Positions 1-64,000 of a stretch of DNA of 64,000 bases are shown one piece after another. Under the pieces are notes generated by a model, which was not told the DNA's origin, did not search any database, and saw only the letters and a list, made by a program, of their open reading frames with translations. The translations under genes were made by a program, and so were the position numbers. Numbering within the stretch: position 1 is the first letter of the stretch; each line of letters begins with the position of its first letter. Origin of the DNA: Paenarthrobacter sp. PH39-S1 (GTDB lineage: Bacteria > Actinomycetota > Actinomycetes > Actinomycetales > Micrococcaceae); NCBI RefSeq assembly GCF_030063245.1, contig NZ_JASISR010000002.1, positions 1 to 64,000 on the forward strand, given 5' to 3'.

Positions 1-131
1 TTGCGGACCTTCCCGCCCTCCCGGAAGCTGCGGCGCAGATAAGCCGAACGGTAATCGCGTTCCAGGCCGTGCTTGTCAGTGTGGGACTTCCTCACTCTGA
101 CTACGTGAACCGCCTTCTCCTGCTGACTCAT
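1..131 (-). CDS. IS1634-like transposase, N-terminal part (runs off left edge)
   Basis: Reading the minus strand from the ATG at 131 gives about 43 codons with no stop before the window edge. The peptide contains [13 protein letters not shown], which resembles the conserved N-terminal signature (LLRRSYREGGKVK) of IS1634-family transposases. That family assignment is from memory of the family; no search was run. The gene points away from the truncated mnhC fragment that starts about 190 bp to its right, so the element's right end should lie between about 132 and 318. The insertion probably explains the loss of the 5' part of the Mrp operon. The catalytic domain lies outside the window, so intactness cannot be judged. 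Confidence 0.68.
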
Positions 132-209
132 ACCAACAAACTACACCCGTGTGGGGTCAGCACCGGTAACGACACGCCGAATATTCTGTCTACAGTTATT
201 GGCCGAAAA

Positions 210-255
210 TGGACCTTTCGCCAAGAAACTCGCGGGAATCAGAGCGAAAGGTCCA
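210..255. repeat. 12-bp perfect inverted repeat near the IS end
   Basis: TGGACCTTTCGC at 210-221 is exactly repeated in reverse complement at 244-255, with a 22-nt loop. It sits between the transposase start and the remaining mnhC sequence. It could be a terminator or a subterminal structure of the insertion element. There is no clear T-run, and the element's true end cannot be fixed from one copy. Confidence 0.6.
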
Positions 256-318
256 CGTAACTTCGGTCTAGCTGCTGTTGGAACGCAGTCTTACCCGGGT
301 GCTGCTTGGGCTGGTGCT

Positions 319-618
319 GAGGAATACAACGACCCGCTCCCGCAGGCGCTGATTCTGACTTCCATTGTCATTTCCTTCGCGGTGACGTCCTTCCTGCTCG
401 GGCTGATTTACCGCTCCTGGCTGCTGGGCCGGCAGGACGAAATCCAGGACGATGTGGAGGATCCAAGGGTGGCCACGCAGGACAATTTTGACGCCGAAGA
501 AGACTCGGAGATAGCCATGGAAACCGCGGAGTTCGGCGGCGAGGAAAAGCCTGCCGCCCAAACGCCGGGTGACCACAGGACAGACCCGCGCCCCACCGAC
601 GGAGGGAGCCGGAAGTGA
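319..618 (+). pseudogene. mnhC: Na+/H+ antiporter subunit C, 3' fragment
   Basis: From about position 319 the frame encodes [18 protein letters not shown] and a following transmembrane segment, which match the last membrane helix of MnhC/MrpC. A charged acidic tail follows. The first two thirds of the protein, including its start, are absent and replaced by unrelated sequence next to an IS1634-like element. The stop codon overlaps the mnhD GTG (GTGA at 615-618), the usual coupling in this operon, so the fragment is in its ancestral place. MnhC is a membrane subunit of the multi-subunit Mrp cation/proton antiporter. This copy cannot make a normal subunit. Confidence 0.85.
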
Positions 619-1986
619 ACGTCACCGCTTTCGCACCCCTCGCCGTCGTCCTGCCCTTCCTGGGAGCCGCAGCGGCCTTCCTGTTGATCCGCCATCCCCG
701 TGCCCAGCACCATGAGCATCTCGGTGCTGGCCTTTACGCTGCTGGTGGAGGTGCTGCTGCTGGCCTCCGTCTGGCAGGGGGGGCGATGGCGGTAACGCTG
801 GGCAGCCGTCAGCCTTTCCGTGCTGATCTACGCGACCGGGCAGGGCGAGGCCGACGGCGACGACGAGGGTCCCGTTTCGGTGTTCCATCCGACGTACCTG
901 ATTCTGGTGGCGGGCGTCTCCAATGCCTTCCTGTCCGGGGATCTGTTCAATCTCTACGTGGGGTTTGAGATTCAGCTGACCGCCAGCTATGTACTGATGA
1001 CCTTCGGGGGTACGGGGGAGCGGATCCGGGCCAACGTGACCTACGTGGTGGTCAGCGTGGTGTCCTCGCTGCTGTTCCTGAGCGCCATCGCGATGATCTA
1101 CGCCGCCACCGGCACCATCAAGATGGCGGACCTGGCCGTCAAGCTGGCGCACCTGGACCCGGGGACGCAGGCCCTGCTGCACGTCATGCTGCTGGTGGCC
1201 TTCGGCATCAAGGCCGCCGTCTTCCCGCTGTCCTTTTGGCTGCCCGACTCGTATCCCACGGCGCCCGCGCCCGTGACGGCGGGTTCGCCGGGCTGCTGAC
1301 CAAGGTGGGCGTGTATGCCATCATCCGTACCGAGACCCTGCTCTTCCCCGGAGGTGTGCTCGACGGCTGGCTGATGATTGCTGCCCTGCTGACAATGATG
1401 ATCGGCATCCTGGGCGCGCTGGCGCAGACCGACATCAAAGGCTGCTCTCCTTCACCCTGGTCAGCCATATTGGGTACATGATTTCGGCGTGGCCATCTCT
1501 TCCGTCATCGGCCTTGGCGCCGCGGTGTTTTACGTAATCCACCACATCACCGTCCAGACCAGTCTGTTTATGGTCGCCGGGCTGATCGAGCGGCGTGGTG
1601 GAAATTCCACTATGGATCGGCTGGGAGGGTTGGCCAGGCTGGCACCGGTGCTTGGTGTCCTGTACCTTATACCCGCCATGAATCTGGCCGGAATCCCGCC
1701 GTTCTCCGGGTTCATGGGCAAGCTCGGACTGCTGGAAGCCGGTGTTGCGCTGGGGTCTCCGCTGGCGTAGCTGCTGGTGGCCGGCGGGGTGTTGGCGAGC
1801 CTGCTGACGCTGCTGGCCATGGCACGCGTCTGGAACCGCGCATTCTGGCGCACCCCACAGGACGCCCAACTGCCGGATCCCGTGCTGCTGGCCACCAAAC
1901 CCGACGGGACGACAGCGCTGCGCACCAGCAAGTACGTCAGCAACACCGCGTCGGGGCGGTTCCAGGGCAAAGGCACCGTTCCGCTG
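615..1986 (+). pseudogene. mnhD: Na+/H+ antiporter subunit D, frameshifted and C-terminally deleted
   Basis: Homology to MnhD/MrpD, the NuoL/M/N-like proton-channel subunit, continues through several reading frames. Landmarks are FHPTYLILVAGVSNAF, LSGDLFNLYVGFEI, WLPDSYPTAPAPV, VYVIHHITVQTSLF-type sequence and NLAGIPPFSGFMGKLG. I place frame changes near 705, 1280, 1440 and 1483, and in-frame stops at 793-795 and 1768-1770. The last looks like TGG changed to TAG. The C-terminal region stops near 1960 and runs straight into mnhF, so the end of mnhD and all of mnhE are missing. The high remaining similarity with several independent lesions suggests recent inactivation. Sequencing error alone would not explain the mnhE deletion. 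Confidence 0.88.
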
Positions 1987-2247
1987 ATGACGTTGGTGCT
2001 CGTGATCGTGACGGTAATTCTGTCCCTGGCGGCCGCGGGCGCCATCTACCGGATGGCAGTGGGGCCGTCCCTGCTGGACCGGGTGCTGGCAGCGGATGTC
2101 CTGCTGGCCATCGTGGGGGCGGCGCTGGCCACGGATATGGCGGTGAACCGCCACCTGCACAGTCTGGCGCTGCTGGTGGCACTGAGCCTCATCGGTTTCA
2201 TCGGCTCGGTGACAGTAGCACGCTTCGTCTTGGACCGGAAAGGTTAG
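1987..2247 (+). CDS. mnhF: Na+/H+ antiporter subunit F
   Basis: An ATG at 1987 opens an 86-residue protein with three hydrophobic segments and the MnhF/MrpF hallmark GPSLLDRVLAADVLL, which is the normal length for the subunit. The frame also stays open upstream into the mnhD remnant, because the deletion that removed mnhE joined the two genes in phase. No Shine-Dalgarno sequence is visible before 1987, so independent translation is doubtful. MnhF is a small membrane subunit of the Mrp antiporter. Without C, D and E it is unlikely to function, and it should be treated as a survivor of a dying operon. Confidence 0.8.
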   Translation: MTLVLVIVTVILSLAAAGAIYRMAVGPSLLDRVLAADVLLAIVGAALATDMAVNRHLHSLALLVALSLIGFIGSVTVARFVLDRKG

Positions 2248-2249
2248 TC

Positions 2250-2681
2250 ATGAACGGACCGGCAGCAGCCGTCGATGACATCATCGACGTCCTGAGCATC
2301 ATCTTCATTCTGGTGGGCGCGCTGATGTCCTTGGCCGCCACCATCGGGCTATTGCTGTTTCCGGACCTGATGAGCCGGATGCATGCGGCCACCAAGCCCC
2401 AGGTGCTCGGTCTGCTCCTGCTGCTGGCGGCAGTGGGGCTGCAGCAACGCGACTGGGCGGTACTGCCGGTGCTGCTGGTGGCCTGGATATTCCAGCTGCT
2501 GACCGTGCCCGTCTCGGCGCACATGGTCGGATGCGCCGGCTACCGGACCAAGCACCTGCGCCAGGACATGCTGAGCGTCGACGAACTGGACGACGTGGTG
2601 GCAGCGGCCGCAGGCGAGGCGGTCCGTGGGAGGCCGGACCGGACACACACTGACCAGGACACCTACGAAACCGGAAACTGA
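2250..2681 (+). CDS. mnhG: Na+/H+ antiporter subunit G
   Basis: This 143-residue protein has the MnhG/PhaG pattern: a first helix (IIDVLSIIFILVGALMSLAA), the motif LLFPDLMSRMHAATKPQVLG, a second and third helix, then VSAHMVGCAGYRTKHLRQD. It begins two bases after the mnhF stop with an ATG. The C-terminal hydrophilic tail of about 40 residues is common in actinobacterial homologues. The reading frame is intact, although the upstream antiporter genes are broken or missing. It is the last gene of the operon; the next gene faces the other way. Confidence 0.9.
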   Translation: MNGPAAAVDDIIDVLSIIFILVGALMSLAATIGLLLFPDLMSRMHAATKPQVLGLLLLLAAVGLQQRDWAVLPVLLVAWIFQLLTVPVSAHMVGCAGYRTKHLRQDMLSVDELDDVVAAAAGEAVRGRPDRTHTDQDTYETGN

Positions 2682-2699
2682 GGCGCCCGTCCCGGCGGG

Positions 2700-2960
2700 C
2701 TAAACCTCGTTCGGGCTCTTGTTGATCCGGGCGATTGCCTTCTGCGTCCCGCGGCCGGCGATGACCTGGATGATGGCGGCGACGGCGGAGGAGACCAGCG
2801 CGAAGGTCAGCGCCGAGCGCAGGCTGTACTCCAGGTTGGTGCCGTCCTTCGGTGGCTTCTTCCCGGTGCTTTTCTGCCACACCAAGTCCACAGTTTTGTT
2901 GGCGAGGAACCCCGCACCGATGCTAACTCCGGTGCCCAGCAGTTTCAGCAGGATGTTCAT
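2700..2960 (-). CDS. DUF4235 small membrane protein
   Basis: The 86-residue protein starts at ATG 2958-2960 behind a good ribosome site (GAGGAGGC on the minus strand). It has a hydrophobic first segment (LLKLLGTGVSIGAGFLAN), a basic middle (KSTGKKPPKDGTN) and a second hydrophobic segment (ALTFALVSSAVAAIIQVIAGRG). This layout and the sequence TVDLVWQKSTGKKPP fit the actinobacterial DUF4235 family, whose function is unknown. It is a single gene, convergent with the Mrp remnant and divergent from the thiamine transport operon. A longer upstream frame exists but runs into the riboswitch region and is not supported. Confidence 0.85.
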   Translation of the reverse strand: MNILLKLLGTGVSIGAGFLANKTVDLVWQKSTGKKPPKDGTNLEYSLRSALTFALVSSAVAAIIQVIAGRGTQKAIARINKSPNEV

Positions 2961-3177
2961 GTGGCCTCCTCGGGGCTTACCGGGTCGGTACCCGGTGGGG
3001 ATAAAACGTCGCTCGCAACGAAACAGAAAAAATGTGCACATACCGCCCGGCGTCGGAACCGAAGCCCCAGCCGACCGGCTATCCGACAGCCTAGCGCGAA
3101 CAGCGGCTGTTGCACGAGACCGATGAGATGCCGCGCACGGGCACGGAGTCCGGTGTAGGCTGGAAGTTGCAATTAAC

Positions 3178-3281
3178 ACGACAGGGGAGCGCCGGATCCG
3201 TCCAACGGAACCGGGCGCTGAGAGTGCGGACAGCCGCAGACCCTCGAACCTGATCCGGCTAGTACCGGCGAAGGGAGTCGA
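3178..3281 (+). ncRNA. TPP riboswitch (THI element)
   Basis: The leader contains the conserved thiamine pyrophosphate aptamer elements in order: ACAGGGGAGC, the CTGAGAG core in GCGCTGAGAGTGCGG, CCGCAGACCCTCGAACCTGA, and CTAGTACCGGCGAAGGGA. It lies about 65 nt upstream of the ykoE start. TPP binding is expected to shut off the downstream hydroxymethylpyrimidine/thiamine-precursor transporter. The aptamer match is strong by eye. Confidence 0.96.
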
Positions 3282-3322
3282 GTTCTCTTCGGCATGCGGT
3301 GCCCTGCAAACACCCTGCCGCC

Positions 3323-3338
3323 CCTCCTGAAAAGGAGG
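3323..3338 (+). promoter_or_regulatory. Shine-Dalgarno-sequestering hairpin (riboswitch expression platform)
   Basis: CCTCCT at 3323-3328 pairs perfectly with AGGAGG at 3333-3338 across a GAAA loop. AGGAGG is the ribosome binding site of ykoE, whose ATG is at 3346. The hairpin would hide the ribosome site, so it is a good candidate for a translational OFF switch downstream of the TPP aptamer. The pairing is seen directly; its control by the aptamer is inferred. Confidence 0.75.
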
Positions 3339-3345
3339 AAACGCA

Positions 3346-4026
3346 ATGAGTAAGACACACGCGGGCGGAAACGGCCCCGAATCCACACCGACATCGCCGG
3401 ACCCCGGATCGACACAGCCATTGGGCAGCGCCACAGGTGCCCGGACCGCATCAAACTGGCGGGTCGTTGACATCGTCGTCGCCTCGGTCCTGGCCGTCGC
3501 CGTCGGCGTCATTTTCTGGCTCTGGTCCGCCGGCTACGCGGGCATTTCCATTATCACTGCGGCCTTTCCGCCGCTGGGCGGGCTCTATGGCGGCGGCTGG
3601 CTGATTGCGGGTGTGATCGGCGGGCTGGTGATCCGCAAACCCGGCGCGGCGCTGTACTGCGAAATTATCGCCGCCTTGGTCGAGGCGTTACTTGGCTCAC
3701 ATTTCGGCCTTACCGTGCTGCTGTCGGGCCTGGTGCAGGGTATCGGCGCGGAGCTGGCCTTCGCCGTCTTCCGGTACCGCAAATTCACCCTGCCGATTGC
3801 CCTGCTGGCCGGGGCGATGGCCGGTGTGGCCATGGGAATTCTGGATAATCTGGGGTACAACGCGGAATGGGATGTGGCGTGGAAGACCGTTTACCTGGTC
3901 TTCGGCGCGGTCTCCGGTGCACTCATCGCCGGGCTGCTCTCCTGGCTTGCGGTCCGCGGACTCGCGAAGACGGGTGCGCTGGCCAATCTGGCGTCCCGGC
4001 GGGCCGCGGCGGAGTCTGCGTTCTAG
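3346..4026 (+). CDS. ykoE: HMP/thiamine-precursor ECF transporter S component
   Basis: This 226-residue membrane protein starts with a disordered Gly/Pro/Thr-rich stretch of about 35 residues, then about six hydrophobic segments. Family signatures include FPPLGGLYGGGWLIAGVIG and LALxEALLGSxxG-like sequence (AALVEALLGSHFG). YkoE is the substrate-capture subunit for hydroxymethylpyrimidine/thiamine in energy-coupling-factor transporters. The TPP riboswitch upstream, the sequestered AGGAGG site and the ATPase and T-component genes immediately downstream support this. The N-terminal extension is longer than in Bacillus YkoE, and I assign it no function. Confidence 0.92.
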   Translation: MSKTHAGGNGPESTPTSPDPGSTQPLGSATGARTASNWRVVDIVVASVLAVAVGVIFWLWSAGYAGISIITAAFPPLGGLYGGGWLIAGVIGGLVIRKPGAALYCEIIAALVEALLGSHFGLTVLLSGLVQGIGAELAFAVFRYRKFTLPIALLAGAMAGVAMGILDNLGYNAEWDVAWKTVYLVFGAVSGALIAGLLSWLAVRGLAKTGALANLASRRAAAESAF

Positions 4027-4029
4027 GAC

Positions 4030-5748
4030 ATGGCTAGCTACGACAACGGCGGAACCCGGGAGGGCGTTCGGGCCGCCGCGGTTTCCGCGAAAGGTTGGGG
4101 CTGGCAGCATTCCGGGCGCGCGGCGCAGGCCGTCCACGATCTGGAACTGGAGATCTCCCCGGGGGAGCGCGTGCTGCTGCTGGGGCCCTCGGGGGCCGGA
4201 AAATCCACCCTGCTGCATGCCCTCGCCGGGTTGCTGGGGGCGGATCAGGATGCAGCGGAGTCGGGTCTGCTGACGGTCGACGGCGAAAATCCCACCGCCC
4301 GCCGCGGGCGTGCCGGCCTGATGCAGCAGGATCCGGAAGCGCAGGTGGTGCTCTCGCGGATCGGTGACGATGTGGCGTTCGGTGCGGAAAATCTTGCCGT
4401 TCCCCGGGACGAGATCTGGCGCCGCGTCGTCGGGGCACTCGATGCCGTCGGACTGGATTTTCCACTGGACCGTGCCACCTCGGCACTCTCCGGCGGGCAG
4501 AAACAGCGCCTTGGTCTGGCCGGTATTCTGGCCATGCAGCCGGGTCTACTGCTGCTGGACGAACCCACCGCGAACCTTGATCCCGCCGGGGTGCTTGAGG
4601 TCCGCGACGCCGTGCTGCGGATGCTGGACAGGACCGGGGCCACGATGGTGGTGGTCGAGCACAGGGTGGCGGTCTGGGTGGATGCGGTGGACCGGATCGT
4701 GGTGCTCGCGCCAGGGGACCGGGGCCACGGCGGCGGAGTGCTGATTGACGGGCCGCCCCGCCAGGTGCTGATGCAGGCCCGGCAAATGCTGACCGGCGCG
4801 GGAGTCTGGGTGCCCGGCTATGTGCCCGCCACCCGCCCGCGCACCCGTACCGGGGCCGAACTGCTCCGCGGGCCCGCTGCTGGCGCTGCGGTCCAGACAT
4901 CCTTCGGGTATGTCAATCCGGCGTCGAGCGGCCCCGGCAGCCTGGCCGGCAGCAGCTCCGGTAGCGGGGATCTACTGCTGCACGCTGGGCAGCTCGCGGT
5001 GTCGCGGCAGGCAACGGATAGCCGAAAGCGCGGCCGTGCCGCCCGGCACCCGGCCATAGCGGCGTCGTCGGGCGTCGACCTGACGGTGACCGCAGGTTCG
5101 GCGCTGAGCATCACGGGGCCAAACGGTGCCGGGAAGTCGACGCTCGCCCTCACCTTGGGCGGATTGCTGCCGCCGTTGGACGGAGAGCTGCGCGCCGGCA
5201 AAGGACTGCGCCGTGGGGCCGGACCGGAACCCCATCGGTGGAGGGGAGGAGAGCTGATCCAGCGCATCGGCACCGTGTTCCAGGAGCCCGAGCATCAGTT
5301 CATCACCGGGCGGGTGCTGGACGAGCTGAATTTCGGACCGAAAATCCTGGGCCGGGGGTCCGATCGGGTGGGGGAGCTGCTGGAACGGCTACGGCTGACG
5401 CATCTGACCGAGGCCAACCCGTACACGCTCTCCGGCGGTGAGAAACGCAGGCTCTCCGTTGCCACCGTACTGGCCGCAAGCCCATCGCTGCTGGTGCTGG
5501 ACGAGCCGACGTTCGGCCAGGACGCCAATACCTGGGCCGAACTCGCGAGCCTGCTCACGGAACTGCTCGACGCCGGCACCGCGGTGATCTCGGTGACCCA
5601 CGATGAGGATTTCACGGAAGTGCTAGGGGGAGCGCGGCTCCGGCTTTCAGCCGACGGCCGGCCCCTTGAAGCTGCGCGGTCCGAAGCTGCGCCGCAAAGA
5701 GTTGCGCCGTCTGACGTTGCCCGCAGCGGTGCCGGGGGTGCCCGGTGA
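4030..5748 (+). CDS. ykoD: ECF transporter duplicated ATPase
   Basis: The 572-residue cytoplasmic protein carries two ABC ATPase domains in tandem. Domain 1 has Walker A GPSGAGKST (about residues 53-61), signature LSGGQKQR and Walker B LLLLDEPTANLD. Domain 2 has Walker A GPNGAGKST, signature LSGGEKRR and Walker B LLVLDEPTFGQD. The two are joined by a Ser/Gly-rich linker. Each domain keeps a histidine switch region (VVVEHR and ISVTHDED). It starts three bases after ykoE and overlaps ykoC by four bases, so the three genes form one operon. It powers uptake of the thiamine precursor bound by YkoE. Confidence 0.93.
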   Translation: MASYDNGGTREGVRAAAVSAKGWGWQHSGRAAQAVHDLELEISPGERVLLLGPSGAGKSTLLHALAGLLGADQDAAESGLLTVDGENPTARRGRAGLMQQDPEAQVVLSRIGDDVAFGAENLAVPRDEIWRRVVGALDAVGLDFPLDRATSALSGGQKQRLGLAGILAMQPGLLLLDEPTANLDPAGVLEVRDAVLRMLDRTGATMVVVEHRVAVWVDAVDRIVVLAPGDRGHGGGVLIDGPPRQVLMQARQMLTGAGVWVPGYVPATRPRTRTGAELLRGPAAGAAVQTSFGYVNPASSGPGSLAGSSSGSGDLLLHAGQLAVSRQATDSRKRGRAARHPAIAASSGVDLTVTAGSALSITGPNGAGKSTLALTLGGLLPPLDGELRAGKGLRRGAGPEPHRWRGGELIQRIGTVFQEPEHQFITGRVLDELNFGPKILGRGSDRVGELLERLRLTHLTEANPYTLSGGEKRRLSVATVLAASPSLLVLDEPTFGQDANTWAELASLLTELLDAGTAVISVTHDEDFTEVLGGARLRLSADGRPLEAARSEAAPQRVAPSDVARSGAGGAR

Positions 5749-6542
5749 GCCTTGATGTGATGGCCGGTCCCCGGTCCACTGCCGTGTTGGCGAAGGCGAA
5801 CCCTCTCTCTAAACTGGCTGCCGCGCTGGTCCTGACAATCGCCTTACTGCTGAGCGTGGACTGGGCGTCGGCCACCGTGGCGTTGGTCTGCGAACTGGCG
5901 GTGCTGCCGCTTGCCGGTCTGAGCGTCCGGACGTTGCTGCTGCGCGGCTGGCCGATTCTGGCCGCGGCGCTGGTGGGCGGCTACGGTTCGGCGCTGCTGG
6001 CACCGAAGACCGGGGCGGTGCTGCTGGACTGGGGCCCGTTGCTCTTTACCGAAGGCTCGCTGGAGTCCGGCGTCGCGATTATGCTCCGCGGAATCGCCAT
6101 TGCGCTGCCGGGACTGATCGTGCTGGCCAGTACCGACCCGACGGATCTGGCGGACGCGCTGGCGCAGAAAATGAAGCTCCCGCACCGTTTTGTACTCGGG
6201 GCCCTGGCCGCGATGCGCCTCGTCGGCCTGCTGGTGGAGGAATGGCAGACCCTGGGGATGGCGCGGCGTGCCCGCGGTGTGGGCAGTGGCGGGGGATTTG
6301 CCGCGCGGTTCAGGTCGTCCCTCGGACAGGGAATGGCACTGCTGGTCCAGGCTGTCCGGAGGGCCTCCCGACTGGCCGTGACCATGGAAGCCAAGGGCTT
6401 CGGCGCGGGACCGCGGAGCTGGGCCAGGGAATCCACGTTCGGACCGATGGACCCGTGGGTCTTCGCCGCCGGACTGCTGATCGCCGCCGCAGTGGTGGGC
6501 GCCGCCGTCGTACTGGGGACCTGGAATCCGGTGCTCGGGTAA
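5745..6542 (+). CDS. ykoC: ECF transporter T component
   Basis: The GTG start at 5745 overlaps the ykoD stop (GTGA). The 265-residue protein has several hydrophobic segments and the EcfT-type coupling motifs near the C-terminal half, MARRARGVG and TMEAKGFGAGPRS, which carry the conserved Ala-Arg-Gly signatures that contact the ATPases. It is the membrane scaffold linking YkoD to YkoE. It is the last gene of the riboswitch-controlled operon, and about 1.3 kb without an intact gene follows. Confidence 0.92.
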   Translation: MSLDVMAGPRSTAVLAKANPLSKLAAALVLTIALLLSVDWASATVALVCELAVLPLAGLSVRTLLLRGWPILAAALVGGYGSALLAPKTGAVLLDWGPLLFTEGSLESGVAIMLRGIAIALPGLIVLASTDPTDLADALAQKMKLPHRFVLGALAAMRLVGLLVEEWQTLGMARRARGVGSGGGFAARFRSSLGQGMALLVQAVRRASRLAVTMEAKGFGAGPRSWARESTFGPMDPWVFAAGLLIAAAVVGAAVVLGTWNPVLG

Positions 6543-6679
6543 AACGACCAACCACCTGGAATCCGCGGGTTCCGGAGAGCGCAGGAACCCTATTGCGTTC
6601 CCTAGGACCCGCGGGTTCTCCGGTGTTCCCAAGTGGCCTGGGTTTCCCGGGCTGACCTTCGAAGCATGAGTCTTGTGCG

Positions 6680-6709
6680 CGTAAAGCGTGAGTTCCGTCA
6701 CGCTTTACG
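6680..6709. terminator. 12-bp hairpin downstream of ykoC
   Basis: CGTAAAGCGTGA at 6680-6691 pairs with TCACGCTTTACG at 6698-6709 across a 6-nt loop. It lies 138 bp beyond ykoC with no gene between. It may terminate the thiamine operon from the left or stabilise its transcript. No strong T-run follows. Confidence 0.45.
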
Positions 6710-6849
6710 GCGCGAGATGCCCGCGGTGGCCCTGGTGGAGGTTTTTGGAACCGGCTCCGTGACGAAGACGGTCCATAGCTACCCGACCCCAGCATCGCAC
6801 TTTGTGGTGCGTCCGCGCGTCGCCATCGTCACCATACACAAATTGGCGT

Positions 6850-7554
6850 TGTGAAAGAGCTGCCGCGTCAAAGCCCCGCTGATTACTTTCCCTGCGGCCC
6901 TGCCGCCCTTGTGGCCGGGGAAGGGGGAAGGGGGGCCTGACCTAGCGGGGCCGGCACGCTGCGGTTCGTCGTCATAGCCAACGATGCTCAGATCTTCCGG
7001 GACGCGCAGCCGCAGCCGGCCGCAGGCAAGTAGAACGCCCACCGCCACGCGGTCATTGGCGCACACGATCCCGGTGGGCCGATCCGTCCGAGGTGTCCGG
7101 CCGTCGTCGTTGGTTAAAAGGTATGGCGGCGGCGAAACCTTTGTTGACTTCCCACCCGGTGGTCACAATATTCGTCGCCGGCAAGTTCGCAGCCGCCATG
7201 GCCGTTGGAAACCATCACTACGGCGCCCCGGGGCGACGAGTTCGTCCGTGCGCGTTAGCGGGATCGAAACTGTTGGCCAGAATTGCCGGGACGCCTGCCA
7301 TAACCGGTGCCGGAAAGTGCTCGCGCAAACTCATGGCGGCGAACATGCCCCTTGGAGGAGCTTGCCGGCGAACGGCCCTCCACCGGGCGACGGCGTTGGG
7401 AGTGTAGTTGAGTTCCTTGGCCGCAGCCAGTATGCGTTCCTGCTTATCCTTGGCGATATTGCCGTCTGTGCCGGCCGTTAAGGACTAAACAGATGGCGCT
7501 GCGCGACACGCCCGCCACGCGGGCAACATCGAAGGAAGTGGCTTTCCGCGGCAC
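6850..7554 (-). pseudogene. LacI-family transcriptional regulator, inactivated
   Basis: On the minus strand the N-terminal helix-turn-helix is clear from about 7554: RKATSFDVARVAGVSRSA followed by ICLVLNGR. The frame is then lost, and a shifted frame continues the family pattern as DGNIAKDKQERILAAAKEL and NYTPNAVAR. Near 7066-6961 another frame encodes the ligand-domain end, CANDRVAVGVLLACGRLRL then VPEDLSIVGYDDEP. The pieces between are scrambled and the C-terminus fades out. Nothing else resembling a gene is visible between 6543 and 7852. No intact sugar operon adjoins it, so its former target is unknown. Confidence 0.83.
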
Positions 7555-7814
7555 CTCCTGAATCGTGTGAGGCCAGCGTAACTCAACCCATGTGACAGGG
7601 GTTGCAGCCTCCTCGACCCGGCGTGCTGGCCTGCATGGTTTACCCGGTTTGGCACCGGACTGCGGCGTGGTGAAGGCGGCGCGACATCCGGGTAGAGGTA
7701 CGGTTGACGTACGCGGCGGTTCGTTGCGGTGCAAGGCCGATTATCCCCGCAAATATCGCACCACCTGGTTAGGGTGCCGGCATTGACGGCAAGATTGCGT
7801 TGCGGGTCGTAGAT

Positions 7815-7843
7815 TTGACACTGTTTATGCACTTCATGATATT
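7815..7843 (+). promoter_or_regulatory. Promoter of the MurA-like gene, near-leaderless
   Basis: A perfect -35 TTGACA at 7815-7820 is followed after 17 nt by GATATT at 7838-7843. Transcription would start about 3 nt before the ATG at 7853. That fits the lack of a convincing ribosome site. Confidence 0.6.
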
Positions 7844-7852
7844 AGTAGAGGT

Positions 7853-9385
7853 ATGACTCAGGTAGCTGCGGAATCCGTTGGAGTGTTGGTCCGGGACGCC
7901 CGCACCGATAGGGGCTGGACCCAGGGCCGGCTGGCCGCCGAGCTCGGCACGAGCCAAAGCGCGGTCGCCCGGATGGAACAGGGGAAACAAAATCTGAGCC
8001 TCAAGATGATCCAGCGGATGGAGTCCATCTTCGGCCGCAGCATCGTCAACGTCGGCGGGAGCGGCAAGCCGCGGATCACCCATCTGCGCGTGGTGGGTGG
8101 ACATCAACTCTCCGGCAGCGTGGACGTCAACTCCAGTAAGAATGCCGGCGTCGCCCTGCTGTGCGCCAGTCTGCTGAACCGCGGCTCCACGACGCTGCGC
8201 CGGCTGGCGCGGATCGAGGAGGTCAACCGGATCGTCGAACTGCTGACCAGCATCGGTGTCGAATGTACGTGGCTGAACGCCAACGATCTACTGGTCCGCC
8301 GACCCGCCGTGCTGAACCTGGCCGCCATGGACGTGGAGGCCGCGCGGCGCACCCGCAGTGTCATCATGCTGTTGGGGCCGCTGCTGGATGAAGAGGCCAG
8401 TTACCGGCTGCCGTATGCCGGCGGCTGCGATCTGGGAACGCGCACCGTGGGTCCGCATCTGCAGGCGCTGCGTGAATTCGGGCTGTCAGTCAAGGCGCAT
8501 GCTGGGTTCTACGCCATCCAGGCTCCCGAGGCCGACACCGCGGACCGCTCGTTCGTGCTGACCGAGCGCGGGGACACCGTGACAGAGAATGCCATCATGG
8601 CCGCAGCCCACCGTGAAGGCACCACCGTGATCCGCAACGCCAGTCCCAACTATATGGTCCAGGATCTGTGTTTCTACCTGCAGGGACTGGGCGTTCGTGT
8701 GGACGGGATCGGCAGCACCACGCTGACCATCCGGGGCAAGGCCAGGATTGACGTCGACCTCGAATATTCACCGTCCGAGGACCCAATCGAGGCGATGAGC
8801 CTGATCACGGCCGGCATTGTGACCGGTTCCGAGGTGACGATCCGGCGCGTGCCGATCGAGTTCATGGAAATCGAGCTCAGCGTGCTGGAGCAGATGGGCT
8901 TCCGGTACCGCAAGTCCGACGAATACACCGCCCATAACGGCCATACCAGGCTCGTGGACATCACCACTCTGCCGTCCGAGCTGACCGCGGCGGCGGACAA
9001 GATCCACGCCATGCCGTTCCCTGGGCTGAACATTGACAATCTTCCGTTCTTCGCCGTGATTGCCTCCTGCGCCCAGGGGTCGACGCTGATCCATGACTGG
9101 GTCTACGAGAACAGGGCCATTTACCTGACCGAACTCAACCGGCTCGGCGCCCGGGTTCGGCTGTTGGATCCGCACCGGATCGATGTCACCGGCCCCACTC
9201 GCTGGCGCGCAGCGGAAATCGGCTGCCCGCCGGCGCTGCGTCCGGCCGCCTGCATCCTGCTGGCGATGCTGGCGGCGAAGGGCACCTCCGAGCTGCGGAA
9301 CATCTACGTGATTGAACGGGGCTACGAGGATCTGGCCGAGCGGCTGAACACACTCGGCGCCGAGATCGAGTACTTCCAGGACTGA
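7853..9385 (+). CDS. XRE-type helix-turn-helix fused to a MurA-like enolpyruvyl transferase
   Basis: Residues about 8-62 form an XRE/HTH_3 DNA-binding domain (GWTQGRLAAELGTSQSAVAR). Residues about 75-510 form an EPSP-synthase-fold MurA domain. Catalytic positions are kept: Lys96 in SSKNAG (equivalent to E. coli K22), Cys192 in GGCDLGTR (C115) and Asp395 in FPGLNIDNL (D305). MurA transfers enolpyruvate from PEP to UDP-GlcNAc at the start of peptidoglycan synthesis. At 510 residues it is about 80 longer than ordinary MurA because of the HTH. Such fusions occur in related actinobacteria, probably as a second paralogue. Whether it is an enzyme, a regulator or both is open. Confidence 0.85.
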   Translation: MTQVAAESVGVLVRDARTDRGWTQGRLAAELGTSQSAVARMEQGKQNLSLKMIQRMESIFGRSIVNVGGSGKPRITHLRVVGGHQLSGSVDVNSSKNAGVALLCASLLNRGSTTLRRLARIEEVNRIVELLTSIGVECTWLNANDLLVRRPAVLNLAAMDVEAARRTRSVIMLLGPLLDEEASYRLPYAGGCDLGTRTVGPHLQALREFGLSVKAHAGFYAIQAPEADTADRSFVLTERGDTVTENAIMAAAHREGTTVIRNASPNYMVQDLCFYLQGLGVRVDGIGSTTLTIRGKARIDVDLEYSPSEDPIEAMSLITAGIVTGSEVTIRRVPIEFMEIELSVLEQMGFRYRKSDEYTAHNGHTRLVDITTLPSELTAAADKIHAMPFPGLNIDNLPFFAVIASCAQGSTLIHDWVYENRAIYLTELNRLGARVRLLDPHRIDVTGPTRWRAAEIGCPPALRPAACILLAMLAAKGTSELRNIYVIERGYEDLAERLNTLGAEIEYFQD

Positions 9386-9409
9386 GCGGCGGTCGCTCGC
9401 CTTGGTCGG

Positions 9410-10747
9410 TTACGCCTGCGTCGCGGCGAGGGCGGTGGCCAGATCCCGGGTGAGGTCCCCGATGTCCTCCAGACCCACCGAGAGCCGGAGAACACCGTCA
9501 GTCAGCCCGATCGCGGCCCGGCCTTCCGGTCCCATCGCCCGGTGTGTCGTCGTGGCCGGATGCGTGATCAAGGACTTCGCATCGCCCAGGTTGTTGGAGA
9601 TGTCGATGATCGTCAGGGCGTTGAGCAGGGCAAACGCGGCGTCCTTCGCCGTCGTGCCGGACGCGGCCCCTACTGCGCGTTCTGCGTCCTTGTCCGCCAC
9701 TGTGGGTTCCCCGGCCATGCCCGCCACTGCGGGTTCCCCGGGCCTGGCTGTATTAGTCCGGCTCACAGGGGGAGCCTGGCCGGCTGCGGCCAGCTCGAAG
9801 GTGAGCACGGTTCCACCGGCCTTCATCTGTGCACGTGCCAGTTCAAACTGCGGGTGCGAGGGCAGCAGTGGATACCTGACCCAGCTCACCGCGGGATGCT
9901 GTTCGAGGAACTCGGCGAGCCGCAGGGCATTTGCCGCGGAGTGCGCAACGCGCAGCCCCATGGTCTCGAGCCCCTTCGTCAGCACCCACGCGTTGAACGC
10001 CGACAGTGCCGGACCGGTATGGCGCATCAGCTGCTTGACCGGACCGTCAATAAACTCCTTGGTGCCCAAAATGGCACCGCCGAGGACGCGGCCCTGCCCA
10101 TCGATGTGCTTGGTCCCGGAATACACGATCACATCCGCGCCCAGTTCCCCACACTTTTGCAACAGCGGGGTGGCGAAGACATTGTCCGCCACCACCTTGG
10201 CTCCCGCGGCATGGGCCAGTCCGCAGACGGCCCGGATATCGACAATTTCCTGCATCGGGTTCGACGGGGATTCGAAGAATACCGCCGTCGTGGGCACGGA
10301 TAATGCCTCCCGCCACTGGCCGAGATCCGCGCCGTCAACAAAGACCGTCTCTACGCCCCAGCGCGGCAGGATCTCATTCAGGATCACGAAGCAGGAGCCG
10401 AACAGCGAACGGGCCGCGACCACCCGGTCGCCTGCCGCCAAGAGGGCCCCGAGGGCGGTGAAAACTGCGGACATCCCGGAGGCGGTGGCGAAGCAGGCTT
10501 CCGTGCCCTCGAGCAGCCGCAACCTTTCCTGGAACGTGGCGACGGACGGATTCCCGTACCGGGAGTAGACGAAACGGTCCACCTCACCGGTGAAGGCCGC
10601 CTCCGCCGCCTCCGCCGATTCATAGACATAACCGGAGTTCAGGAACAGCGCCTCCGAGGTCTCCTGGAAGTTGGAGCGGTCCAGGCCACCGCGCACCGCC
10701 TGGGTATCCGGCGCCCAGCCCGGAGCATCCTGATTAAAATTGCTCAT
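9410..10747 (-). CDS. metZ: O-succinylhomoserine sulfhydrylase
   Basis: This 445-residue PLP enzyme of the Cys/Met metabolism family makes homocysteine from O-succinylhomoserine and sulfide. The PLP lysine is Lys213 in YSGTKHIDGQGR, and the family motifs YSRYGNPSVATFQERL and ESPSNPMQEIVDI are present. Residues about 321-368 are a low-complexity insert (including GEPAVAGMA/GEPTVAD repeats) not expected in MetZ, which is normally about 400 residues. It lies on a surface loop of the C-terminal domain by inference. It is the third gene of an operon with a DUF1737 gene and a rhodanese, downstream of a SAM-IV riboswitch, so it should be repressed when S-adenosylmethionine is plentiful. Confidence 0.93.
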   Translation of the reverse strand: MSNFNQDAPGWAPDTQAVRGGLDRSNFQETSEALFLNSGYVYESAEAAEAAFTGEVDRFVYSRYGNPSVATFQERLRLLEGTEACFATASGMSAVFTALGALLAAGDRVVAARSLFGSCFVILNEILPRWGVETVFVDGADLGQWREALSVPTTAVFFESPSNPMQEIVDIRAVCGLAHAAGAKVVADNVFATPLLQKCGELGADVIVYSGTKHIDGQGRVLGGAILGTKEFIDGPVKQLMRHTGPALSAFNAWVLTKGLETMGLRVAHSAANALRLAEFLEQHPAVSWVRYPLLPSHPQFELARAQMKAGGTVLTFELAAAGQAPPVSRTNTARPGEPAVAGMAGEPTVADKDAERAVGAASGTTAKDAAFALLNALTIIDISNNLGDAKSLITHPATTTHRAMGPEGRAAIGLTDGVLRLSVGLEDIGDLTRDLATALAATQA

Positions 10748-10768
10748 CTCAGTCCTTTAGCTCGGGGC

Positions 10769-11167
10769 CTATTTGCAAGGGAGCTGGCGGTTTTTCCAGC
10801 CGTTGACGATCCGGTCCCCGTAAGCATCCGGGACGCCCTCGAACCCTTCCAGCACATTCCAACTGGTGAATCCGGCGCCCGACGCGGCCTCCGCGGCGCT
10901 GACCGAACGCACGCCGGAACGGCAAAGGAAGACCAGCTCGGTCTGCCCCTCATCGGGGGCTTGGGCGCGCAGTTCGTCGAGGAAATCCGGGTTCAGCACG
11001 CCGCCGGCCAGGTTCCACTGGATCAACAGCGGGTCACGTCCGGTCATCGAGGTGTCCGGCACGCCGATGTGGTGCCATTCAGCCTCGGTGCGCACATCCA
11101 CCAGCACGGCCCCGACCGCGAGCTTGTTCCAAGCCTGTGCCGGGGTGAGGTCGCCCGCGTAGCTCAT
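10769..11167 (-). CDS. Rhodanese-like sulfurtransferase
   Basis: The 132-residue single-domain protein has the rhodanese pattern VLVDVRTEAEWHHIGVPD near the start and an active-site loop CRSGVRS (catalytic Cys at about residue 82). Its start codon overlaps the DUF1737 stop, and metZ begins 22 bp downstream. It may carry sulfur for the sulfhydrylation pathway, which is an inference from the operon and the riboswitch. Confidence 0.9.
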   Translation of the reverse strand: MSYAGDLTPAQAWNKLAVGAVLVDVRTEAEWHHIGVPDTSMTGRDPLLIQWNLAGGVLNPDFLDELRAQAPDEGQTELVFLCRSGVRSVSAAEAASGAGFTSWNVLEGFEGVPDAYGDRIVNGWKNRQLPCK

Positions 11168-11376
11168 TTGACGCCGTCGTCCGTTGACCCGGCACCGGGC
11201 AGAATGACCGCCTGCGCGGCAACGGTCCGGCCGCCGTCGAACGCCAGCGACGGGCTGCCATAGAGAATATAGCCTTCGGCCAAGGCGGCACTGACGCGCT
11301 CGCAGAACGAATGGTCATCCGGACCGGTGAGCAGCCGGTAAGTCAGCGGGGTTTCTTTGGCGGGTGTAGCTGTCAA
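11164..11376 (-). CDS. DUF1737 protein
   Basis: The 70-residue protein contains YRLLTGPDDHSFCERVSAAL and GYILYGSPSLAFDG, the pattern of DUF1737. Its function is unknown. The start is TTG at 11374-11376, chosen because GAGGAG lies seven bases upstream. It is the first gene after the SAM-IV riboswitch and overlaps the rhodanese start by four bases, so it belongs to the methionine operon. Confidence 0.85.
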   Translation of the reverse strand: MTATPAKETPLTYRLLTGPDDHSFCERVSAALAEGYILYGSPSLAFDGGRTVAAQAVILPGAGSTDDGVK

Positions 11377-11464
11377 GGTAGTCTCCTCATTGCAATCGAA
11401 GGGTGCAAGCGGAAAGGTGCAGACAGCCCGGGGCCTTGCCGGGAACGTTCACGCTTGCAACCGG

Positions 11465-11572
11465 TGGCCGTCAAGCCAGGTTTTGCCGAGTAGTCACCTG
11501 AGGCACCCCGCCGGAATAGAGGGTTGCCGGCCAGCAAGTCAGGGCTTGGCACTGGCGCTCGTTACTCATCTA
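11465..11572 (-). ncRNA. SAM-IV riboswitch
   Basis: Read on the minus strand from 11570, the leader shows the SAM-IV core in order: GATGAGTAACGAGCGCCAGT, GCTGGCCGGCAACCCTC, GGCGGGGTGCC and GGTGACTACTC, with a downstream pseudoknot arm near AAAACCTGGC. It precedes the DUF1737-rhodanese-metZ operon by about 90 nt. S-adenosylmethionine binding is expected to lower expression of these genes. Confidence 0.9.
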
Positions 11573-11657
11573 GAAAATTAGCACACCGACGGATCAGCCG
11601 GTCAACAGGACGCCGACTGTGGCGCCGGATGACGGGGGCTGATGCCGGACTGAGGAG

Positions 11658-12629
11658 CTACTCCGCGTCGTGGATCAGTTGGTTCAACTCGGCGGTAAGG
11701 CCGGCGCGCACGCCGGGGCTGCCGATTTCCCGGCCGTCAATATGATTCACGGGGGCGAGCAGCCGGATACTGGAAATCAGCCAGACGCCGTCCGCGTCGA
11801 AGAGATCCCCGGGCTCCACGGGGCCGTAACCCAGCTCCCAGCCGGCGGCCTTGGCGGCCGTAAACAGCGCACCCTGCGAGGTGCCGGGCAAGATTCCGCT
11901 GTCCAGCTGGGGGGTGATCAGTCGCTTGACCCGGTCGGGCCCGCCACCTTCGGCATGGGCCAGCAGAACGGACGACGTCGGGCCCTCCAGCACGCGCCCG
12001 TCACCGCTGGTGAAAATCACGTCGTCCGCGCCATGCACACGGGCGTAGCGCAGGGCCGCCATATTCACCGCGTAGGACAAGGTCTTGGCACCCAGCAGAA
12101 GCCACGGCGCACGCTCGGCGATGGAGCTGTCGTAACCGCGTTCCAGCAACAGCACATCGATTCCGCTTTCGCGTTGCGCCCGACCGGTGGCGGGAGGCTC
12201 CGAGGCCTGGACCCAAGCCGTCGGGATCGTGCTCCCCTCCACGCCGCGGGTGACGATGAGCTTGAGCACCATCTCGTCGGGGATGTTTTCCGTGGCGCTC
12301 ATCCGGCTGTCTTCTCCGGTGCCGCCGGCCCCAACCGCGCCTCCGGCCCGGGCGGAGGCGCGGTTGCGGCGGAATTCGGTGACCGCCGTCGTCATGGCAC
12401 GCCGCCACGCGTCCTGGGACGGTATCTGCAGATCCATGGCCCGAGCGGAGGAATCCAGCCGGTCCAGATGCGCCTGGGGCTTCCGTGGCGTCCCGCCGAC
12501 CACCAGCAGGGATTCGAAAACCCCGTCTCCCCGGGTGGCTCCCTGGTCCGTGGCCATCAGTGTGGGCTTGCTGGCGTCGGCAATGCGTCCGTCCGGTGCG
12601 GAGGGGTCCAAGAATACCAAAACAGTCAT
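11658..12629 (-). CDS. pabC: Aminodeoxychorismate lyase (class IV aminotransferase fold)
   Basis: This 323-residue fold-type IV PLP enzyme is expected to release pyruvate from aminodeoxychorismate to give p-aminobenzoate for folate. Supporting motifs are TRGDGVFESLLV, the PLP lysine in LLLGAKTLSYAVNMAALRYA, and GRVLEGPTSSVLL with a late GTSQGALF. A Gly/Ala-rich segment (residues about 90-110) is a likely disordered insert. The chorismate-binding pabB lies just upstream on the same strand, which favours PabC over a branched-chain or D-amino acid aminotransferase. A TAAGCT box six bases before the ATG suggests its own leaderless promoter. Confidence 0.85.
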   Translation of the reverse strand: MTVLVFLDPSAPDGRIADASKPTLMATDQGATRGDGVFESLLVVGGTPRKPQAHLDRLDSSARAMDLQIPSQDAWRRAMTTAVTEFRRNRASARAGGAVGAGGTGEDSRMSATENIPDEMVLKLIVTRGVEGSTIPTAWVQASEPPATGRAQRESGIDVLLLERGYDSSIAERAPWLLLGAKTLSYAVNMAALRYARVHGADDVIFTSGDGRVLEGPTSSVLLAHAEGGGPDRVKRLITPQLDSGILPGTSQGALFTAAKAAGWELGYGPVEPGDLFDADGVWLISSIRLLAPVNHIDGREIGSPGVRAGLTAELNQLIHDAE

Positions 12630-12695
12630 GGTTTCAGCTTAGTGCCGCGGGCAGGCCGCCTTTCGGCCCACCCGGGCTGGGCGCGGCGCGGTGGG

Positions 12696-14855
12696 CTAGC
12701 CGGGAAAGACCGTGCCGAGGGCCGAGAGCACGCCGTACGCCTTCGCCTGGATCTCCAGCCATTCCTCCTGCGGAACGGAGTCCGCGGTGATCGCACCGCC
12801 CGCGCCCAAACTGAGCCGACCGCCGCCGTCGTCCGTCGTTTCGATCACGAGCGTGCGGATGGTGACGGACAGATCGGCGGCGCCATCGAGGGAAAAATAG
12901 CCGATGGCGCCAGAATAAATTCCGCGAGGGGCTGCTTCCAGCCCGTCCAAAATGGCCATGGTGCTGATTTTTGGCGCGCCGGTCATGGAGCCGGCGGGGA
13001 ACGCGGCGGCCACGGCCTCGGTGCGGGTGGACCCGGGCCGAAGCTGCGCCTCAATGGTGCTGACCATCTGGTGCACGGTGGCGTAGCTTTCCACAGCGCA
13101 GAGACGGGGAACCGAGAGCGAATCCGGCACGGCGAAGTGCGAGAGGTCATTTCGGAGCAGATCCACAATCATGATGTTCTCCGCCCGGTCTTTCGCCGAG
13201 TTTGCCAGCTCGGATTTCAGTGCCGCGTCCAGGTCCGGATCCGGATGCCGACGCCGGGTGCCCTTGATCGGCTCCGCCCGCATCGTGCCGCCGGCGGTGA
13301 TCCGCAGGAACCGCTCAGGCGAGGTACCGGCGACGGCGAGTGCGCCGAAGCGCAGGTAGCTGGCAAAAGGGGCCGGATTCCGTCGGCGCAGCTGCCGATA
13401 GGTCCGCCACGGATCGAGGGGGACCGCGGTGGTAGCCGTGAGCGACGTCGTCAGGCAGATCTCGTAGGAATTACCATCCGCAATCTGCGCCTGGGCCCGG
13501 GCGATTTTGTCCCGGTAGGCTGACTCAGAATCCCGGATGGTGAACACCGGCGCTTCGGCCCCCGTCGACGGCGGTTCGCTCGTCAACTGGCCGGTCGTCG
13601 GCGGCCCAACCTCCGGCGAATCCGTTGGGAGCTCATCGGAGGCGAGCGCTTCGACAGCGGCGCGAGCGGCATTCAGCCAGGCTGCCGCTTCCGAAGCCCC
13701 GGCAGCACCATCCGTGCCATGGCCCTGCTGGGAGAGGGCCAATAGGTAGACGCAGCGGCGGGCATGGTCGACGACGACCGCCCGCCCGGCGAAAATCAGT
13801 GCGGCATCATCTGGGCGTCCGGCTGTTCCCGGCCCCGCTGCATCCGCTCCTCCCGTTTCCCGTTTGAGTTCATAGCCCAGGTAGCCAAGCCAGCCGAGGG
13901 CGAAGCCGCAGTCATAGTCGTCCGGGGTACGGACGGCCTTACGGCCCCAGACGGTGTCCAGCCAGCGGAAAAACGGGTCCTGGACACGGGCCGTCACGGC
14001 GCCCGTCCTGACTTTGGTCACGCCGTCGCCGTGCCGGGCAAACTGACCGTAACTGCCGCCGTCGTCCGCCATGATGGAGAACCGGCTCCGGGTGTCAAGG
14101 GCCGCCGTGGCCTGTCCGACGGGAGCCGACCGGGAATCGGCGTCCGAGCTGTCCAGCCAGACGGAGTTTTCGGACCTGCCGTACAGCGTCTCGAAAAGCG
14201 ACTCCTGGTCCGGATAGGCCTCGAGCCGTCGCACCTCCAGCTCCAGCCCGCGGCGCCGGGAGCGTTCTGGTGCCAGCAGCGCCTCCAGCGGCGGCAGGGA
14301 AGTCAGCGCCAGCAGCACCTGGGCCGGCACGGAGTCATCCGCACGCCCCTCAACCAGCAAGTCTGCGGTCGCGGCGGCCCCCCCTGCGGCCAGCAGCTCA
14401 TCCTCCTGGTCGGCCCAGGCATCCCAGAACGGCGCAAATGTGACGCCGTCCCTGGCCAGCGCACGGAACTTCCGCTCGCCCGGCGCCGCCTCTACCCATA
14501 CGATGGTGTCCAAGTAGGGTGTGGCCGACGAATGCGCCGCCCCAACGCCTTCAACGATCACGATCTCGGCTGGCTCCGTGACGCGTGGTGCGCCGTCGTA
14601 GTGGTTTTCCCAGTCCCAGCTGGTCCACTGCGCAGGCAGGCCCTGCCGCAGCGGTGTGAGGACGGTGCTCACATAGCGCTCCACGCCGGCGGCCAGCCCG
14701 TTCCAGCCGGGATAAATGTCCTCAAGATGGAAGACCGAGACTCTGCGGTGCTCGCGCAGCAGGGCAGCGAGCTCCAGCGCCAACACGGTTTTCCCCGCTC
14801 CGGAGCGGCCGTCAATGCCGATGATCACCGGCGCGGTGCTGCTAGCGCTGAACAT
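12696..14855 (-). CDS. pabB: P-loop kinase-like domain fused to aminodeoxychorismate synthase component I
   Basis: I place the start at ATG 14853-14855, giving 719 residues. Residues 13-23 are a P-loop (GIDGRSGAGKT), and the first about 200 residues resemble uridine-kinase-type NTPases, with VEGVGA as a Walker B-like strand. The rest is PabB: an N-terminal component-I domain, then the chorismate-binding domain with AEPIKGTRRR, IMIVDLLRNDLS, MTGAPKISTMAILDGLE and RGIYSGAIGYFS. PIKGT marks the PabB type rather than TrpE. It would aminate chorismate with a glutamine amidotransferase (PabA) not in this window. The frame is open further upstream to a TTG at 14954, but a separate 44-codon ORF occupies that region. 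Confidence 0.87.
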   Translation of the reverse strand: MFSASSTAPVIIGIDGRSGAGKTVLALELAALLREHRRVSVFHLEDIYPGWNGLAAGVERYVSTVLTPLRQGLPAQWTSWDWENHYDGAPRVTEPAEIVIVEGVGAAHSSATPYLDTIVWVEAAPGERKFRALARDGVTFAPFWDAWADQEDELLAAGGAAATADLLVEGRADDSVPAQVLLALTSLPPLEALLAPERSRRRGLELEVRRLEAYPDQESLFETLYGRSENSVWLDSSDADSRSAPVGQATAALDTRSRFSIMADDGGSYGQFARHGDGVTKVRTGAVTARVQDPFFRWLDTVWGRKAVRTPDDYDCGFALGWLGYLGYELKRETGGADAAGPGTAGRPDDAALIFAGRAVVVDHARRCVYLLALSQQGHGTDGAAGASEAAAWLNAARAAVEALASDELPTDSPEVGPPTTGQLTSEPPSTGAEAPVFTIRDSESAYRDKIARAQAQIADGNSYEICLTTSLTATTAVPLDPWRTYRQLRRRNPAPFASYLRFGALAVAGTSPERFLRITAGGTMRAEPIKGTRRRHPDPDLDAALKSELANSAKDRAENIMIVDLLRNDLSHFAVPDSLSVPRLCAVESYATVHQMVSTIEAQLRPGSTRTEAVAAAFPAGSMTGAPKISTMAILDGLEAAPRGIYSGAIGYFSLDGAADLSVTIRTLVIETTDDGGGRLSLGAGGAITADSVPQEEWLEIQAKAYGVLSALGTVFPG

Positions 14856-14976
14856 CGGCAGCCCCCGCCGAGGCTTGGGCACCGCCGCGAAAGGATGACG
14901 CAGGCATTGGCCCGGCCATCGGCGGACGTCCACGGTCTCCGGTGCGGCGGGCAAGGTTCCGGTAGGGCAGCGTCAT
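14842..14976 (-). CDS. Possible 44-codon leader ORF overlapping pabB start
   Basis: A minus-strand ATG at 14974-14976 lies six bases after TACACT, a good -10 box, so it would be the first codon of a leaderless transcript. The frame gives 44 residues (MTLPYRNLARR..., Arg- and Gly-rich) and stops at 14842-14844, fourteen bases past the ATG chosen for pabB. The peptide matches no family I know. It could couple translation into pabB or be chance. Confidence 0.35.
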   Translation of the reverse strand: MTLPYRNLARRTGDRGRPPMAGPMPASSFRGGAQASAGAADVQR

Positions 14977-15055
14977 GAGAACAGTGTAACGAGGGGGCCG
15001 TCAGTACCGCCGACGGGGCGGCTGGTATGCGGCGGCGGGGCGCCGACGGCTATCG

Positions 15056-15676
15056 TCAGAGGACCACGAGCAGGGCGCCGACGGCGATGAAGAGCAGACC
15101 GAATATCCTGTTCAGCGTCAGCTGTCCGCGCTCGCTGGCCGTGAGATGTTGAAGTTGCTTGGCTCCCGCGGCGAAGATCAACCACATCACCACGACGTCA
15201 ATCAACACCACCGTTGCCGTCAGGACCACGTACTGCTGCGCCAATGGCTCCTGCGGGCGGATGAATTGCGGCATGAAGGCGAGGAAGAAGACAATCGCCT
15301 TGGGGTTGAGCAGATTGACCCAGAGACCGCGCAGGAACATGGAGCGGCGTGCCTCGCGGACCCTGCCGGTGGAATCTTCCGCGCTGGTGTCGGCCTTCGC
15401 CAGCAGCTTGCGGATGCCGAGGTAGACCAGGTAGGCGGCCCCGGCGTACCGGATGATGTGGAAGGCCAGCGGCGAGCTGGAAACCAGAAGGCCGACGCCG
15501 GCGGCAACAATGACGATTTGGATGATGAGCGCCAGCTGTTGGCCCAGAATTCCCCAGATCGCGCGCCGGAATCCCGCCGTCAGGGCGTTGCTCATAGTGT
15601 TGATGGCTCCCGCCCCGGGGGTGAGGCTGATCATCGCGCCAGCCCCGACCAGGGCCAGCCAGAGGGAAAATTCCAT
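15056..15676 (-). CDS. LysE/RhtB-family amino acid exporter
   Basis: This 206-residue membrane protein has six hydrophobic segments and the family motif LTPGAGAINTMSNALTAGFRR near the N-terminus (variant of TPGPN). WVNLLNPKAIVFFLAFMPQF is the conserved LNPKA-xxFF signature. It should export amino acids or homoserine/threonine-type metabolites; the substrate is not predictable. It is a single gene. TAAGCT six bases before the ATG suggests leaderless transcription. Confidence 0.9.
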   Translation of the reverse strand: MEFSLWLALVGAGAMISLTPGAGAINTMSNALTAGFRRAIWGILGQQLALIIQIVIVAAGVGLLVSSSPLAFHIIRYAGAAYLVYLGIRKLLAKADTSAEDSTGRVREARRSMFLRGLWVNLLNPKAIVFFLAFMPQFIRPQEPLAQQYVVLTATVVLIDVVVMWLIFAAGAKQLQHLTASERGQLTLNRIFGLLFIAVGALLVVL

Positions 15677-15745
15677 TAGGCAAGCTTAAAGCGTGCGAAA
15701 CGGCCTGCCGTCACGCCGCGGCTTTCAGACGCGAGCGCAACAACC

Positions 15746-15790
15746 CTGTCGGGCACAACACTGTCGGGCATAAGCCTGTCGGGCACAAGA
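15746..15790. repeat. 15-bp tandem repeat, three copies
   Basis: The unit CTGTCGGGCACAACA occurs three times at 15746, 15761 and 15776 with small changes. It lies in the gap between the acetyltransferase gene's end and lysE. Confidence 0.85.
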
Positions 15791-15799
15791 ATTTGGCCT

Positions 15800-16333
15800 C
15801 TACGGTGCAGCTGACGGGGCTGGCTCAATCCAGTAGCGCCGTTTGCCGTTGCGGCTGTCCTCGTAGACGCCGCCATTGCACTCGATGGTTGCCCGCGAGC
15901 CGACGTTTGCCTCGTCGCAGGTCAGTAGAACCCGATTAATGCCCAGGATCCGCGCTATCGGCAGGGCGTCACGGAGTGCCTTCCGGGCGTGCCCTTGCCG
16001 CCGCGCACTCGGACGAATGCTGTAGCCGATGTGACCACCCTGCTCGAACAGGTAGTCGGTGAGCTGGTGCCGGACGGCGATCGAGCCAAGGAAGACGTTC
16101 CCTTCAACGATCCAGCGGTAGGTGCAGGGGACGAAGCCTTCCTTGCGCTTCGTCTCCGGCAGCGCGTCAGCGATCAGTGCGGCGGTGAAACGTCGAAAGG
16201 TTTCCGGATCCCGCAGCTCATCCCGCCGCCAGTCCTCGGCGCCGGCACCATCGAGATGACCGCCGTCGAACTCCGCGGTGCCGGCCAGCCAGGACGCGTG
16301 AAAACGGATGTCGGGAACGATGAGAGAGGCCAT
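15800..16333 (-). CDS. GNAT-family N-acetyltransferase
   Basis: The 177-residue protein has the acetyl-CoA binding motif A in IGYSIRPSARRQGHARKALR and the following helix, and it ends in an aromatic stretch (KRRYWIEP). It resembles the RimJ/RimL or YhhY-like group, which acetylates amino groups; the substrate is unknown. TAAGAT six bases before the ATG and no ribosome site suggest a leaderless message. Confidence 0.85.
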   Translation of the reverse strand: MASLIVPDIRFHASWLAGTAEFDGGHLDGAGAEDWRRDELRDPETFRRFTAALIADALPETKRKEGFVPCTYRWIVEGNVFLGSIAVRHQLTDYLFEQGGHIGYSIRPSARRQGHARKALRDALPIARILGINRVLLTCDEANVGSRATIECNGGVYEDSRNGKRRYWIEPAPSAAP

Positions 16334-16382
16334 GATTCGATCTTAGGGGGCCGACGCGGCAAGGCCCCTGCCACCAGGCAGC

Positions 16383-16429
16383 CCCGTCACCAATGGAACC
16401 CGTCACCAATGGAACCCGTCACCAAAGGG
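16383..16429. repeat. 16-bp tandem repeat overlapping the vapC stop
   Basis: CCCGTCACCAATGGAA begins at 16383 and 16399, and a partial third copy at 16415 runs into the end of the toxin gene. The third copy supplies the toxin's stop codon region, so tandem duplication may have shaped this gene end. Confidence 0.85.
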
Positions 16430-16817
16430 TCTCCAGACCGGCGAGATCGGCGAAAACCGGATCGGCGGTGATCAGTGGCATACCCTCGATCATGGCCTGG
16501 GCGGCGATGATGCGATCGAAGGGGTCGCGGTGCTGCCAGTCAAGTTGGCCGGCTTCCAGCGCATGCAGTCCTGAGATCGGCAGCTCTTCGGAAGTGAGCT
16601 CCAGCAGATGACGGCGGTAGCCCACGAAGAGTGCGTCCAGATCCGGCAGGCGGCCGATGTGGTGCTTGTAGGAAAGTTCGTAGGCGGTGACAGCCGAGGC
16701 AACCAGCACATTGTCAATCGATTGGATGACGCGGCGGGCTTTGGCGGACAGCTTGCGCGGCTCAGTCAGTGCCCAGACAACGGTGTGGGTGTCGAGGAGA
16801 TAAGTGGCTGTTCCCAT
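16419..16817 (-). CDS. vapC: PIN-domain toxin, VapC type
   Basis: This 132-residue protein carries the acidic PIN-domain residues in order: Asp in YLLDTHTVVWAL, Glu in AYELSYKHHIG, Asp pair in RDPFDRIIAAQA and Asp in LITADPVFA. VapC toxins are Mg-dependent RNases that cut tRNA or rRNA. The gene overlaps the antitoxin gene by about 50 bp on the same strand, as many such pairs do. The target RNA cannot be predicted. Confidence 0.92.
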   Translation of the reverse strand: MGTATYLLDTHTVVWALTEPRKLSAKARRVIQSIDNVLVASAVTAYELSYKHHIGRLPDLDALFVGYRRHLLELTSEELPISGLHALEAGQLDWQHRDPFDRIIAAQAMIEGMPLITADPVFADLAGLETLW

Positions 16818-17029
16818 AACTGCAGTTCCTCCTCCGGCGCGGGCTCGAGAAAGCCTTCGGGAAGCCGGCCCTTGACGAAACCGAGGCGGCGTTGGGTGGG
16901 TCGCTCGATTCGGACGAGCCGCGCGACCGGCTTGCCCGCCTTCGCGATGACGACGTCTTCGCCGTTCTCAACCAAATTCAGCAGCTCAGAGAGCCTCGTT
17001 TTTGTTTCCTGAACGTTGTACTGACCCAT
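16766..17029 (-). CDS. Phd/YefM-type antitoxin
   Basis: From ATG 17027-17029 the product is 87 residues. MGQYNVQETKTRLSELLNLV and GEDVVIAKAGKPVARLV are the Phd/YefM DNA-binding fold, followed by a C-terminal tail that should wrap the toxin. I prefer this start over one 28 codons upstream because the family begins here and the upstream codons would translate an operator palindrome. It neutralises the adjacent PIN toxin and probably represses the operon. Confidence 0.88.
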   Translation of the reverse strand: MGQYNVQETKTRLSELLNLVENGEDVVIAKAGKPVARLVRIERPTQRRLGFVKGRLPEGFLEPAPEEELQLWEQPLISSTPTPLSGH

Positions 17030-17030
17030 G

Positions 17031-17052
17031 TTGACCAAGTCTACTTGGTCAA
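17031..17052. promoter_or_regulatory. Antitoxin operator palindrome
   Basis: TTGACCAAGT and ACTTGGTCAA form a perfect 10-bp inverted repeat with a 2-bp centre, ending one base before the antitoxin start codon. The TAGACT box inside it is 8 nt from the ATG, so promoter and operator probably coincide and the transcript would be leaderless. Autorepression by antitoxin is inferred. Confidence 0.75.
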
Positions 17053-17217
17053 CCTCCGCAACATAAGGCTCTGCCCGGTAATGGTATGGATAATCTGGAT
17101 GTTCGTAGCTCATGAATCGACGCTAGCGCGACGGATGGCAACGGTGGAAGACGGTGACCCGTCAATGTGGGCAACCGGGATCCTGAAAGGCTCTGTGGAG
17201 GAGCGCAGGAGAGGACT

Positions 17218-18039
17218 TCAGGCCCGGGCGATGACCTCCCCGTTTGGGATCAGGAACCAGCCGTCCGTGGCGGCGCCCCAGACGCGCCAGCCGGCGGAGA
17301 TCCGCTCCAGGCCGGCCCGGTCCGCCAGTCCATAGTTCAGTGCCTGCTTGGCGAAGGCGGAATGAACAATCCGGTCCGCCCAGACTTCGGCGTGCCATTG
17401 TCGCTGCTCGTCCGTGGCGTAGAGCCAACTGGCCGACGACGGCGTGATGTCCGTGAAACCGGCGGCCTGCGCCCAGCTGATCAGGCGGCGGCCGGCGTCG
17501 GGCTCGGCGCGGTTGTGCCGGGCCAACTCCTGATACAGGGACATCCAGTCGTCCAATTCGGGCAGCTGCGGATACCAGGACATGCCATGGAAGTCGGCAT
17601 CCCGCACTGCCACGATGCCGCCGGGCTTGGTGACGCGGCGCATTTCCCGTAGAGCCGCAACCGGATCGGTCAGATGCTGCAGCACCTGGTGGGCGTGAAC
17701 GACGTCGAACTGGCCATCGGTAAAATCGAGGTCATAGATGTTCCCGGTCAGGAAGCTCAAATTGTCCAGATGCTGTTCCGCCGCCAGCGCCTGGGCCTGG
17801 GCCACCACCTCCGGCGCTCGGTCCAGGCCGATAACCTCGCCGGGGGCCACCAGGCGGGCGAAGTCCGCGGTGATGGTGCCGGGACCGCTGCCCACGTCGA
17901 GCACGGAGAGCCCGTGAGTCAGGTGCGGAACCAGGTACGCGGCGGAGTTTGCGGCGCTCCGGGCCGCATGCGAGCGCAGCACGCTCTCATGGTGGCCGTG
18001 GGTGTAGACGTCGTTCTTGCTGGGCCCATGTTCGCTCAT
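17218..18039 (-). CDS. SAM-dependent methyltransferase (class I)
   Basis: The 273-residue protein has the Rossmann SAM-binding motif VLDVGSGPGTIT (about residues 46-57), an acidic loop GLDRAPEVV, and the post-motifs FDVVHAHQVLQHLTDP and RVTKPGGIVAVRD. It belongs to the UbiE/Methyltransf_11 type; the acceptor is unknown. I chose ATG 18037-18039 because TATTGT lies seven bases upstream, giving a leaderless transcript, and the family begins here. It diverges from dnaK. Confidence 0.88.
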   Translation of the reverse strand: MSEHGPSKNDVYTHGHHESVLRSHAARSAANSAAYLVPHLTHGLSVLDVGSGPGTITADFARLVAPGEVIGLDRAPEVVAQAQALAAEQHLDNLSFLTGNIYDLDFTDGQFDVVHAHQVLQHLTDPVAALREMRRVTKPGGIVAVRDADFHGMSWYPQLPELDDWMSLYQELARHNRAEPDAGRRLISWAQAAGFTDITPSSASWLYATDEQRQWHAEVWADRIVHSAFAKQALNYGLADRAGLERISAGWRVWGAATDGWFLIPNGEVIARA

Positions 18040-18165
18040 ATGGGGGACAATACGCGCGGCACGCTGCCTCCGCCAGCGTTGCTCGCGCCTTGATCTCGCG
18101 CCTTGATACGGACTACGCAGTGACGGCGGCCGCGTGCCGCCGTCGTCCGTTCGCCTAAAGTGAAA

Positions 18166-18186
18166 CTTGAGTCTACTAGGCTCAAC
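18166..18186. promoter_or_regulatory. HAIR operator 1 (HspR site)
   Basis: CTTGAGT-N7-GCTCAAC matches the HspR-associated inverted repeat CTTGAGT-N7-ACTCAAG with two changes in the second half. It lies upstream of the dnaK promoter. Confidence 0.88.
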
Positions 18187-18191
18187 TTGAT

Positions 18192-18219
18192 TTGACATCG
18201 ATTGAGGCCTGAGTAGGGT
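18192..18219 (+). promoter_or_regulatory. dnaK operon promoter
   Basis: TTGACA at 18192-18197 and TAGGGT at 18214-18219 are spaced by 16 nt between the two HAIR sites. Transcription would start near 18226, inside HAIR 2, leaving about a 100-nt leader before dnaK. Confidence 0.68.
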
Positions 18220-18238
18220 TGAGTGCAGAACGCTCAAT
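18218..18238. promoter_or_regulatory. HAIR operator 2 (HspR site)
   Basis: GTTGAGT-N7-GCTCAAT is a second HAIR-like repeat, overlapping the -10 box and predicted start point, where bound HspR would block transcription. Confidence 0.82.
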
Positions 18239-18325
18239 GGACCGCTGGTTGAGCGGAGTCGGCGGGCCTCGAAGGTTGGGGCCGGCGGCGAACTCCGGCA
18301 GCGGAAACTGAAAGGAAACGCCCTT

Positions 18326-20200
18326 ATGTCACGTGCAGTAGGAATTGACCTCGGAACCACGAACTCCGTCGTCTCCGTACTCGAAGGAGGCGAGCCCACC
18401 GTCATCGCCAATGCCGAAGGCGGTCGCACCACGCCGTCCGTCGTCGCGTTCTCCAAGACCGGTGAGGTCCTGGTCGGCGAGATCGCCAAGCGCCAGGCCG
18501 TCAACAACATCGACCGCACCGTCGCTTCCGTCAAGCGCCACATGGGCACCGACTGGAGCGTCGCGATCGACGACAAGAAGTACACGGCGCAGGAAATCTC
18601 CGCGCGCATCCTGATGAAGCTCAAGAACGACGCCGAAAGCTACCTGGGTGAGAAGGTCACCGACGCCGTGGTCACCGTACCGGCGTACTTCAATGACGCC
18701 CAGCGCCAGGCCACGAAGGAAGCCGGCGAGATCGCCGGCCTGAACGTGCTGCGCATCGTCAACGAGCCGACCGCGGCGGCCTTGGCCTACGGACTGGATA
18801 AGGGCAAGGAAGACGAGCTCATCCTGGTCTTCGACCTCGGCGGCGGAACCTTCGACGTCTCCCTGCTGGAAGTCGGCAAGGACGAGGACAATTTCTCCAC
18901 GATCCAGGTCCGCTCCACTTCCGGCGACAACCGCCTCGGCGGCGACGACTGGGACCAGCGCGTCGTGGACTACCTGCTCAAGCAGCTCAAGATCAAGGGC
19001 ATGGATCTGTCCAAGGACAAGATTGCCCTGCAGCGTCTGCGTGAGGCATCCGAGCAGGCCAAGAAGGAGCTCTCCTCCGCGACCAGCACCAACATTTCGC
19101 TGCAGTACCTTTCCGTGACCGCCGACGGCCCGGTGCACCTTGACGAGCAGCTGACCCGCGCCAAGTTCCAGGAACTGACCTCGGATCTGCTGGAGCGCAC
19201 CAAGAAGCCGTTCCACGACGTGATCAAGGAAGCCGGCATCAAGGTCTCCGATATCGACCACATCGTGCTCGTCGGCGGATCCACGCGTATGCCCGCCGTC
19301 TACGACCTGGTCAAGGAACTGGCCGGTGGCCAGGAGCCGAACAAGGGCGTCAACCCGGATGAGGTGGTGGCCGTTGGCGCGGCGCTTCAGGCCGGCGTCC
19401 TCAAGGGCGAGCGCAAGGACGTGCTGCTCATCGACGTCACCCCGCTTTCACTGGGCATCGAGACCAAGGGCGGCATCATGACGCACCTGATCGAGCGCAA
19501 CACGGCCATCCCAACCAAGCGTTCGGAGACCTTCACCACCGCCGATGACAACCAGCCCTCCGTGGCCATCCAGGTCTTCCAGGGCGAGCGCGAGTTCACC
19601 CGGGACAACAAGCCGCTGGGAACCTTTGAGCTGACCGGCATCGCACCGGCACCGCGCGGGTTACCGCAGGTTGAGGTCACCTTCGATATCGACGCCAACG
19701 GCATCGTGCACGTGTCCGCCAAGGACAAGGGCACCGGCAAGGAGCAGTCCATGACGATCACCGGCGGGACCGCGCTGTCCAAGGATGACATCGACCGGAT
19801 GGTCCGCGAGGCCGAGGAGCACGCCTCCGAGGACAAGGCCCGCCGCGAGCAGGCCGATACCCGCAACAGCGCCGAGCAGCTGCAGTACTCGGTGGCCAAG
19901 ATCTTGGCCGACAATGACGACAAGCTGCCGGAAGACGTCAAGACGGAGGTTTCGGCAGATGTCGACGCCCTCATGGCCGCGTTGGCCGGGACCGACGACG
20001 ACGCCGTCAAGAGCACATTTGAGAAGCTGCAGGCTTCCCAGTCCAAGCTCGGCGAGGCCATCTATGCCGCCGCCCAGTCCGAAGCTTCCGCCGCCGATGG
20101 TGCGGCGGGTGCCGATGCCGGAGCGGCTGGTGCTGACGGCGCCGGCGCCGATGAAGATATTGTTGACGCCGAAATCATCGACGAAGACGAGAAGAAGTAA
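18326..20200 (+). CDS. dnaK: Chaperone DnaK (Hsp70)
   Basis: This 624-residue Hsp70 shows all hallmarks: [17 protein letters not shown] at the N-terminus, the phosphate loop [14 protein letters not shown], the adenosine motif [13 protein letters not shown], and the linker [19 protein letters not shown] followed by the substrate-binding domain. A Gly/Ala-rich tail ends in [15 protein letters not shown]. It binds exposed hydrophobic segments in an ATP cycle driven by DnaJ and GrpE, both encoded next. GAAAGGAAAC lies before the ATG. Two HAIR sites upstream and hspR at the end of the operon indicate heat-shock control by HspR with DnaK as co-repressor. Confidence 0.98.
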
Positions 20201-20202
20201 TC

Positions 20203-20820
20203 ATGGCCAACCACGGTGACGATGCTGATAGCGCAAACGAGCAGTCGCCGGTCGAGCCGGCCGGGACCCCCGAAGAGGGGGCCGCGGCAGACTCCGCTGG
20301 CGCGGCGGCCAAGGCTGCCGATGGCGACGCGCTGTCCCAGGCCGAGGACATTCTCAACGGTGTCGAGGTGCCCGCCGAGGAATCGGTCGTTCAGGGCTCT
20401 GCAGCCGAGCTGGCCGCGGAGCTGAAGAATGATCTGCTGCGGCTCCAGGCGGAATATGTCAACTACCGCAAGCGCGTGGAGCGCGACCGTGCGGTGGCAG
20501 GGGAGATGGCCGTCGTCGGCGTCCTGAACTCGCTGCTGCCGGTGCTGGACGATATCGATGCCGCGCGCCAGCACGGCGATCTGGCGGACGGGCCGTTCGC
20601 GTCCATTTCCGTCAAGCTGGAGAACACGTTGAAAACGTATGGTCTGACGCGCATCGATGAAACCGGTGTAGCGTTCGATCCGACCGTGCATGAGGCATTG
20701 ATCCAGCAGCCGGGCCAGGACGTCGAGATCGATACGGTCAGCCAGGTGCTCCGCGCCGGCTACCGGACCGAAGCCCGCGTCCTGCGCGCAGCCCAGGTTA
20801 TTGTGGCCGTACCGGCCTGA
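20203..20820 (+). CDS. grpE: Nucleotide exchange factor GrpE
   Basis: The 205-residue protein has an acidic, Ala-rich N-terminal tail (about 65 residues) and then the GrpE coiled-coil and beta domain. LLRLQAEYVNYRKRVERD and the C-terminal signature FDPTVHEALIQQPGQDVEID...VLRAGYRTEARVLRAAQVIV are typical. It releases ADP from DnaK. It follows dnaK by two bases. Confidence 0.96.
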   Translation: MANHGDDADSANEQSPVEPAGTPEEGAAADSAGAAAKAADGDALSQAEDILNGVEVPAEESVVQGSAAELAAELKNDLLRLQAEYVNYRKRVERDRAVAGEMAVVGVLNSLLPVLDDIDAARQHGDLADGPFASISVKLENTLKTYGLTRIDETGVAFDPTVHEALIQQPGQDVEIDTVSQVLRAGYRTEARVLRAAQVIVAVPA

Positions 20821-20826
20821 CCCCCC

Positions 20827-20886
20827 ATCGAGTGAGCAGTAGGTGTCCTTTAGAGCCCCTATTCGTGCATCTACTGCTCACTCGAT
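20827..20886. repeat. 16-bp perfect inverted repeat between grpE and dnaJ
   Basis: ATCGAGTGAGCAGTAG at 20827-20842 is exactly mirrored at 20871-20886 around a 28-nt loop. It occupies almost the whole 92-bp gap, just after the grpE stop. It may attenuate transcription or process the message between grpE and dnaJ, or be one copy of a dispersed palindromic element. No second copy is in this window. Confidence 0.9.
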
Positions 20887-20912
20887 CCACGAATGTTTAG
20901 AAAGGAGACGCC

Positions 20913-21905
20913 TTGGCAAGTCAGGATTGGGTCGACAAGGACTTTTATAAGATCCTGGGCGTTTCCAAAGACGCTTCAGCGGCCGACGTCAAGAAGGCCT
21001 ACCGCAAACTCGCCCGCAAATACCACCCGGACACCAATCCTGGCGATGCGGCCGCGGAAAAGACCTTCAAGGATATTTCCGAGGCGTACTCGGTGCTTTC
21101 CAGCAGCGAGGACCGCGAACAGTATGACGCCATCCGGGCCATGGGCGGCGGTGCCCGGTTCAGCGCCGGCGGCGCGGGAACGGGCGGCCAAGGAGCCGGC
21201 TTCGATGACCTCTTCGGCGGCCTCTTCAACGCCCAGCGTGGCGGCGGCGGAGCACGCAGTCGCGGGACGCAGGGCTTCGATGCCTCTGGGCTTCCGCCCG
21301 AATTCGCCGATCTCTTCGGCGGCGGTGGCGGTGGGTTCGGCGGGTACCAGCCGCCCCCCACGAAGGGAGCGGATCGGACGGCGTCCACCACGATTTCCTT
21401 TGCTGGTTCAATCCGCGGTACCACGATTGGGCTGCGGGAACCGTCCGGCGAGGTCATCGACGTGCGGATCCCGGCCGGCATCAAGGACGGCCAGAAGGTC
21501 CGCGTCCGCGGCAAGGGCCAGCAGGGAGCGGCAGGCCCGGGCGATCTGATGGTCACGGTGCAGGTTAAGGCCCATGAATTCTTCATGCGCGACGGCAACA
21601 ATATCCGCATCCACGTGCCCGTCACCTTCCCGGAGGCAGCGCTCGGCGCCGACATCTCGGTGCCCACGCTGGCCGGCGACCTGGTCAAGCTCCGGGTTCC
21701 CGCGGGGACGCCATCCGGGCGCACCCTGCGTGTCAAAGGCAAGGGCGTGACGACGGCGAAAACCTCCGGCGATCTGCTTGTCACCATCGACGTTGCGGTC
21801 CCGCGGAAGCTCAGCAAGGAAGCCGAAGAAGCGGTCAAGGCATTCGCGAAAGCGACAGCCGACGGCGATCCGAGGTCTGAACTGGCGGCGAAGGCCCGAT
21901 TGTAG
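20913..21905 (+). CDS. dnaJ: DnaJ-type co-chaperone without zinc finger
   Basis: The start is TTG 20913-20915 behind AAAGGAG. The 330-residue protein has an N-terminal J domain with the HPD triad at residues 38-40, a Gly/Phe-rich linker (about 75-150) and the two beta-barrel C-terminal domains (from TASTTISFAGSIRG). The CxxCxGxG zinc repeats of class A DnaJ are absent, and the whole protein has no cysteine at all, so it is a class B (CbpA-like) J protein. It stimulates DnaK ATPase and delivers substrates. It is followed by hspR. Confidence 0.94.
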   Translation: MASQDWVDKDFYKILGVSKDASAADVKKAYRKLARKYHPDTNPGDAAAEKTFKDISEAYSVLSSSEDREQYDAIRAMGGGARFSAGGAGTGGQGAGFDDLFGGLFNAQRGGGGARSRGTQGFDASGLPPEFADLFGGGGGGFGGYQPPPTKGADRTASTTISFAGSIRGTTIGLREPSGEVIDVRIPAGIKDGQKVRVRGKGQQGAAGPGDLMVTVQVKAHEFFMRDGNNIRIHVPVTFPEAALGADISVPTLAGDLVKLRVPAGTPSGRTLRVKGKGVTTAKTSGDLLVTIDVAVPRKLSKEAEEAVKAFAKATADGDPRSELAAKARL

Positions 21906-21954
21906 CGGGACCTGGGAACGGCAGGCGGGAGTGTCGAAGTGAAAGGAGAGGGCA

Positions 21955-22392
21955 TTGGGCATAGATCCAGGCATCCCGATTTTCGTCATCTCGGTGGCGG
22001 CGGAGTTGGCGGACATGCACCCCCAGACGCTGCGGCAATATGACCGATTGGGGCTCGTTTCGCCCAGCCGCGCTCCTGGTCGCTCCCGCCGGTATTCCCA
22101 GCACGACGTGGACACGCTGCGCGAGGTACAGCGGCTTTCCCAGGCGGGAGTTTCACTCGAAGGCATCAAGCGCATCCTCGAACTGGAGAACCAGGTCGCT
22201 GCCCTCCGGTCCCGGGTCGAAGAACTGACCGGAGAGCTGGCCTCCGCCGGCTCCGATGCGCGCCGCAGCCGTGGACGCGACGCGGCCCGGGTATTTGCCG
22301 CCGGCTTGGCGGGGGATGTGGTGACGCTGACCCACGGCCAGCGTCCGCGCCCGCGATCCCAGGCCGTCGTCGTCTGGCGTCCACAGCTCTAG
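21955..22392 (+). CDS. hspR: Heat-shock repressor HspR (MerR family)
   Basis: The 145-residue protein starts at TTG 21955 after AAAGGAGAGG. It has the MerR winged helix with HspR features: FVISVAAELADMHPQTLRQYDRLGLVSPSRAPGRSRRYS, then VDTLREVQRLSQAGVSLEGIKRILELE and a coiled coil. HspR binds HAIR sequences such as the two found upstream of dnaK and represses the operon in the absence of stress. It closes the dnaK-grpE-dnaJ-hspR cluster. Confidence 0.95.
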   Translation: MGIDPGIPIFVISVAAELADMHPQTLRQYDRLGLVSPSRAPGRSRRYSQHDVDTLREVQRLSQAGVSLEGIKRILELENQVAALRSRVEELTGELASAGSDARRSRGRDAARVFAAGLAGDVVTLTHGQRPRPRSQAVVVWRPQL

Positions 22393-22403
22393 CCGGTTGT
22401 CTT

Positions 22404-22430
22404 ACTACCGTCACTACCGTCACTACCGTC
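22404..22430. repeat. 9-bp tandem repeat, three copies
   Basis: ACTACCGTC occurs three times in a row just after the hspR stop, in the short gap between hspR and the convergent helicase gene. Confidence 0.85.
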
Positions 22431-22457
22431 ACGGCCCGGGCTGGTCTTAAGTTTGGG

Positions 22458-25400
22458 CTAGTCGCTGAACAGCCCGGCCAGATCGGCTGCGGTTAGCGCC
22501 CCGCCGGAGAGCGGATCCCCGCTCATAACGTCGGCAAACAGCTGCGACTTCTTGGCCTTGAGCGCCATGACCTTTTCTTCGATCGTGTCCTTGGCGACGA
22601 GCCGGTACACCATGACGTTCTTCTCCTGACCGATCCGGTGCGTCCGGTCCACAGCCTGGGCCTCCGACGCGGGGTTCCACCATGGATCCAGGATAAAAAC
22701 GTAGTCGGCCTCGGTCAGGTTCAGCCCGAACCCGCCGGCCTTCAGGCTGATCAGGAACAGCGGCGCCGTGCCCCGTTTGAAATCGTCGACGACCGCGCCC
22801 CGGTTCCGCGTGCTGCCGTCCAGATAACAGAACTTGGTCCCCTGCGTGGTGAGCCGCTGCTTGACCTTGCTGAGGAACCCGGTGAACTGGCTGAAAATCA
22901 GTGCCCGGTGCCCCTCTTCCAGCACGTCTTCGAGCTGTTCAAAGAGGACATCGAGTTTGCTGGACCGCACGCCTTCCAGCGCCTCGTCCACCAGCGACGG
23001 GTCCAGACTGAGCTGCCGCAGCAGGGTCAGCGACTGGAAAATGGTGAAGCGGTGCTTATTAACGTTTTCCAGCAGACCCAGGATCTTCTGCCGTTCGCGC
23101 TGTAGATGGGTCTGGTAGACCTTGTGGTGCCGCGGATTGAGCGTTACCTCGAGCACCTGCTCCTGTTTGGGAGGAAGGTCCTTGATGACCTGTTCTTTGG
23201 TGCGCCGCAGCATCAAAGGCCGCACGCGGGTCCGCAGCTTGGCCAGTAGATCAGAGCTCCCGGATTTTTCGATCGGTCTTTGATAAAACTCGGCGAAACG
23301 TTTGGGGCTCGGGAACAGGCCCGGCGCCACTATCGAGGTCAGCGTCCAGAGTTCCATCAAATTGTTTTCCAGCGGCGTGCCGGTGATGGCCAGTTTGAAA
23401 GGGGCAGCCAGCTTGCGGGCGCACTGATAGGCCTTGGACTGATGGTTTTTCACGAACTGCGCCTCGTCCAGGATCAGCCCCGCCCAGGGATGGGAAGCGT
23501 AGGATTCGAAGTCGATCCGGAACAGCGCATAGGAGGTCACGACGATGTCGGCGGCGGCAAAGAAATCTCCGGTGTTGAGCCGGCTCTTGGCGAACGTTTC
23601 CCCTATCGCCGAGGTCCTCAGCCCGGGGGCAAAGCGCAAGGCCTCGGCCTGCCAGTTACCCACCACGCTGGTCGGTGCCACGACCAGGAACGGTGCCGAG
23701 TCCGGCTTCTCCACTTTGGCTGCACAGATAAGGGCGAGCGTCTGAACGGTTTTCCCCAGTCCCATGTCATCGGCCAGGACACCGCCCAGACCGCTGTTGA
23801 AGAGAAAACTGAGCCAGTTGTACCCCTCAAGCTGGTACGGACGCAATATGGCGTTAAGGGCTTCCGGTGCCGGCAGCGGTTCCGTGTCAGCCCCGCGCAG
23901 TAGTCCCTCAACAGAGCTGCGCCACGCCGCCGCCTGCTGATCCACGAGCCCCAGCTGCGTTAGCTCGTCCCACAGCCCGGCCTGGAAGCGGCTGATAGTC
24001 AGCTCACCGGCGGTGCTGTCCTGCAGGCCGCGGGCCTCATCGATGAGTTCGCGCAGTTTAAGAAGTTCGGGGAGATCCAGCGAAAAATGGGCACCGCTGG
24101 GCAGCAGCATCCGCGTATGGCCTGCCGCCAAGGCCGAAAAGACATCGGAGAAGGACACCGGCTCGCCTTCAAGCGTGATCACAATGCCCAGATCGAACCA
24201 GTCACGGTCGTTGGTTGCGGTGGTGGAGATACTGACCACGGGCGCCTCCACGGCTTCCCTATAGTCGGCTATTTCCCCGGCCGTCTCGACCTCGACACCG
24301 GGCAGGAGCGCCAGCGCCGGCAGCACCTTCTCGGTGAAGGCCAGCGTGTGCAGGCCCTGGAGCGTGACGGCCGCACTCAGCCGGGGTTCGCCCCATAGGC
24401 TATTGGCTGATTCGCCCATCGGCGGCACAACCGACCATGGTTCCCCGACCGCTACCAGAATTCGGGCCTCCGCCACCTCATCCCGGGACCCCGAATCCTC
24501 CGGGCGCCCCCACAACGGCCGTGCGCTCACGCGGGTCCCTGCCGCGTAGTGCCACTCCCAATGCAGCCGAAGTGAGTGATCCTGCCCAAAGTTGGCCAGC
24601 AATGAAAGAGTGGGCGCCGACAACGCCGGCAAATCCACTGAATGGTCGGCGGAGACCACATCCGCTGCGCGCTTGAGCTGCGGATAAAATTGCGTCAGGA
24701 ACCGTTCCTCATCCTGGGCCGGGATTCGAACCTTGGCTGCACCGGTCACGAAATCCAACAGCTGTTCGGAGGACGGGGATTCCAGCGGGGCGAGAGTGAT
24801 GATGCCAGGAACTATGGCGTCCGGCGCGTTCTGGACAGAGGTATCGGGCAGGAGCCCGTCGTCGTCGGCATAGAACAGCCCGTGGGCCGGCCTGCCGATG
24901 GAACCCACGATGGCCGGAGCGACGGGGCTGCCACCGACGACGACGAGAGCGCCGAGATCGAGGCCGCCGTCCTCAGGACGGCTCAGATTCAGTTGGACGA
25001 CGGCGGTATGGTCAAGGACGCGGATGGGCTCCATCGAGCCGCGGCTATGAACCAAGTTCAGCCCTATGCCCTTGGCCTCGGACAAGAGTATCCACAGGTT
25101 CCTGCCGGCAAAGGTGTTAAGCGACAGCCACGGTGGCACCGCGCCCTGATGGTGGAGCACGGGGGAGTGCGAGCCGAGGAATTCGATCAGCCACTCCAAA
25201 TGGCTTTCGTTGAACTTGCGACCGAAGTTCAGATAATTCAGAGTGCTCCAGCCGATGCCGGTGCGGAGCCATTTGCCCTTGGCACCCATTGCAACGGGAC
25301 GGACATTGAGCTGTGGCTTGCTGGGACTCTTGTCCCGGTATCCGCTGATGCCTCGGCGGCCGGCTGGTGAGAACTGTGGGACGGGCTGTTCAATTTCAAA

Positions 25401-25853
25401 CTGCAGGGCGAGCGGTGGCCGGTCATCCTGCGGGGTGATTGCCCTCGTCGGAAGCAGATTCTGCAGCGCCTCCTCCCAGCCGGACGATTCCCCCGTTGCA
25501 GTGGTGCCGCTAGGGGGCTCGGTAGCGCGGGCGCCGAGCAGCGCTCCGATGAATGGATCGTCTTCGCCGGCGAAGAGAAGCGCCGCGACGTGCTTGCAGT
25601 TCTGCCGGACGGGGCAGCTGCAGATACCCACGGTGCAGGACCATGCCCCATCAACTCCGTGGACGAGTTTGGCTGTGGCGTTATATACGGTGGTTCCGGC
25701 TACCTCGCCTCGCAGCAACCCCGTGCCTGGTTCGAATTCGATCCCGGCAACGCGGTCTGACCTGAAATAATCAAATCCGGCGGCGACGGATTGTTCATTG
25801 ATTCCGGCGGCCCGGGTAACCAGTTCCGAAGAGCCGGCGGGGGGAAACGTCAC
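22458..25853 (-). CDS. SWIM zinc-finger SNF2-family helicase
   Basis: This 1131-residue protein starts with GTG. It carries a SWIM zinc motif near residues 70-90 (CSCPVRQNCKHVAALL), a long middle region of unclear fold, and a C-terminal SNF2 motor: motif I DDMGLGKTVQTLAL (about 693), motif II LDEAQFVKNHQS (about 794), TGTPLENNLMELW, LMLRRTKEQV and the helicase C domain with LKAGGFGLNLTEADYV and AVDRTHRIGQ. Such bacterial HepA/SNF2 proteins translocate on double-stranded DNA; the exact role (repair, transcription recycling) is unknown. It stands alone, convergent with hspR. No restriction or defence genes are next to it. Confidence 0.93.
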   Translation of the reverse strand: MTFPPAGSSELVTRAAGINEQSVAAGFDYFRSDRVAGIEFEPGTGLLRGEVAGTTVYNATAKLVHGVDGAWSCTVGICSCPVRQNCKHVAALLFAGEDDPFIGALLGARATEPPSGTTATGESSGWEEALQNLLPTRAITPQDDRPPLALQFEIEQPVPQFSPAGRRGISGYRDKSPSKPQLNVRPVAMGAKGKWLRTGIGWSTLNYLNFGRKFNESHLEWLIEFLGSHSPVLHHQGAVPPWLSLNTFAGRNLWILLSEAKGIGLNLVHSRGSMEPIRVLDHTAVVQLNLSRPEDGGLDLGALVVVGGSPVAPAIVGSIGRPAHGLFYADDDGLLPDTSVQNAPDAIVPGIITLAPLESPSSEQLLDFVTGAAKVRIPAQDEERFLTQFYPQLKRAADVVSADHSVDLPALSAPTLSLLANFGQDHSLRLHWEWHYAAGTRVSARPLWGRPEDSGSRDEVAEARILVAVGEPWSVVPPMGESANSLWGEPRLSAAVTLQGLHTLAFTEKVLPALALLPGVEVETAGEIADYREAVEAPVVSISTTATNDRDWFDLGIVITLEGEPVSFSDVFSALAAGHTRMLLPSGAHFSLDLPELLKLRELIDEARGLQDSTAGELTISRFQAGLWDELTQLGLVDQQAAAWRSSVEGLLRGADTEPLPAPEALNAILRPYQLEGYNWLSFLFNSGLGGVLADDMGLGKTVQTLALICAAKVEKPDSAPFLVVAPTSVVGNWQAEALRFAPGLRTSAIGETFAKSRLNTGDFFAAADIVVTSYALFRIDFESYASHPWAGLILDEAQFVKNHQSKAYQCARKLAAPFKLAITGTPLENNLMELWTLTSIVAPGLFPSPKRFAEFYQRPIEKSGSSDLLAKLRTRVRPLMLRRTKEQVIKDLPPKQEQVLEVTLNPRHHKVYQTHLQRERQKILGLLENVNKHRFTIFQSLTLLRQLSLDPSLVDEALEGVRSSKLDVLFEQLEDVLEEGHRALIFSQFTGFLSKVKQRLTTQGTKFCYLDGSTRNRGAVVDDFKRGTAPLFLISLKAGGFGLNLTEADYVFILDPWWNPASEAQAVDRTHRIGQEKNVMVYRLVAKDTIEEKVMALKAKKSQLFADVMSGDPLSGGALTAADLAGLFSD

Positions 25854-26021
25854 TGAATAGACTTCCTGCAGGTTATTTAGGGGATCTGAAGACCAGACCT
25901 CTACTGTTCAATCTTAGGCGGCGGCAGGACCCGCATCGCAGCCGCCGCCTGCGTTGTTCGGCCGCTGAGCCGGACAAACTGGGCCCGACCGCGTGGAGTT
26001 GACTTGGATTGAGAGGACGTC

Positions 26022-26396
26022 ATGGATTTTCAACGCATTATCGAAGCCGCCGGACAGTATCTGGACGCTGCCGGAGTGGCCGTCATGATCGTTGGGGCAT
26101 TGGTATCTTTTCCGTTGGCCCTGCGCGGCTACCGGCCAAAGCGGGTGGCAGGGGCCGGCAAGCTATCCCTGTACACGGCGTACCGTCAACTCCTCGGGAG
26201 GTCCATTCTGCTGGGTCTTGAGCTGCTGGTGGCCGCAGACATTATCCGGACCGTCGCGGTGACCCCGACGTTTACCAGCGTGGGGGTGCTGGCCGTCATC
26301 GTGATTATTCGTACGTTCCTCAGTTTTTCCCTGGAGTTGGAAATTACCGGACGGTGGCCGTGGCAGAAGCAGCCCGACCCAGCGGTAGCCGTGTAA
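26022..26396 (+). CDS. DUF1622 membrane protein
   Basis: The 124-residue protein has three hydrophobic segments and the DUF1622 pattern YRQLLGRSILLGLELLVAADIIRT and VIVIIRTFLSFSLELEITGRWPW. The family is a small integral membrane protein of unknown function. GAGAGGA precedes the ATG. It is a single gene between two unrelated genes. Confidence 0.87.
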   Translation: MDFQRIIEAAGQYLDAAGVAVMIVGALVSFPLALRGYRPKRVAGAGKLSLYTAYRQLLGRSILLGLELLVAADIIRTVAVTPTFTSVGVLAVIVIIRTFLSFSLELEITGRWPWQKQPDPAVAV

Positions 26397-26560
26397 AGCG
26401 GCAAGGGCCCCTCACACACGAAGTCATACAGCATTCGAAAGTCCCATGAGAAAATTCCATTAACCTACCAGATTGACGGAACAGATTTGACGGCTCAGGT
26501 CGGGCTATACAAGTTTGTCGGTCCCGCGCCTGAGGTGTGTTCCGGCGGTGGGACCCGGGA

Positions 26561-28219
26561 TTAGGGCGACGAGAATCGGCCGGGTACGACTTGGCGGAAG
26601 TATTTCTTTCTCTTGGCGGTGGTTCTCGTTCCCGGCCGGCCGGCTCCCGTTCGTGTGGTGCCGGGTAGGGCGGGTGCGGTGGATTGGTAGGTGTGTCCGG
26701 TGGGGGTGGTGATTTGGACGGTATGGCGGGGTCCGGGTCGTGGGATGGAGGACCAGCCGGGCGCTTCCTTGGCGAGGTTGCAGCGTTCGCATGTTCCCTC
26801 CCCGTTGATTTCGCTGGTGGCGCCTTTGCGGTTGTGTGGCATGATGTGGTCCGCGTGCCGGATCGGCGCGTCGCAGTAGGGGGTGCGGCAGGTCTGGTCC
26901 CTGGTCCGGATGAGGCGTTGCAGTCCCGGCGGGAAGAACCTGGACCTCGCGTCCATGCCGACGAGCTGCCCGGTCCCCGGGGCGGTGAACAGTCTGCGCA
27001 GCGACACCCGGATCCCCGGCTCATCCGGCATCGCCGCGTCCGGCATCGCCGCGTCCGGCATCTCCCCGCCCGGCATCTCCCCGCCGGGCATCTCCCCGCC
27101 GGGCATCTCCCCGTCCGGCATCTCCCCGCCGGAGCTGCCGGCGGATCCACCGGGTTTGGTGGGTCCGGTGGCGGGTCTGTTGGTGGGTCTGTTGGTGTGG
27201 GGGCGGCGGGTGAGGTTCCGGGCCCATTGCGCGGGGACGATGCCGTAGCCGGGGAGGTAGGCTGGTTCGCTGTCGCCCTGGAAGAGGGTCCGGTCTGTCA
27301 TGACGAGTTGGATCTCAACGCCGGTGATCCCGCCGGGGGTACCGGTGACGCGGTGGACGAGGGTGTCGGCCATGATCTGCCCGCGTCCGCGTCCGTCTCC
27401 GGACGCGCGCAGGGAATCCGCTTCCCTCGCCAGTGCCGCGTACACGGCCACGCCCTGAGCGACGGGGAGCAGCCCGGTCAGGTACGTCATGGTGTCCGGT
27501 GCGGGCCGGCAGCTGACGTGCCGGTCGTTTTCGGCCTTCGCGTTCCGCGCGGTGACGGACTGCGGGTCAAGGGCGTACGCGACCCGTTTGGCCTCGTTGA
27601 CGAGCTTGTTGTTCCCCATCCCCGCCAGCGCCCCGGTGTCGGCGGCGAGCCCGGCATCAACGGTGCGCCGGTCATCGGCGCTCAGGCACGCGGTCTCCCG
27701 GGCCAGCAGTACCGCCCGCCACTCATTGAGCAGCCCGCTGCTCAGGGCCGTGAGGGTGTGCGGCATCTCGGTCACGAGGATCCGGGCCAGGCCCAGCAGC
27801 CGGTTTCCCTGCTGCGGGGATTCCCGCCGCGCCAACGCGATCTGCCCCCCGATGCCCTTGCCCAGCTCCGCGGCCGGGATACCCGCCCCGGCCTGCGCGC
27901 GGCGCTGGGACGCGTCGAACGCGGCAGCGGTACGGGCCTGCCCCGCGCAGGCAGCGGATTTGAGGTCCTCCATCACCCGCAGCAACCCAATCCGCTCCCC
28001 GTCATCCCCGTCCTCGGGATCCATCCCCGCCAAAACAGTGATCCACCCCGCAATCATCCCAACCCGACCAGCAACAACAGGACCAGCAGCAACAGGACCG
28101 GTGGCCGGACCGGCGGCAGTTCGGGCGCCCGAGTGGGCAGCACCGAGGGTCGAAGCCGGGGGTGTGCCGGCCGCGTTGTGTGCGGACCCTGCGGAACCGG
28201 AACTCGATGTATCGAACAT
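26561..28219 (-). CDS. DUF222/HNH endonuclease-domain protein
   Basis: From ATG 28217-28219 the product is 552 residues: an Ala/Gly-rich start, a DUF222 (13E12-repeat type) domain, a low-complexity spacer of seven pentapeptides (GEMPG/DAAMP type), then an HNH nuclease domain with [20 protein letters not shown] and [13 protein letters not shown] holding the zinc cysteines and catalytic His. Genes of this kind are multicopy in Arthrobacter and mycobacteria; their role is unproven, possibly mobile. A TATTAT box seven bases before the ATG suggests a leaderless transcript. Confidence 0.88.
27027..27131. repeat. In-frame 15-bp minisatellite, seven copies
   Basis: GGCATCTCCCCGCCG-type units start at 27027, 27042, 27057, 27072, 27087, 27102 and 27117. 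Copies differ at a few bases. They encode pentapeptides between the DUF222 and HNH domains, so copy number could change without breaking the frame. Confidence 0.93.
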
Positions 28220-28226
28220 GTATACT

Positions 28227-28232
28227 ATAATA
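28227..28232 (-). promoter_or_regulatory. -10 box for leaderless HNH transcript
   Basis: TATTAT on the minus strand ends seven bases before the ATG at 28219. No clear -35 was found. Confidence 0.5.
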
Positions 28233-28489
28233 CGCGCTGACGGAAGAGAATAATAGTACTTATTTTGAGTTGGGGATAACCTCTTGAGCGGGGCTAACTT
28301 ATTTCCCTGTTGCCGGTTTCCCGGTTTCCCGGCGCGCCGCCCCGGGGTCCACGGGGCGCCTGTCGACCACCCGAACGCAACGGGGGCCCTGGTCGAACAC
28401 AGGCACACGCCGGCGGCGTAACGGACGCTGGCACTGACCGACCCGGCCATTTCGTGGCACAGCTCCCGATATGGAAGACTACTAGCTAA

Positions 28490-28577
28490 GGAAGGTTGTC
28501 CGAGCGGCCGATGGAGCTGGTCTTGAAAACCAGTGTGCGGTAACCCCGTACCGCGAGTTCGAATCTCGCACCTTCCG
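28490..28577 (+). tRNA. tRNA-Ser (UGA)
   Basis: The acceptor arms GGAAGGT and ACCTTCC pair, with G as discriminator. The anticodon loop CTTGAAA gives UGA, and a long variable arm (TGTGCGGTAACCCCGTACCGC region) and the T loop TTCGAAT are present. CCA is not encoded. Confidence 0.96.
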
Positions 28578-28705
28578 CAAAGTGCAGCGTACGCATGGAT
28601 CACAGGCCGGTTGGCACAATCCTAGGATTAAGCCGGTCGGCCTGTTTCTTGATGCCATCCGAAAACGGACCGAGGGCTGGTGTCAGGGCAAGGGCCAAGT
28701 CGGTA

Positions 28706-28751
28706 CCTTGCCCACCGCCAAGCCGATGCCTTGCCCACCGTCAAGCCGATG
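28706..28751. repeat. 23-bp tandem duplication
   Basis: Two copies of a 23-bp unit beginning CCTTGCCCACCGCCAAGC differ by one base. They lie in the 200-bp gap after tRNA-Ser, which otherwise shows no gene. Confidence 0.85.
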
Positions 28752-28780
28752 CCAGGCCGGCCACAGGCCCATGCCCCGGC

Positions 28781-30760
28781 TCAGGAGGCCAAAATGTCCG
28801 CCGCGATCAGATCCGCATCCTGGAGGGTGCGGTAACCGCTGCGGTATTTTCCCCGGGATTCCGCTGCGATGGCGGTGCCCCACTGCACGGAGGACAGCTG
28901 GAGGCCCAGCACGTACAGTCCTTCGGTGCGGCCTCCGCTGGCCCCGATCGGCCGATACGGTGGAGCCGTCACCTCCAAACCGCTGGTAACCACGGGTTCG
29001 CCGTCGGCCGCAATCATGATCCGCGGACGCACCAGACCGTCGGCCAGCAGGCCCTCCAGCAGGGGGGAACGGTTCATGAGCACGAGGTTCGCAGGCGCCA
29101 GGGCCTCGACCAGAGACCGCGCCCGCAGCGGTTCAGCCTTGACCCAGGGCGAGATGGCCGTGAACGTTCCATCCTCAGGATCGACGCCAAACACCGGGTC
29201 GGGGCCGACAAAGCGGACGACGCCGGCACGCGCCAGCGCGGCCAGCTGCTCCATGCGCAGGGCCGGCGGCCCGCTGGCAAGGCCTTCCACGAAGGCCTCG
29301 AACCAGCCGCGTAGGCCGCCCAGCCAGGACTCGCCGGTGATGCCGCCGTCGGCGACCAGGGCTTTAATCACCGCCCGTCCCGCATTCAATACGCCGATGG
29401 CCATCTTGACCGGATCCGTCTCGCCGGCGGCGGAACCGCGCGCGTCAGCTTGCAGATAGGTCTCCATGGCGTCGTCGAACTCGGCGTGCGAGGCGAAGGA
29501 GCGCCCGGCGAAGGGACGCGCCAGGCCCGGCAGATCCAGCCGAAACGCGGCCGGCACGGACCGGGCCACCAGTGCGTCGACATCGCCCTCCCAACCGCTG
29601 CCCGCCGCCGTCGAATGGGAGAGCAATGTGTCCAGCTCAGCCAGGAAACCGGATCGGAGGGCAGCCCCGTCGTCGCTGCGCGCCAGCGTGCAGTAGTAGG
29701 CCCACAGCGCGTCGCGGTGCAGCAGCGGCCACAGGTCCTGGTCGAATCCGGGCTGGATACCGGCGGCGGTCAGTGCGGAAACGGCCTCTTCTGTGAAAAA
29801 GCGCAGGCCGACGCCCTGCGGGTAGTAGGTGGTCAGCGCGGCCTTGGCACGGTAGGGCGCGCCGCGGCGGGACGCGGCCAGGATCAGCGGTTCCCGGCCG
29901 GACGGAAGGTAATTCAGGGCTTCACCGGGCTGCTCCCCGATGGCTTCAAAGCGGCCTCCCCTACCCTGCGTCAGCTGACCGACGACGTCGAAGAAATTCA
30001 GTCCCATGCCGCGGACCAGCACCGGTTCGCCGCCCGGCACTTCATCCCAGTCCACGTCGTTGGGAACGGCTGGGGGCCAATAGCGCAGTCCAAGCTTCCG
30101 GGCACTGGCCGCCAACTGCTGTTGATGCGGGTTCAGCCGCGCGGGCAGATGCCCCAATGCCAGAACCACGTGGTCGGCCGCGAGGGCGCCTCCATCGGCG
30201 AGTTCGACGACGAACTGTCCGGCCGCCGTCTGTTCCGGGGCACCGGGGAGCGCCCCGGCGGAGACGACCGGGCGAACAGCGGCGCGGACGCGTGTGGCAC
30301 TGGTGGCGTGGACCCGGATGGTGGTGCCCGACGGGGCGTGCTCCAGCAGCGCGGCGAAGGTACGGCGCAGATACCGTCCGTAGAGGGCACGGCTGGGGAA
30401 GCCGTCGGCTTCGAGCGCGGCCAGTTCCGCTGTTTCGGCGGCAGTCAGGTCAGAGTCCGGGAGGCTCCGCTGCTGGCGGCGCCAGTCGTCAAAGCTGCCT
30501 CCGGTCAGCGGCACGGCACTCATTGCCTGATCCGGGATCAGGGTGGGAAAAAACGACGGCGTATTCATCAGGTACAGCGGCGACTGGTCCGTCCGCCAGA
30601 CATGTCCGGGTCCCGCCGGATAGGGATCGATCAGGTCGATGTCCAGGCCGGGTTGCCCTCCGGGACTTAGGGCGCAGCGGGCGAGCAGACGCTCCAGCAC
30701 TGACGTTCCACGCGGACCCGCTCCCACAATCACCACCCGGAGCCTGCTCGCATCAACCAT
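28781..30760 (-). CDS. FAD/NAD(P)-binding protein
   Basis: This 659-residue protein begins with a dinucleotide fold, RVVIVGAGPRGTSVLERLL (about residues 8-26), followed by PAGPGHVWRTDQSPLYLMNT and later VLALGHLPARL, as in the large FAD/NAD(P)-binding proteins of the NAD_binding_9 group. That group is related to lysine/ornithine N-monooxygenase-like folds and its substrate is unknown. It is a single gene between two tRNA-Ser genes. TAAGCT six bases before ATG 30758-30760 and the absence of a ribosome site suggest a leaderless message. Confidence 0.82.
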   Translation of the reverse strand: MVDASRLRVVIVGAGPRGTSVLERLLARCALSPGGQPGLDIDLIDPYPAGPGHVWRTDQSPLYLMNTPSFFPTLIPDQAMSAVPLTGGSFDDWRRQQRSLPDSDLTAAETAELAALEADGFPSRALYGRYLRRTFAALLEHAPSGTTIRVHATSATRVRAAVRPVVSAGALPGAPEQTAAGQFVVELADGGALAADHVVLALGHLPARLNPHQQQLAASARKLGLRYWPPAVPNDVDWDEVPGGEPVLVRGMGLNFFDVVGQLTQGRGGRFEAIGEQPGEALNYLPSGREPLILAASRRGAPYRAKAALTTYYPQGVGLRFFTEEAVSALTAAGIQPGFDQDLWPLLHRDALWAYYCTLARSDDGAALRSGFLAELDTLLSHSTAAGSGWEGDVDALVARSVPAAFRLDLPGLARPFAGRSFASHAEFDDAMETYLQADARGSAAGETDPVKMAIGVLNAGRAVIKALVADGGITGESWLGGLRGWFEAFVEGLASGPPALRMEQLAALARAGVVRFVGPDPVFGVDPEDGTFTAISPWVKAEPLRARSLVEALAPANLVLMNRSPLLEGLLADGLVRPRIMIAADGEPVVTSGLEVTAPPYRPIGASGGRTEGLYVLGLQLSSVQWGTAIAAESRGKYRSGYRTLQDADLIAADILAS

Positions 30761-30968
30761 GATTCGAGCTTAACCGACGCTCGCCGCGGCGCAGGACGCA
30801 GTCCGCCGGGTCCATAATGGGTGCCACCCTACGAAGCGCACCGCGGTCCCTCAGAATCCGGCCCGCCTGGTCCATGTGCCGGATGCTCCCGGTGGACGTT
30901 TTGCTTTGCAGCCGCTCTTTTCGGTAACCTAGGTAGGCTGGCTCCGGGCTTCTACCGGGGTCAGCGCT

Positions 30969-31056
30969 GGAGACGTGCCAGAGCGGCCGAATGGGCTTCA
31001 CTGCTAATGAAGTGTGGGGCACAACTCCACCGGGGGTTCAAATCCCCCCGTCTCCG
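30969..31056 (+). tRNA. tRNA-Ser (GCU)
   Basis: Acceptor arms GGAGACG and CGTCTCC pair. The anticodon loop CTGCTAA gives GCU. A long variable arm and the T loop TTCAAAT are present, and CCA is encoded right after the discriminator G (31057-31059). Confidence 0.96.
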
Positions 31057-31068
31057 CCAAGTCAGTTA

Positions 31069-31111
31069 CAGCAGGCCCCCGGCAGGCGAAAGCCCGCCGG
31101 GGGTTCTGCTG
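31069..31111 (+). terminator. Terminator hairpin after tRNA-Ser (GCU)
   Basis: CAGCAGGCCCCCGGC pairs with the downstream GCCGGGGGTTCTGCTG, with one mismatch and a short loop. It lies between the tRNA and the convergent narI and can serve both. Confidence 0.7.
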
Positions 31112-31208
31112 TCTTGGGCTGGTTCTCGCGCTGTGGCATCCATAAGTGCGTCCGATAGGCTCGGGACCGGCATAGTGGTGCTCTGCAGGCCCAAGTTGGC
31201 TTTGTGAA

Positions 31209-31961
31209 TCAACGATGACGTGTATCGCGGTCCCTGGTGCCGACTGCGGACCAGCCTCGGCGCACCGGCGCGCTGGAGGTCCGGCCTTTGTCCCGTGAGC
31301 GGTAAACGATGTACGGGCGGAACAGGTAGTGCAGCGGGGCCGTGAAGGCATGCACGAGGCGGGTGAACGGCCAGATCGTGAAAAGGAGCATCCCCACCAG
31401 CGTATGCAGATGGAAGGAGAACGGAGCGCTGGCCATGGCCGTGACATCCGGCTGGAAAACGAAAAGGGACCGGAACCAGGGCGCGACGGTCTCGCGATAA
31501 TTATGCCCCTCTCCGCCCAGAAACACGCTGGCCAGTGTGGTCCATAGCCCGAAGATAATGGCCGCGGTGAGGACTATATACATGCTCTTGTCGTTCTTTG
31601 TTGTGGCCATAAATACCGGCCCGGTCGTTCGACGGCGGTAGATGAGCAGGAGGATGCCGCCCAGCGTGCCGACACCGGCGATCCCGCCCACCACGAGGGC
31701 ATTGAAATGGTAGAACTCCTGGCTCATCCCTACAGCCCGCGTCCACGACAGCGGGATGACCAGCCCAAAGAAATGACCGGCGATGACGGCGAGCAGGCCG
31801 AAATGGAAGACGGGCGAGCCAATGCGCAGCAGCCTTGATTCGTACAGCTGGGAGGACCGAGTGGTCCAGCCGAACTGGTCGTACCTGTACCGCCAGATCA
31901 AGCCGCCAACCAGCACGACCATCATGACGTAGGGCAGCACGCCCCAGAGCAGGATGTCCAT
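31209..31961 (-). CDS. narI: Respiratory nitrate reductase gamma subunit
   Basis: The 250-residue protein has five hydrophobic segments and NarI features: LWGVLPYVMMVVLVGGLIWRYRYDQFGWT, SPVFHFGLLAVIAGHFFGL with heme-ligand histidines, and PFSFHLHTLVGMLLFTIWPFTRLVHAFTAP. It is the di-heme cytochrome b that oxidises menaquinol and passes electrons to NarH. It is the last gene of narGHJI and begins one base after narJ ends. Confidence 0.96.
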   Translation of the reverse strand: MDILLWGVLPYVMMVVLVGGLIWRYRYDQFGWTTRSSQLYESRLLRIGSPVFHFGLLAVIAGHFFGLVIPLSWTRAVGMSQEFYHFNALVVGGIAGVGTLGGILLLIYRRRTTGPVFMATTKNDKSMYIVLTAAIIFGLWTTLASVFLGGEGHNYRETVAPWFRSLFVFQPDVTAMASAPFSFHLHTLVGMLLFTIWPFTRLVHAFTAPLHYLFRPYIVYRSRDKGRTSSAPVRRGWSAVGTRDRDTRHR

Positions 31962-31962
31962 G

Positions 31963-32661
31963 TCAGGTCCCTTTCAGCGGGAGCAGCCGCGGATCGTAGG
32001 GCTCCAGGCCAACCGATTCGGTGGGTGGGCCGTAGCCGGCCATCTTCATGACGGCCTGTTGATCGGCGGGGGATTTTCCGGGCAGGGTGTCACAGATGGC
32101 CTGCAGGATCCGGGTATGGGGCAGCTTGTCATCGAGCAGACCGAGCCGGAGCATTTCCAGGCTGGGCCGGTACTGGATCAGCAGGTCCCGGCCGGCGTCC
32201 ACATCCACGCGGGCGGCGAACTCCAGCACCATCGGGAGGTAGTCCGGCAGTTCGCCGTGGGTGTCCACCAGGAAGTCGCTGCGCCGGTAGACCTGTTTGA
32301 AGGCGCCCAAGACCTCGCCCCGCCGGCGCGTGTCACCGTCGGTCCAGTAGGACAGGTGCAGGGCGTGGCGCTTGCCGAGGTCGAATTCCTTAACATAGCG
32401 GGTCTGGACATCCATCGGCGTACCGGAGCTCAGGTGCGCCAGAACCGGCTCGAAGTCCTCGCCTACGCCCGGATGCCGCTTGAGCACGGACCGGATCAGC
32501 GGCAGCCGTTCCAGCACCTCTTGGTCCGGGTAGGAAAGACACCAGGATGCCGCCAGATAAACCGCCCTGTCCCGGTCTGTCCTCCCACCCGCTGTTGCCG
32601 GCTTGCTGCCCGCCTTGTTACTGGACGAACTGTTACGGGCCGGCTTGTCGTGCTTCCTCAT
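31963..32661 (-). CDS. narJ: Nitrate reductase assembly chaperone
   Basis: This 232-residue protein of the TorD/NarJ chaperone family has YLAASWCLSYPDQEVLERLPLI and VKEFDLGKRHALHLSYWTDGDTRRRGE. The Ser/Lys-rich N-terminal tail is variable. NarJ inserts molybdenum cofactor into NarG before membrane attachment and is not part of the final enzyme. Its ATG overlaps the narH stop. Confidence 0.95.
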   Translation of the reverse strand: MRKHDKPARNSSSSNKAGSKPATAGGRTDRDRAVYLAASWCLSYPDQEVLERLPLIRSVLKRHPGVGEDFEPVLAHLSSGTPMDVQTRYVKEFDLGKRHALHLSYWTDGDTRRRGEVLGAFKQVYRRSDFLVDTHGELPDYLPMVLEFAARVDVDAGRDLLIQYRPSLEMLRLGLLDDKLPHTRILQAICDTLPGKSPADQQAVMKMAGYGPPTESVGLEPYDPRLLPLKGT

Positions 32662-34460
32662 GGTTCCTCCCGGGCCAGTGCATCGGGGTCATTGTCCGCG
32701 GGGTTTCCCGACGCCCCGGAAGCCGAGGCGCTGGGTCCGCCGGCGTAGGGGCCGGGACCGGCACGGCCCCCGCTGTGGGCGGGGGAATCCGCGCTCATCT
32801 GCGGCTCGTCCCGCTTGTCCGGGAAGAGCCCGCGGGGCGTCCCGTTGCCGTCCCAATTGAGCAGGTTGACCCTGCCCCGCAGGGACTCTTCGCCGGAGAC
32901 GGAATCGGAGGTCTGCCGGTCGCGCAGCGCATGGAACGTTTCCACGGCCACCGGCGTGGGTTTGCCGCTGGCCTCGCCGAACGGCGTATCCTGCATGCCC
33001 GGACCGCCGTCGAAGTCCAGGGAACAGCCCAATTCCTCCAGATCATGGGCCTGTTCCACGTGGGCCTTGGGGATGACATAGCGTTCCTCGTATTTGGCGA
33101 TGGCCATGAGACGGTACATTTCATACATTTCCTGGCCTTCCATGCCCACCGCGGATGGGATGGAATCATCCGGATCATTGCCCAGGCTGATACCCCGCAT
33201 ATAGGAGCGCATGGCAGCGAGCTTTTTCAGGACGTCGGTGACCCTGTCCGCATCGCCGGCGGTGAACAGCTCCGCCAGGTACTCGACCGGAATCCGCAGG
33301 GCATCGATGGCGCCAAAAAGGTTTCCATGGTCCTCGGCGTCGTGGCCCTGTTCCTTGAGCAGGTCCACCACAGGGGACAGCGGCGGGACGTACCAAACCA
33401 TCGGCATCGTCCGGTATTCGGGGTGCAAGGGCAGCGCCACCTTGTAGACCTTGGTTAGCGCATAAACCGGCGAGCGCTGCGCCGCGTCGATCCAGTCCTC
33501 CTGGATGCCCTGCGCCCGCGCCTCAGCCATCACCGCCGGGTCGTGCGGATCAAGCAGCACGTCCATCTGCGCGTCGTACAGTTCCTGCGGATCGGTCACT
33601 GACGCAGCCGCGGTGACCTTGTCGGCGTCGTACAGGAAGAGCCCAAGGTAACGCAGCCGACCGACGCAGGTTTCAGAACAAACGGTCGGCAGTCCAACCT
33701 CGATCCGGGGATAGCAGAAGGTGCATTTTTCGGCCTTGCCGGTCTTGTGGTTGAAATACATTTTCTTGTACGGGCACCCCGTGACGCATTGGCGCCAGCC
33801 GCGGCACTTGTCCTGGTCCACCAGGACGATGCCGTCTTCCACCCGCTTGTAGATGGCGCCGGAGGGGCAGGACGCCATGCAGGAGGGATTCAGGCAGTGC
33901 TCACAGATCCGCGGCAGGTAGAACATGAAGGTCTTTTCGAATTCAAGTTGGATCTTGGCTTCGGATTCACGGCGGACCTTTTCGACGATCGGATCCAGGT
34001 GCCCCATTTCGGGGGCGCCGCCCAGGTCATCGTCCCAGTTGGCGGACCAGCTGATTTTCGTATCCTTGCCGGTGATCAGTGACTTTGGCCGGGCCACCGG
34101 AAAATCGTCGCCCAAGGGCGCATCGATCAGGGTCTTGTAGTCGTAGGTCCAGGGTTCGTAGTAATCCTTGAGCTCGGGCTGGACCGGGCTGGCGAAGAGT
34201 CCGAGCATCTTCTTGACCCGTCCGCCGGCCTTGAGGACCAGTTTCCCGCGCTTGTTCAGCGACCAGCCGCCCTGCCATTTTTCCTGATCCTCATACCGGC
34301 GCGGATACCCCTGCCCGGGCCGCGTTTCCACATTGTTGAACCAGACATATTCGGTGCCGGCCCGGTTGGTCCAGGCCTGTTTGCAGGTGACCGAACAGGT
34401 GTGGCAGCCGATGCATTTATCCAGGTTCATGACCATGCCCATTTGAGCCATTACACGCAT
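32658..34460 (-). CDS. narH: Respiratory nitrate reductase beta subunit
   Basis: I choose ATG 34458-34460, which overlaps the narG TGA and follows AGGAGGT, giving 600 residues. Four cysteine clusters for [Fe-S] centres are present: CIGCHTCSVTCKQ, CEHCLNPSCMASCPSG, CRGWRQCVTGCPY (with the Trp replacing a Cys as in NarH) and CTFCYPRIE...CSETCVGR. NarH relays electrons from NarI to NarG. The last about 60 residues are a Gly/Ser/Pro-rich tail beyond the usual end of the family, of no known role. Confidence 0.97.
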   Translation of the reverse strand: MRVMAQMGMVMNLDKCIGCHTCSVTCKQAWTNRAGTEYVWFNNVETRPGQGYPRRYEDQEKWQGGWSLNKRGKLVLKAGGRVKKMLGLFASPVQPELKDYYEPWTYDYKTLIDAPLGDDFPVARPKSLITGKDTKISWSANWDDDLGGAPEMGHLDPIVEKVRRESEAKIQLEFEKTFMFYLPRICEHCLNPSCMASCPSGAIYKRVEDGIVLVDQDKCRGWRQCVTGCPYKKMYFNHKTGKAEKCTFCYPRIEVGLPTVCSETCVGRLRYLGLFLYDADKVTAAASVTDPQELYDAQMDVLLDPHDPAVMAEARAQGIQEDWIDAAQRSPVYALTKVYKVALPLHPEYRTMPMVWYVPPLSPVVDLLKEQGHDAEDHGNLFGAIDALRIPVEYLAELFTAGDADRVTDVLKKLAAMRSYMRGISLGNDPDDSIPSAVGMEGQEMYEMYRLMAIAKYEERYVIPKAHVEQAHDLEELGCSLDFDGGPGMQDTPFGEASGKPTPVAVETFHALRDRQTSDSVSGEESLRGRVNLLNWDGNGTPRGLFPDKRDEPQMSADSPAHSGGRAGPGPYAGGPSASASGASGNPADNDPDALAREEP

Positions 34461-37400
34461 CAGTACTGCACCTCCTGGCAACGCCGGCGGATGGTGGAAA
34501 CGTTGTCGCGCTGGTTTCCGGTGGGGCCAAGGTAGTTGAACGCGTAGGTCAGCTGGGCGTAGCCGCCGATCAGGTGCGAAGGCTTGATCAACAGCCGGGT
34601 CAGCGAGTTGTGGATGCCGCCGCGCCGCCCGGTCGCCTCAGACTTGGGCACATCGATGGTGCGCTCCTGGGCGTGGTAGACGTAGACCACGCCCTCCGGC
34701 ATGCGGTGGCTGACCACGGCCCGCGCCACGTAGACACCGTTGATGTTAACGCATTCGACCCAGTCGTTGTCCTTGGCCTCGATGGAAGCCGCATCCGCCG
34801 GGCTCATCCAGACGGTGGGTCCGCCGCGGGAGAGTGAGAGCATCAGCAGGTTGTCCTGGTATTCGGAGTGGATGGACCACTTCGAGTGCGGGGTCAGGTA
34901 GCGCACCACCACCTCCTTCGTCCCGTTCGGCCCCAGCTTCGGTTCGCCGAAGAGCCGTTGCATGTCCAGCGGCGGCCGGTAGATGGGCAGCGCCTCCCCG
35001 ACATCGCGGATCCAGTCGTGGTCGAGGAAGAAATGCATCCTCCCGGTGAGGGTGTGCCAGGGCTTGAGCCGCTCCACATTGATGGTGAAGGGGGAATAGC
35101 GCCGGCCGCCGGACTCCGATCCGGACCATTCCGGGGAGGTGATCACCGGCACGGGGCCCGCCTGGGTCTGGGCGAAGGTGATGAATTTCTCCTCGGATCC
35201 CTCCGCCAGATCGGCCAGCTTGCGGCCGGTGCGGATTTCCAGGTCCTTGAAGCCCTGCACCGCGAGGGAACCGTTGGTGGTCCCGGAGAACGCGAGGATG
35301 GCTTCGGCCATCTTCGCGTCCGTGTCTATCGCCGGACGTCCGTTGGCCGCGCCGCCGAGCATCACGCCGTTGGCGTGGCTGAGCCGGTCCAGGGCGCCCG
35401 CAAGCTTGTAATTGACGTTCTTGACGGTGAAGCCCAGCTTGTCGGCCAGCGGGCCGACGGCGGCAAGCTTGTCGGCGATGGCCGTATAGTCCCGCTCGAC
35501 GACGGAAAAGACGGGCATGTTCTGTCCCGGAACCGCCGGGACGCCGGGCTCCCGCCAGTCCCGGACGACCCCGCCGGGCTGGGCGATCTGGCCCGGAGTG
35601 TCGTGCTGGAGGGGCACGCTGACCAGATCGCGCCGGGTGCCCAAGTGGGTCTTGGCCTGCCGGGAAAATTCTTCCGCCAGCAGGTGGAAGGTCTCGAAGT
35701 CCGTCTTGGTTTCCCACGGCGGATCGATCGCGGGAGTGAAGGCGTGCACAAACGGGTGCATATCGGTGGATGAGAGGTCGTGCTTCTCATACCAGGTGGC
35801 CGCGGGGAAGACGATATCGGAGAGCAGCGTGGTGGAGGTCATCCGGAAATCGGCGGATACCAGCAGGTCGAGCTTGCCCTCCGGCGCCTGCTCATGCCAT
35901 TTCACGTCCCGCGGCTTGAGCCCTTCGGCATGGTCTTCGCCCATCACATTGTTGTGGGTTCCGAGCAGGTTACGGAGGAAGTACTCATTGCCCTTGGCCG
36001 AGGATCCGAACAGATTCGATCGCCACAGCACCAGGGTCCGCGGCCAGTTTTCCGGCGCGTCCACGTCCTCGATGGCGGCGGTCAGCGTCCGGTCCTTGAG
36101 CGCATCCGCGATATACGACGGCGTATCCTTCGCGGTGCCGGCCGCGACGGCGGCTTCCGCTTCGTCCGCGATGTCCAGCGGGTTCCTGCTGAACTGCGGG
36201 TAAAACGGCATCCACCCGAGCCTTGCGGACTGGGCGATGGTGTCCGCTGTGTGCATGCCGTCCAGGCTCCCCGACGAAAGCGGGGATTTCAGCGCGTCCG
36301 CCGAATAGCCGTCCTGGCGCCATTGATCCGTGTGCATGTACCAGTAGCCGGTGCCGATCATGGTCCGCGGCGGCCGGGCCCAGTCCAGGGCATTGGCTAT
36401 TGAAACCCAGCCGGTCGCCGGACGGGTCTTTTCCTGCCCCACATAGTGCGCCCAGCCGCCTCCGTTGCGGCCCATACAGCCGGTGAGCATGACCAGCGCC
36501 AGCACCGCCCGGTAGGTGGCATCGCCGTGGAACCATTGACAGATCCCGGCGCCCATGATGATCATCGAGCGGCCCTTTGACTGCTCGGCGTTGCGGGCGA
36601 ATTCCCGCGCCACGCGGATGCAGGCCTGCGCCGGGACGCTGGTGATTTCCTCCTGCCAGGCCGGGGTGTACGGGGTGCTTGAGTCGTCGTAGTCGGCGGC
36701 CCAGTCGCCGGGCAGCCCCGGCCGGCCGACGCCGTACTGGGCCAGCATGAGATCGAACACCGTGGTGACGAGGTGCCCGTCCACTCGTATGACCGGCACG
36801 CCGCGGCGCAGCACACTGCCGGCCCCGGCCGGGTCTTCGAAACAGGGCAGCAGGATTTCGGCGCTCTCGCCGGAGACTTCCAGCAGTGACAGCGCCGGAT
36901 CGACGCCCGCCAAGTCCAGGTTCCATTTGCCCTTGCCGGACTCGTTGTAGCGGAACCCCATCGATCCGTTGGGCACCACAGAGCGCCGGGTCAGCTTGTC
37001 AAAGAGCACTGTGCGGAAGGCCGGATCCTCCGCGCCGGCCTCCGCCGGGAGGTCAGCGGCAGTGAGGAACTTCGTCGGAACCAGCCCGCCGTCGTCGTGC
37101 TCCTCAATCCGCACCAGGAACGGCAGGTCCGTGTACTTCCTCACGTACTCGGAGAAGTACGGAACATCGCGGTCGACGAAGAATTCCTTGAGTATGACGT
37201 GGCCCATCGCCATGGCCAGGGCTGCGTCGGTTCCGGCCTGCGCGGGCAGCCACTCGTCCGCGAACTTGGTATTGTCCGCATAGTCGGGGCTGACGGAGAC
37301 CACCTTGGTCCCGCGGTAGCGCACCTCCGTCATCCAGTGCGCGTCCGGTGTACGGGTCACCGGGACGTTGGAACCCCACATCATCAGGTAGGTGGAGTCC

Positions 37401-38173
37401 CACCAGTCACCGGATTCCGGGACATCGGTCTGGTCACCGAACACCTGCGGACTGGCCACGGGAAGATCCGCGTACCAGTCGTAGAAGGAGGTCATCACCC
37501 CGCCGATCAGCTGAATGAACCGGTTGCCGACGGCGTGCGAGACCATGGACATCGCCGGAATCGGGGAAAAACCCGAGCAACGGTCCGGCCCGTACGTCTT
37601 GATCGTGTGGATGTGCGCGGCGGCCGCCATTTCGATGGCCTCCTGCCAGGAGAGCCGCACCAGCCCACCCTTACCGCGCGCCTGCTGGTAGCGCCGCCGT
37701 CGTACCGGGTCGGTGACCACGTCCGCCCAGGCCAGCACCGGATCCTTCAGCCTGCCCTTGGCCTCGCGGTACATTTCCACCAGCACGCCGCGGGCATACG
37801 GGAACCGGACCCGGGTGGGCGAATACGTGTACCAGGAGAACGCCGCCCCGCGCGGACAGCCCCGTGGCTCGTACTCGGGAGAGTCCGCCCCGACGGACGG
37901 ATAATCCGTCTGCTGCGACTCCCAGGTGATGATTCCGTCCTTGACGTAGACCTTCCAGGAGCAGGACCCGGTGCAGTTCACCCCGTGGGTGGACCGGACC
38001 ACCTTATCGTGGCTCCACCTGTCCCGGTAGAAGACATCGCCTTTCCTGCCGCCTTCACGGAAGACGGCCCGTCCATCATCGGTCTGGTCCCATTTCGTGA
38101 AGAACCGACCTAGTTTCAGCATTGCATCCGACGCCGGTCCATCGAATCCCGGCACAAACGGTCCGTCAGCCAT
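34460..38173 (-). CDS. narG: Respiratory nitrate reductase alpha subunit
   Basis: The 1237-residue catalytic subunit reduces nitrate to nitrite at a bis-MGD molybdenum site on the cytoplasmic side. The N-terminal FS0 cluster ligands are seen as HGVNCTGSCSWKVYV and PRGCPRGAAFSWY. The Mo-ligand region is SFYDWYADLPVASPQ, followed by QTDVPESGDWW. I choose ATG 38171-38173 since TAGGGT lies six bases upstream (leaderless); a GTG two codons earlier would sit against the promoter. It heads narGHJI, which supports anaerobic nitrate respiration. No nitrate transporter or MoCo gene is in the window. Confidence 0.97.
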   Translation of the reverse strand: MADGPFVPGFDGPASDAMLKLGRFFTKWDQTDDGRAVFREGGRKGDVFYRDRWSHDKVVRSTHGVNCTGSCSWKVYVKDGIITWESQQTDYPSVGADSPEYEPRGCPRGAAFSWYTYSPTRVRFPYARGVLVEMYREAKGRLKDPVLAWADVVTDPVRRRRYQQARGKGGLVRLSWQEAIEMAAAAHIHTIKTYGPDRCSGFSPIPAMSMVSHAVGNRFIQLIGGVMTSFYDWYADLPVASPQVFGDQTDVPESGDWWDSTYLMMWGSNVPVTRTPDAHWMTEVRYRGTKVVSVSPDYADNTKFADEWLPAQAGTDAALAMAMGHVILKEFFVDRDVPYFSEYVRKYTDLPFLVRIEEHDDGGLVPTKFLTAADLPAEAGAEDPAFRTVLFDKLTRRSVVPNGSMGFRYNESGKGKWNLDLAGVDPALSLLEVSGESAEILLPCFEDPAGAGSVLRRGVPVIRVDGHLVTTVFDLMLAQYGVGRPGLPGDWAADYDDSSTPYTPAWQEEITSVPAQACIRVAREFARNAEQSKGRSMIIMGAGICQWFHGDATYRAVLALVMLTGCMGRNGGGWAHYVGQEKTRPATGWVSIANALDWARPPRTMIGTGYWYMHTDQWRQDGYSADALKSPLSSGSLDGMHTADTIAQSARLGWMPFYPQFSRNPLDIADEAEAAVAAGTAKDTPSYIADALKDRTLTAAIEDVDAPENWPRTLVLWRSNLFGSSAKGNEYFLRNLLGTHNNVMGEDHAEGLKPRDVKWHEQAPEGKLDLLVSADFRMTSTTLLSDIVFPAATWYEKHDLSSTDMHPFVHAFTPAIDPPWETKTDFETFHLLAEEFSRQAKTHLGTRRDLVSVPLQHDTPGQIAQPGGVVRDWREPGVPAVPGQNMPVFSVVERDYTAIADKLAAVGPLADKLGFTVKNVNYKLAGALDRLSHANGVMLGGAANGRPAIDTDAKMAEAILAFSGTTNGSLAVQGFKDLEIRTGRKLADLAEGSEEKFITFAQTQAGPVPVITSPEWSGSESGGRRYSPFTINVERLKPWHTLTGRMHFFLDHDWIRDVGEALPIYRPPLDMQRLFGEPKLGPNGTKEVVVRYLTPHSKWSIHSEYQDNLLMLSLSRGGPTVWMSPADAASIEAKDNDWVECVNINGVYVARAVVSHRMPEGVVYVYHAQERTIDVPKSEATGRRGGIHNSLTRLLIKPSHLIGGYAQLTYAFNYLGPTGNQRDNVSTIRRRCQEVQY

Positions 38174-38179
38174 GGTCAC

Positions 38180-38185
38180 ACCCTA
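38180..38185 (-). promoter_or_regulatory. -10 box of the nar operon
   Basis: TAGGGT on the minus strand ends six bases before the narG ATG. A -35 is not clear, which would fit an activator-dependent promoter. Confidence 0.5.
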
Positions 38186-38245
38186 GGGTCTGTCGTCCTG
38201 CCGCGCTAGACCACTACGGCATACCGGCGCAGTAAAGGCAAATAC

Positions 38246-38260
38246 ATCCGGTGCCCGGAT
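38246..38260. promoter_or_regulatory. ATCCGG palindrome upstream of narG
   Basis: ATCCGG-TGC-CCGGAT is a perfect 6+3+6 repeat in the 118-bp gap between marR and narG. It may end marR transcription or bind a regulator; it does not resemble an FNR site. Confidence 0.4.
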
Positions 38261-38291
38261 ATATCCTCCTACTGGTCCGGGGGCAGCGGGG

Positions 38292-38741
38292 TCAGCGCGG
38301 CCACGGCCGGCCCTCCAGTGCTTCAATTTCCCGGTTGAACCGGGTCAGCAGCTCCGTCAGGCGGCCCATGTCCTCGACACTCCAGCCGCCCACCACGCGC
38401 TTGACGCCATCGGCATTAAGTTCGCGGTCCCGCGCCAGCTTTTCCAGCCCGGCCGGCGTCGGTCTGAATCTGCGGGCCATTCCGCCGTCAGGATCCGACG
38501 TCCGTTCCACCAACCCGTGCCGCTGCAGCGACGCGATTTGCCGGTTGATGGTGGAAACGTCCAGGGCAAAGGCCCCCGCCAGTTCCTTGAGGGTCATCGG
38601 GTCGCTGATCTCCAAACGTCCCAGCAGCACATACGCGGACCGCTCCAATGTCTGGTCACCGCTTTGCACGTGCAGATAGTGCCGGGACAGCAGTGTCAGC
38701 TCCCGCTCCATTATCTCGAACATTTCCCTCTTCGCGCGCAT
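38292..38741 (-). CDS. MarR-family transcriptional regulator
   Basis: From ATG 38739-38741, chosen for the GGAGGGG six bases upstream, the product is 149 residues. The winged helix covers MTLKELAGAFALDVSTINRQIASLQRHGLVER and the wing DPDGGMARRFRPTPAG. It diverges from an MFS exporter gene, so it probably represses that gene and responds to a substrate of the pump. Confidence 0.9.
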   Translation of the reverse strand: MRAKREMFEIMERELTLLSRHYLHVQSGDQTLERSAYVLLGRLEISDPMTLKELAGAFALDVSTINRQIASLQRHGLVERTSDPDGGMARRFRPTPAGLEKLARDRELNADGVKRVVGGWSVEDMGRLTELLTRFNREIEALEGRPWPR

Positions 38742-38915
38742 TCGTCCCCTCCGGTCCGCATCCGCAGATTCCACGAAAGTTGTAGTGCGCCCGAATCTGC
38801 CGGTCGGTCCTCAGTCTAGGGCGCGGTTCCCCCGCCGGGCGCGCACCATCAGCAGATTCTGAAGAATGCCCTGGAATGGCCTGGCGGCCGCTCCGCGCAC
38901 CGTATCCCACATGAC

Positions 38916-38950
38916 TATGTATTATGCATATTAAATGTATACTACACATT
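38916..38950. promoter_or_regulatory. AT-rich promoter/operator between marR and MFS genes
   Basis: A 29-bp AT-rich block bounded by TGTA and TACA contains nested palindromes (TATGCATA, GTATAC) and a -10-like TATACT at 38938-38943. It stands out from the GC-rich surroundings and is a likely MarR operator over the MFS promoter. Confidence 0.5.
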
Positions 38951-38984
38951 GAACAATTTTGAACTGCAATTCTTGAGGACCCCC

Positions 38985-40424
38985 ATGACCCAGCTGGCAA
39001 CAGCCCTCTCCCCGGTCTCGGCAACAAAGCCGCGCAACGCCGGGGTCATCATTTCCGCTTTGTGTTTCTGCGGCATCGTCGTCGCCCTGATGCAGACCCT
39101 CATCGTGCCGCTGATCCCACAGCTGCCCACACTGTTGAACACCTCGGCTTCGAACGCCTCCTGGGCCATCACCGCAACACTGCTCGCAGGCGCGGTAGTC
39201 ACCCCGGTCAGTGGCCGGCTGGGCGATATGCTCGGCAAACGGCGGATGCTGCTCATCAGCATGCTGTCGCTGATCATCGGCTCGCTTATCTGTGCGCTCT
39301 CGGCATCCTTCCCGCTGGTCCTGACCGGCCGGGTCCTGCAGGGTGCCGCAATGGGTGCCATTCCGCTGGGGATCAGCATTCTGCGCGATGAACTCCCGCC
39401 CGAGCGGGTGGGATCGGCCATGGCCATTGTCAGCGCAACCCTCGGTGTCGGCGGGGCGATCGGTCTACCATTGGCCGCCGTGATTGCCCAGGGCGGCAGC
39501 TGGCAGCTCCTCTTCTGGATATCCGCGGCCCTGGGCCTGCTCAGCGCCCTTGCCGTCATCGCCGTCGTTCCCGAATCTCCCGTCCACACCAAGGCACGCT
39601 TCGATTTCATTGGCGCGCTCGGCCTGAGCCTGGGTCTGGTTGCCCTGTTGCTCGCCGTCAGCAAGGGCAATGACTGGGGCTGGGAATCGGCAACAACCCT
39701 TGGCATGTTCGCCGCCGCCGCCGTCATCCTGGTGGCATGGGGTTTCATCGAATTGCGGACCGAGGCTCCGCTGGTGGATCTGCGGGTCTCCGCCCGCCGG
39801 CAGGTGCTCTTCACCAATCTGGCCTCGGTCATGGTCGGGTTCGCCATGTACGGAATGTCCCTTACTTTGCCGCAGCTGCTGATGTCTCCGAAAGCCACCG
39901 GCTACGGCTTGGGTCTGGACATGGTTCATGCCGGGCTGACGCTGGCGCCGGGCGGAATCATCATGATGCTGCTCTCCCCCGTTTCGGCACGCATTTCGGC
40001 CCGCCGCGGCCCGCGTATCACGCTGATGATCGGCGCGTTCGTCATCGCTGCCGGGTACTGTTTTGCGCTGCTGCTCAGTGGCGGAGTCTGGCAGATCATG
40101 GTGGCCGCAATGATCATCAGTGCGGGCATCGGTCTGGCCTATGCCTCGATGCCGGCCCTGATCATGGGGGCCGTGCCGGTCGGCGAAACAGCGTCCGCGA
40201 ACGGGCTGAATACCCTGATGCGCTCGGTCGGCACGTCGACGTCGGCCGCTGTGATGAGCGTGGTGCTCGCCAGTATGACGGTGTCGCAGGGCAGCGCTTC
40301 ACTCCCCTCCCACGCTGCATTTCAGCTGACGTTTGTGATTGGCATTGCCGCCGCCGTTCTGGCTGTTGTGCTGACTGCATTCATCCCCCGGCACACACGG
40401 TTCATTCCCCGGCACACATACTAG
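38985..40424 (+). CDS. MFS drug/solute exporter (DHA2-like)
   Basis: The start is ATG 38985, behind GAGGA; a TTG 12 codons upstream lacks a ribosome site. The 479-residue protein has about 14 hydrophobic segments and MFS motifs: GRLGDMLGKRRMLL (motif A), LTGRVLQGAAMGAIPLG and GSWQLLFWISAALGL. It resembles EmrB/QacA-type proton-driven exporters. The C-terminus ends in a seven-residue duplication (RFIPRHT). Divergence from marR suggests induced efflux. Confidence 0.9.
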   Translation: MTQLATALSPVSATKPRNAGVIISALCFCGIVVALMQTLIVPLIPQLPTLLNTSASNASWAITATLLAGAVVTPVSGRLGDMLGKRRMLLISMLSLIIGSLICALSASFPLVLTGRVLQGAAMGAIPLGISILRDELPPERVGSAMAIVSATLGVGGAIGLPLAAVIAQGGSWQLLFWISAALGLLSALAVIAVVPESPVHTKARFDFIGALGLSLGLVALLLAVSKGNDWGWESATTLGMFAAAAVILVAWGFIELRTEAPLVDLRVSARRQVLFTNLASVMVGFAMYGMSLTLPQLLMSPKATGYGLGLDMVHAGLTLAPGGIIMMLLSPVSARISARRGPRITLMIGAFVIAAGYCFALLLSGGVWQIMVAAMIISAGIGLAYASMPALIMGAVPVGETASANGLNTLMRSVGTSTSAAVMSVVLASMTVSQGSASLPSHAAFQLTFVIGIAAAVLAVVLTAFIPRHTRFIPRHTY

Positions 40425-40453
40425 TGGGCATTTGCGTTAGTTCGTCGGGGGTT
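40424..40453 (+). repeat. 30-bp inverted repeat, left copy
   Basis: Thirty bases starting GTGGGCATTTGCGTTAG match the reverse complement of 41171-41200 at 27 positions. The repeat starts at the last base of the MFS stop codon. Similarity ends sharply at both edges. Confidence 0.85.
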
Positions 40454-40573
40454 TGGATCCAGGCGGGTGGGTCGGTGGGGTGCCTTCGTCCGCAGCTGGT
40501 GCCGTCGCGATGACCGGGGTGCCGCAGCGGGGGCCCGGTCCGAAACCGGTGCCGTCGCGGGCGGACGGCCCGG

Positions 40574-40615
40574 GATCTGGCAGTGGCGATCTGGCAGTGG
40601 CGATCCGGTAGTGGC
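40574..40615. repeat. 14-bp tandem repeat, three copies
   Basis: GATCTGGCAGTGGC is present twice and then once with two changes. It lies at the start of the DUF559-like remnant. Confidence 0.85.
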
Positions 40616-40936
40616 GCTTCCCTTTTGGAGGGTGTTACCGCCCTGGACCGGATACTTGCAAGGCGCCCCCTGCCGGGAGAACTGAAATCCTGTCCTGTCC
40701 GCAGGGAGCAGATGGAAATTTCCTTGCTGCTGCTGCCGTCCGCCAGCCACATCGGACGGGTGCAGCGGGTGCTGGACTTCGCCGACGGACTCTCCGGGTC
40801 GCCCGGCGAATCGCCCAGCCGCGCTCACCTGCACATGCTCGGGTTGCCCGCACCGGAACCCCAGCACGAGGTCCGCCACGATCAGGACCGCGCTGGTTAC
40901 CTGGACTTCTACCGGAAGGTATTGCCAGGTATTTGA
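40583..40936 (+). pseudogene. DUF559/AbiEi-like protein remnant
   Basis: The translation includes EGVTALDRILARRPLPGE, VQRVLDFADGLSGSPGESPS and LGLPAPEPQHEVRHDQDRAG YLDFY. That is the middle of actinobacterial DUF559 (restriction-endonuclease-fold) proteins that often carry an AbiEi-like N-terminal domain. The N-terminal domain and the nuclease core after YLDFY are missing, and a stop occurs at 40934-40936. It is therefore a truncated relic, inside the segment bounded by 30-bp inverted repeats. Confidence 0.68.
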
Positions 40937-41019
40937 GTAACCGACAATTCGGGGGTGCGGCTGAACCGGGCATCTGCCCCATCCCGGCAGGGAACCGCCG
41001 GAGCAGGCGCCGGCTACCT

Positions 41020-41142
41020 CCGCACGGGCAGAGTCGTCGGTCTGAAGGCCGGCCGCGTCGCTTCGAACGTGGTGATGTCCCCGTGATGTCCGCTTCGTGG
41101 CGCAGCGTCAGCCCGATATCATCCAGGCCCTCCAGCAACCGC
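41020..41142 (-). pseudogene. 3-isopropylmalate dehydratase small subunit (leuD), C-terminal scrap
   Basis: On the minus strand, RLLEGLDDIGLTLRHEADIT is the LeuD C-terminal signature. After a short duplication that shifts the frame, the other frame gives TTFEATRPAFRPTTLPVR, the usual LeuD end. Only about 40 codons remain and leuC is not nearby, so this is displaced debris. Confidence 0.78.
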
Positions 41143-41170
41143 CAGCAAACACGACGAGGGACCGCAGCAT

Positions 41171-41200
41171 AACCCCCGACGAACCAACGAAAATACCCAC
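41171..41200 (-). repeat. 30-bp inverted repeat, right copy
   Basis: This is the reverse-complement partner of 40424-40453 (27 of 30 identical). It lies 45 bp beyond the recQ stop codon. Together the two enclose 717 bp of gene fragments. Confidence 0.85.
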
Positions 41201-41245
41201 TTGGAATGGCGTGATCCCTGCGGAGGCAGCGAATAGCTGCTGCCT

Positions 41246-43402
41246 TTAGCCTGCCTGCGCCAGCACCAGCGGTAACACCGCGCCGGCACCGGCCTGGCGC
41301 AGTGCCCGGCCCGCCACGGTGAGCGTCCAGCGGCTGTCCACCAGGTCATCGATGAGCAGGACAGGCTGACCGGCAAATGGTTCCAGCGCCTGTGCAAGCT
41401 CCGCGCCCACGCCGAACTGGTCCCAGACACCGGCCAAACGGTAGGCACTGTTTCCGCCGCGTTGTCCGGTGGGGCCGCCGTGCAGCAAACTCAACTCCCC
41501 CAGCAGCGGAAGATGCCCCACAGAGGAAATCCCCTCCGCCAGGGACCGCACGATGCGTGGCTTCGTGCGGGACGGAACCGCGACTATTGCCGCCGGCCTG
41601 CCCTCACCGCTCCAGCCGGACTGGCCCCAGTCCCGGAGGACCCCGACGCAGGCCTGCAGCAGGGCCGGATCGACGTCCGCATCCTCGGCCCCCGCGGCAA
41701 AGAGCGTGCGCAGCGCCCCGCCCCAGCCCAGGTCCGTCAGCCGCGAGAGGGCCCGCCCGGTTCCGTTCAACTCCTCCGGCTTGAGTTTCCCCTTGACCGG
41801 GACGCCGAGTCGGTCCATTCCGCTGGGCCACTGCAAGCGTGGCTCGACTATCACGCCGGCACGGCGGAGGGTCTCGCCCGCTTTTGACACCGCAGAGCTG
41901 TCCACCGCGTCCGAAAACCACCGGTCCGTGCAGTTGTCGCAGCGCCCGCACGGCGCAGCGGTGTCATCATCGAGCGCAGCGGCGAGGTACTCCATCCGGC
42001 AACCGGCAGTCTGCTCGTAAACGACCATCGAATCCTGCTCGTTCACGCGCGCAGCGGCAATCCGCCGGTAACGCTCCCCGTCGTATACCCAGGCCTGCCC
42101 CGTGGACCGCCAGCCGCCTGCCGCGCGCTCCACGGCGCCGTCGACGGCCAGCACCTTCAGCAGCAGCTCCAGGGGAGTCCGGCGCAGATCCACCCGGGCT
42201 TCCAAGGCCACCGTGGAGACGGGCCGACCGGCCTCCGCGAGCGCTTCGAGCACCGCGGCAGCCTTCTGCTCCGAGGGCATCGATGCCGTCGCAAAGTACT
42301 GCCAGATGTCCTTGTCCTCCGTGCCCGGAAGCAAGAGGACATCCGCGTTGGCGGACCCGCGCCCGGCGCGCCCGACCTGCTGGTAGTAGGCCACGGGCGA
42401 GGAAGGAGCACCCAAATGGAGCACGAAACCCAGATCCGGCTTGTCGAAGCCCATCCCCAGCGCGCTGGTCGCCACCAGGGCCTTCACACGGTTTTCCTTG
42501 AGCTTTTGTTCGGCCGATTCACGGTCCATCGGATCCGTCCGCCCGGTGTAGGGCAGAACCGCATGCCCCGCCTCCGCAAGCATCCTGGCGGTATCCTCGG
42601 CGGCGGAGACGGTGAGGGTATAGATGATGCCGCTGCCCGGCAGTTCGTCCAGATGTGTGAGCAGCCAGCCGAGCCGGTCGCGGGAATCAGGCAACCGGAG
42701 AACCCCCAGCCGCAGCGATTCGCGGGCCAGTCCGCCGCGGATGGTGAAGACGTCCGTTCCCAGCTGTTCCTCGATATCCGCGACGACGCGCGAGTTGGCT
42801 GTCGCTGTGGTGGCGAGTACGGGCACATCTTCCGGCAGCCGGGCGATCAGGTCCGCGATCCGCCGGTAATCGGGCCGGAAATCATGCCCCCAGTCGGAAA
42901 TGCAGTGCGCCTCATCAATCACCAGCAGACCGGTCCGGCGGACCAGCTCCGGCAGTTGGTTCTCGCGGAACGAAGGGTTTGTAAGCCGCTCCGGCGACAC
43001 CAGCAGCACATCCACCTCGTCCGCCGCAAGCGCTTCGCGCACCAGATCCCACTCGGTCGTGTTGGCAGAGTTAATGGCCATGGCGCGAACCCCGGCCCGC
43101 TCGGCAGCCGCCACCTGGTCCCGCATCAGCGCCAGCAGAGGAGACACGATGAGCGTCGGACCGGCGCCGCGGGCCCGCAGCAGCAACGACGCGACGAAGT
43201 AGACTGCCGACTTTCCCCAGCCGGTGCGCTGGACCACCAATGCCCGCCGGCCAGCGTCGACCAGCGCCTCAATGGCTTCAAACTGCCCGTCGTGGAATTG
43301 GGCGCCCGGGGAACCAACAAGTTTGCAGAGGACGGCCAGGGCCTGTTCGCGGGTGGACCGGCCGGAATCGTGTGTCTGGGGTCGAAGGCTTTGCTGCATC
43401 AT
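41246..43402 (-). CDS. RecQ-type helicase fused to a phosphoribosyltransferase-like domain
   Basis: This 718-residue protein has an N-terminal RecQ motor: Walker A RTGWGKSAVYF (about residue 60), DEAH box LLVIDEAHCISDWGHDFRP (about 163) and motif VI YYQQVGRAGRG. A zinc-binding segment follows (CRMEYL...CGRCDNC). The last about 110 residues contain VLLIDDLVDSRWTLTVAGRAL, which matches the PRPP-binding loop of phosphoribosyltransferases. The motor unwinds DNA 3' to 5' in repair. The role of the C-terminal domain is unknown. This layout recurs in actinobacteria. Confidence 0.9.
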   Translation of the reverse strand: MMQQSLRPQTHDSGRSTREQALAVLCKLVGSPGAQFHDGQFEAIEALVDAGRRALVVQRTGWGKSAVYFVASLLLRARGAGPTLIVSPLLALMRDQVAAAERAGVRAMAINSANTTEWDLVREALAADEVDVLLVSPERLTNPSFRENQLPELVRRTGLLVIDEAHCISDWGHDFRPDYRRIADLIARLPEDVPVLATTATANSRVVADIEEQLGTDVFTIRGGLARESLRLGVLRLPDSRDRLGWLLTHLDELPGSGIIYTLTVSAAEDTARMLAEAGHAVLPYTGRTDPMDRESAEQKLKENRVKALVATSALGMGFDKPDLGFVLHLGAPSSPVAYYQQVGRAGRGSANADVLLLPGTEDKDIWQYFATASMPSEQKAAAVLEALAEAGRPVSTVALEARVDLRRTPLELLLKVLAVDGAVERAAGGWRSTGQAWVYDGERYRRIAAARVNEQDSMVVYEQTAGCRMEYLAAALDDDTAAPCGRCDNCTDRWFSDAVDSSAVSKAGETLRRAGVIVEPRLQWPSGMDRLGVPVKGKLKPEELNGTGRALSRLTDLGWGGALRTLFAAGAEDADVDPALLQACVGVLRDWGQSGWSGEGRPAAIVAVPSRTKPRIVRSLAEGISSVGHLPLLGELSLLHGGPTGQRGGNSAYRLAGVWDQFGVGAELAQALEPFAGQPVLLIDDLVDSRWTLTVAGRALRQAGAGAVLPLVLAQAG

Positions 43403-43530
43403 CCCCTCAGTATTCCAGCCTGCCCTGACACGATGCCCTTGCCTGCCGGACGGTGTGGATAAGTCTGCTCAGCGCTCCACCCCGGCAAGCGCTCCGCACT
43501 TTGCAGGTCCGCTCGCGTTACGCTAGGCAC

Positions 43531-44961
43531 GTGACTAGCGTAGAAAACACCCGAATCGACCTTTCCAGCTCCTTCAAGGCCTACGACGTGCGCGGGATTG
43601 TCGGCGAAACAATCACGGCGGATATCGTCGAGGCGGTCGGCGCCGCCTTCGTGGATGTTCTGGAACTCGGCGGGCAGACGGTGCTGGTGGGCGGCGATAT
43701 GCGCCCCTCCTCCCCCGAGTTCTGCGCCGCGTTCGCCCGGGGCGCTACAACCCGCGGCGCCGACGTGAAGCTGCTGAACCTGATCTCCACGGATGAGCTG
43801 TACTTCGCCTGCGGTTCGCTCCAGGCCGCCGGTGCAATGTTCACGGCCAGCCACAATCCCGCTGAATACAACGGAATCAAAATGGCCAAAGCGGGCGCCA
43901 TCCCGGTTTCCTCCGAGACCGGGCTGGTGGAGATCCAGCATCTGAGTGAAAAATATCTTGCCGAGGGCATCCCTGGCGCCGGTTCCACCGGCAGCATCAG
44001 CGAGCAGGATGTTCTCCGGGAATACGCGGAGTATCTGCGGAGCCTCGTTGATTTGAGCGGATCCCGGCCGCTGAAGATCGTCGTCGACGCCGGTAACGGA
44101 ATGGCCGGCATGACCACCCCAGCCGTGCTCGGTAGCCAGTTGCTCCCCGCGCTGCCGTTTGAAATCGTCCCGCTGTACTTCGAGCTGGACGGGTCCTTCC
44201 CCAATCACCCGGCCAACCCGCTCGAGCCGGCCAACCTGCGCGACCTGCAGGCCGCCGTCGTCGCCCACGGCGCGAACATTGGTCTGGCGTTCGACGGCGA
44301 CGCCGACCGCTGCTTTGTGATCGACGAAAAGGGCACCCCCGTTTCGCCGTCCGCCGTGACTGCACTGGTGGCCCGCCGCGAGATCGCCCGCGCCAAGGCC
44401 GGGTCCGCCACCCGCGCTCCCGAACTGACACCGGTCATCATTCACAACCTGATCACCTCCCGCGCCGTTCCGGAACTCGTCACGGCCGACGGTGGCCGTC
44501 CGGTCCGCACCAGGGTGGGGCACTCCTTCATCAAGGCCGTCATGGCGCAGGAAGCCGCGGTTTTTGGCGGCGAGCACTCCGCGCACTATTACTTCCGCGA
44601 CTTCTTTAACGCCGACACCGGCATGCTGGCCGCCATGCACGTGCTGGCCGCCCTCGGCGAGCAGGACGGTCCGCTCTCCGAGCTCGGTCGCGAATATGAA
44701 CCTTACGTCTCCTCCGGGGAAATCAACTCCAGGCTGGCCGACGTTCCCGCCGCGGTGGCCCGCGTCCGCGCCGCCTATGAGCGCGACGGCGTGACACTGG
44801 ACGAGCTGGACGGGCTGACCTTCACGGCGGACAACGGAGAGTGGTGGTTTAATCTGCGGGCCTCCAACACCGAACCGTACCTGCGGCTCAATGCCGAGGC
44901 CATCGATGCTGCGACCATGATCTCCACGCGCGACGACGTTCTGGCCTTGGTGCGCCAGTAA
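43531..44961 (+). CDS. manB: Phosphomannomutase/phosphoglucomutase
   Basis: I choose GTG 43531, where the family begins (VTSVENTRIDLSSSFKAYDVRG); TACGCT lies six bases upstream, suggesting a leaderless transcript. The 476-residue enzyme has the phosphoserine loop MFTASHNPAEYNG, the Mg site GLAFDGDADRCF and the sugar-binding GEHSAHYYFRDFF. It interconverts mannose-6-P and mannose-1-P (or glucose phosphates) for glycan and cell wall precursors. The next gene overlaps its stop. Confidence 0.93.
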   Translation: MTSVENTRIDLSSSFKAYDVRGIVGETITADIVEAVGAAFVDVLELGGQTVLVGGDMRPSSPEFCAAFARGATTRGADVKLLNLISTDELYFACGSLQAAGAMFTASHNPAEYNGIKMAKAGAIPVSSETGLVEIQHLSEKYLAEGIPGAGSTGSISEQDVLREYAEYLRSLVDLSGSRPLKIVVDAGNGMAGMTTPAVLGSQLLPALPFEIVPLYFELDGSFPNHPANPLEPANLRDLQAAVVAHGANIGLAFDGDADRCFVIDEKGTPVSPSAVTALVARREIARAKAGSATRAPELTPVIIHNLITSRAVPELVTADGGRPVRTRVGHSFIKAVMAQEAAVFGGEHSAHYYFRDFFNADTGMLAAMHVLAALGEQDGPLSELGREYEPYVSSGEINSRLADVPAAVARVRAAYERDGVTLDELDGLTFTADNGEWWFNLRASNTEPYLRLNAEAIDAATMISTRDDVLALVRQ

Positions 44962-45545
44962 TGACCGCGGAAGACACTGACGGCGTACAGGGCGCCACCC
45001 TTATAGCGGGGCTCGACCAAGCGCTGCCCGACCAAACTGCACCCGACCAAACGCCGCACGACGACGCCGATAGGGGCGACCTGAACAAACTGCTGGGGAC
45101 CGCTCTCGGCATCGCCCAAGAGCAGCTTGAGGCACACGGCGCGTTCCTGCCGGTTGCGCTGGCCGTGGGCGACGACGGCGGGATCCGTATGCTGACCGTC
45201 TCCCCTGCCGGCGCGGAGAGCGGGCCGCACGCCGACGGTCCGGAATCCGCCAGTCCCGAAGCCGACAGTCCCGAAGCCGCCAGTCCCGAAGCCGACGGCG
45301 GGTTGGACGCCGACGCGATGATCGCGGACCTGTATGAGGTGCTGCGCCAGCAGAAGGACGTGCACCGGGCCGCCGCCATGGTCTGTGATATCCATCTGCC
45401 GGACGAGGGTACCGATGCAATCCATGTGGTGACCGAGCACCGCAGCGGCGTCTGCGTTGCCGCGGTGCAGGCCTACACGCGGACACCCGGATGGAACTTC
45501 AGCGAGCCGGTCTGGGAAGCGGAAGAGCCACAAATCTGGATCTAG
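44961..45545 (+). CDS. Hypothetical protein coupled to manB
   Basis: The 194-residue acidic protein starts with an ATG that shares one base with the manB TAA, so it is co-translated. It has no motif I recognise. The N-terminal half contains LNKLLGTALGIAQEQLEAHGAFLPVALAVGDDGGIRMLT, then a repeated spacer of SPEAA/SPEAD units, then a conserved-looking region ending in TPGWNFSEPVWEAEEPQIWI. No signal peptide or membrane helix is seen. Its link to mannose phosphate metabolism is positional only. Confidence 0.8.
   Translation: MTAEDTDGVQGATLIAGLDQALPDQTAPDQTPHDDADRGDLNKLLGTALGIAQEQLEAHGAFLPVALAVGDDGGIRMLTVSPAGAESGPHADGPESASPEADSPEAASPEADGGLDADAMIADLYEVLRQQKDVHRAAAMVCDIHLPDEGTDAIHVVTEHRSGVCVAAVQAYTRTPGWNFSEPVWEAEEPQIWI
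45249..45293 (+). repeat. In-frame 15-bp repeat, three copies
   Basis: GCCAGTCCCGAAGCC-type units at 45249, 45264 and 45279 encode the SPEA pentapeptides of the hypothetical protein. Confidence 0.88.
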
Positions 45546-45582
45546 CACTTCTCCCCTTTAATCGACGACTTTAATCGACGAC

Positions 45583-45625
45583 GCAGTCGGCGCCCATGTT
45601 GTTCAAAAACATGGGCGCCGACTGC
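45583..45625. terminator. Bidirectional terminator hairpin
   Basis: GCAGTCGGCGCCCATGTT pairs perfectly over 18 bp with AACATGGGCGCCGACTGC around a 7-nt loop. It lies between two convergent genes. A duplicated CTTTAATCGACGA precedes it. There is no long T-run. Confidence 0.75.
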
Positions 45626-45694
45626 ATCATCCATAACAAGGTCATTATCAGCCACGGGGTCCGGGGCCGGGACAGGCCCCGTCAACCGGCGGGG

Positions 45695-46861
45695 TCAGGC
45701 GGTAGCGAGCCAGAGATCGGGGCCGAAGACCTCGTAGTGGATGCGCTCGGCGGGGATGCCCGTGGCCAGTGCCTGCGAGCGGATGCTCTTCATGAACGGC
45801 AATGGTCCGCACAGGTAAACGGAGGCATCCTGCGGAATATCCAGTCCCTCCAGGGTCATGAACCCCTTGTTGTATCCTTCCTCCGGACGCTCAAGCCAGA
45901 GCTGTAGCTCCGCCGAGTCCAGCTTCTCCACATCCGCGCTCATCTGCTTCTGCAGTGCCCAGTTCTCCAGCCCCTGGTCCGCGTGCAGCACCAGCACATC
46001 GCGGTCGGAGCCGCTGTCCACCAGCGAACGCAGAATTGACGCCGTGGGCGTGCAGCCGATTCCGGCCGAAGCCAGCACCAGCGGGTGGTCGCCGTCGCCG
46101 AGGGTGACGTCGCCGTAGGGGTTGGAAAGCTCCAGCACGTCCCCGACCTTGACGGTGTTGTGCAGCACCGGCGACACTTCACCGTCCACGTCGATCTTGG
46201 TGGTGAAAACGCGCCGCGCCGCGTGCGTATCGGAGTGCAGGGAGTACTGCCGGACCTGGTGGATACCGTCGGGCATGGGCACCTTGATGGTGATGAACTG
46301 GCCCGGCCGGGAGGGGCTGACGGGTGTATCGTCGGCCGGCTCGAAGGTGAACGTCATGGAGCCGATGCCGGCGACCTCCTTGCTGACCAGAACCCACGGG
46401 CAAAAGGGCTTGTCATTGGCGGCCTGAGCGTACAGCCCTTTTTCGATCTTGATCAGCGCGTGCGCCATCAGCCAGTAGACCTCGCTCCAGGCACCGGCGA
46501 TCTCGTCGGTGATCACGTCGGACAGCTCCTCAGCGATGGCTTCAAAGAGGTACTTGTAAACGATCGGGTACTGCTCCTCCACGATGCCCAACGAAGCGTG
46601 CTTGTGGGCAATGCGGGAGAGCACGGCCTCCGGGACGGAATCCGGATGGGCCACCAGGTGCGAGGCGAAAGCGACGATGCTGCCCGCGAGCGCCTGCTGC
46701 TGTATGCCGCTGGCCTGGTTGGAGCGGCTGAACAGACCGTCGAGGAGTTCCGGGTGGGCCGCGAACATTCTGGCGTAGAAATTCGGAGTGATCCTGGGCA
46801 GACGTTCCGCTACCAGCGGCATGGTGGCTTCTACGATGGGACGGGCCTGATCCGAAAGCAT
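45695..46861 (-). CDS. hmp: Flavohemoglobin, nitric oxide dioxygenase
   Basis: From ATG 46859-46861, behind AAGGAGA, the product is 388 residues. The N-terminal globin has Tyr29 (NFYARMF), the distal Gln region and proximal His88 (AHKHASLGI). The FAD domain has RQYSLHS and the NAD domain GIGCTPTASILRS, VYLCGPLPFM and the end HYEVFGPDLW. It oxidises nitric oxide to nitrate with O2 and NAD(P)H. Two palindromes upstream and the adjacent NsrR-like gene indicate control by nitric oxide. The nearby nitrate reductase can be a source of that stress. Confidence 0.96.
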   Translation of the reverse strand: MLSDQARPIVEATMPLVAERLPRITPNFYARMFAAHPELLDGLFSRSNQASGIQQQALAGSIVAFASHLVAHPDSVPEAVLSRIAHKHASLGIVEEQYPIVYKYLFEAIAEELSDVITDEIAGAWSEVYWLMAHALIKIEKGLYAQAANDKPFCPWVLVSKEVAGIGSMTFTFEPADDTPVSPSRPGQFITIKVPMPDGIHQVRQYSLHSDTHAARRVFTTKIDVDGEVSPVLHNTVKVGDVLELSNPYGDVTLGDGDHPLVLASAGIGCTPTASILRSLVDSGSDRDVLVLHADQGLENWALQKQMSADVEKLDSAELQLWLERPEEGYNKGFMTLEGLDIPQDASVYLCGPLPFMKSIRSQALATGIPAERIHYEVFGPDLWLATA

Positions 46862-46902
46862 TGGTTTCTCCTTGGTACTGGTGATTACCGACAAGACCAA
46901 AC

Positions 46903-46919
46903 TAGCATTTGAAATGCTA
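46903..46919. promoter_or_regulatory. NsrR-type operator upstream of hmp
   Basis: TAGCATTT-G-AAATGCTA is a perfect 8+1+8 palindrome 41 bp before hmp. It resembles the NsrR half-site GATGCATTT known from enterobacteria. Confidence 0.72.
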
Positions 46920-46930
46920 CATTTCGGACG

Positions 46931-46951
46931 TTTTCTACGATTCGTAGAAAA
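46931..46951. promoter_or_regulatory. Second palindrome upstream of hmp
   Basis: TTTTCTACG-ATT-CGTAGAAAA is a perfect 9+3+9 repeat, 11 bp upstream of the NsrR-type site. It could bind a second regulator or be a hairpin ending nsrR. Confidence 0.6.
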
Positions 46952-46989
46952 AAGTTTTGCCGATCGCAGAGATACCCCGGAATTGAGGG

Positions 46990-47484
46990 TCAGGAACGGA
47001 ACACTGTGTCCAAGGCCACAAAGACGCGGCCGCTTTGGCGGTTCTCCGCGAGGGACGCGATGACGACGTCGTCGAGCTCGGCATAGAAGGCCTCCCGGGC
47101 GCGCGCAAGGGCACCGCGGAGTCCGCAGCCGTCGCTCAGTGGACAGTCCCCGCTCGCGGTGTGGCAATCAGCCACGTCGGGCCGGACATCCAGCCTCCGC
47201 AGCAGCCAGCCCACGGTCGCGCTCCGGCCGCGGCTGCTGATGACGGCGCCCCCACCTCGTCCACGGGTGACGTCCACCAGACCCAGTTCGCGAAGCCGGA
47301 TCACCGCCTTGCTGACGTGGTTGTAGGGGATGCCGACACTGTCGGCAATCTGCTGTGAGGTCAGCAGGGCACTTCCCTTCACGGCGCTACCCTGCGGGGA
47401 GGTGACCTGCGGGGAGGCGTACTCAGGGGCCGCCAACAGCATGACGACGCGCAGGCACAAATCCGAAAAAGCGTTTATTCGCAC
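46990..47484 (-). CDS. nsrR: Rrf2-family regulator, NsrR-like
   Basis: The 164-residue protein has an N-terminal winged helix (MRINAFSDLCLRVVMLLAA, QQIADSVGIPYNHVSKAVIRLRELGLV) and three cysteines, 107, 114 and 120, in CHTASGDCPLSDGC that can hold an [Fe-S] cluster. NsrR loses DNA binding when the cluster reacts with nitric oxide. Residues about 20-38 contain an insert from a 15-bp duplication (47391-47420). It lies directly upstream of hmp on the same strand. Confidence 0.88.
   Translation of the reverse strand: MRINAFSDLCLRVVMLLAAPEYASPQVTSPQGSAVKGSALLTSQQIADSVGIPYNHVSKAVIRLRELGLVDVTRGRGGGAVISSRGRSATVGWLLRRLDVRPDVADCHTASGDCPLSDGCGLRGALARAREAFYAELDDVVIASLAENRQSGRVFVALDTVFRS
47391..47420. 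repeat. 15-bp duplication inside nsrR
   Basis: CCTGCGGGGAGGTGA is followed by CCTGCGGGGAGGCGT, adding five codons to the N-terminal region of the regulator. Confidence 0.85.
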
Positions 47485-47507
47485 CCATCAACAGTATCCG
47501 GAACAGA

Positions 47508-47545
47508 AAAACCGACCCGCCGAATCCAATCGGCGGGTCGGTTTC
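47508..47545 (-). terminator. Terminator of PEP carboxykinase gene
   Basis: AACCGACCCGCCGA and TCGGCGGGTCGGTT form a perfect 14-bp stem with a 6-nt loop, followed on the minus strand by TTTTC. It sits 13 bp after the stop codon. Confidence 0.88.
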
Positions 47546-47557
47546 ACCACGGGAATG

Positions 47558-49384
47558 TCAGCCCAGTCTGGACTTCAGGCCTTCCAGCTCCGCAGCCAAC
47601 TCGTCCGGGAGGGAATCGCCGAACCGGCTGTACCACTGCTGGATGCTCTCGGCCTCGGTGGCCCACTCCGCCGGGTCTACCCGGACGGCCGCGGCCACAT
47701 CTTCGGCACTCAGATCCAGACCGCTCACATCCAGGGAACCAGGGGCGGGGACATAGCCGATGGGGGTTTCCACCGCTTCGGCCGTCCCTTCGAGGCGTTC
47801 GATGGCCCATTTCAGCACTCGGGCATTGTCCCCGAAGCCTGGCCATGCGAAGGAACCGTCTGCCTTCCGCCGGAACCAGTTGACCAGGAAAATCTGCGGC
47901 AGCTTGTCCTGATTTCCCGTCTTGCTCAGTTCCAGCCAGTGCTTGAGGTAGTCGCCGGCGTCGTAGCCAATGAACGGCAGCATGGCCATCGGATCCCGCC
48001 GCACCACGCCCACCTGGCCGGCGGCGGCCGCCGTCGTTTCCGAGGACAACGTAGAACCCATAAAAATGCCATTAGTCCAGTCGCGGGCCTGCGTGACGAG
48101 CGGAATGGTGGTCTTGCGCCGGCCGCCGAACAGAATTGCGGAGATCGGCACCCCGTTGGGCTCATCGTATTCCGGTGCCAGCATGTCGACCTGATGGATC
48201 GGCGTACAGAAACGCGAGTTCGGATGCGCGGCGGTAGTGCCGGAATCCGGAGTCCAGGAATCCCCGCGCCAGTCGGTCAGGTGCGCCGGAGTCTCCTCGG
48301 TCATGCCCTCCCACCAGACGCCGCCGTCGTCCGTGAGTGCAACGTTCGTGAAGATGGAATTGCCCTTGGCAATGGCCCGCATCGCATTGGGGTTGGTGCT
48401 CCAACCCGTGCCCGGTGCGACGCCGAAGAGTCCATCCTCGGGATTAACCGCGCGCAACTGGCCGGCCTTACCGAAGCGCAGCCAGGTGATGTCATCCCCC
48501 AGCGTCTCCACCTTCCAGCCCTTGATGGTGGGATCCAGCAGCGCCAGGTTCGTCTTGCCGCATGCGGATGGGAAAGCCGCTGTGATGTAGTAGGTCTTTT
48601 GCTCCGGGGAAGTCAGCTTAAGGATCAGCATGTGCTCGGCCAGCCAACCTTCGTCGCGGGCCATCACGGAGGCGATCCGCAGGGCATAGCACTTTTTACC
48701 CAGCAGGGCATTTCCGCCGTAACCGGAGCCATAAGACCAGATGGCGCGCTCTTCCGGGAAGTGCACAATCCACTTCTCCTCATTGCATGGCCAGGCGACA
48801 TCCGGCTGGCCATCGAGCAGTGGTGCTCCCACGGTGTGCAGCGCCGGTACGAAGAAAGCATCCAGTTCCTCCAGTTTACGGAGCACGGGAGTTCCGATGC
48901 GCGCCATGATCCGCATCGAGGCCACTACATAGGCGCTGTCCGTAATCTCCACGCCGAACTTGGGGTCATCGGCTTCCAAGTGCCCCATTACGAACGGAAT
49001 GACGTACATCGTCCGCCCGTGCATCGAGCCGGCGAAGAGGCCGCGCAGCTTCTCCTTCATCTGCTCCGGTTCCATCCAATTGTTGGTGAAACCGGCGTCG
49101 TGCTCGTTTTTGGAACAAATGTAGGTCTGTTCTTCAACCCGGGCCACGTCTTTGGGGTCGGAGAAGCCGGCAAACGAATTCGGGAACTTCTCCGGATTCA
49201 GCCGGACAAGGGTGCCCGCCTCGACCATTTCATCCGTGAGGCGTACGTATTCGCCCGCCGAGCCGTCTACCCAATGGATTTTATCCGGCTGGGTGAGCGC
49301 GGCAACCTCTGCCACCCAATCAAGCAGGCGCTGATTCGTAGTCGGAGCCTGATCGACAGACTGCTGCAGTGGCGTAACGCTCAT
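47558..49384 (-). CDS. pckG: Phosphoenolpyruvate carboxykinase (GTP)
   Basis: I choose ATG 49382-49384 (MSVTPLQQ), giving 608 residues, behind GAAGGGAAAAG. GTP-type motifs include the kinase loop [13 protein letters not shown] with the reactive Cys, [21 protein letters not shown], and the nucleotide pocket FLVNWFRR. It converts oxaloacetate and GTP to PEP and CO2, the first step of gluconeogenesis. It is a single gene with its own terminator; a CRP-like site lies about 150 bp upstream. Confidence 0.97.
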
Positions 49385-49535
49385 GACTTTTCCCTTCATC
49401 GGGGTCGGCGGTGTGTGATAAATGCTAGGGGCTCGACCACGGCTATTCCCGGGACCGGAGGTAGGATCTCCTTTCCCCGACGTGAGAAAATATCCCTACA
49501 TTCCGGGGATTTCTCCTCGGAACGGACATTATTTG

Positions 49536-49563
49536 TGTGAGACGAATCACGTAGACCGGTCTA
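49536..49563. promoter_or_regulatory. CRP/GlxR-like site and adjacent palindrome
   Basis: TGTGA-N6-TCACG (49536-49551 with flank) differs by one base from the CRP/GlxR consensus TGTGA-N6-TCACA. The perfect palindrome TAGACCGGTCTA follows at 49552-49563. The nearest genes are pckG, on the minus strand, and tRNA-Arg. Carbon-source control of pckG is a reasonable inference. Confidence 0.55.
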
Positions 49564-49649
49564 GTAAGAGGAAACACGACGTCGCCGGTTTGTGACTGGG
49601 CCGTGTTCACGCTAAAGTTGCATACGGCTTGAGGGCCGGTTTGAAGAAT

Positions 49650-49722
49650 GCGTGCGTAGCTCAACGGATAGAGCATCTGACTACGGATCAGAAGGTTGGG
49701 GGTTCGAATCCCTTCGCGCGCA
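49650..49722 (+). tRNA. tRNA-Arg (ACG)
   Basis: Acceptor arms GCGTGCG and CGCGCGC pair with one G-U. The anticodon loop CTACGGA gives ACG. The T loop TTCGAAT is present and CCA is encoded at 49723-49725. Confidence 0.96.
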
Positions 49723-49725
49723 CCA

Positions 49726-49773
49726 AAAAAAGAGCCCCTGACCCGCGGAAACGCTGGTCAGGGGCTCTTTTTA
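49726..49773. terminator. Bidirectional terminator after tRNA-Arg
   Basis: AAAAAGAGCCCCTGACC pairs with GGTCAGGGGCTCTTTTT, giving A and T runs on both sides. It serves the tRNA and the convergent gntR-family gene. Confidence 0.9.
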
Positions 49774-49808
49774 ACGGGCCTAAAAGCTGCCAACGTCCAC
49801 CGCAGCCG

Positions 49809-50537
49809 TCAGACCGCGACAACCTCGGCAATTCGGTTCCGGATCCCGTCAAAGTGACGGTTCAGCAGTTCCGAGGACAGCGTCTTGTCCTTCAGCGCCA
49901 CGGCATTGTAAATACTCCGGTGCACGGCAGCTATGGCGGTGAGATCGCCCGTCTCAGCGCCGATTTCAACATGGATCTTCCGGTATACCTTCCAGAAAAC
50001 GTCCATCAGGCTGGTGAGCAGGTCATTGGCCAGCGGCTCAAAAAGCAGCGAGTGGAATTGCGCATCGGCTTCGGTGAAGCTCTCCCCCCGCGCCGCGAGC
50101 TGCTCCATCCGTGCTACGGCTGCTTCGATGCGGGCAAGCTGCTCCGCGGTCATCACGTCAATGGAGCTTCCGATCAGCCCGGATTCCAGGGCCTGGCGGA
50201 CATCCACAAGCTGCAGTGCCTCGAGTCCCTCGTGCCGCAACGAGAGCCGGCCACGGAAAGTCAGACCGTCGGCCAGCGCCTCGAAGTTGCTGGGCGCGAC
50301 AAACATGCCAAAGCCATGGCGGATTTCCAGCACGCCCAGGGCCTGCAGCACCTTCAGTGACTCTCGCAGCGTATTGCGGCCTACGCCCAGCGCCAAGGAG
50401 AGTTCACTTTCGGTCGGCAGCGGATCGCCGGCCTCCAGCTCCCGGTCCAAAATAAGCTCCATTATGTCCGCCTGCAGGGCGCGCAAGCGTGTCTGCGCGC
50501 TGAATCGTGCCTGCGGTACGACTGCCGATGTCGCCAA
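49809..50537 (-). CDS. GntR/FCD-family regulator of the sialic acid locus
   Basis: The 242-residue protein starts at TTG 50535-50537 behind AAGGAG. Residues about 15-80 are the GntR winged helix (DPLPTESELSLALGVGRNTLRESLKVLQALGVLEIRHGFG). The rest is the FCD effector domain, with DVRQALESGLIG and metal-ligand-type histidines in DAQFHSLLF and NRHFDGIRNR. It is divergent from the transporter operon, and related palindromes lie in the gap, so it is probably a NanR-like repressor released by a sialic acid catabolite. Confidence 0.87.
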   Translation of the reverse strand: MATSAVVPQARFSAQTRLRALQADIMELILDRELEAGDPLPTESELSLALGVGRNTLRESLKVLQALGVLEIRHGFGMFVAPSNFEALADGLTFRGRLSLRHEGLEALQLVDVRQALESGLIGSSIDVMTAEQLARIEAAVARMEQLAARGESFTEADAQFHSLLFEPLANDLLTSLMDVFWKVYRKIHVEIGAETGDLTAIAAVHRSIYNAVALKDKTLSSELLNRHFDGIRNRIAEVVAV

Positions 50538-50614
50538 TCTGACTCCTTAGGAAATGGTGCGAACATAGATGACCGCCGCTGGCGCCACGAATCAAGTGAT
50601 CTGCAACATATGAT

Positions 50615-50628
50615 ATCGGATGTCCGAT
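50615..50628. promoter_or_regulatory. GntR-family operator 2
   Basis: ATCGGA-TG-TCCGAT shares the half-site ATATCGGAYGT with operator 1 and lies 78 bp upstream of the regulator gene. Confidence 0.6.
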
Positions 50629-50745
50629 GTCGGGATGAAACGAGCCCGCAGGGACCAGCCCGAAGAGCAGGGACAATGCGGTGCCCGGGCACCTGGGCAC
50701 GCACCGTAATAAACTTGTGACCTGCCATCCGCTTGACCTGAGGCT

Positions 50746-50773
50746 GTGACCTCTCTTACAGTTTTACTATAAG
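50746..50773 (+). promoter_or_regulatory. Promoter of the sialic acid transport operon
   Basis: GTGACC at 50746-50751 and TATAAG at 50768-50773 are spaced by 16 nt. The start point would fall inside operator 1. Confidence 0.55.
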
Positions 50774-50774
50774 C

Positions 50775-50795
50775 ATCGGACGTCCTACGTCCGAT
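50775..50795. promoter_or_regulatory. GntR-family operator 1
   Basis: ATCGGACGT-CCT-ACGTCCGAT is a perfect 9+3+9 palindrome covering the predicted transcription start, 27 bp before the binding-protein gene. The position suits a repressor. Confidence 0.8.
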
Positions 50796-50822
50796 ATCTA
50801 ACTTTCGAAACGGTGAGCCCAT

Positions 50823-52451
50823 ATGAGTAGCACTTTTGAGAAACTGCCTTTGGTAAAGGATGCGTCGCGTCGCAACTTCCTAAAGCTGGCAGGCGTCCTC
50901 GGCACCGCAACAGCGTTCGCCGGCACGCTGGCCGCGTGTGGCAGCTCGTCGACAACGACGACGTCCGCGGCCGCCAATACCGCGGCGGTTAACAAGGACC
51001 TGACGATCGAGGCCGGCATCTCGTACTCACTGTCCACCGGATTCGACCCAATGTCCTCCTCGGGAGCGACTCCGCTGGCTGCAAACCTGCACATCTTCGA
51101 GGGCCTCGTTGAGCTCCACCCCGCCACCCGGGAACCGTATAACGCACTGGCCGCCGCAGACCCGAAGAAGATTGACGACACCACCTACCAGGTGACGCTG
51201 CGCGATGGCGCGCTGTTCCATGACGGCACGCCCGTCACCACCGAAGACGTTGTGTACTCCTTCACCCGGGTCCTGGATCCGGCCAGCAAGGCCCTCTTCG
51301 CGCAGTTCATTCCCTTCATCCAGTCCGTCACAGCAGTCGACGCCAAGACCGTTGAGTTCAAGCTGTCCAGTCCGTTCGCCGGCTTTGGCCCGCGCATCTC
51401 CGTGGTGAAGGTGGTCCCGAAGGCACTCGCTTCCGCCGACCAGAAGGCCTTCGACGCCAAGCCCATCGGCACCGGCCCCTACAAGTTCGTCTCCGCCGCC
51501 AAGGACGACAAGATCGTCTTTGAGCGCAATGACGCCTACAACGGTCCGAAGCCGGCGCTGGCCAAGGGCATGACCTGGTTCCTGCTCTCCGACGCATCCG
51601 CCCGTGTGACCGCCGTCCAGTCCGGCCGGGTGCAGGCCATCGAAGACGTCCCGTACCTGGACGTCGACGGCCTGAAGTCCAAGGTCCAGGTCGAGTCCGT
51701 GCAGTCCTTCGGGCTGCTGTTCCTGATGTTCAACTGCTCCAAGGCTCCGTACAACAAGAAGGAAGTCCGCCAGGCGCTGCATTACGCGTTGGACAAGGAC
51801 GCCATCATCAAGACGGCGCTGCTGGGGAACGCAACGGCGGCCACATCCTACTTCCAGCCCACGCACCCCGATTACCAGAAGGCCGCCACGGTCTACGGCT
51901 TCGATGCGGACAAGGCAAAGAAGATGCTCTCCGATGCCGGGGTCAGCAATCTGTCCCTGACGCTCACCACCACGGACACCGCCTGGGTCAAGGACGTCAG
52001 CCCGCTGATCAAGAAGAACTGGGATGCCATCGGCGTCAGCACAACCCTGGAAGCGCTGGCCTCCTCGGCCGTCTATGCACCCGACAAGGTTGGCGGTCTG
52101 AAGTACGACGTCGTCGCCGCCCCCGGCGACCCGTCCGTCTTCGGCAACGACGCGGATATCCTGCTGAGCTGGTTCTACCGGGGCGATGTCTGGGCCAAGA
52201 ACCGCTTCGGCTGGGCCGACCAGCCGGCATACGCCACGGTTCAGACCAAGATGAACCAGGCCACGCAGGCCACCGGGGACGCCGCCAAGAAGCTGTACAA
52301 GGAAATCATTGACATCGTTGCCGACGAAGCCCCGCTCTACCCGATCTTCCACCGCAAGCTCCCCACCGCCTGGGACAGCAAGAAGCTCTCGGGCTTCGCG
52401 CCGCTCCCGACCACGGGCCTGAGCTTTATCGGCGTCGGCAGGACGGCTTAG
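50823..52451 (+). CDS. ABC transporter substrate-binding lipoprotein (peptide-type, probable sialic acid)
   Basis: This 542-residue SBP_bac_5 protein has a Tat-type signal ([13 protein letters not shown], residues about 15-27) and a lipobox (TLAAC, Cys about 40), so it is an exported lipoprotein. Family features are [19 protein letters not shown] and [20 protein letters not shown]. Peptide-type importers of this kind carry sialic acid in Corynebacterium glutamicum (SiaEFGI) and Haemophilus ducreyi (SatABCD). The same gene order and the nan genes downstream support that substrate here. Confidence 0.88.
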
Positions 52452-52470
52452 CTTCCACCCGCAGAGCACA

Positions 52471-52513
52471 GACCAGAGGGGCTGTGGCCCCCGGGCTATG
52501 GCCCCTCTGGTCT
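52471..52513 (+). promoter_or_regulatory. Intercistronic hairpin after the binding-protein gene
   Basis: AGACCAGAGGGGC pairs with GCCCCTCTGGTCT (13 bp) around a 17-nt loop that is itself GC-rich. Such hairpins often stabilise binding-protein mRNA or lower transcription of the permease genes. Confidence 0.75.
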
Positions 52514-52578
52514 CAGAACGTCTCAATCCACGACGCAGCACCCACTGCGGATAAACCAATAAAAACCGGAGAAACAAA

Positions 52579-53535
52579 TTGGTAATGTTATTGCGACTGC
52601 TGGGACGCCGGCTCGCAGCACTTCCGCTGATGATCCTGGGTGTCACCCTGCTGGTCTTCGTGGTGCTGCAGTTTGCCCCAGGCGACCGCGCCGTGGCAGC
52701 CCTCGGCGAAGGTGCAACTCCTGAAGCCCTGCAGCAGTACCGGGTGGAAAACGGCCTCAACGATCCGATGTTCCTGCAGTACTTCAGGTATCTGGGAAAT
52801 CTGATTACCGGAGACTTCGGCAAGACCCTGCCTCCGCAGAAAAACATCACGGACGTCATCACCCAGGCCTTCCCGCTCACGCTCCAGCTGACCTTCCTCG
52901 GCGTGCTCATTGCGATCGTGCTGGCGCTGGCCTTTGGCGTACTGGCCGCGCTCTACCGTGATACCTGGGTGGACCAGCTCATCCGCGTATTCTCCATCGC
53001 CGCCATCGCCACCCCCTCGTTCTGGCTCGGCATCCTGCTGATCCAGTGGTTCGCCCTCGGCACCAACTCGATCTTCCCCTCCGGCGGCCTGGCCGACCCA
53101 ACCGAAGGTTTCAGCGGCTGGATCCGCTCCATGGCGCTCCCCGCCCTCGCCCTTGGCGTCCCCGTGTCGGCATCACTGATCCGCGTGGTCCGCACCTCGA
53201 TGGTGGAAGAGCTGGACCGTGACTACGTCCGGACCGCCATCGGAAACGGCGTCCCGTACCGCGAAGTCGTCTCCAAGAATGTCCTCCGCAACGCGCTCGT
53301 CACCCCGGTAACCGTGCTGGGTCTGCGCGTCGGGTACCTGCTAGGCGGCGCCGTCGTTATTGAAATGATCTTCTCCCTGCCCGGCATGGGCCAGCAGATC
53401 CTTAACGGCATCACCAACAAGGACACCAATCTGGTACAGGGCGTCGTGCTCGTCATTTCGGTGACCTTCGTGCTGGTGAACATTCTTGTCGACCTGCTCT
53501 ACCTGCTCATCAACCCCCGAATCAGGACGGTCTAA
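52579..53535 (+). CDS. ABC transporter permease
   Basis: The 318-residue DppB/OppB-type protein has six hydrophobic segments and the EAA-type loop MVEELDRDYVRTAIGNGVPYREV followed by KNVLRNALVTPVTVLG. TTG 52579 is preferred since CCGGAG lies eight bases before it; ATG 52585 is the alternative. It is the first membrane subunit of the importer and ends three bases before the next gene. Confidence 0.92.
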   Translation: MVMLLRLLGRRLAALPLMILGVTLLVFVVLQFAPGDRAVAALGEGATPEALQQYRVENGLNDPMFLQYFRYLGNLITGDFGKTLPPQKNITDVITQAFPLTLQLTFLGVLIAIVLALAFGVLAALYRDTWVDQLIRVFSIAAIATPSFWLGILLIQWFALGTNSIFPSGGLADPTEGFSGWIRSMALPALALGVPVSASLIRVVRTSMVEELDRDYVRTAIGNGVPYREVVSKNVLRNALVTPVTVLGLRVGYLLGGAVVIEMIFSLPGMGQQILNGITNKDTNLVQGVVLVISVTFVLVNILVDLLYLLINPRIRTV

Positions 53536-53538
53536 GCC

Positions 53539-55698
53539 ATGCGCAGCAAACTTGCCGAACGGTTGAGCGCTCCCGGGCTGCGGTTCAAGGCCCTGGCCCT
53601 CTCCTCCAAAATTGCCCTGCTCTTCCTGATCTTCATCATCCTGATGGCCATTTTTGCCCCGGTCATTGCGCCGCAGGATCCCCTCGCCACCGGCATTCCG
53701 GCCCAAGCGCCCAGCGCGGACAACTGGTTCGGCACCGACAGGCTGGGCCGCGACGTCTTCTCGCGCCTGCTCTACGGCGCCCAGTCCTCGCTGGAGATCG
53801 GCCTCGGCTCGGTGATCCTGGCCATCATCCTGGGCGCCACGCTGGGCTCTCTGGCGGCCACGACGTCCAAGGCCATCAGCGAACTCATCATGCGCATCAT
53901 GGACGTGCTGATGGCTTTCCCCGGCATCGCGCTGGCCGCCGTCCTGCTGGCTTCCTTTGGTAATTCGGTTCCGGTCATCATTGTGGCCATTGCGATAATT
54001 TATACGCCGCAGATTGCCCGCGTGGTCCGCGCCAATGTCCTGGCGCAGTACGGCGAGGACTATGTCCGGGCCGAGCGCGTCATCGGGGCCGGGCGGACCT
54101 ATATTCTGCTCAAGCACATCGTGCGCAACACGGCGGCCCCGGTTCTGGTGTTCGCCACGGTCATGGTGGCCGACGCGATCATCCTCGAGGCCTCGCTGTC
54201 CTTCATCGGCGCCGGGATCCAGGACCCCGCGCCGTCTTGGGGCAATGTGATCTCCTATGGCCGCAATCTGGTCCTCTCCGGCGGCTGGTGGGCCACCACC
54301 TTTGCCGGTTTGACCATCCTGCTGACCGTGCTGGCGCTGAACGTGCTGGCCGAGGGTCTGACCGATGCAATGGTTAATCCAAGGCTGCGCAAGGCGCCGA
54401 AGGTGAACGACGACGACGGCTCGGCCGCCGCCGTTGCGCGCAAGGGTCTGGATACCGAGGTCGCCACCTCACCCGCCCAGCCGTCCGTCGTCGAAGGTCA
54501 TGAACTGGACCGGTTTGAGCTGCGCGGGCCCGGTGCGGAAATCGTCACCGATTCCGAGCTGGCGGACGTGCTCAGCAACCCGGAGGTGGCGAAGGCCGAT
54601 CCCTTTGCCCTGCTCGATCACGAGCTCACACTGTTGCGCGGCATCGAAGAGCAGCGCACGGACCGTCTCCCCCAGGTCGGTCACACCACACGCACTGTGC
54701 TCGAGGTCAAGAACCTGTCCATCCGCTTCCCGGCGCGATTCGGCGAAACAGCGATCGTAGACAATGTCAGCTTCACTGTCCGCGAAGGCGAAACGATGGG
54801 CCTCGTCGGAGAATCCGGCTGCGGTAAATCCATCACCTCACTGGCAGTCATGGGCCTGTTGCCCAAGACGGCCAGGATCACCGGATCGATCACGTTCGAT
54901 GGCAAAGAGCTGCTGGATTCAGCTGCGGGGAAGAGCGATGCGAAAGCCTACGAAGGACTCCGCGGCGAGCAGATCGCAATGGTCTACCAGGACGCGCTGA
55001 GCTCCCTGAACCCTTCCATGCTGATCAAGGATCAGATGAGCCAGCTGACCAAGCGGAACGGCCGCAAGACTCCCAGGGAACTGCTGGAGCTGGTCAAGCT
55101 GGATCCGGAACGCACGCTCAAGAGCTACCCGCACGAGCTCTCCGGCGGCCAGCGCCAGCGCGTGCTCATTGCCATGGCGCTCTCGCGCTCACCGCGCATT
55201 GTGGTCGCGGATGAACCGACGACGGCGCTGGACGTCACCGTGCAGAAGCAGGTGGTGGATCTGCTCAACGAGCTGCGTGAACAGCTCGGCTTCGCGATGG
55301 TCTTCGTCAGCCACGACCTGGCCCTGGTGGCGTCGCTGGCACACCGGGTCGCCGTGATGTACGCCGGTCAGGTGGTTGAGTCCGCGCAGGCGTCCGAGCT
55401 GCTGCAGAATCCGATGCATGAGTACACCCGCGGTCTGTTGGGTGCGGTGCTCTCAATCGAGGCCGATGCGGTGCGTCTGCACCAGATCCCGGGCACCGTG
55501 CCGTCCCCGCGCGATTTCTCCACCGGGGACCGCTTTGCCGGCCGGTCGCTGCGCCCGGATGCCGATCCTGCCCAGCAGCTGGCCTTCGTGAAGGTGGAGA
55601 CCAACGGCGTTGATTCAGACCATTTTTGGGCCAGCCACCGGAAAGAAGACGCACCGGCGCTAGCCGGGGCGAGGACCGCCAGGAAGGGCGCAAAATGA
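53539..55698 (+). CDS. ABC permease fused to an ATPase
   Basis: In this 719-residue protein, residues 1 to about 290 are a DppC/OppC-type permease (GTDRLGRDVFSRLLYGAQSS, YVRAERVIGAGRTYILLKHI). A hydrophilic linker of about 90 residues leads to an ABC ATPase with Walker A GESGCGKS (about 427), signature LSGGQRQRV (about 533) and Walker B RIVVADEPTTALD, plus the oligopeptide-type C-terminal tail. A permease-ATPase fusion is also seen in the C. glutamicum sialic acid importer (SiaG), which strengthens the substrate assignment. Confidence 0.9.
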   Translation: MRSKLAERLSAPGLRFKALALSSKIALLFLIFIILMAIFAPVIAPQDPLATGIPAQAPSADNWFGTDRLGRDVFSRLLYGAQSSLEIGLGSVILAIILGATLGSLAATTSKAISELIMRIMDVLMAFPGIALAAVLLASFGNSVPVIIVAIAIIYTPQIARVVRANVLAQYGEDYVRAERVIGAGRTYILLKHIVRNTAAPVLVFATVMVADAIILEASLSFIGAGIQDPAPSWGNVISYGRNLVLSGGWWATTFAGLTILLTVLALNVLAEGLTDAMVNPRLRKAPKVNDDDGSAAAVARKGLDTEVATSPAQPSVVEGHELDRFELRGPGAEIVTDSELADVLSNPEVAKADPFALLDHELTLLRGIEEQRTDRLPQVGHTTRTVLEVKNLSIRFPARFGETAIVDNVSFTVREGETMGLVGESGCGKSITSLAVMGLLPKTARITGSITFDGKELLDSAAGKSDAKAYEGLRGEQIAMVYQDALSSLNPSMLIKDQMSQLTKRNGRKTPRELLELVKLDPERTLKSYPHELSGGQRQRVLIAMALSRSPRIVVADEPTTALDVTVQKQVVDLLNELREQLGFAMVFVSHDLALVASLAHRVAVMYAGQVVESAQASELLQNPMHEYTRGLLGAVLSIEADAVRLHQIPGTVPSPRDFSTGDRFAGRSLRPDADPAQQLAFVKVETNGVDSDHFWASHRKEDAPALAGARTARKGAK

Positions 55699-56525
55699 GC
55701 ACGGTATCGATGAGCAGCAAGACCGCGCAGGACACCGCACCGGTCATTGAGCTGAAGGACCTGCATGTTCACCACCGGACCCGTTCGGGCGGACTGTTCA
55801 AGCCCAACTACGTCAAGGCCGTCAACGGTGTGAACTTCACCGTCAGCCGTGGCGAAACCGTGGGCATCGTGGGTGAGTCGGGTTGTGGAAAGTCCACGCT
55901 GGCAAGCGTCCTCGTCGGCCTGCAGACCCCCACCTCCGGCGAAGTTTTGTTCCACGGCCTGCCGGCCATCAAACGCAACGCGCGGATGCGTAAGGAATTC
56001 GGCCGGGCGGTCTCGGTGGTTTTCCAGGATCCGTCGACGGCGTTGAATCCGCGGATGACCATCCAGGACATCCTGACCGATCCGCTGGTGATCCACGGGA
56101 TCGGCAACGCCGCATCCCGAGCCGCGAAGGTCCGGGAACTGCTGGCCCTGGTGGGTCTGCCGCAGTCGGCGGCGGAGGTCACGCCTTCCCAGGTTTCCGG
56201 CGGCCAGCGCCAGCGTGTGGCCATCGCCCGCGCCCTGGCCTTGGGACCGGACCTGATCGTGGCGGATGAGCCGACGTCGGCCCTGGATGTTTCGGTCCGG
56301 GCTCAGGTACTGAACCTGCTGTCCGATCTGAAGAAGGAACTGAATCTGGGCATGGTGTTCATCAGCCACGACATCCAGACCGTGCGCTACGTTTCCGACC
56401 GGATCTGCGTTATGTACTTCGGCCAGATCGTTGAAGAAGGCCCCGCAGGACAGGTCTTCGGGAACCCCCGCGACGACTACACGAAGAAGCTGCTCGGCGC
56501 AGCGCCATCGCTGCTGCACATCTAG
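55695..56525 (+). CDS. ABC transporter ATPase
   Basis: From ATG 55695, which overlaps the preceding stop, the product is 276 residues. Walker [10 protein letters not shown], signature VSGGQRQRV, Walker [15 protein letters not shown] and the switch [11 protein letters not shown] are all present. It is the DppF/OppF-type second ATPase that pairs with the fused ATPase. It starts with a hydrophilic tail of about 20 residues. Confidence 0.92.
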
Positions 56526-56576
56526 CCTTGCCCCACCGTTTTTCATCTATTGACATCAACTAATTTGGAGAATATT

Positions 56577-57506
56577 GTGACCCCCGTCGCTACCCGTTTT
56601 CAGGGCGTCATCCCGCCCGTCGTCACCCCGCGCACCCTTGAGGGCGCGATCGACGTTCCCTCGCTGGAGAACGTCGTCAAGCACCTGCTCGACGGCGGTG
56701 TGGATGGACTGTTCGTGCTCGGCTCCTCCGGCGAAGTCAGCCATATGACCAACAGCGAGCGCGATACCGTGCTAACGACCATTGCCGGCGTCAATGCCGG
56801 CCAGGTCCCGCTGGTGGTCGGCGCCTGTGAGCAGACCACGAACCGCGTGATTGAGGAGGCCAAGCGGGTCGTCGCGCTCGGCGCCGATGCGCTCGTGATC
56901 ACCTCGCAGTACTACGCGGTCAGCAACGCGCAGGAAAACGCCACGCACTTCCGCAGCATCCACGCCGCCGTTGACACCCCAATTTTCGCGTATGACGTTC
57001 CAGTGCGCACACACTTCAAGCTGCCCACCGATCTGCTGGTCCAGCTGGGCGCCGAGGGTGTCATTGCCGGCGTCAAGGACTCCTCCGGCGACGATGTCTC
57101 CTTCCGTCAGCTGCTGCTGGCCGCCAAGGACATCCCCAACTTCGACATCTTCACCGGTCATGAGGTCGTCGTCGACGGCGCCCTGCTGGGTGGGGCACAG
57201 GGCGTCGTCCCGGGCCTGGGAAACGTGGATCCCCGTGGATACAAGAACCTGTACGAGGCCGCCGTCGCCGGCGACTGGACCAAGGCCGCCGCCGAGCAGA
57301 ACCGTCTGGCCGATGTTTTCGAAATTGTCTACACGCCCAGGCCCGGACGGCTGTCCGGGAACGCCGCCGGCCTGGGTGCTTTCAAGACGGCACTGGTGCT
57401 GATGGGTGTCATTAAAACCAATGTCATGAGTGCGCCGATGCTGGCGCTGGATGACGCTGAGACCGCTGCGGTCAAGGTTATTCTGGAGCGCACCGGTCTG
57501 ATCTGA
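56577..57506 (+). CDS. nanA: DHDPS/NAL-family aldolase, probable N-acetylneuraminate lyase
   Basis: I choose GTG 56577 because TTTGGAG precedes it, giving 309 residues. The family triad is visible: FVLGSSGEVSHM (GxxGE), the Tyr in IFAYDVPVRTH and the Schiff-base Lys in AGVKDSSGDD. The enzyme should split N-acetylneuraminate into pyruvate and N-acetylmannosamine. Dihydrodipicolinate synthase is the main alternative by sequence alone. Location between a peptide-type importer and nanK/nanE favours the lyase. Confidence 0.82.
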   Translation: MTPVATRFQGVIPPVVTPRTLEGAIDVPSLENVVKHLLDGGVDGLFVLGSSGEVSHMTNSERDTVLTTIAGVNAGQVPLVVGACEQTTNRVIEEAKRVVALGADALVITSQYYAVSNAQENATHFRSIHAAVDTPIFAYDVPVRTHFKLPTDLLVQLGAEGVIAGVKDSSGDDVSFRQLLLAAKDIPNFDIFTGHEVVVDGALLGGAQGVVPGLGNVDPRGYKNLYEAAVAGDWTKAAAEQNRLADVFEIVYTPRPGRLSGNAAGLGAFKTALVLMGVIKTNVMSAPMLALDDAETAAVKVILERTGLI

Positions 57507-57610
57507 TCTGATCTTGTCCGATCTGATGTGATCTTGTCGGCGCCGAAGGCGGCTTTCAGACAGCTTCCTCCGCACGGCCCACGGCTCCTTGTTTTTTGAG
57601 AAGGTTTTTC

Positions 57611-58549
57611 ATGCGGTACGCAATTGGTGTGGATTTGGGTGGGACGAAGACGGCTGCCGGAGTTGTTGATGCTGCCGGAAAGGTCCTGTTCCAGAAGCAG
57701 ATGGCGACGCTGAACCGGGACGGCGGGGAGGCGATTCTGGACGCCACCGCCGCCCTGGTGTCAGGTCTTCGGAACGAGGCCGCCGCCGTCGGCCTTGAAA
57801 TTTCCGCCGTCGGAATGGGCTCCGCCGGCGTCATCGACGCGGATCGCGGAGCCGTCATCTCCGCGACTGACGCCATTCTGGGCTGGGCGGGCACGCGGAT
57901 CGCCGACGGGCTCAGCGCCCGCCTCGGCCTGCCTGGGGGCTGCGTGAAAGTCATCAACGACGTCCATGCGCACGCCATCGGAGAAGACTGGCTCGGCGCC
58001 GGGGCCGGTTCGTCCAGCACGCTGATGATGGCCTTCGGCACCGGGGTCGGCGGTTCTTTTGTCGTGGCCGGCCGTCCGCTGCTGGGGCACCGCTTTGTTG
58101 GTGGACATGTAGGCCACTTCGCCTCCAGTTATGCCGTGGCCGCGGACGGCAGCCCGTTGGACTGCTCCTGTGGGCACCGCGGGCACGTCGAGGCCATTGC
58201 TTCCGGTCCGGCCCTGCATGCCCTTTATCTGCGCAACGGCGGGGATTCCCGTGCAGTCGACACCCGGCAGGTCTTTGCCCGCGCCAGCGCCGGGGATCCG
58301 GTGGCACTGGCGTCAGTTCAAACGTCGGCGCGTGCAGCGGGCCAGGCCGTCGGCGGGCTGGGCAATGTACTGGACCCCGAGGTGGTGGTGGTCTCCGGCG
58401 GATTGGCCGACGCTGGGGCCCTCTGGTGGGACGAAATGACCGCCGCGGCGGCCGAGGAGCTGATGCCTCCGCTGGCCGGGCTGCGGATTGTCCGCGCTAC
58501 GCTGGGCAACACCGCGGCCATCGTGGGCGCAGCGACCCTGGTTTTGTAA
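57611..58549 (+). CDS. nanK: ROK-family sugar kinase, probable N-acetylmannosamine kinase
   Basis: From ATG 57611 behind GAGAAGG the product is 312 residues. The ATP site is YAIGVDLGGTKTAAGVVD, the catalytic Asp is in KVINDVHAHAIGE, and the sugar loop is FGTGVGGSFV. The ROK zinc site reads GGHVGHF...CSCGHRGHVE, with His in place of the last Cys of CxCGxxGCxE. It phosphorylates ManNAc to ManNAc-6-P, feeding NanE. Confidence 0.85.
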   Translation: MRYAIGVDLGGTKTAAGVVDAAGKVLFQKQMATLNRDGGEAILDATAALVSGLRNEAAAVGLEISAVGMGSAGVIDADRGAVISATDAILGWAGTRIADGLSARLGLPGGCVKVINDVHAHAIGEDWLGAGAGSSSTLMMAFGTGVGGSFVVAGRPLLGHRFVGGHVGHFASSYAVAADGSPLDCSCGHRGHVEAIASGPALHALYLRNGGDSRAVDTRQVFARASAGDPVALASVQTSARAAGQAVGGLGNVLDPEVVVVSGGLADAGALWWDEMTAAAAEELMPPLAGLRIVRATLGNTAAIVGAATLVL

Positions 58550-58621
58550 GCCAAAAAATCACCACGGCATTTCATTGAACACAGCATTCGTAACGCCGAG
58601 CCATCACTACGAGGAGTTAAA

Positions 58622-59308
58622 GTGACCCTGAAACTGACCGACCTGGACGCGCTCAAGGGACAGCTGATTGTCTCGGCCCAGGCCTATCCCGGCGAGCCGA
58701 TGCGCGATCCGCGGACCACCGGCCAGGTTGCGGCCTCCGCCGTGATCGGCGGTGCCGCGGCCGTTCGCGTGCAAGGCATTGCGGACATCCAGTTCACCCG
58801 CGCCGCCGTCGAGGTTCCCGTGATCGGGCTGTGGAAGGACGGCCACAGCGGCGTTTTCATCACACCCACCCTCCGGCATGCGCTGGCGTGCGCGAACGCT
58901 GGGTCGCACATCGTGGCCATCGACGGCACCCGCCGCCCCCGACCGGACGGTCTGGCTCTGGCAGCGACCATCGCGGGCATCCACACCGGATCCAATGCGC
59001 TGGTCATGGCCGATTGCGGATCGCTGGCCGACGCCGAGGCGGCCATGGCAGCCGGCGCGGATCTGATCGGCACCACGTTGGCAGGCTATTCGGGTGAGCG
59101 CGAAAAGACACAGGGGCCGGACCTGGACCTGCTGGCGGAAATCGTCGCTGCGGACTTGGGCCTGCCGCTGATCGCCGAAGGCCGTATCCATACCCCGGCG
59201 CAGGCCCGCCAGGCACTGGACGCGGGCGCGTTCGCCGTCGTCGTCGGCACCGCCATCACGCACCCGGCCTCCATCACGGGCTGGTTTAAGGACGCCCTGG
59301 ACGCCTGA
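58622..59308 (+). CDS. nanE: N-acetylmannosamine-6-phosphate 2-epimerase
   Basis: The 228-residue TIM-barrel protein starts at GTG 58622 after AGGAG. NanE features are LIVSAQAYPGEPMRDP, AAVRVQGIADI, VAIDGTRRPRPDG, MADCGSLADAEAAMAAGADLIGTTLAGYS and LIAEGRIHTPAQARQALDAGAFAVVVGTAITHP. It converts ManNAc-6-P to GlcNAc-6-P. The next steps (NagA, NagB) are not encoded in this window. Confidence 0.93.
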   Translation: MTLKLTDLDALKGQLIVSAQAYPGEPMRDPRTTGQVAASAVIGGAAAVRVQGIADIQFTRAAVEVPVIGLWKDGHSGVFITPTLRHALACANAGSHIVAIDGTRRPRPDGLALAATIAGIHTGSNALVMADCGSLADAEAAMAAGADLIGTTLAGYSGEREKTQGPDLDLLAEIVAADLGLPLIAEGRIHTPAQARQALDAGAFAVVVGTAITHPASITGWFKDALDA

Positions 59309-59427
59309 TCCGTGGGCCTGGCATCGATTGCACGGCAGGTGCCCGCATCGCATCTGCGCTTGCGTGGGTAATGCCCTGGCCGCGCCCTGGCCGTGCACCA
59401 AATGCCCAGCCGACGTAGGCTCGGACC

Positions 59428-60849
59428 ATGAGCGAGCCACGAACGGTCGATGTTGTCATTATCGGTGCCGGCGCGGCGGGCGAAAACGCAGCGGAACGCG
59501 TGGTGCAGGGCGGCCTCACCGCGGTGCTGATCGAGGCTGAACTGGTCGGCGGGGAGTGCTCCTACTGGGCGTGCATGCCGTCGAAGGCGCTGCTGCGACC
59601 CGGGACTGCACTGCTGGCCGCCCAGTCCGTGGCCGGTTCGCGGGAGGCTGCGACGCAGACACTGGACGCCGCCGCCGTCCTCAAGCGGCGTGACGAGTTC
59701 ACCTCGCACTGGCAGGACGACGGCCAGGTCGACTGGGTAAAAGGCGCCGGCATTGAGCTGATCCGCGGACACGCGTGGCTCACCGGCGTGCGGACCGTTG
59801 AAGTTGCCGGGAACGACGGCGGCAGGCACCTTTTGCACGCCCGGCACGCGGTCGCGCTGGCCACCGGGTCCGTGCCGACCGCTCCCCCGCTGCCCGGGCT
59901 GGACGACATCGACTATTGGGGCACCCGCCAGGCCACCTCCGCGCAGAATATCCCGGGTCGGCTGACCGTCTTCGGCGGCGGAGTGTCGGGCACGGAACTG
60001 GCCCAGGCCTTTGCCCGGCTCGGTTCCAGCGTGACTCTGGTGGCCCGCGGGAATCTGCTGGCCATGTACCCGGCGGAGGCCCGGGAGCTGGTCAAGGCCG
60101 GGCTCCGGGCGGACGGCGTGGATCTGCGTCTACACACCTCCGCGGACAGCGTCCGGCGCAATGCCGACGGCGAGGTGGAACTGATCCTGTCCGACGGCGG
60201 CGGGACCGTCACCTCCGATGAGCTGCTGGTTTCCACCGGCCGGCACCCGGCGCTGGAGGGTCTGGGTCTGGAGAGCATCGGACTGGAACCGAAAAAACTC
60301 GATACCGACACAACCGGAAGGGTATCCGACAACGACTGGCTCTACGCCGTCGGGGATGCGGCCGGCAAGGTGCTGCTGACTCATCAGGGGAAATATGAGG
60401 CCCGTGCCACCGGAGCCGCCATCGTGGCCCGGGCGGCCGGGAAACTCAGCGGCGACCCGGCGCCGTGGAGCAGCTACGCGCAGACCGCCGACGACCATGC
60501 CGTGCCGAACGTCGTCTTCACTGACCCGGAAATTGCCTCGGTGGGCCTGAGCATGGAGCAGGCGCGCGACGCCGGAAAGAATGTTTCCGACGTCTCGCTG
60601 CCGATCGCCGTGGCAGGGTCATCGCTCTACGCGGACGATTACCAGGGTTGGGCGCAACTGGTGATCGATGACGACAGCAGGACCATACTCGGTGCGACGT
60701 TTGCCGGCCCCGACGTCGCCGAGCTGCTGCACTCGGCCACCATCGCCGTCGTCGGGCAGGTTCCGCTGGAACGCTTGTGGCACGCCGTGCCCTCCTACCC
60801 GACGGTCAGCGAGGTCTGGCTGCGGCTGCTGGAGAAATGCGGGCTCTAA
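59428..60849 (+). CDS. Pyridine nucleotide-disulfide oxidoreductase
   Basis: This 473-residue flavoprotein of the lipoamide dehydrogenase/mercuric reductase family has an FAD fold at residues 10-22 (VIIGAGAAGENAA), the redox pair Cys44 and Cys49 in GGECSYWACMPSKALL, a NAD(P) fold in VFGGGVSGTELAQAFARLG, an ATG-type motif ALATGS and the C-terminal HAVPSYPTVSE with the active-site His. Substrate is uncertain; it is not beside pyruvate dehydrogenase genes. TAGGCT six bases before the ATG suggests a leaderless transcript. Confidence 0.87.
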   Translation: MSEPRTVDVVIIGAGAAGENAAERVVQGGLTAVLIEAELVGGECSYWACMPSKALLRPGTALLAAQSVAGSREAATQTLDAAAVLKRRDEFTSHWQDDGQVDWVKGAGIELIRGHAWLTGVRTVEVAGNDGGRHLLHARHAVALATGSVPTAPPLPGLDDIDYWGTRQATSAQNIPGRLTVFGGGVSGTELAQAFARLGSSVTLVARGNLLAMYPAEARELVKAGLRADGVDLRLHTSADSVRRNADGEVELILSDGGGTVTSDELLVSTGRHPALEGLGLESIGLEPKKLDTDTTGRVSDNDWLYAVGDAAGKVLLTHQGKYEARATGAAIVARAAGKLSGDPAPWSSYAQTADDHAVPNVVFTDPEIASVGLSMEQARDAGKNVSDVSLPIAVAGSSLYADDYQGWAQLVIDDDSRTILGATFAGPDVAELLHSATIAVVGQVPLERLWHAVPSYPTVSEVWLRLLEKCGL

Positions 60850-60907
60850 CCCATCGAGCCGACCACCCCGTCCGGACGCCGGGCTCATGAATGCGCTGAC
60901 CCTCTAG

Positions 60908-60936
60908 TTGAACTGACCAGTCAGTTTTGATATGGT
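60908..60936 (+). promoter_or_regulatory. TetR-type operator inside the YhgE operon promoter
   Basis: TTGAAC (60908-60913) and TATGGT (60931-60936) are spaced by 17 nt. The perfect palindrome AACTGAC-CA-GTCAGTT (60911-60926) fills the -35/spacer. A repressor bound here would block RNA polymerase. The tetR gene at the operon's end is the obvious candidate. Confidence 0.8.
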
Positions 60937-60970
60937 TTATCCGTTCATATCCCCATCGGAAGGTCATGCT

Positions 60971-61762
60971 GTGCTGTCGGCTTCGGAGCTCCACGTTGCG
61001 GGGCGCCATCGGGACCTCTTGCCGGCCACCAGCCTGGAAGCGCCGCGCGGCGCCGTGCTGCTGGTTCAGGGTGACGGCCGCCAGAGGCGAACCGCGCTGG
61101 CCCTGACCCTGACCGGGCGGATGAAGCCGACCTCCGGGACGGTGCACTGGGGACACGAGGCAGACATCACCCATTTGCGCCGGCACAGTGCATTAATCGA
61201 CGCCCCCGGGGTCAACGAGCCCGAGCAGCATCTGAGCGTGAAGGATCTCGCGGCCGAGGATCTGGCCCTGATCCCGCGCAGATTCCGTGACCGTACCCGC
61301 CCCACGGCCTGGCTGGTCAAGCACGGGCACTCGGAGATCGCCGGCAAATGGACGGACGAGCTCGCGCCGGAGCCGCGGCTGCGGTTACTGACGGACCTGG
61401 CGCTGGCAAACCCGGATGTCGACGTGCTGGTGGTGGATTCACCCGACCGGCACAGCGATGACGCGCAGGACTGGCTGCCTTTCCTGCAGCGGCTGGCTGC
61501 CGGCACCGGCAGGCACGACGGCGGGCACCGCCTAACGGTGATCGCCGTCGTCGCACACTTCCCGCTGGACTGGGACGGCGCGACTGCGCAGGTGGGAGAT
61601 ATCCCCGCCGTCCCCGCGCCGGCTCCCGAAGCGGCCCCCACCGAACCGGCCGTTGAGCCGGCTCCCGAACCGGCTACCGCAGAAATTTCCTCACAGGGTC
61701 CACAGGCCCAGCCAGCCGCGGCGAAACCCGCTCACAACGACGAATCGCAGGAAACCCAATGA
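60971..61762 (+). CDS. Degenerate ABC ATPase-like protein
   Basis: I choose GTG 60971, behind GGAAGG, because the in-frame ATG at 60932 lies inside the -10 box. The 263-residue product follows the order of an ABC ATPase (LHVAGRHRDLLPATSLEAPRGAVLLVQGDG; VDVLVVDSPDRHSDDA at the Walker B place). The Walker A reads GDGRQRRTAL without the Gly-Lys-Ser/Thr core, and no LSGGQ signature is seen. ATP hydrolysis is therefore doubtful. The last about 60 residues are a Pro/Ala/Glu-rich tail. It is coupled to the YhgE gene by overlap. Confidence 0.72.
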   Translation: MLSASELHVAGRHRDLLPATSLEAPRGAVLLVQGDGRQRRTALALTLTGRMKPTSGTVHWGHEADITHLRRHSALIDAPGVNEPEQHLSVKDLAAEDLALIPRRFRDRTRPTAWLVKHGHSEIAGKWTDELAPEPRLRLLTDLALANPDVDVLVVDSPDRHSDDAQDWLPFLQRLAAGTGRHDGGHRLTVIAVVAHFPLDWDGATAQVGDIPAVPAPAPEAAPTEPAVEPAPEPATAEISSQGPQAQPAAAKPAHNDESQETQ

Positions 61763-63807
61763 CCGTCCTCCGCCTCGCTCTCTCGGAGCTCAAGCGCATG
61801 ACCGGCGGTCTGCTGCCCAAGCTGACCATTCTGGCCCTGATCATGGTTCCGCTGCTGTACGGCGCCGTCTACCTCTACGCCAATTGGGATCCCTACGGCA
61901 ACCTTGAACAGCTGAAGGCCGCCGTCGTCGTCGAGGACCAGGGTGCCACCACGAAGGACGGCCGGCAGCTCCATGTGGGCGACCAGGTGGCCCAGACGCT
62001 GATGGTCGGGAAAAAGTTTGACTGGGTGAAGGTCGCCTCGGCCGAGCAGGCGGACGACGGCGTGGCGTCCGGCGAGTACGCCTTTGCCCTGAAAATCCCC
62101 AGCGACTTCTCCGCCAGCCTCGCTTCGCCGGAGAACTTTGACTCCGCCCGGCAGGCCATCCTGAGCGTCACCACCAATGACGCCAACAATTACCTGCTCA
62201 CGTCCATCGTGGACAAGGTGACCACGCAGGTCCACGAATCTGTGGCCAAGGAGGTGGGACAGAGGACGGCGGACGCGCTGCTCACCGGGTACGGCACCAT
62301 TCACACGCAGCTAGTGAAAGCGGCCGACGGCGCCGGCCAGCTCGCGTCGGGAGCGGCAAGTTTTCGGGACGGTGCGGCACAACTGCACACCGGGACGGGG
62401 GCGCTCAGCACCGGCGCGGACACGCTGCTGAACGGCCAGACCCAATTGGTGGCTGGAGCGAATCAGCTCAATAACGGAGCCGTCCAGCTGAGCAACGGAC
62501 TGGGCCAGCTGCAGTCCCAAACCGCCTTGCTGCCCGCGGACAGCCAGGCCCTCTCCTCCGGGGCAGCCCAGGTCGCGGCGGGAAACGCGGCGCTGAACAG
62601 CAAGGTGCAAAGCGCCGTCGGCTCTCTGGATCGGCTGGACTCCGCCGCACAGGGCCTCCTCAACGACAAGGCGAAGCCGGCCCTCGATCCGCTGGTGCAG
62701 AATGGGACCATGTCCGCCGCGCAGGAGCAAAAGGTCCTCGACCAGCTGCAGGCGCTGCCGGCAAGCCCGGCCCTGACGGATGCCCGGACCAAACTCCACA
62801 TCGACGCCGCGGACGTGCAGAAGCTTGCGGACGGCTCGCAGGCGGTTTCCGGTGGGGCCGCGAAATTGGCCGGCGCTGCTCCGACTCTCACGGCCGCCAT
62901 CTCCGAAGCCAACGGCGGCGCGCGGCAGCTGGCCTCCGGCACGGCGACCCTGGCCGCCACCCAGCAGACCGTGTTCGATGGCGCCAACCAGCTCGCGGCG
63001 GGAGCGAAAACGCTCGATGAGGGCGCGGCAGGGCTTGACGACGGTGCGAAGAAGCTGTCCGACGGGGCCACGACGCTCGCGGATTCTCTGGCACAGGGAG
63101 CCGGCCGGGTACCCAATCCCAACGATGCCCAGAAGGCCAACGCCGCCAAGGTCATCTCGGACCCGATCGCGGTGAACTCGCTCTCGCAGGCGCAGGCTGC
63201 CAATTACGGTTCCGGGCTGGCTCCGTTCTTCCTGGTCCTGGCGCTGTGGATAGGGGCGTTTATGCTGGTGCAGACGATGCGGCCGATCACCCAGCGCGCT
63301 CTGGCCTCCAACGCACCCTCGTGGAAGATAGCGGTGGGCGGTTGGCTGCCGTTCTTCGTCGTCTCCACCCTGCAGGCCGTTGCGATGTATCTTGTGGTCT
63401 ATTTCGGGCTGGGCCTCGACCCCACCCACCCCCTCCTGACCCTGGGCCTGCTGCTGCTGGCCTCGATGGCCTTCACCGCCATCATCCAGGGTGTGGTGGC
63501 GCTCTTGGGCAGCGTCGGTAAATTTGTGGTCCTGGTCCTGCTGGTGCTCCAACTGGTGAGCTCGGGCGGCACCTTCCCCTGGCAAACAACCCCGGGACCG
63601 TTGCACGTGGTGCATCAGATCATGCCGATGGGGCACGTGGTCGAAGGCATGCGGCACCTTATTTACGGCGCCGATCTGGCACCCCTGGGCGCGATCGTTC
63701 TCGGCCTGATCGGCTACACGCTGTTTGGCCTGCTGCTATCGGTCATCGCCGTGCGGAAACACAAGTTCTGGACATTGAAGACCCTGCTGCCGGAGATCGC
63801 GGTATGA
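61759..63807 (+). CDS. YhgE/Pip-family membrane protein
   Basis: In this 682-residue protein an N-terminal membrane helix (LTILALIMVPLLYGAVYLYANWDPYG) is followed by an extracytoplasmic domain. A long stretch (residues about 190-450) of degenerate repeats of the form GAxxLxxGAxxL, as in phage-infection-protein homologues, comes next. Five or six C-terminal helices of ABC-2-permease type follow. WDPYGNLEQLKAAVVVEDQGA is the YhgE signature. Homologues include phage receptor Pip and ESX-linked YueB-like proteins. Here its operon partner and TetR control suggest an export or envelope function. Confidence 0.9.
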   Translation: MTVLRLALSELKRMTGGLLPKLTILALIMVPLLYGAVYLYANWDPYGNLEQLKAAVVVEDQGATTKDGRQLHVGDQVAQTLMVGKKFDWVKVASAEQADDGVASGEYAFALKIPSDFSASLASPENFDSARQAILSVTTNDANNYLLTSIVDKVTTQVHESVAKEVGQRTADALLTGYGTIHTQLVKAADGAGQLASGAASFRDGAAQLHTGTGALSTGADTLLNGQTQLVAGANQLNNGAVQLSNGLGQLQSQTALLPADSQALSSGAAQVAAGNAALNSKVQSAVGSLDRLDSAAQGLLNDKAKPALDPLVQNGTMSAAQEQKVLDQLQALPASPALTDARTKLHIDAADVQKLADGSQAVSGGAAKLAGAAPTLTAAISEANGGARQLASGTATLAATQQTVFDGANQLAAGAKTLDEGAAGLDDGAKKLSDGATTLADSLAQGAGRVPNPNDAQKANAAKVISDPIAVNSLSQAQAANYGSGLAPFFLVLALWIGAFMLVQTMRPITQRALASNAPSWKIAVGGWLPFFVVSTLQAVAMYLVVYFGLGLDPTHPLLTLGLLLLASMAFTAIIQGVVALLGSVGKFVVLVLLVLQLVSSGGTFPWQTTPGPLHVVHQIMPMGHVVEGMRHLIYGADLAPLGAIVLGLIGYTLFGLLLSVIAVRKHKFWTLKTLLPEIAV

Positions 63808-64000
63808 GGGCCGTCCCAGCCCGCGCCGCGGAAACCCGGCGGCCGGGACGGACCAATGCCACGAGGCAAAAGCTCTTTGATGCGTCCATGCTGCTGATCG
63901 GCGAACGTGGACCGGCCAATGTCACCGTGGATGAGATCGCCGCGGCGGCGGGTGTGTCCAAGGGGACGGTCTATTACAACTTCGGCAGCAAATCGGAGAT
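63804..64000 (+). CDS. TetR-family regulator, N-terminal part (runs off right edge)
   Basis: The ATG at 63804 overlaps the yhgE stop. The 65 codons seen include an Arg-rich start and the TetR helix-turn-helix: FDASMLLIGERGPANVTVDEIAAAAGVSKGTVYYNFGSKSEM. It most likely binds the palindrome at 60911-60926 and represses its own operon. The ligand domain lies outside the window. Confidence 0.92.
   Translation, partial: MRAVPARAAETRRPGRTNATRQKLFDASMLLIGERGPANVTVDEIAAAAGVSKGTVYYNFGSKSE

Follow-up and report, generated by a model that had tools for sequence, protein, structure and literature searches.

What is the short island of broken coding sequence that separates two convergent genes of Paenarthrobacter sp. 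PH39-S1, an MFS transporter gene and a recQ-type helicase gene, and why does it start exactly on the stop codon of the former? A sequence-only reading of the window (the whole stretch of 64,000 nucleotides that was analysed) had described 30-bp inverted repeats around a patch of gene debris and offered two interpretations, a non-autonomous mobile element with captured fragments or a relic left by an unknown transposase.

The repeats are indeed present. They enclose an element of 777 bp and match at 27 of 30 bases, or at 28 of 31 with one extra base on each side. Among 31-base inverted pairs with a spacing of 200-3000 bp in the 64-kb window they rank first, the next independent pair reaching 25 of 31. 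In agreement with the earlier reading, the left repeat starts within the MFS stop codon (TAG, at its G), 45 bp separate the end of the right repeat from the recQ stop at 41246, and the debris lies on opposite strands, a leuD tail on the minus strand and a fragment of another gene on the plus strand. The name proposed for the latter, a DUF559/AbiEi-like gene, had to be given up: Pfam, NCBIfam and PADLOC lend it no support, its 299-aa relative encoded elsewhere in the genome has no match up to E=1 in any of these three collections, and the PDB returned a single chance-level match for that relative (E=0.66). We call it the leuD-neighbour gene; tblastn aligned residues 118-229 of the 299-aa protein to the window fragment at 56% identity. 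The names rsmE, hrcA, dnaJ, phoH and leuD are used for genes that we take to be these, leuD being also backed by Pfam Aconitase_C. The features of the locus are listed below, where C53 denotes a second, 1393-bp copy of the element on another contig of the same genome.

38949-40424, plus strand: MFS transporter gene (open reading frame; Pfam MFS_1), its stop completed by the element's first base
40380-40418, plus strand: end of the MFS gene, tandem-duplicated with a 21-bp period, just before the element
40422-40423, no strand: left target dinucleotide TA; joined to the G at 40424, it gives the MFS stop codon TAG
40424-40453, plus strand: left terminal inverted repeat, IS630-type, 27 of 30 bases matching the right repeat
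40424-40481, plus strand: IS630 left-end remnant, aligned to C53 1-57
40486-40531, plus strand: remnant of a second foreign segment, common to C53 and the congener contig G004:C43
40562-40924, plus strand: leuD-neighbour gene fragment with a broken frame (tblastn with the 299-aa protein of the same genome)
40574-40615, plus strand: 14-bp tandem repeat in three copies, within the gene fragment of the window copy
41020-41144, minus strand: leuD tail with an 11-bp frameshifting insertion (tblastn residues 161-198)
41144-41200, plus strand: IS630 right-end remnant, 93% identical to C53 1337-1393
41171-41200, minus strand: right terminal inverted repeat, 27 of 30 bases matching the left repeat
41201-41202, no strand: right flank TT where TA is expected, presumably one substitution
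41246-43402, minus strand: recQ-type helicase gene (open reading frame; Pfam DEAD, Helicase_C, RecQ_Zn_bind), 45 bp from the element

Judged by their sequence, the ends of the window element belong to insertion sequences (ISs) of the IS630 family (Tc1/mariner-like). The left repeat has 3 mismatches in 31 to the reference end, and three other species carry the same or similar ends. The scan for such ends returned four stretches, from Pseudarthrobacter albicanus NJ-Z5 (two contigs), Arthrobacter hankyongi I2-34 and Specibacter cremeus C1-50. The A. hankyongi ends enclose 1606 bp with a 413-aa transposase, a complete element flanked by CTA and TAG, and the transposase matches NCBIfam NF033545 (IS630 family transposase) with 187 bits at a cutoff of 100, as well as Pfam DDE_3. 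The search for a full element with a transposase and the same ends, which had been proposed, was thus successful, and the notion of an unknown transposase was rejected, the family being known from the matching ends. In P. albicanus two different sites open with CTA/GTGGGC, and their interior sequence reads like the tail of a transposase, resembling that of A. hankyongi. With at most 2 mismatches the end occurs in three of the 295 genomes of the family sample, namely our own, A. hankyongi (G172) and S. cremeus (G164); with up to 3 mismatches it occurs in one of the five genomes of the genus, again our own. Two further relatives of 71-72% identity were found in genome G162, with the same end type and in CTAG. 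A relative at 65% lies on the Rhodococcus opacus plasmid pRop44186_a, where an IS630 transposase and a small hypothetical gene on the opposite strand are annotated, a layout that resembles the A. hankyongi element.

The small open reading frame opposite the transposase (L053 3331-3645 in the A. hankyongi IS, L155 604-960 on the R. opacus plasmid) is an unstudied accessory gene of this IS630 subgroup, and that of A. hankyongi has no Pfam or NCBIfam match. In S. cremeus (L054 3329-3377) a 49-bp palindrome consists of two IS630-type ends placed back to back and is a minimal relic or a miniature element. Viral and plasmid carriers of the element were sought and rejected. In viral contigs the long end pattern gave 0 matches, and a shorter pattern returned five stretches, none with two ends at up to 10 mismatches in 31 and one with a single end site at 9 mismatches; among plasmids only two Rhodococcus records match C53, over query 12-148 of the left end.

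Searching the genome itself (4.65 Mb, 135 contigs) with the island revealed a second two-ended place with a similar interior, C53:63151-64543, and a lone end at C88:12277, whereas the 20-base end with up to 3 mismatches occurs five times and the same pattern read backwards not at all. Other copies of the ends, including a second one with the same captured content, are therefore present, as the earlier proposal to look for them had anticipated. The window copy and C53 are identical in 677 of 755 gap-free columns, and their 500-bp flanks are unrelated, the similarity stopping at the repeats. The window copy lacks C53 ~58-321, ~738-1008 and 1235-1336, small gaps and a few stray aligned bases aside. 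Because relatives carry DNA matching the three missing stretches, the window copy is the deleted one, which has undergone three deletions since the copies parted.

The longer copy shows the plan of the element: an IS left end, about 1.1 kb of other DNA, and the last ~24 transposase codons with the IS right end. C53 1-150 matches the A. hankyongi IS at its left end (78% identity), and C53 1290-1392 matches it at its right end (76%), where the final 73 bp (~24 codons) of the transposase gene are included. A DDE_3 transposase is absent from the element, and since only those ~24 codons remain in C53, we regard it as an IS630 derivative and not as an autonomous member of the family.

Most of the other DNA could be traced to the leuD region. 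C53 423-1288 is colinear with the leuD locus of the same genome on contig C41 (65.5% over 876 columns), where leuD and the 299-aa gene are convergent and the leuD locus is intact. Given this colinearity, the leuD tail and the neighbour-gene tail are a single piece of chromosome framed by two IS ends. A counterpart of C53 184-357 lies next to a different gene in congener G004 (79%), and one of C53 184-327 likewise in congener G001 (80.5%); at least two different foreign segments are joined inside the element, 184-357 and 423-1288. On G004:C43 the 184-357-type segment is followed by a neighbour-gene fragment (81% over 416 gap-free columns; 75.7% by BLAST), and neither a leuD tail nor an element end was found there. 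Both G004:C43 and G001:C8 hold part of the interior with no recognisable ends and could be relics or a donor arrangement; for G004:C43 this would mean an older relic of the same unit or a donor-like arrangement. The captured segment on G004:C43 is cut off by a 316-bp stretch (L064 1465-1780) with 36-bp inverted ends (89%), which looks like another miniature element.

The 11-bp insertion helps to date the capture. It is present in both captured leuD tails and in none of 23 chromosomal leuD tails, which were chosen from 63 loci (60 with leuD; several genomes represented twice), and its sharing implies that the capture predates the separation of the two copies. In a tree of the 25 leuD tails (206 alignment columns), which draws on about 190 columns of pseudogene sequence, the captured tails group with our genome (G000), G001 and G004 at a support of 0.994, their placement inside this group being unsupported (0.171). 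Among the 63 loci, leuD and its neighbour were found to converge in G000, G001, G004, G028 (48% aa) and, in part, G022. Most likely, to go by these comparisons, the capture took place in this genus. The sequence-only reading was right that the fragments were captured, but the capture did not happen at this site. The captured DNA is 60-62% identical to the genome's own copy in the neighbour gene and 77-79% in the leuD tail, and the former value speaks against a recent capture. No closer donor outside the genus was found among the 295 family genomes with two candidates scored per genome; on the same basis 78 of the 295 match C53 at E<=1e-10, mostly in the leuD tail.

We next consider the target sites. 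Contig C88 breaks off next to rsmE, and C53 next to a lipoprotein gene of the GerMN type (Pfam Germane, Gmad2). These two genes are direct convergent neighbours in all four congeners, with a gap between the aligned coding ends of 8 bp in G001 and G004, 11 in G002 and 27 in G003. Our genome reads GTCAGC-TA before the element and TA-GCGCTACCAGCGG after it on the rsmE side, and closing it over one TA gives GTCAGC TAGCGCTA CCAGCGG, again 8 bp, a reading that sets aside the tandem copies on both the lipoprotein and the rsmE sides. The C53 site, with TA on both sides, fits a TA duplication within CTAG, where we infer that C88 and C53 join across an assembly gap. The C53 element is 18 bp away from the original stop of the lipoprotein gene and sits behind it, in a second copy of the stop region.

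The window copy is flanked by CTA on the left and TTGG on the right. The earlier remark that no target duplication is obvious holds in that TA on the left faces TT on the right, but only a duplication of TA is to be expected, and a CTAG target with one A-to-T change would account for its absence. The suggested comparison with an empty site likewise succeeded for the sister copy C53 but not for the MFS-recQ site, for which none was found: in all four congeners the DNA similarity to the window stops at the recQ end, at window 41237-41248, so that the window element sits at a breakpoint of gene order. The MFS relative of G001 (64% aa) has a different end without the FIPRHT repeat.

Another IS630-type end, CTAGGTGCRTGGGTCRGTAGT, occurs in our genome at nine sites with up to 3 mismatches, on contigs C46, C49, C53, C57, C70, C84, C88, C96 and C99, several of them near contig ends, those on C53 and C88 included. 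One of the nine adjoins an IS630 transposase in C96, and on this basis CTAGGTGCRTGGGTCRGTAGT is taken as an end of a resident IS630, although a search of 5 kb of C96 did not reveal its second end. This resident IS630 seems to have landed in, or next to, the C88/C53 copy. As a mobiliser of the element it was rejected, its end being different and its transposase 32% identical to that of A. hankyongi. The closest transposase encoded in the genome reaches just this 32%, and the element is therefore probably stranded.

Tandem duplications beside the element were noticed by eye before they were tested, and we treat them as a lead and not as a result. The left flank of the window copy (contig C58) contains a 21-bp unit twice (window 40380-40423), the rsmE-side flank on C88 a 26-bp unit three times (L011 6200-6276), and the left flank of C53 a 19-bp unit (15/19; L009 5094-5151), just below the 80% threshold of the test; the right flank of the window copy has none. 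Two of the four flanks in our genome pass, against 75 of 12,696 sampled positions. Among 49 gene ends one passes, the MFS end itself. At the flanks in other species no tandem duplication was found (0/6).

Taken together, the second copy, the IS630 ends and the empty site of C53 support the first of the two original interpretations, and we consider it highly likely that the island is a decayed, non-autonomous IS630-type element that captured the tails of the leuD region and was copied to at least two places. As the unit has both ends and no transposase, an enzyme acting in trans would be required. Judging by the family and the sites, an IS630 transposase would recognise both ends, excise the unit and insert it at TA, with a preference for CTAG, thereby duplicating the TA. 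The comparison with C41 and the congeners shows that the convergent 3' ends of leuD and its neighbour, with a short further segment, replaced the IS630 middle. Most likely two IS630 copies or ends flanked this leuD stretch, and internal deletions left one outer end of each, whereupon the whole would have become one transposable unit. The capture, which probably took place within this genus, preceded the parting of the two copies, and the unit would then have spread to two or more sites. The insertion at the MFS gene would have gone into a CTAG that overlapped the stop codon; the G with which the element starts would have rebuilt the TAG stop and kept the reading frame closed.

The same type of element could also have acquired its interior by repair, the gap left after excision being refilled from the leuD region and a second locus by template switching, a mechanism that has been proposed for eukaryotic Pack-type elements. 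At least two foreign segments inside C53 (184-357 and 423-1288) are what such a process might produce, and tandem duplications on several flanks are what error-prone break repair could leave. However, the duplications are missing at six of six flanks of other species, both segments could stem from one donor arrangement such as that on G004:C43, and two flanking ends need no special step to take in a main stretch as long and colinear as the one observed. We regard the refilling of an excision gap as fairly unlikely and, because the captured stretch is long and colinear, favour the route by two flanking IS ends.

Neither of two explanations without a mobile element fares well. A segmental duplication or recombination that spread the leuD-tail island, with the repeats incidental, would agree with the window copy lying where gene order differs from that of all four congeners, but it is very improbable considering that the 500-bp flanks are unrelated and the similarity ends at the repeats, that the C53 site fits a precise insertion duplicating TA, and that the same ends bound an intact IS630 element elsewhere. 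The repeats might instead be a functional, non-mobile device, for example a two-way terminator between convergent genes, and both sites in our genome do lie at gene ends, with convergent neighbours at MFS/recQ and at C53/C88. Yet the arms are 717 bp apart and all four congeners are without the element at the C53 site. Moreover, CTAG is rare in the window (35 found versus 207 expected from base content) and six of the 35 fall at stop codons (49 proxy genes), the MFS site included, which helps to account for the position of the element without any function, and such a device can hardly be credited.

Most descriptions of bacterial IS derivatives that lack a transposase concern copies with internal deletions or elements that carry whole genes. 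Searches of the open-access literature brought up no IS630-derived unit in which tails of chromosomal genes had been captured. According to PMC2170065, the IS630-type element ISY100 needs only its own transposase for cut-and-paste movement, nearly always into TA, which is duplicated, and in the reference list of that paper CTAG is given as the target that an IS630 composite prefers. The element studied here resembles ISY100 and the A. hankyongi element in its ends, in the TA target within CTAG and in the transposase tail by the right end, and differs from them in having no transposase gene and a middle made of chromosomal gene tails. RUP, a very numerous element of 107 bp that inserts at TA, is proposed to be moved in trans by the transposase of IS630-Spn1 (PMC2229807). 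With RUP and other bacterial MITEs our element shares the terminal repeats and the non-autonomous state, having no transposase, related repeats, two two-ended copies and one partial end. MITEs are usually under about 300 bp, however (PMC3189936), whereas the two copies here measure 777 and 1393 bp, and they differ from RUP also in number and in their recognisable host gene tails.

Host DNA is moved by other bacterial elements too. TIME-COMPs, composites of Tn3-derived miniature elements whose transposition was shown by assay, include one that carries genes conserved in Pseudomonas chromosomes (PMC4133298). There, as here, ends without a transposase mobilise genomic DNA, which in our case is read from the sequence; but TIME-COMPs belong to the Tn3 family, produce 5-bp duplications and have a whole miniature element at each end, whereas the present element has single IS630 ends, of ~150 bp on the left and ~103 bp on the right in place of a complete miniature element or IS on each side, and encloses gene fragments. 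One-ended transposition of IS801 moves fragments of a neighbouring gene, as shown in vivo (PMC3189936), and is likewise a case of a bacterial IS moving pieces of host genes; it involves a complete IS with 290-1431 nt beyond one end, while here the fragments lie between two ends and no transposase is present.

Pack-TYPE elements, including Pack-MULEs, are eukaryotic non-autonomous DNA transposons with host gene fragments between their terminal repeats, according to PMC8903248. The leuD and neighbour-gene tails between the ends of the present element correspond to this description, although Pack-TYPE elements belong to eukaryotes and to other superfamilies, and only one bacterial unit is at hand. 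That it is a bacterial counterpart, in which faulty repair of excision gaps combined unlinked loci, the tandem duplications are scars of the same repair, and the unit settled in CTAG at stop codons, where insertion does no harm, seems unlikely. Nevertheless, chromosomal gene tails between two IS630 ends, for which the family is assigned, an intact relative and a sister copy are at hand and one empty site could be compared, offer a testable case. That the first base of the element rebuilds the stop codon also hints at the reason for repeats of this kind starting exactly at a gene end, and the element would be an example of how a simple bacterial transposon picks up and moves pieces of its host's chromosome.
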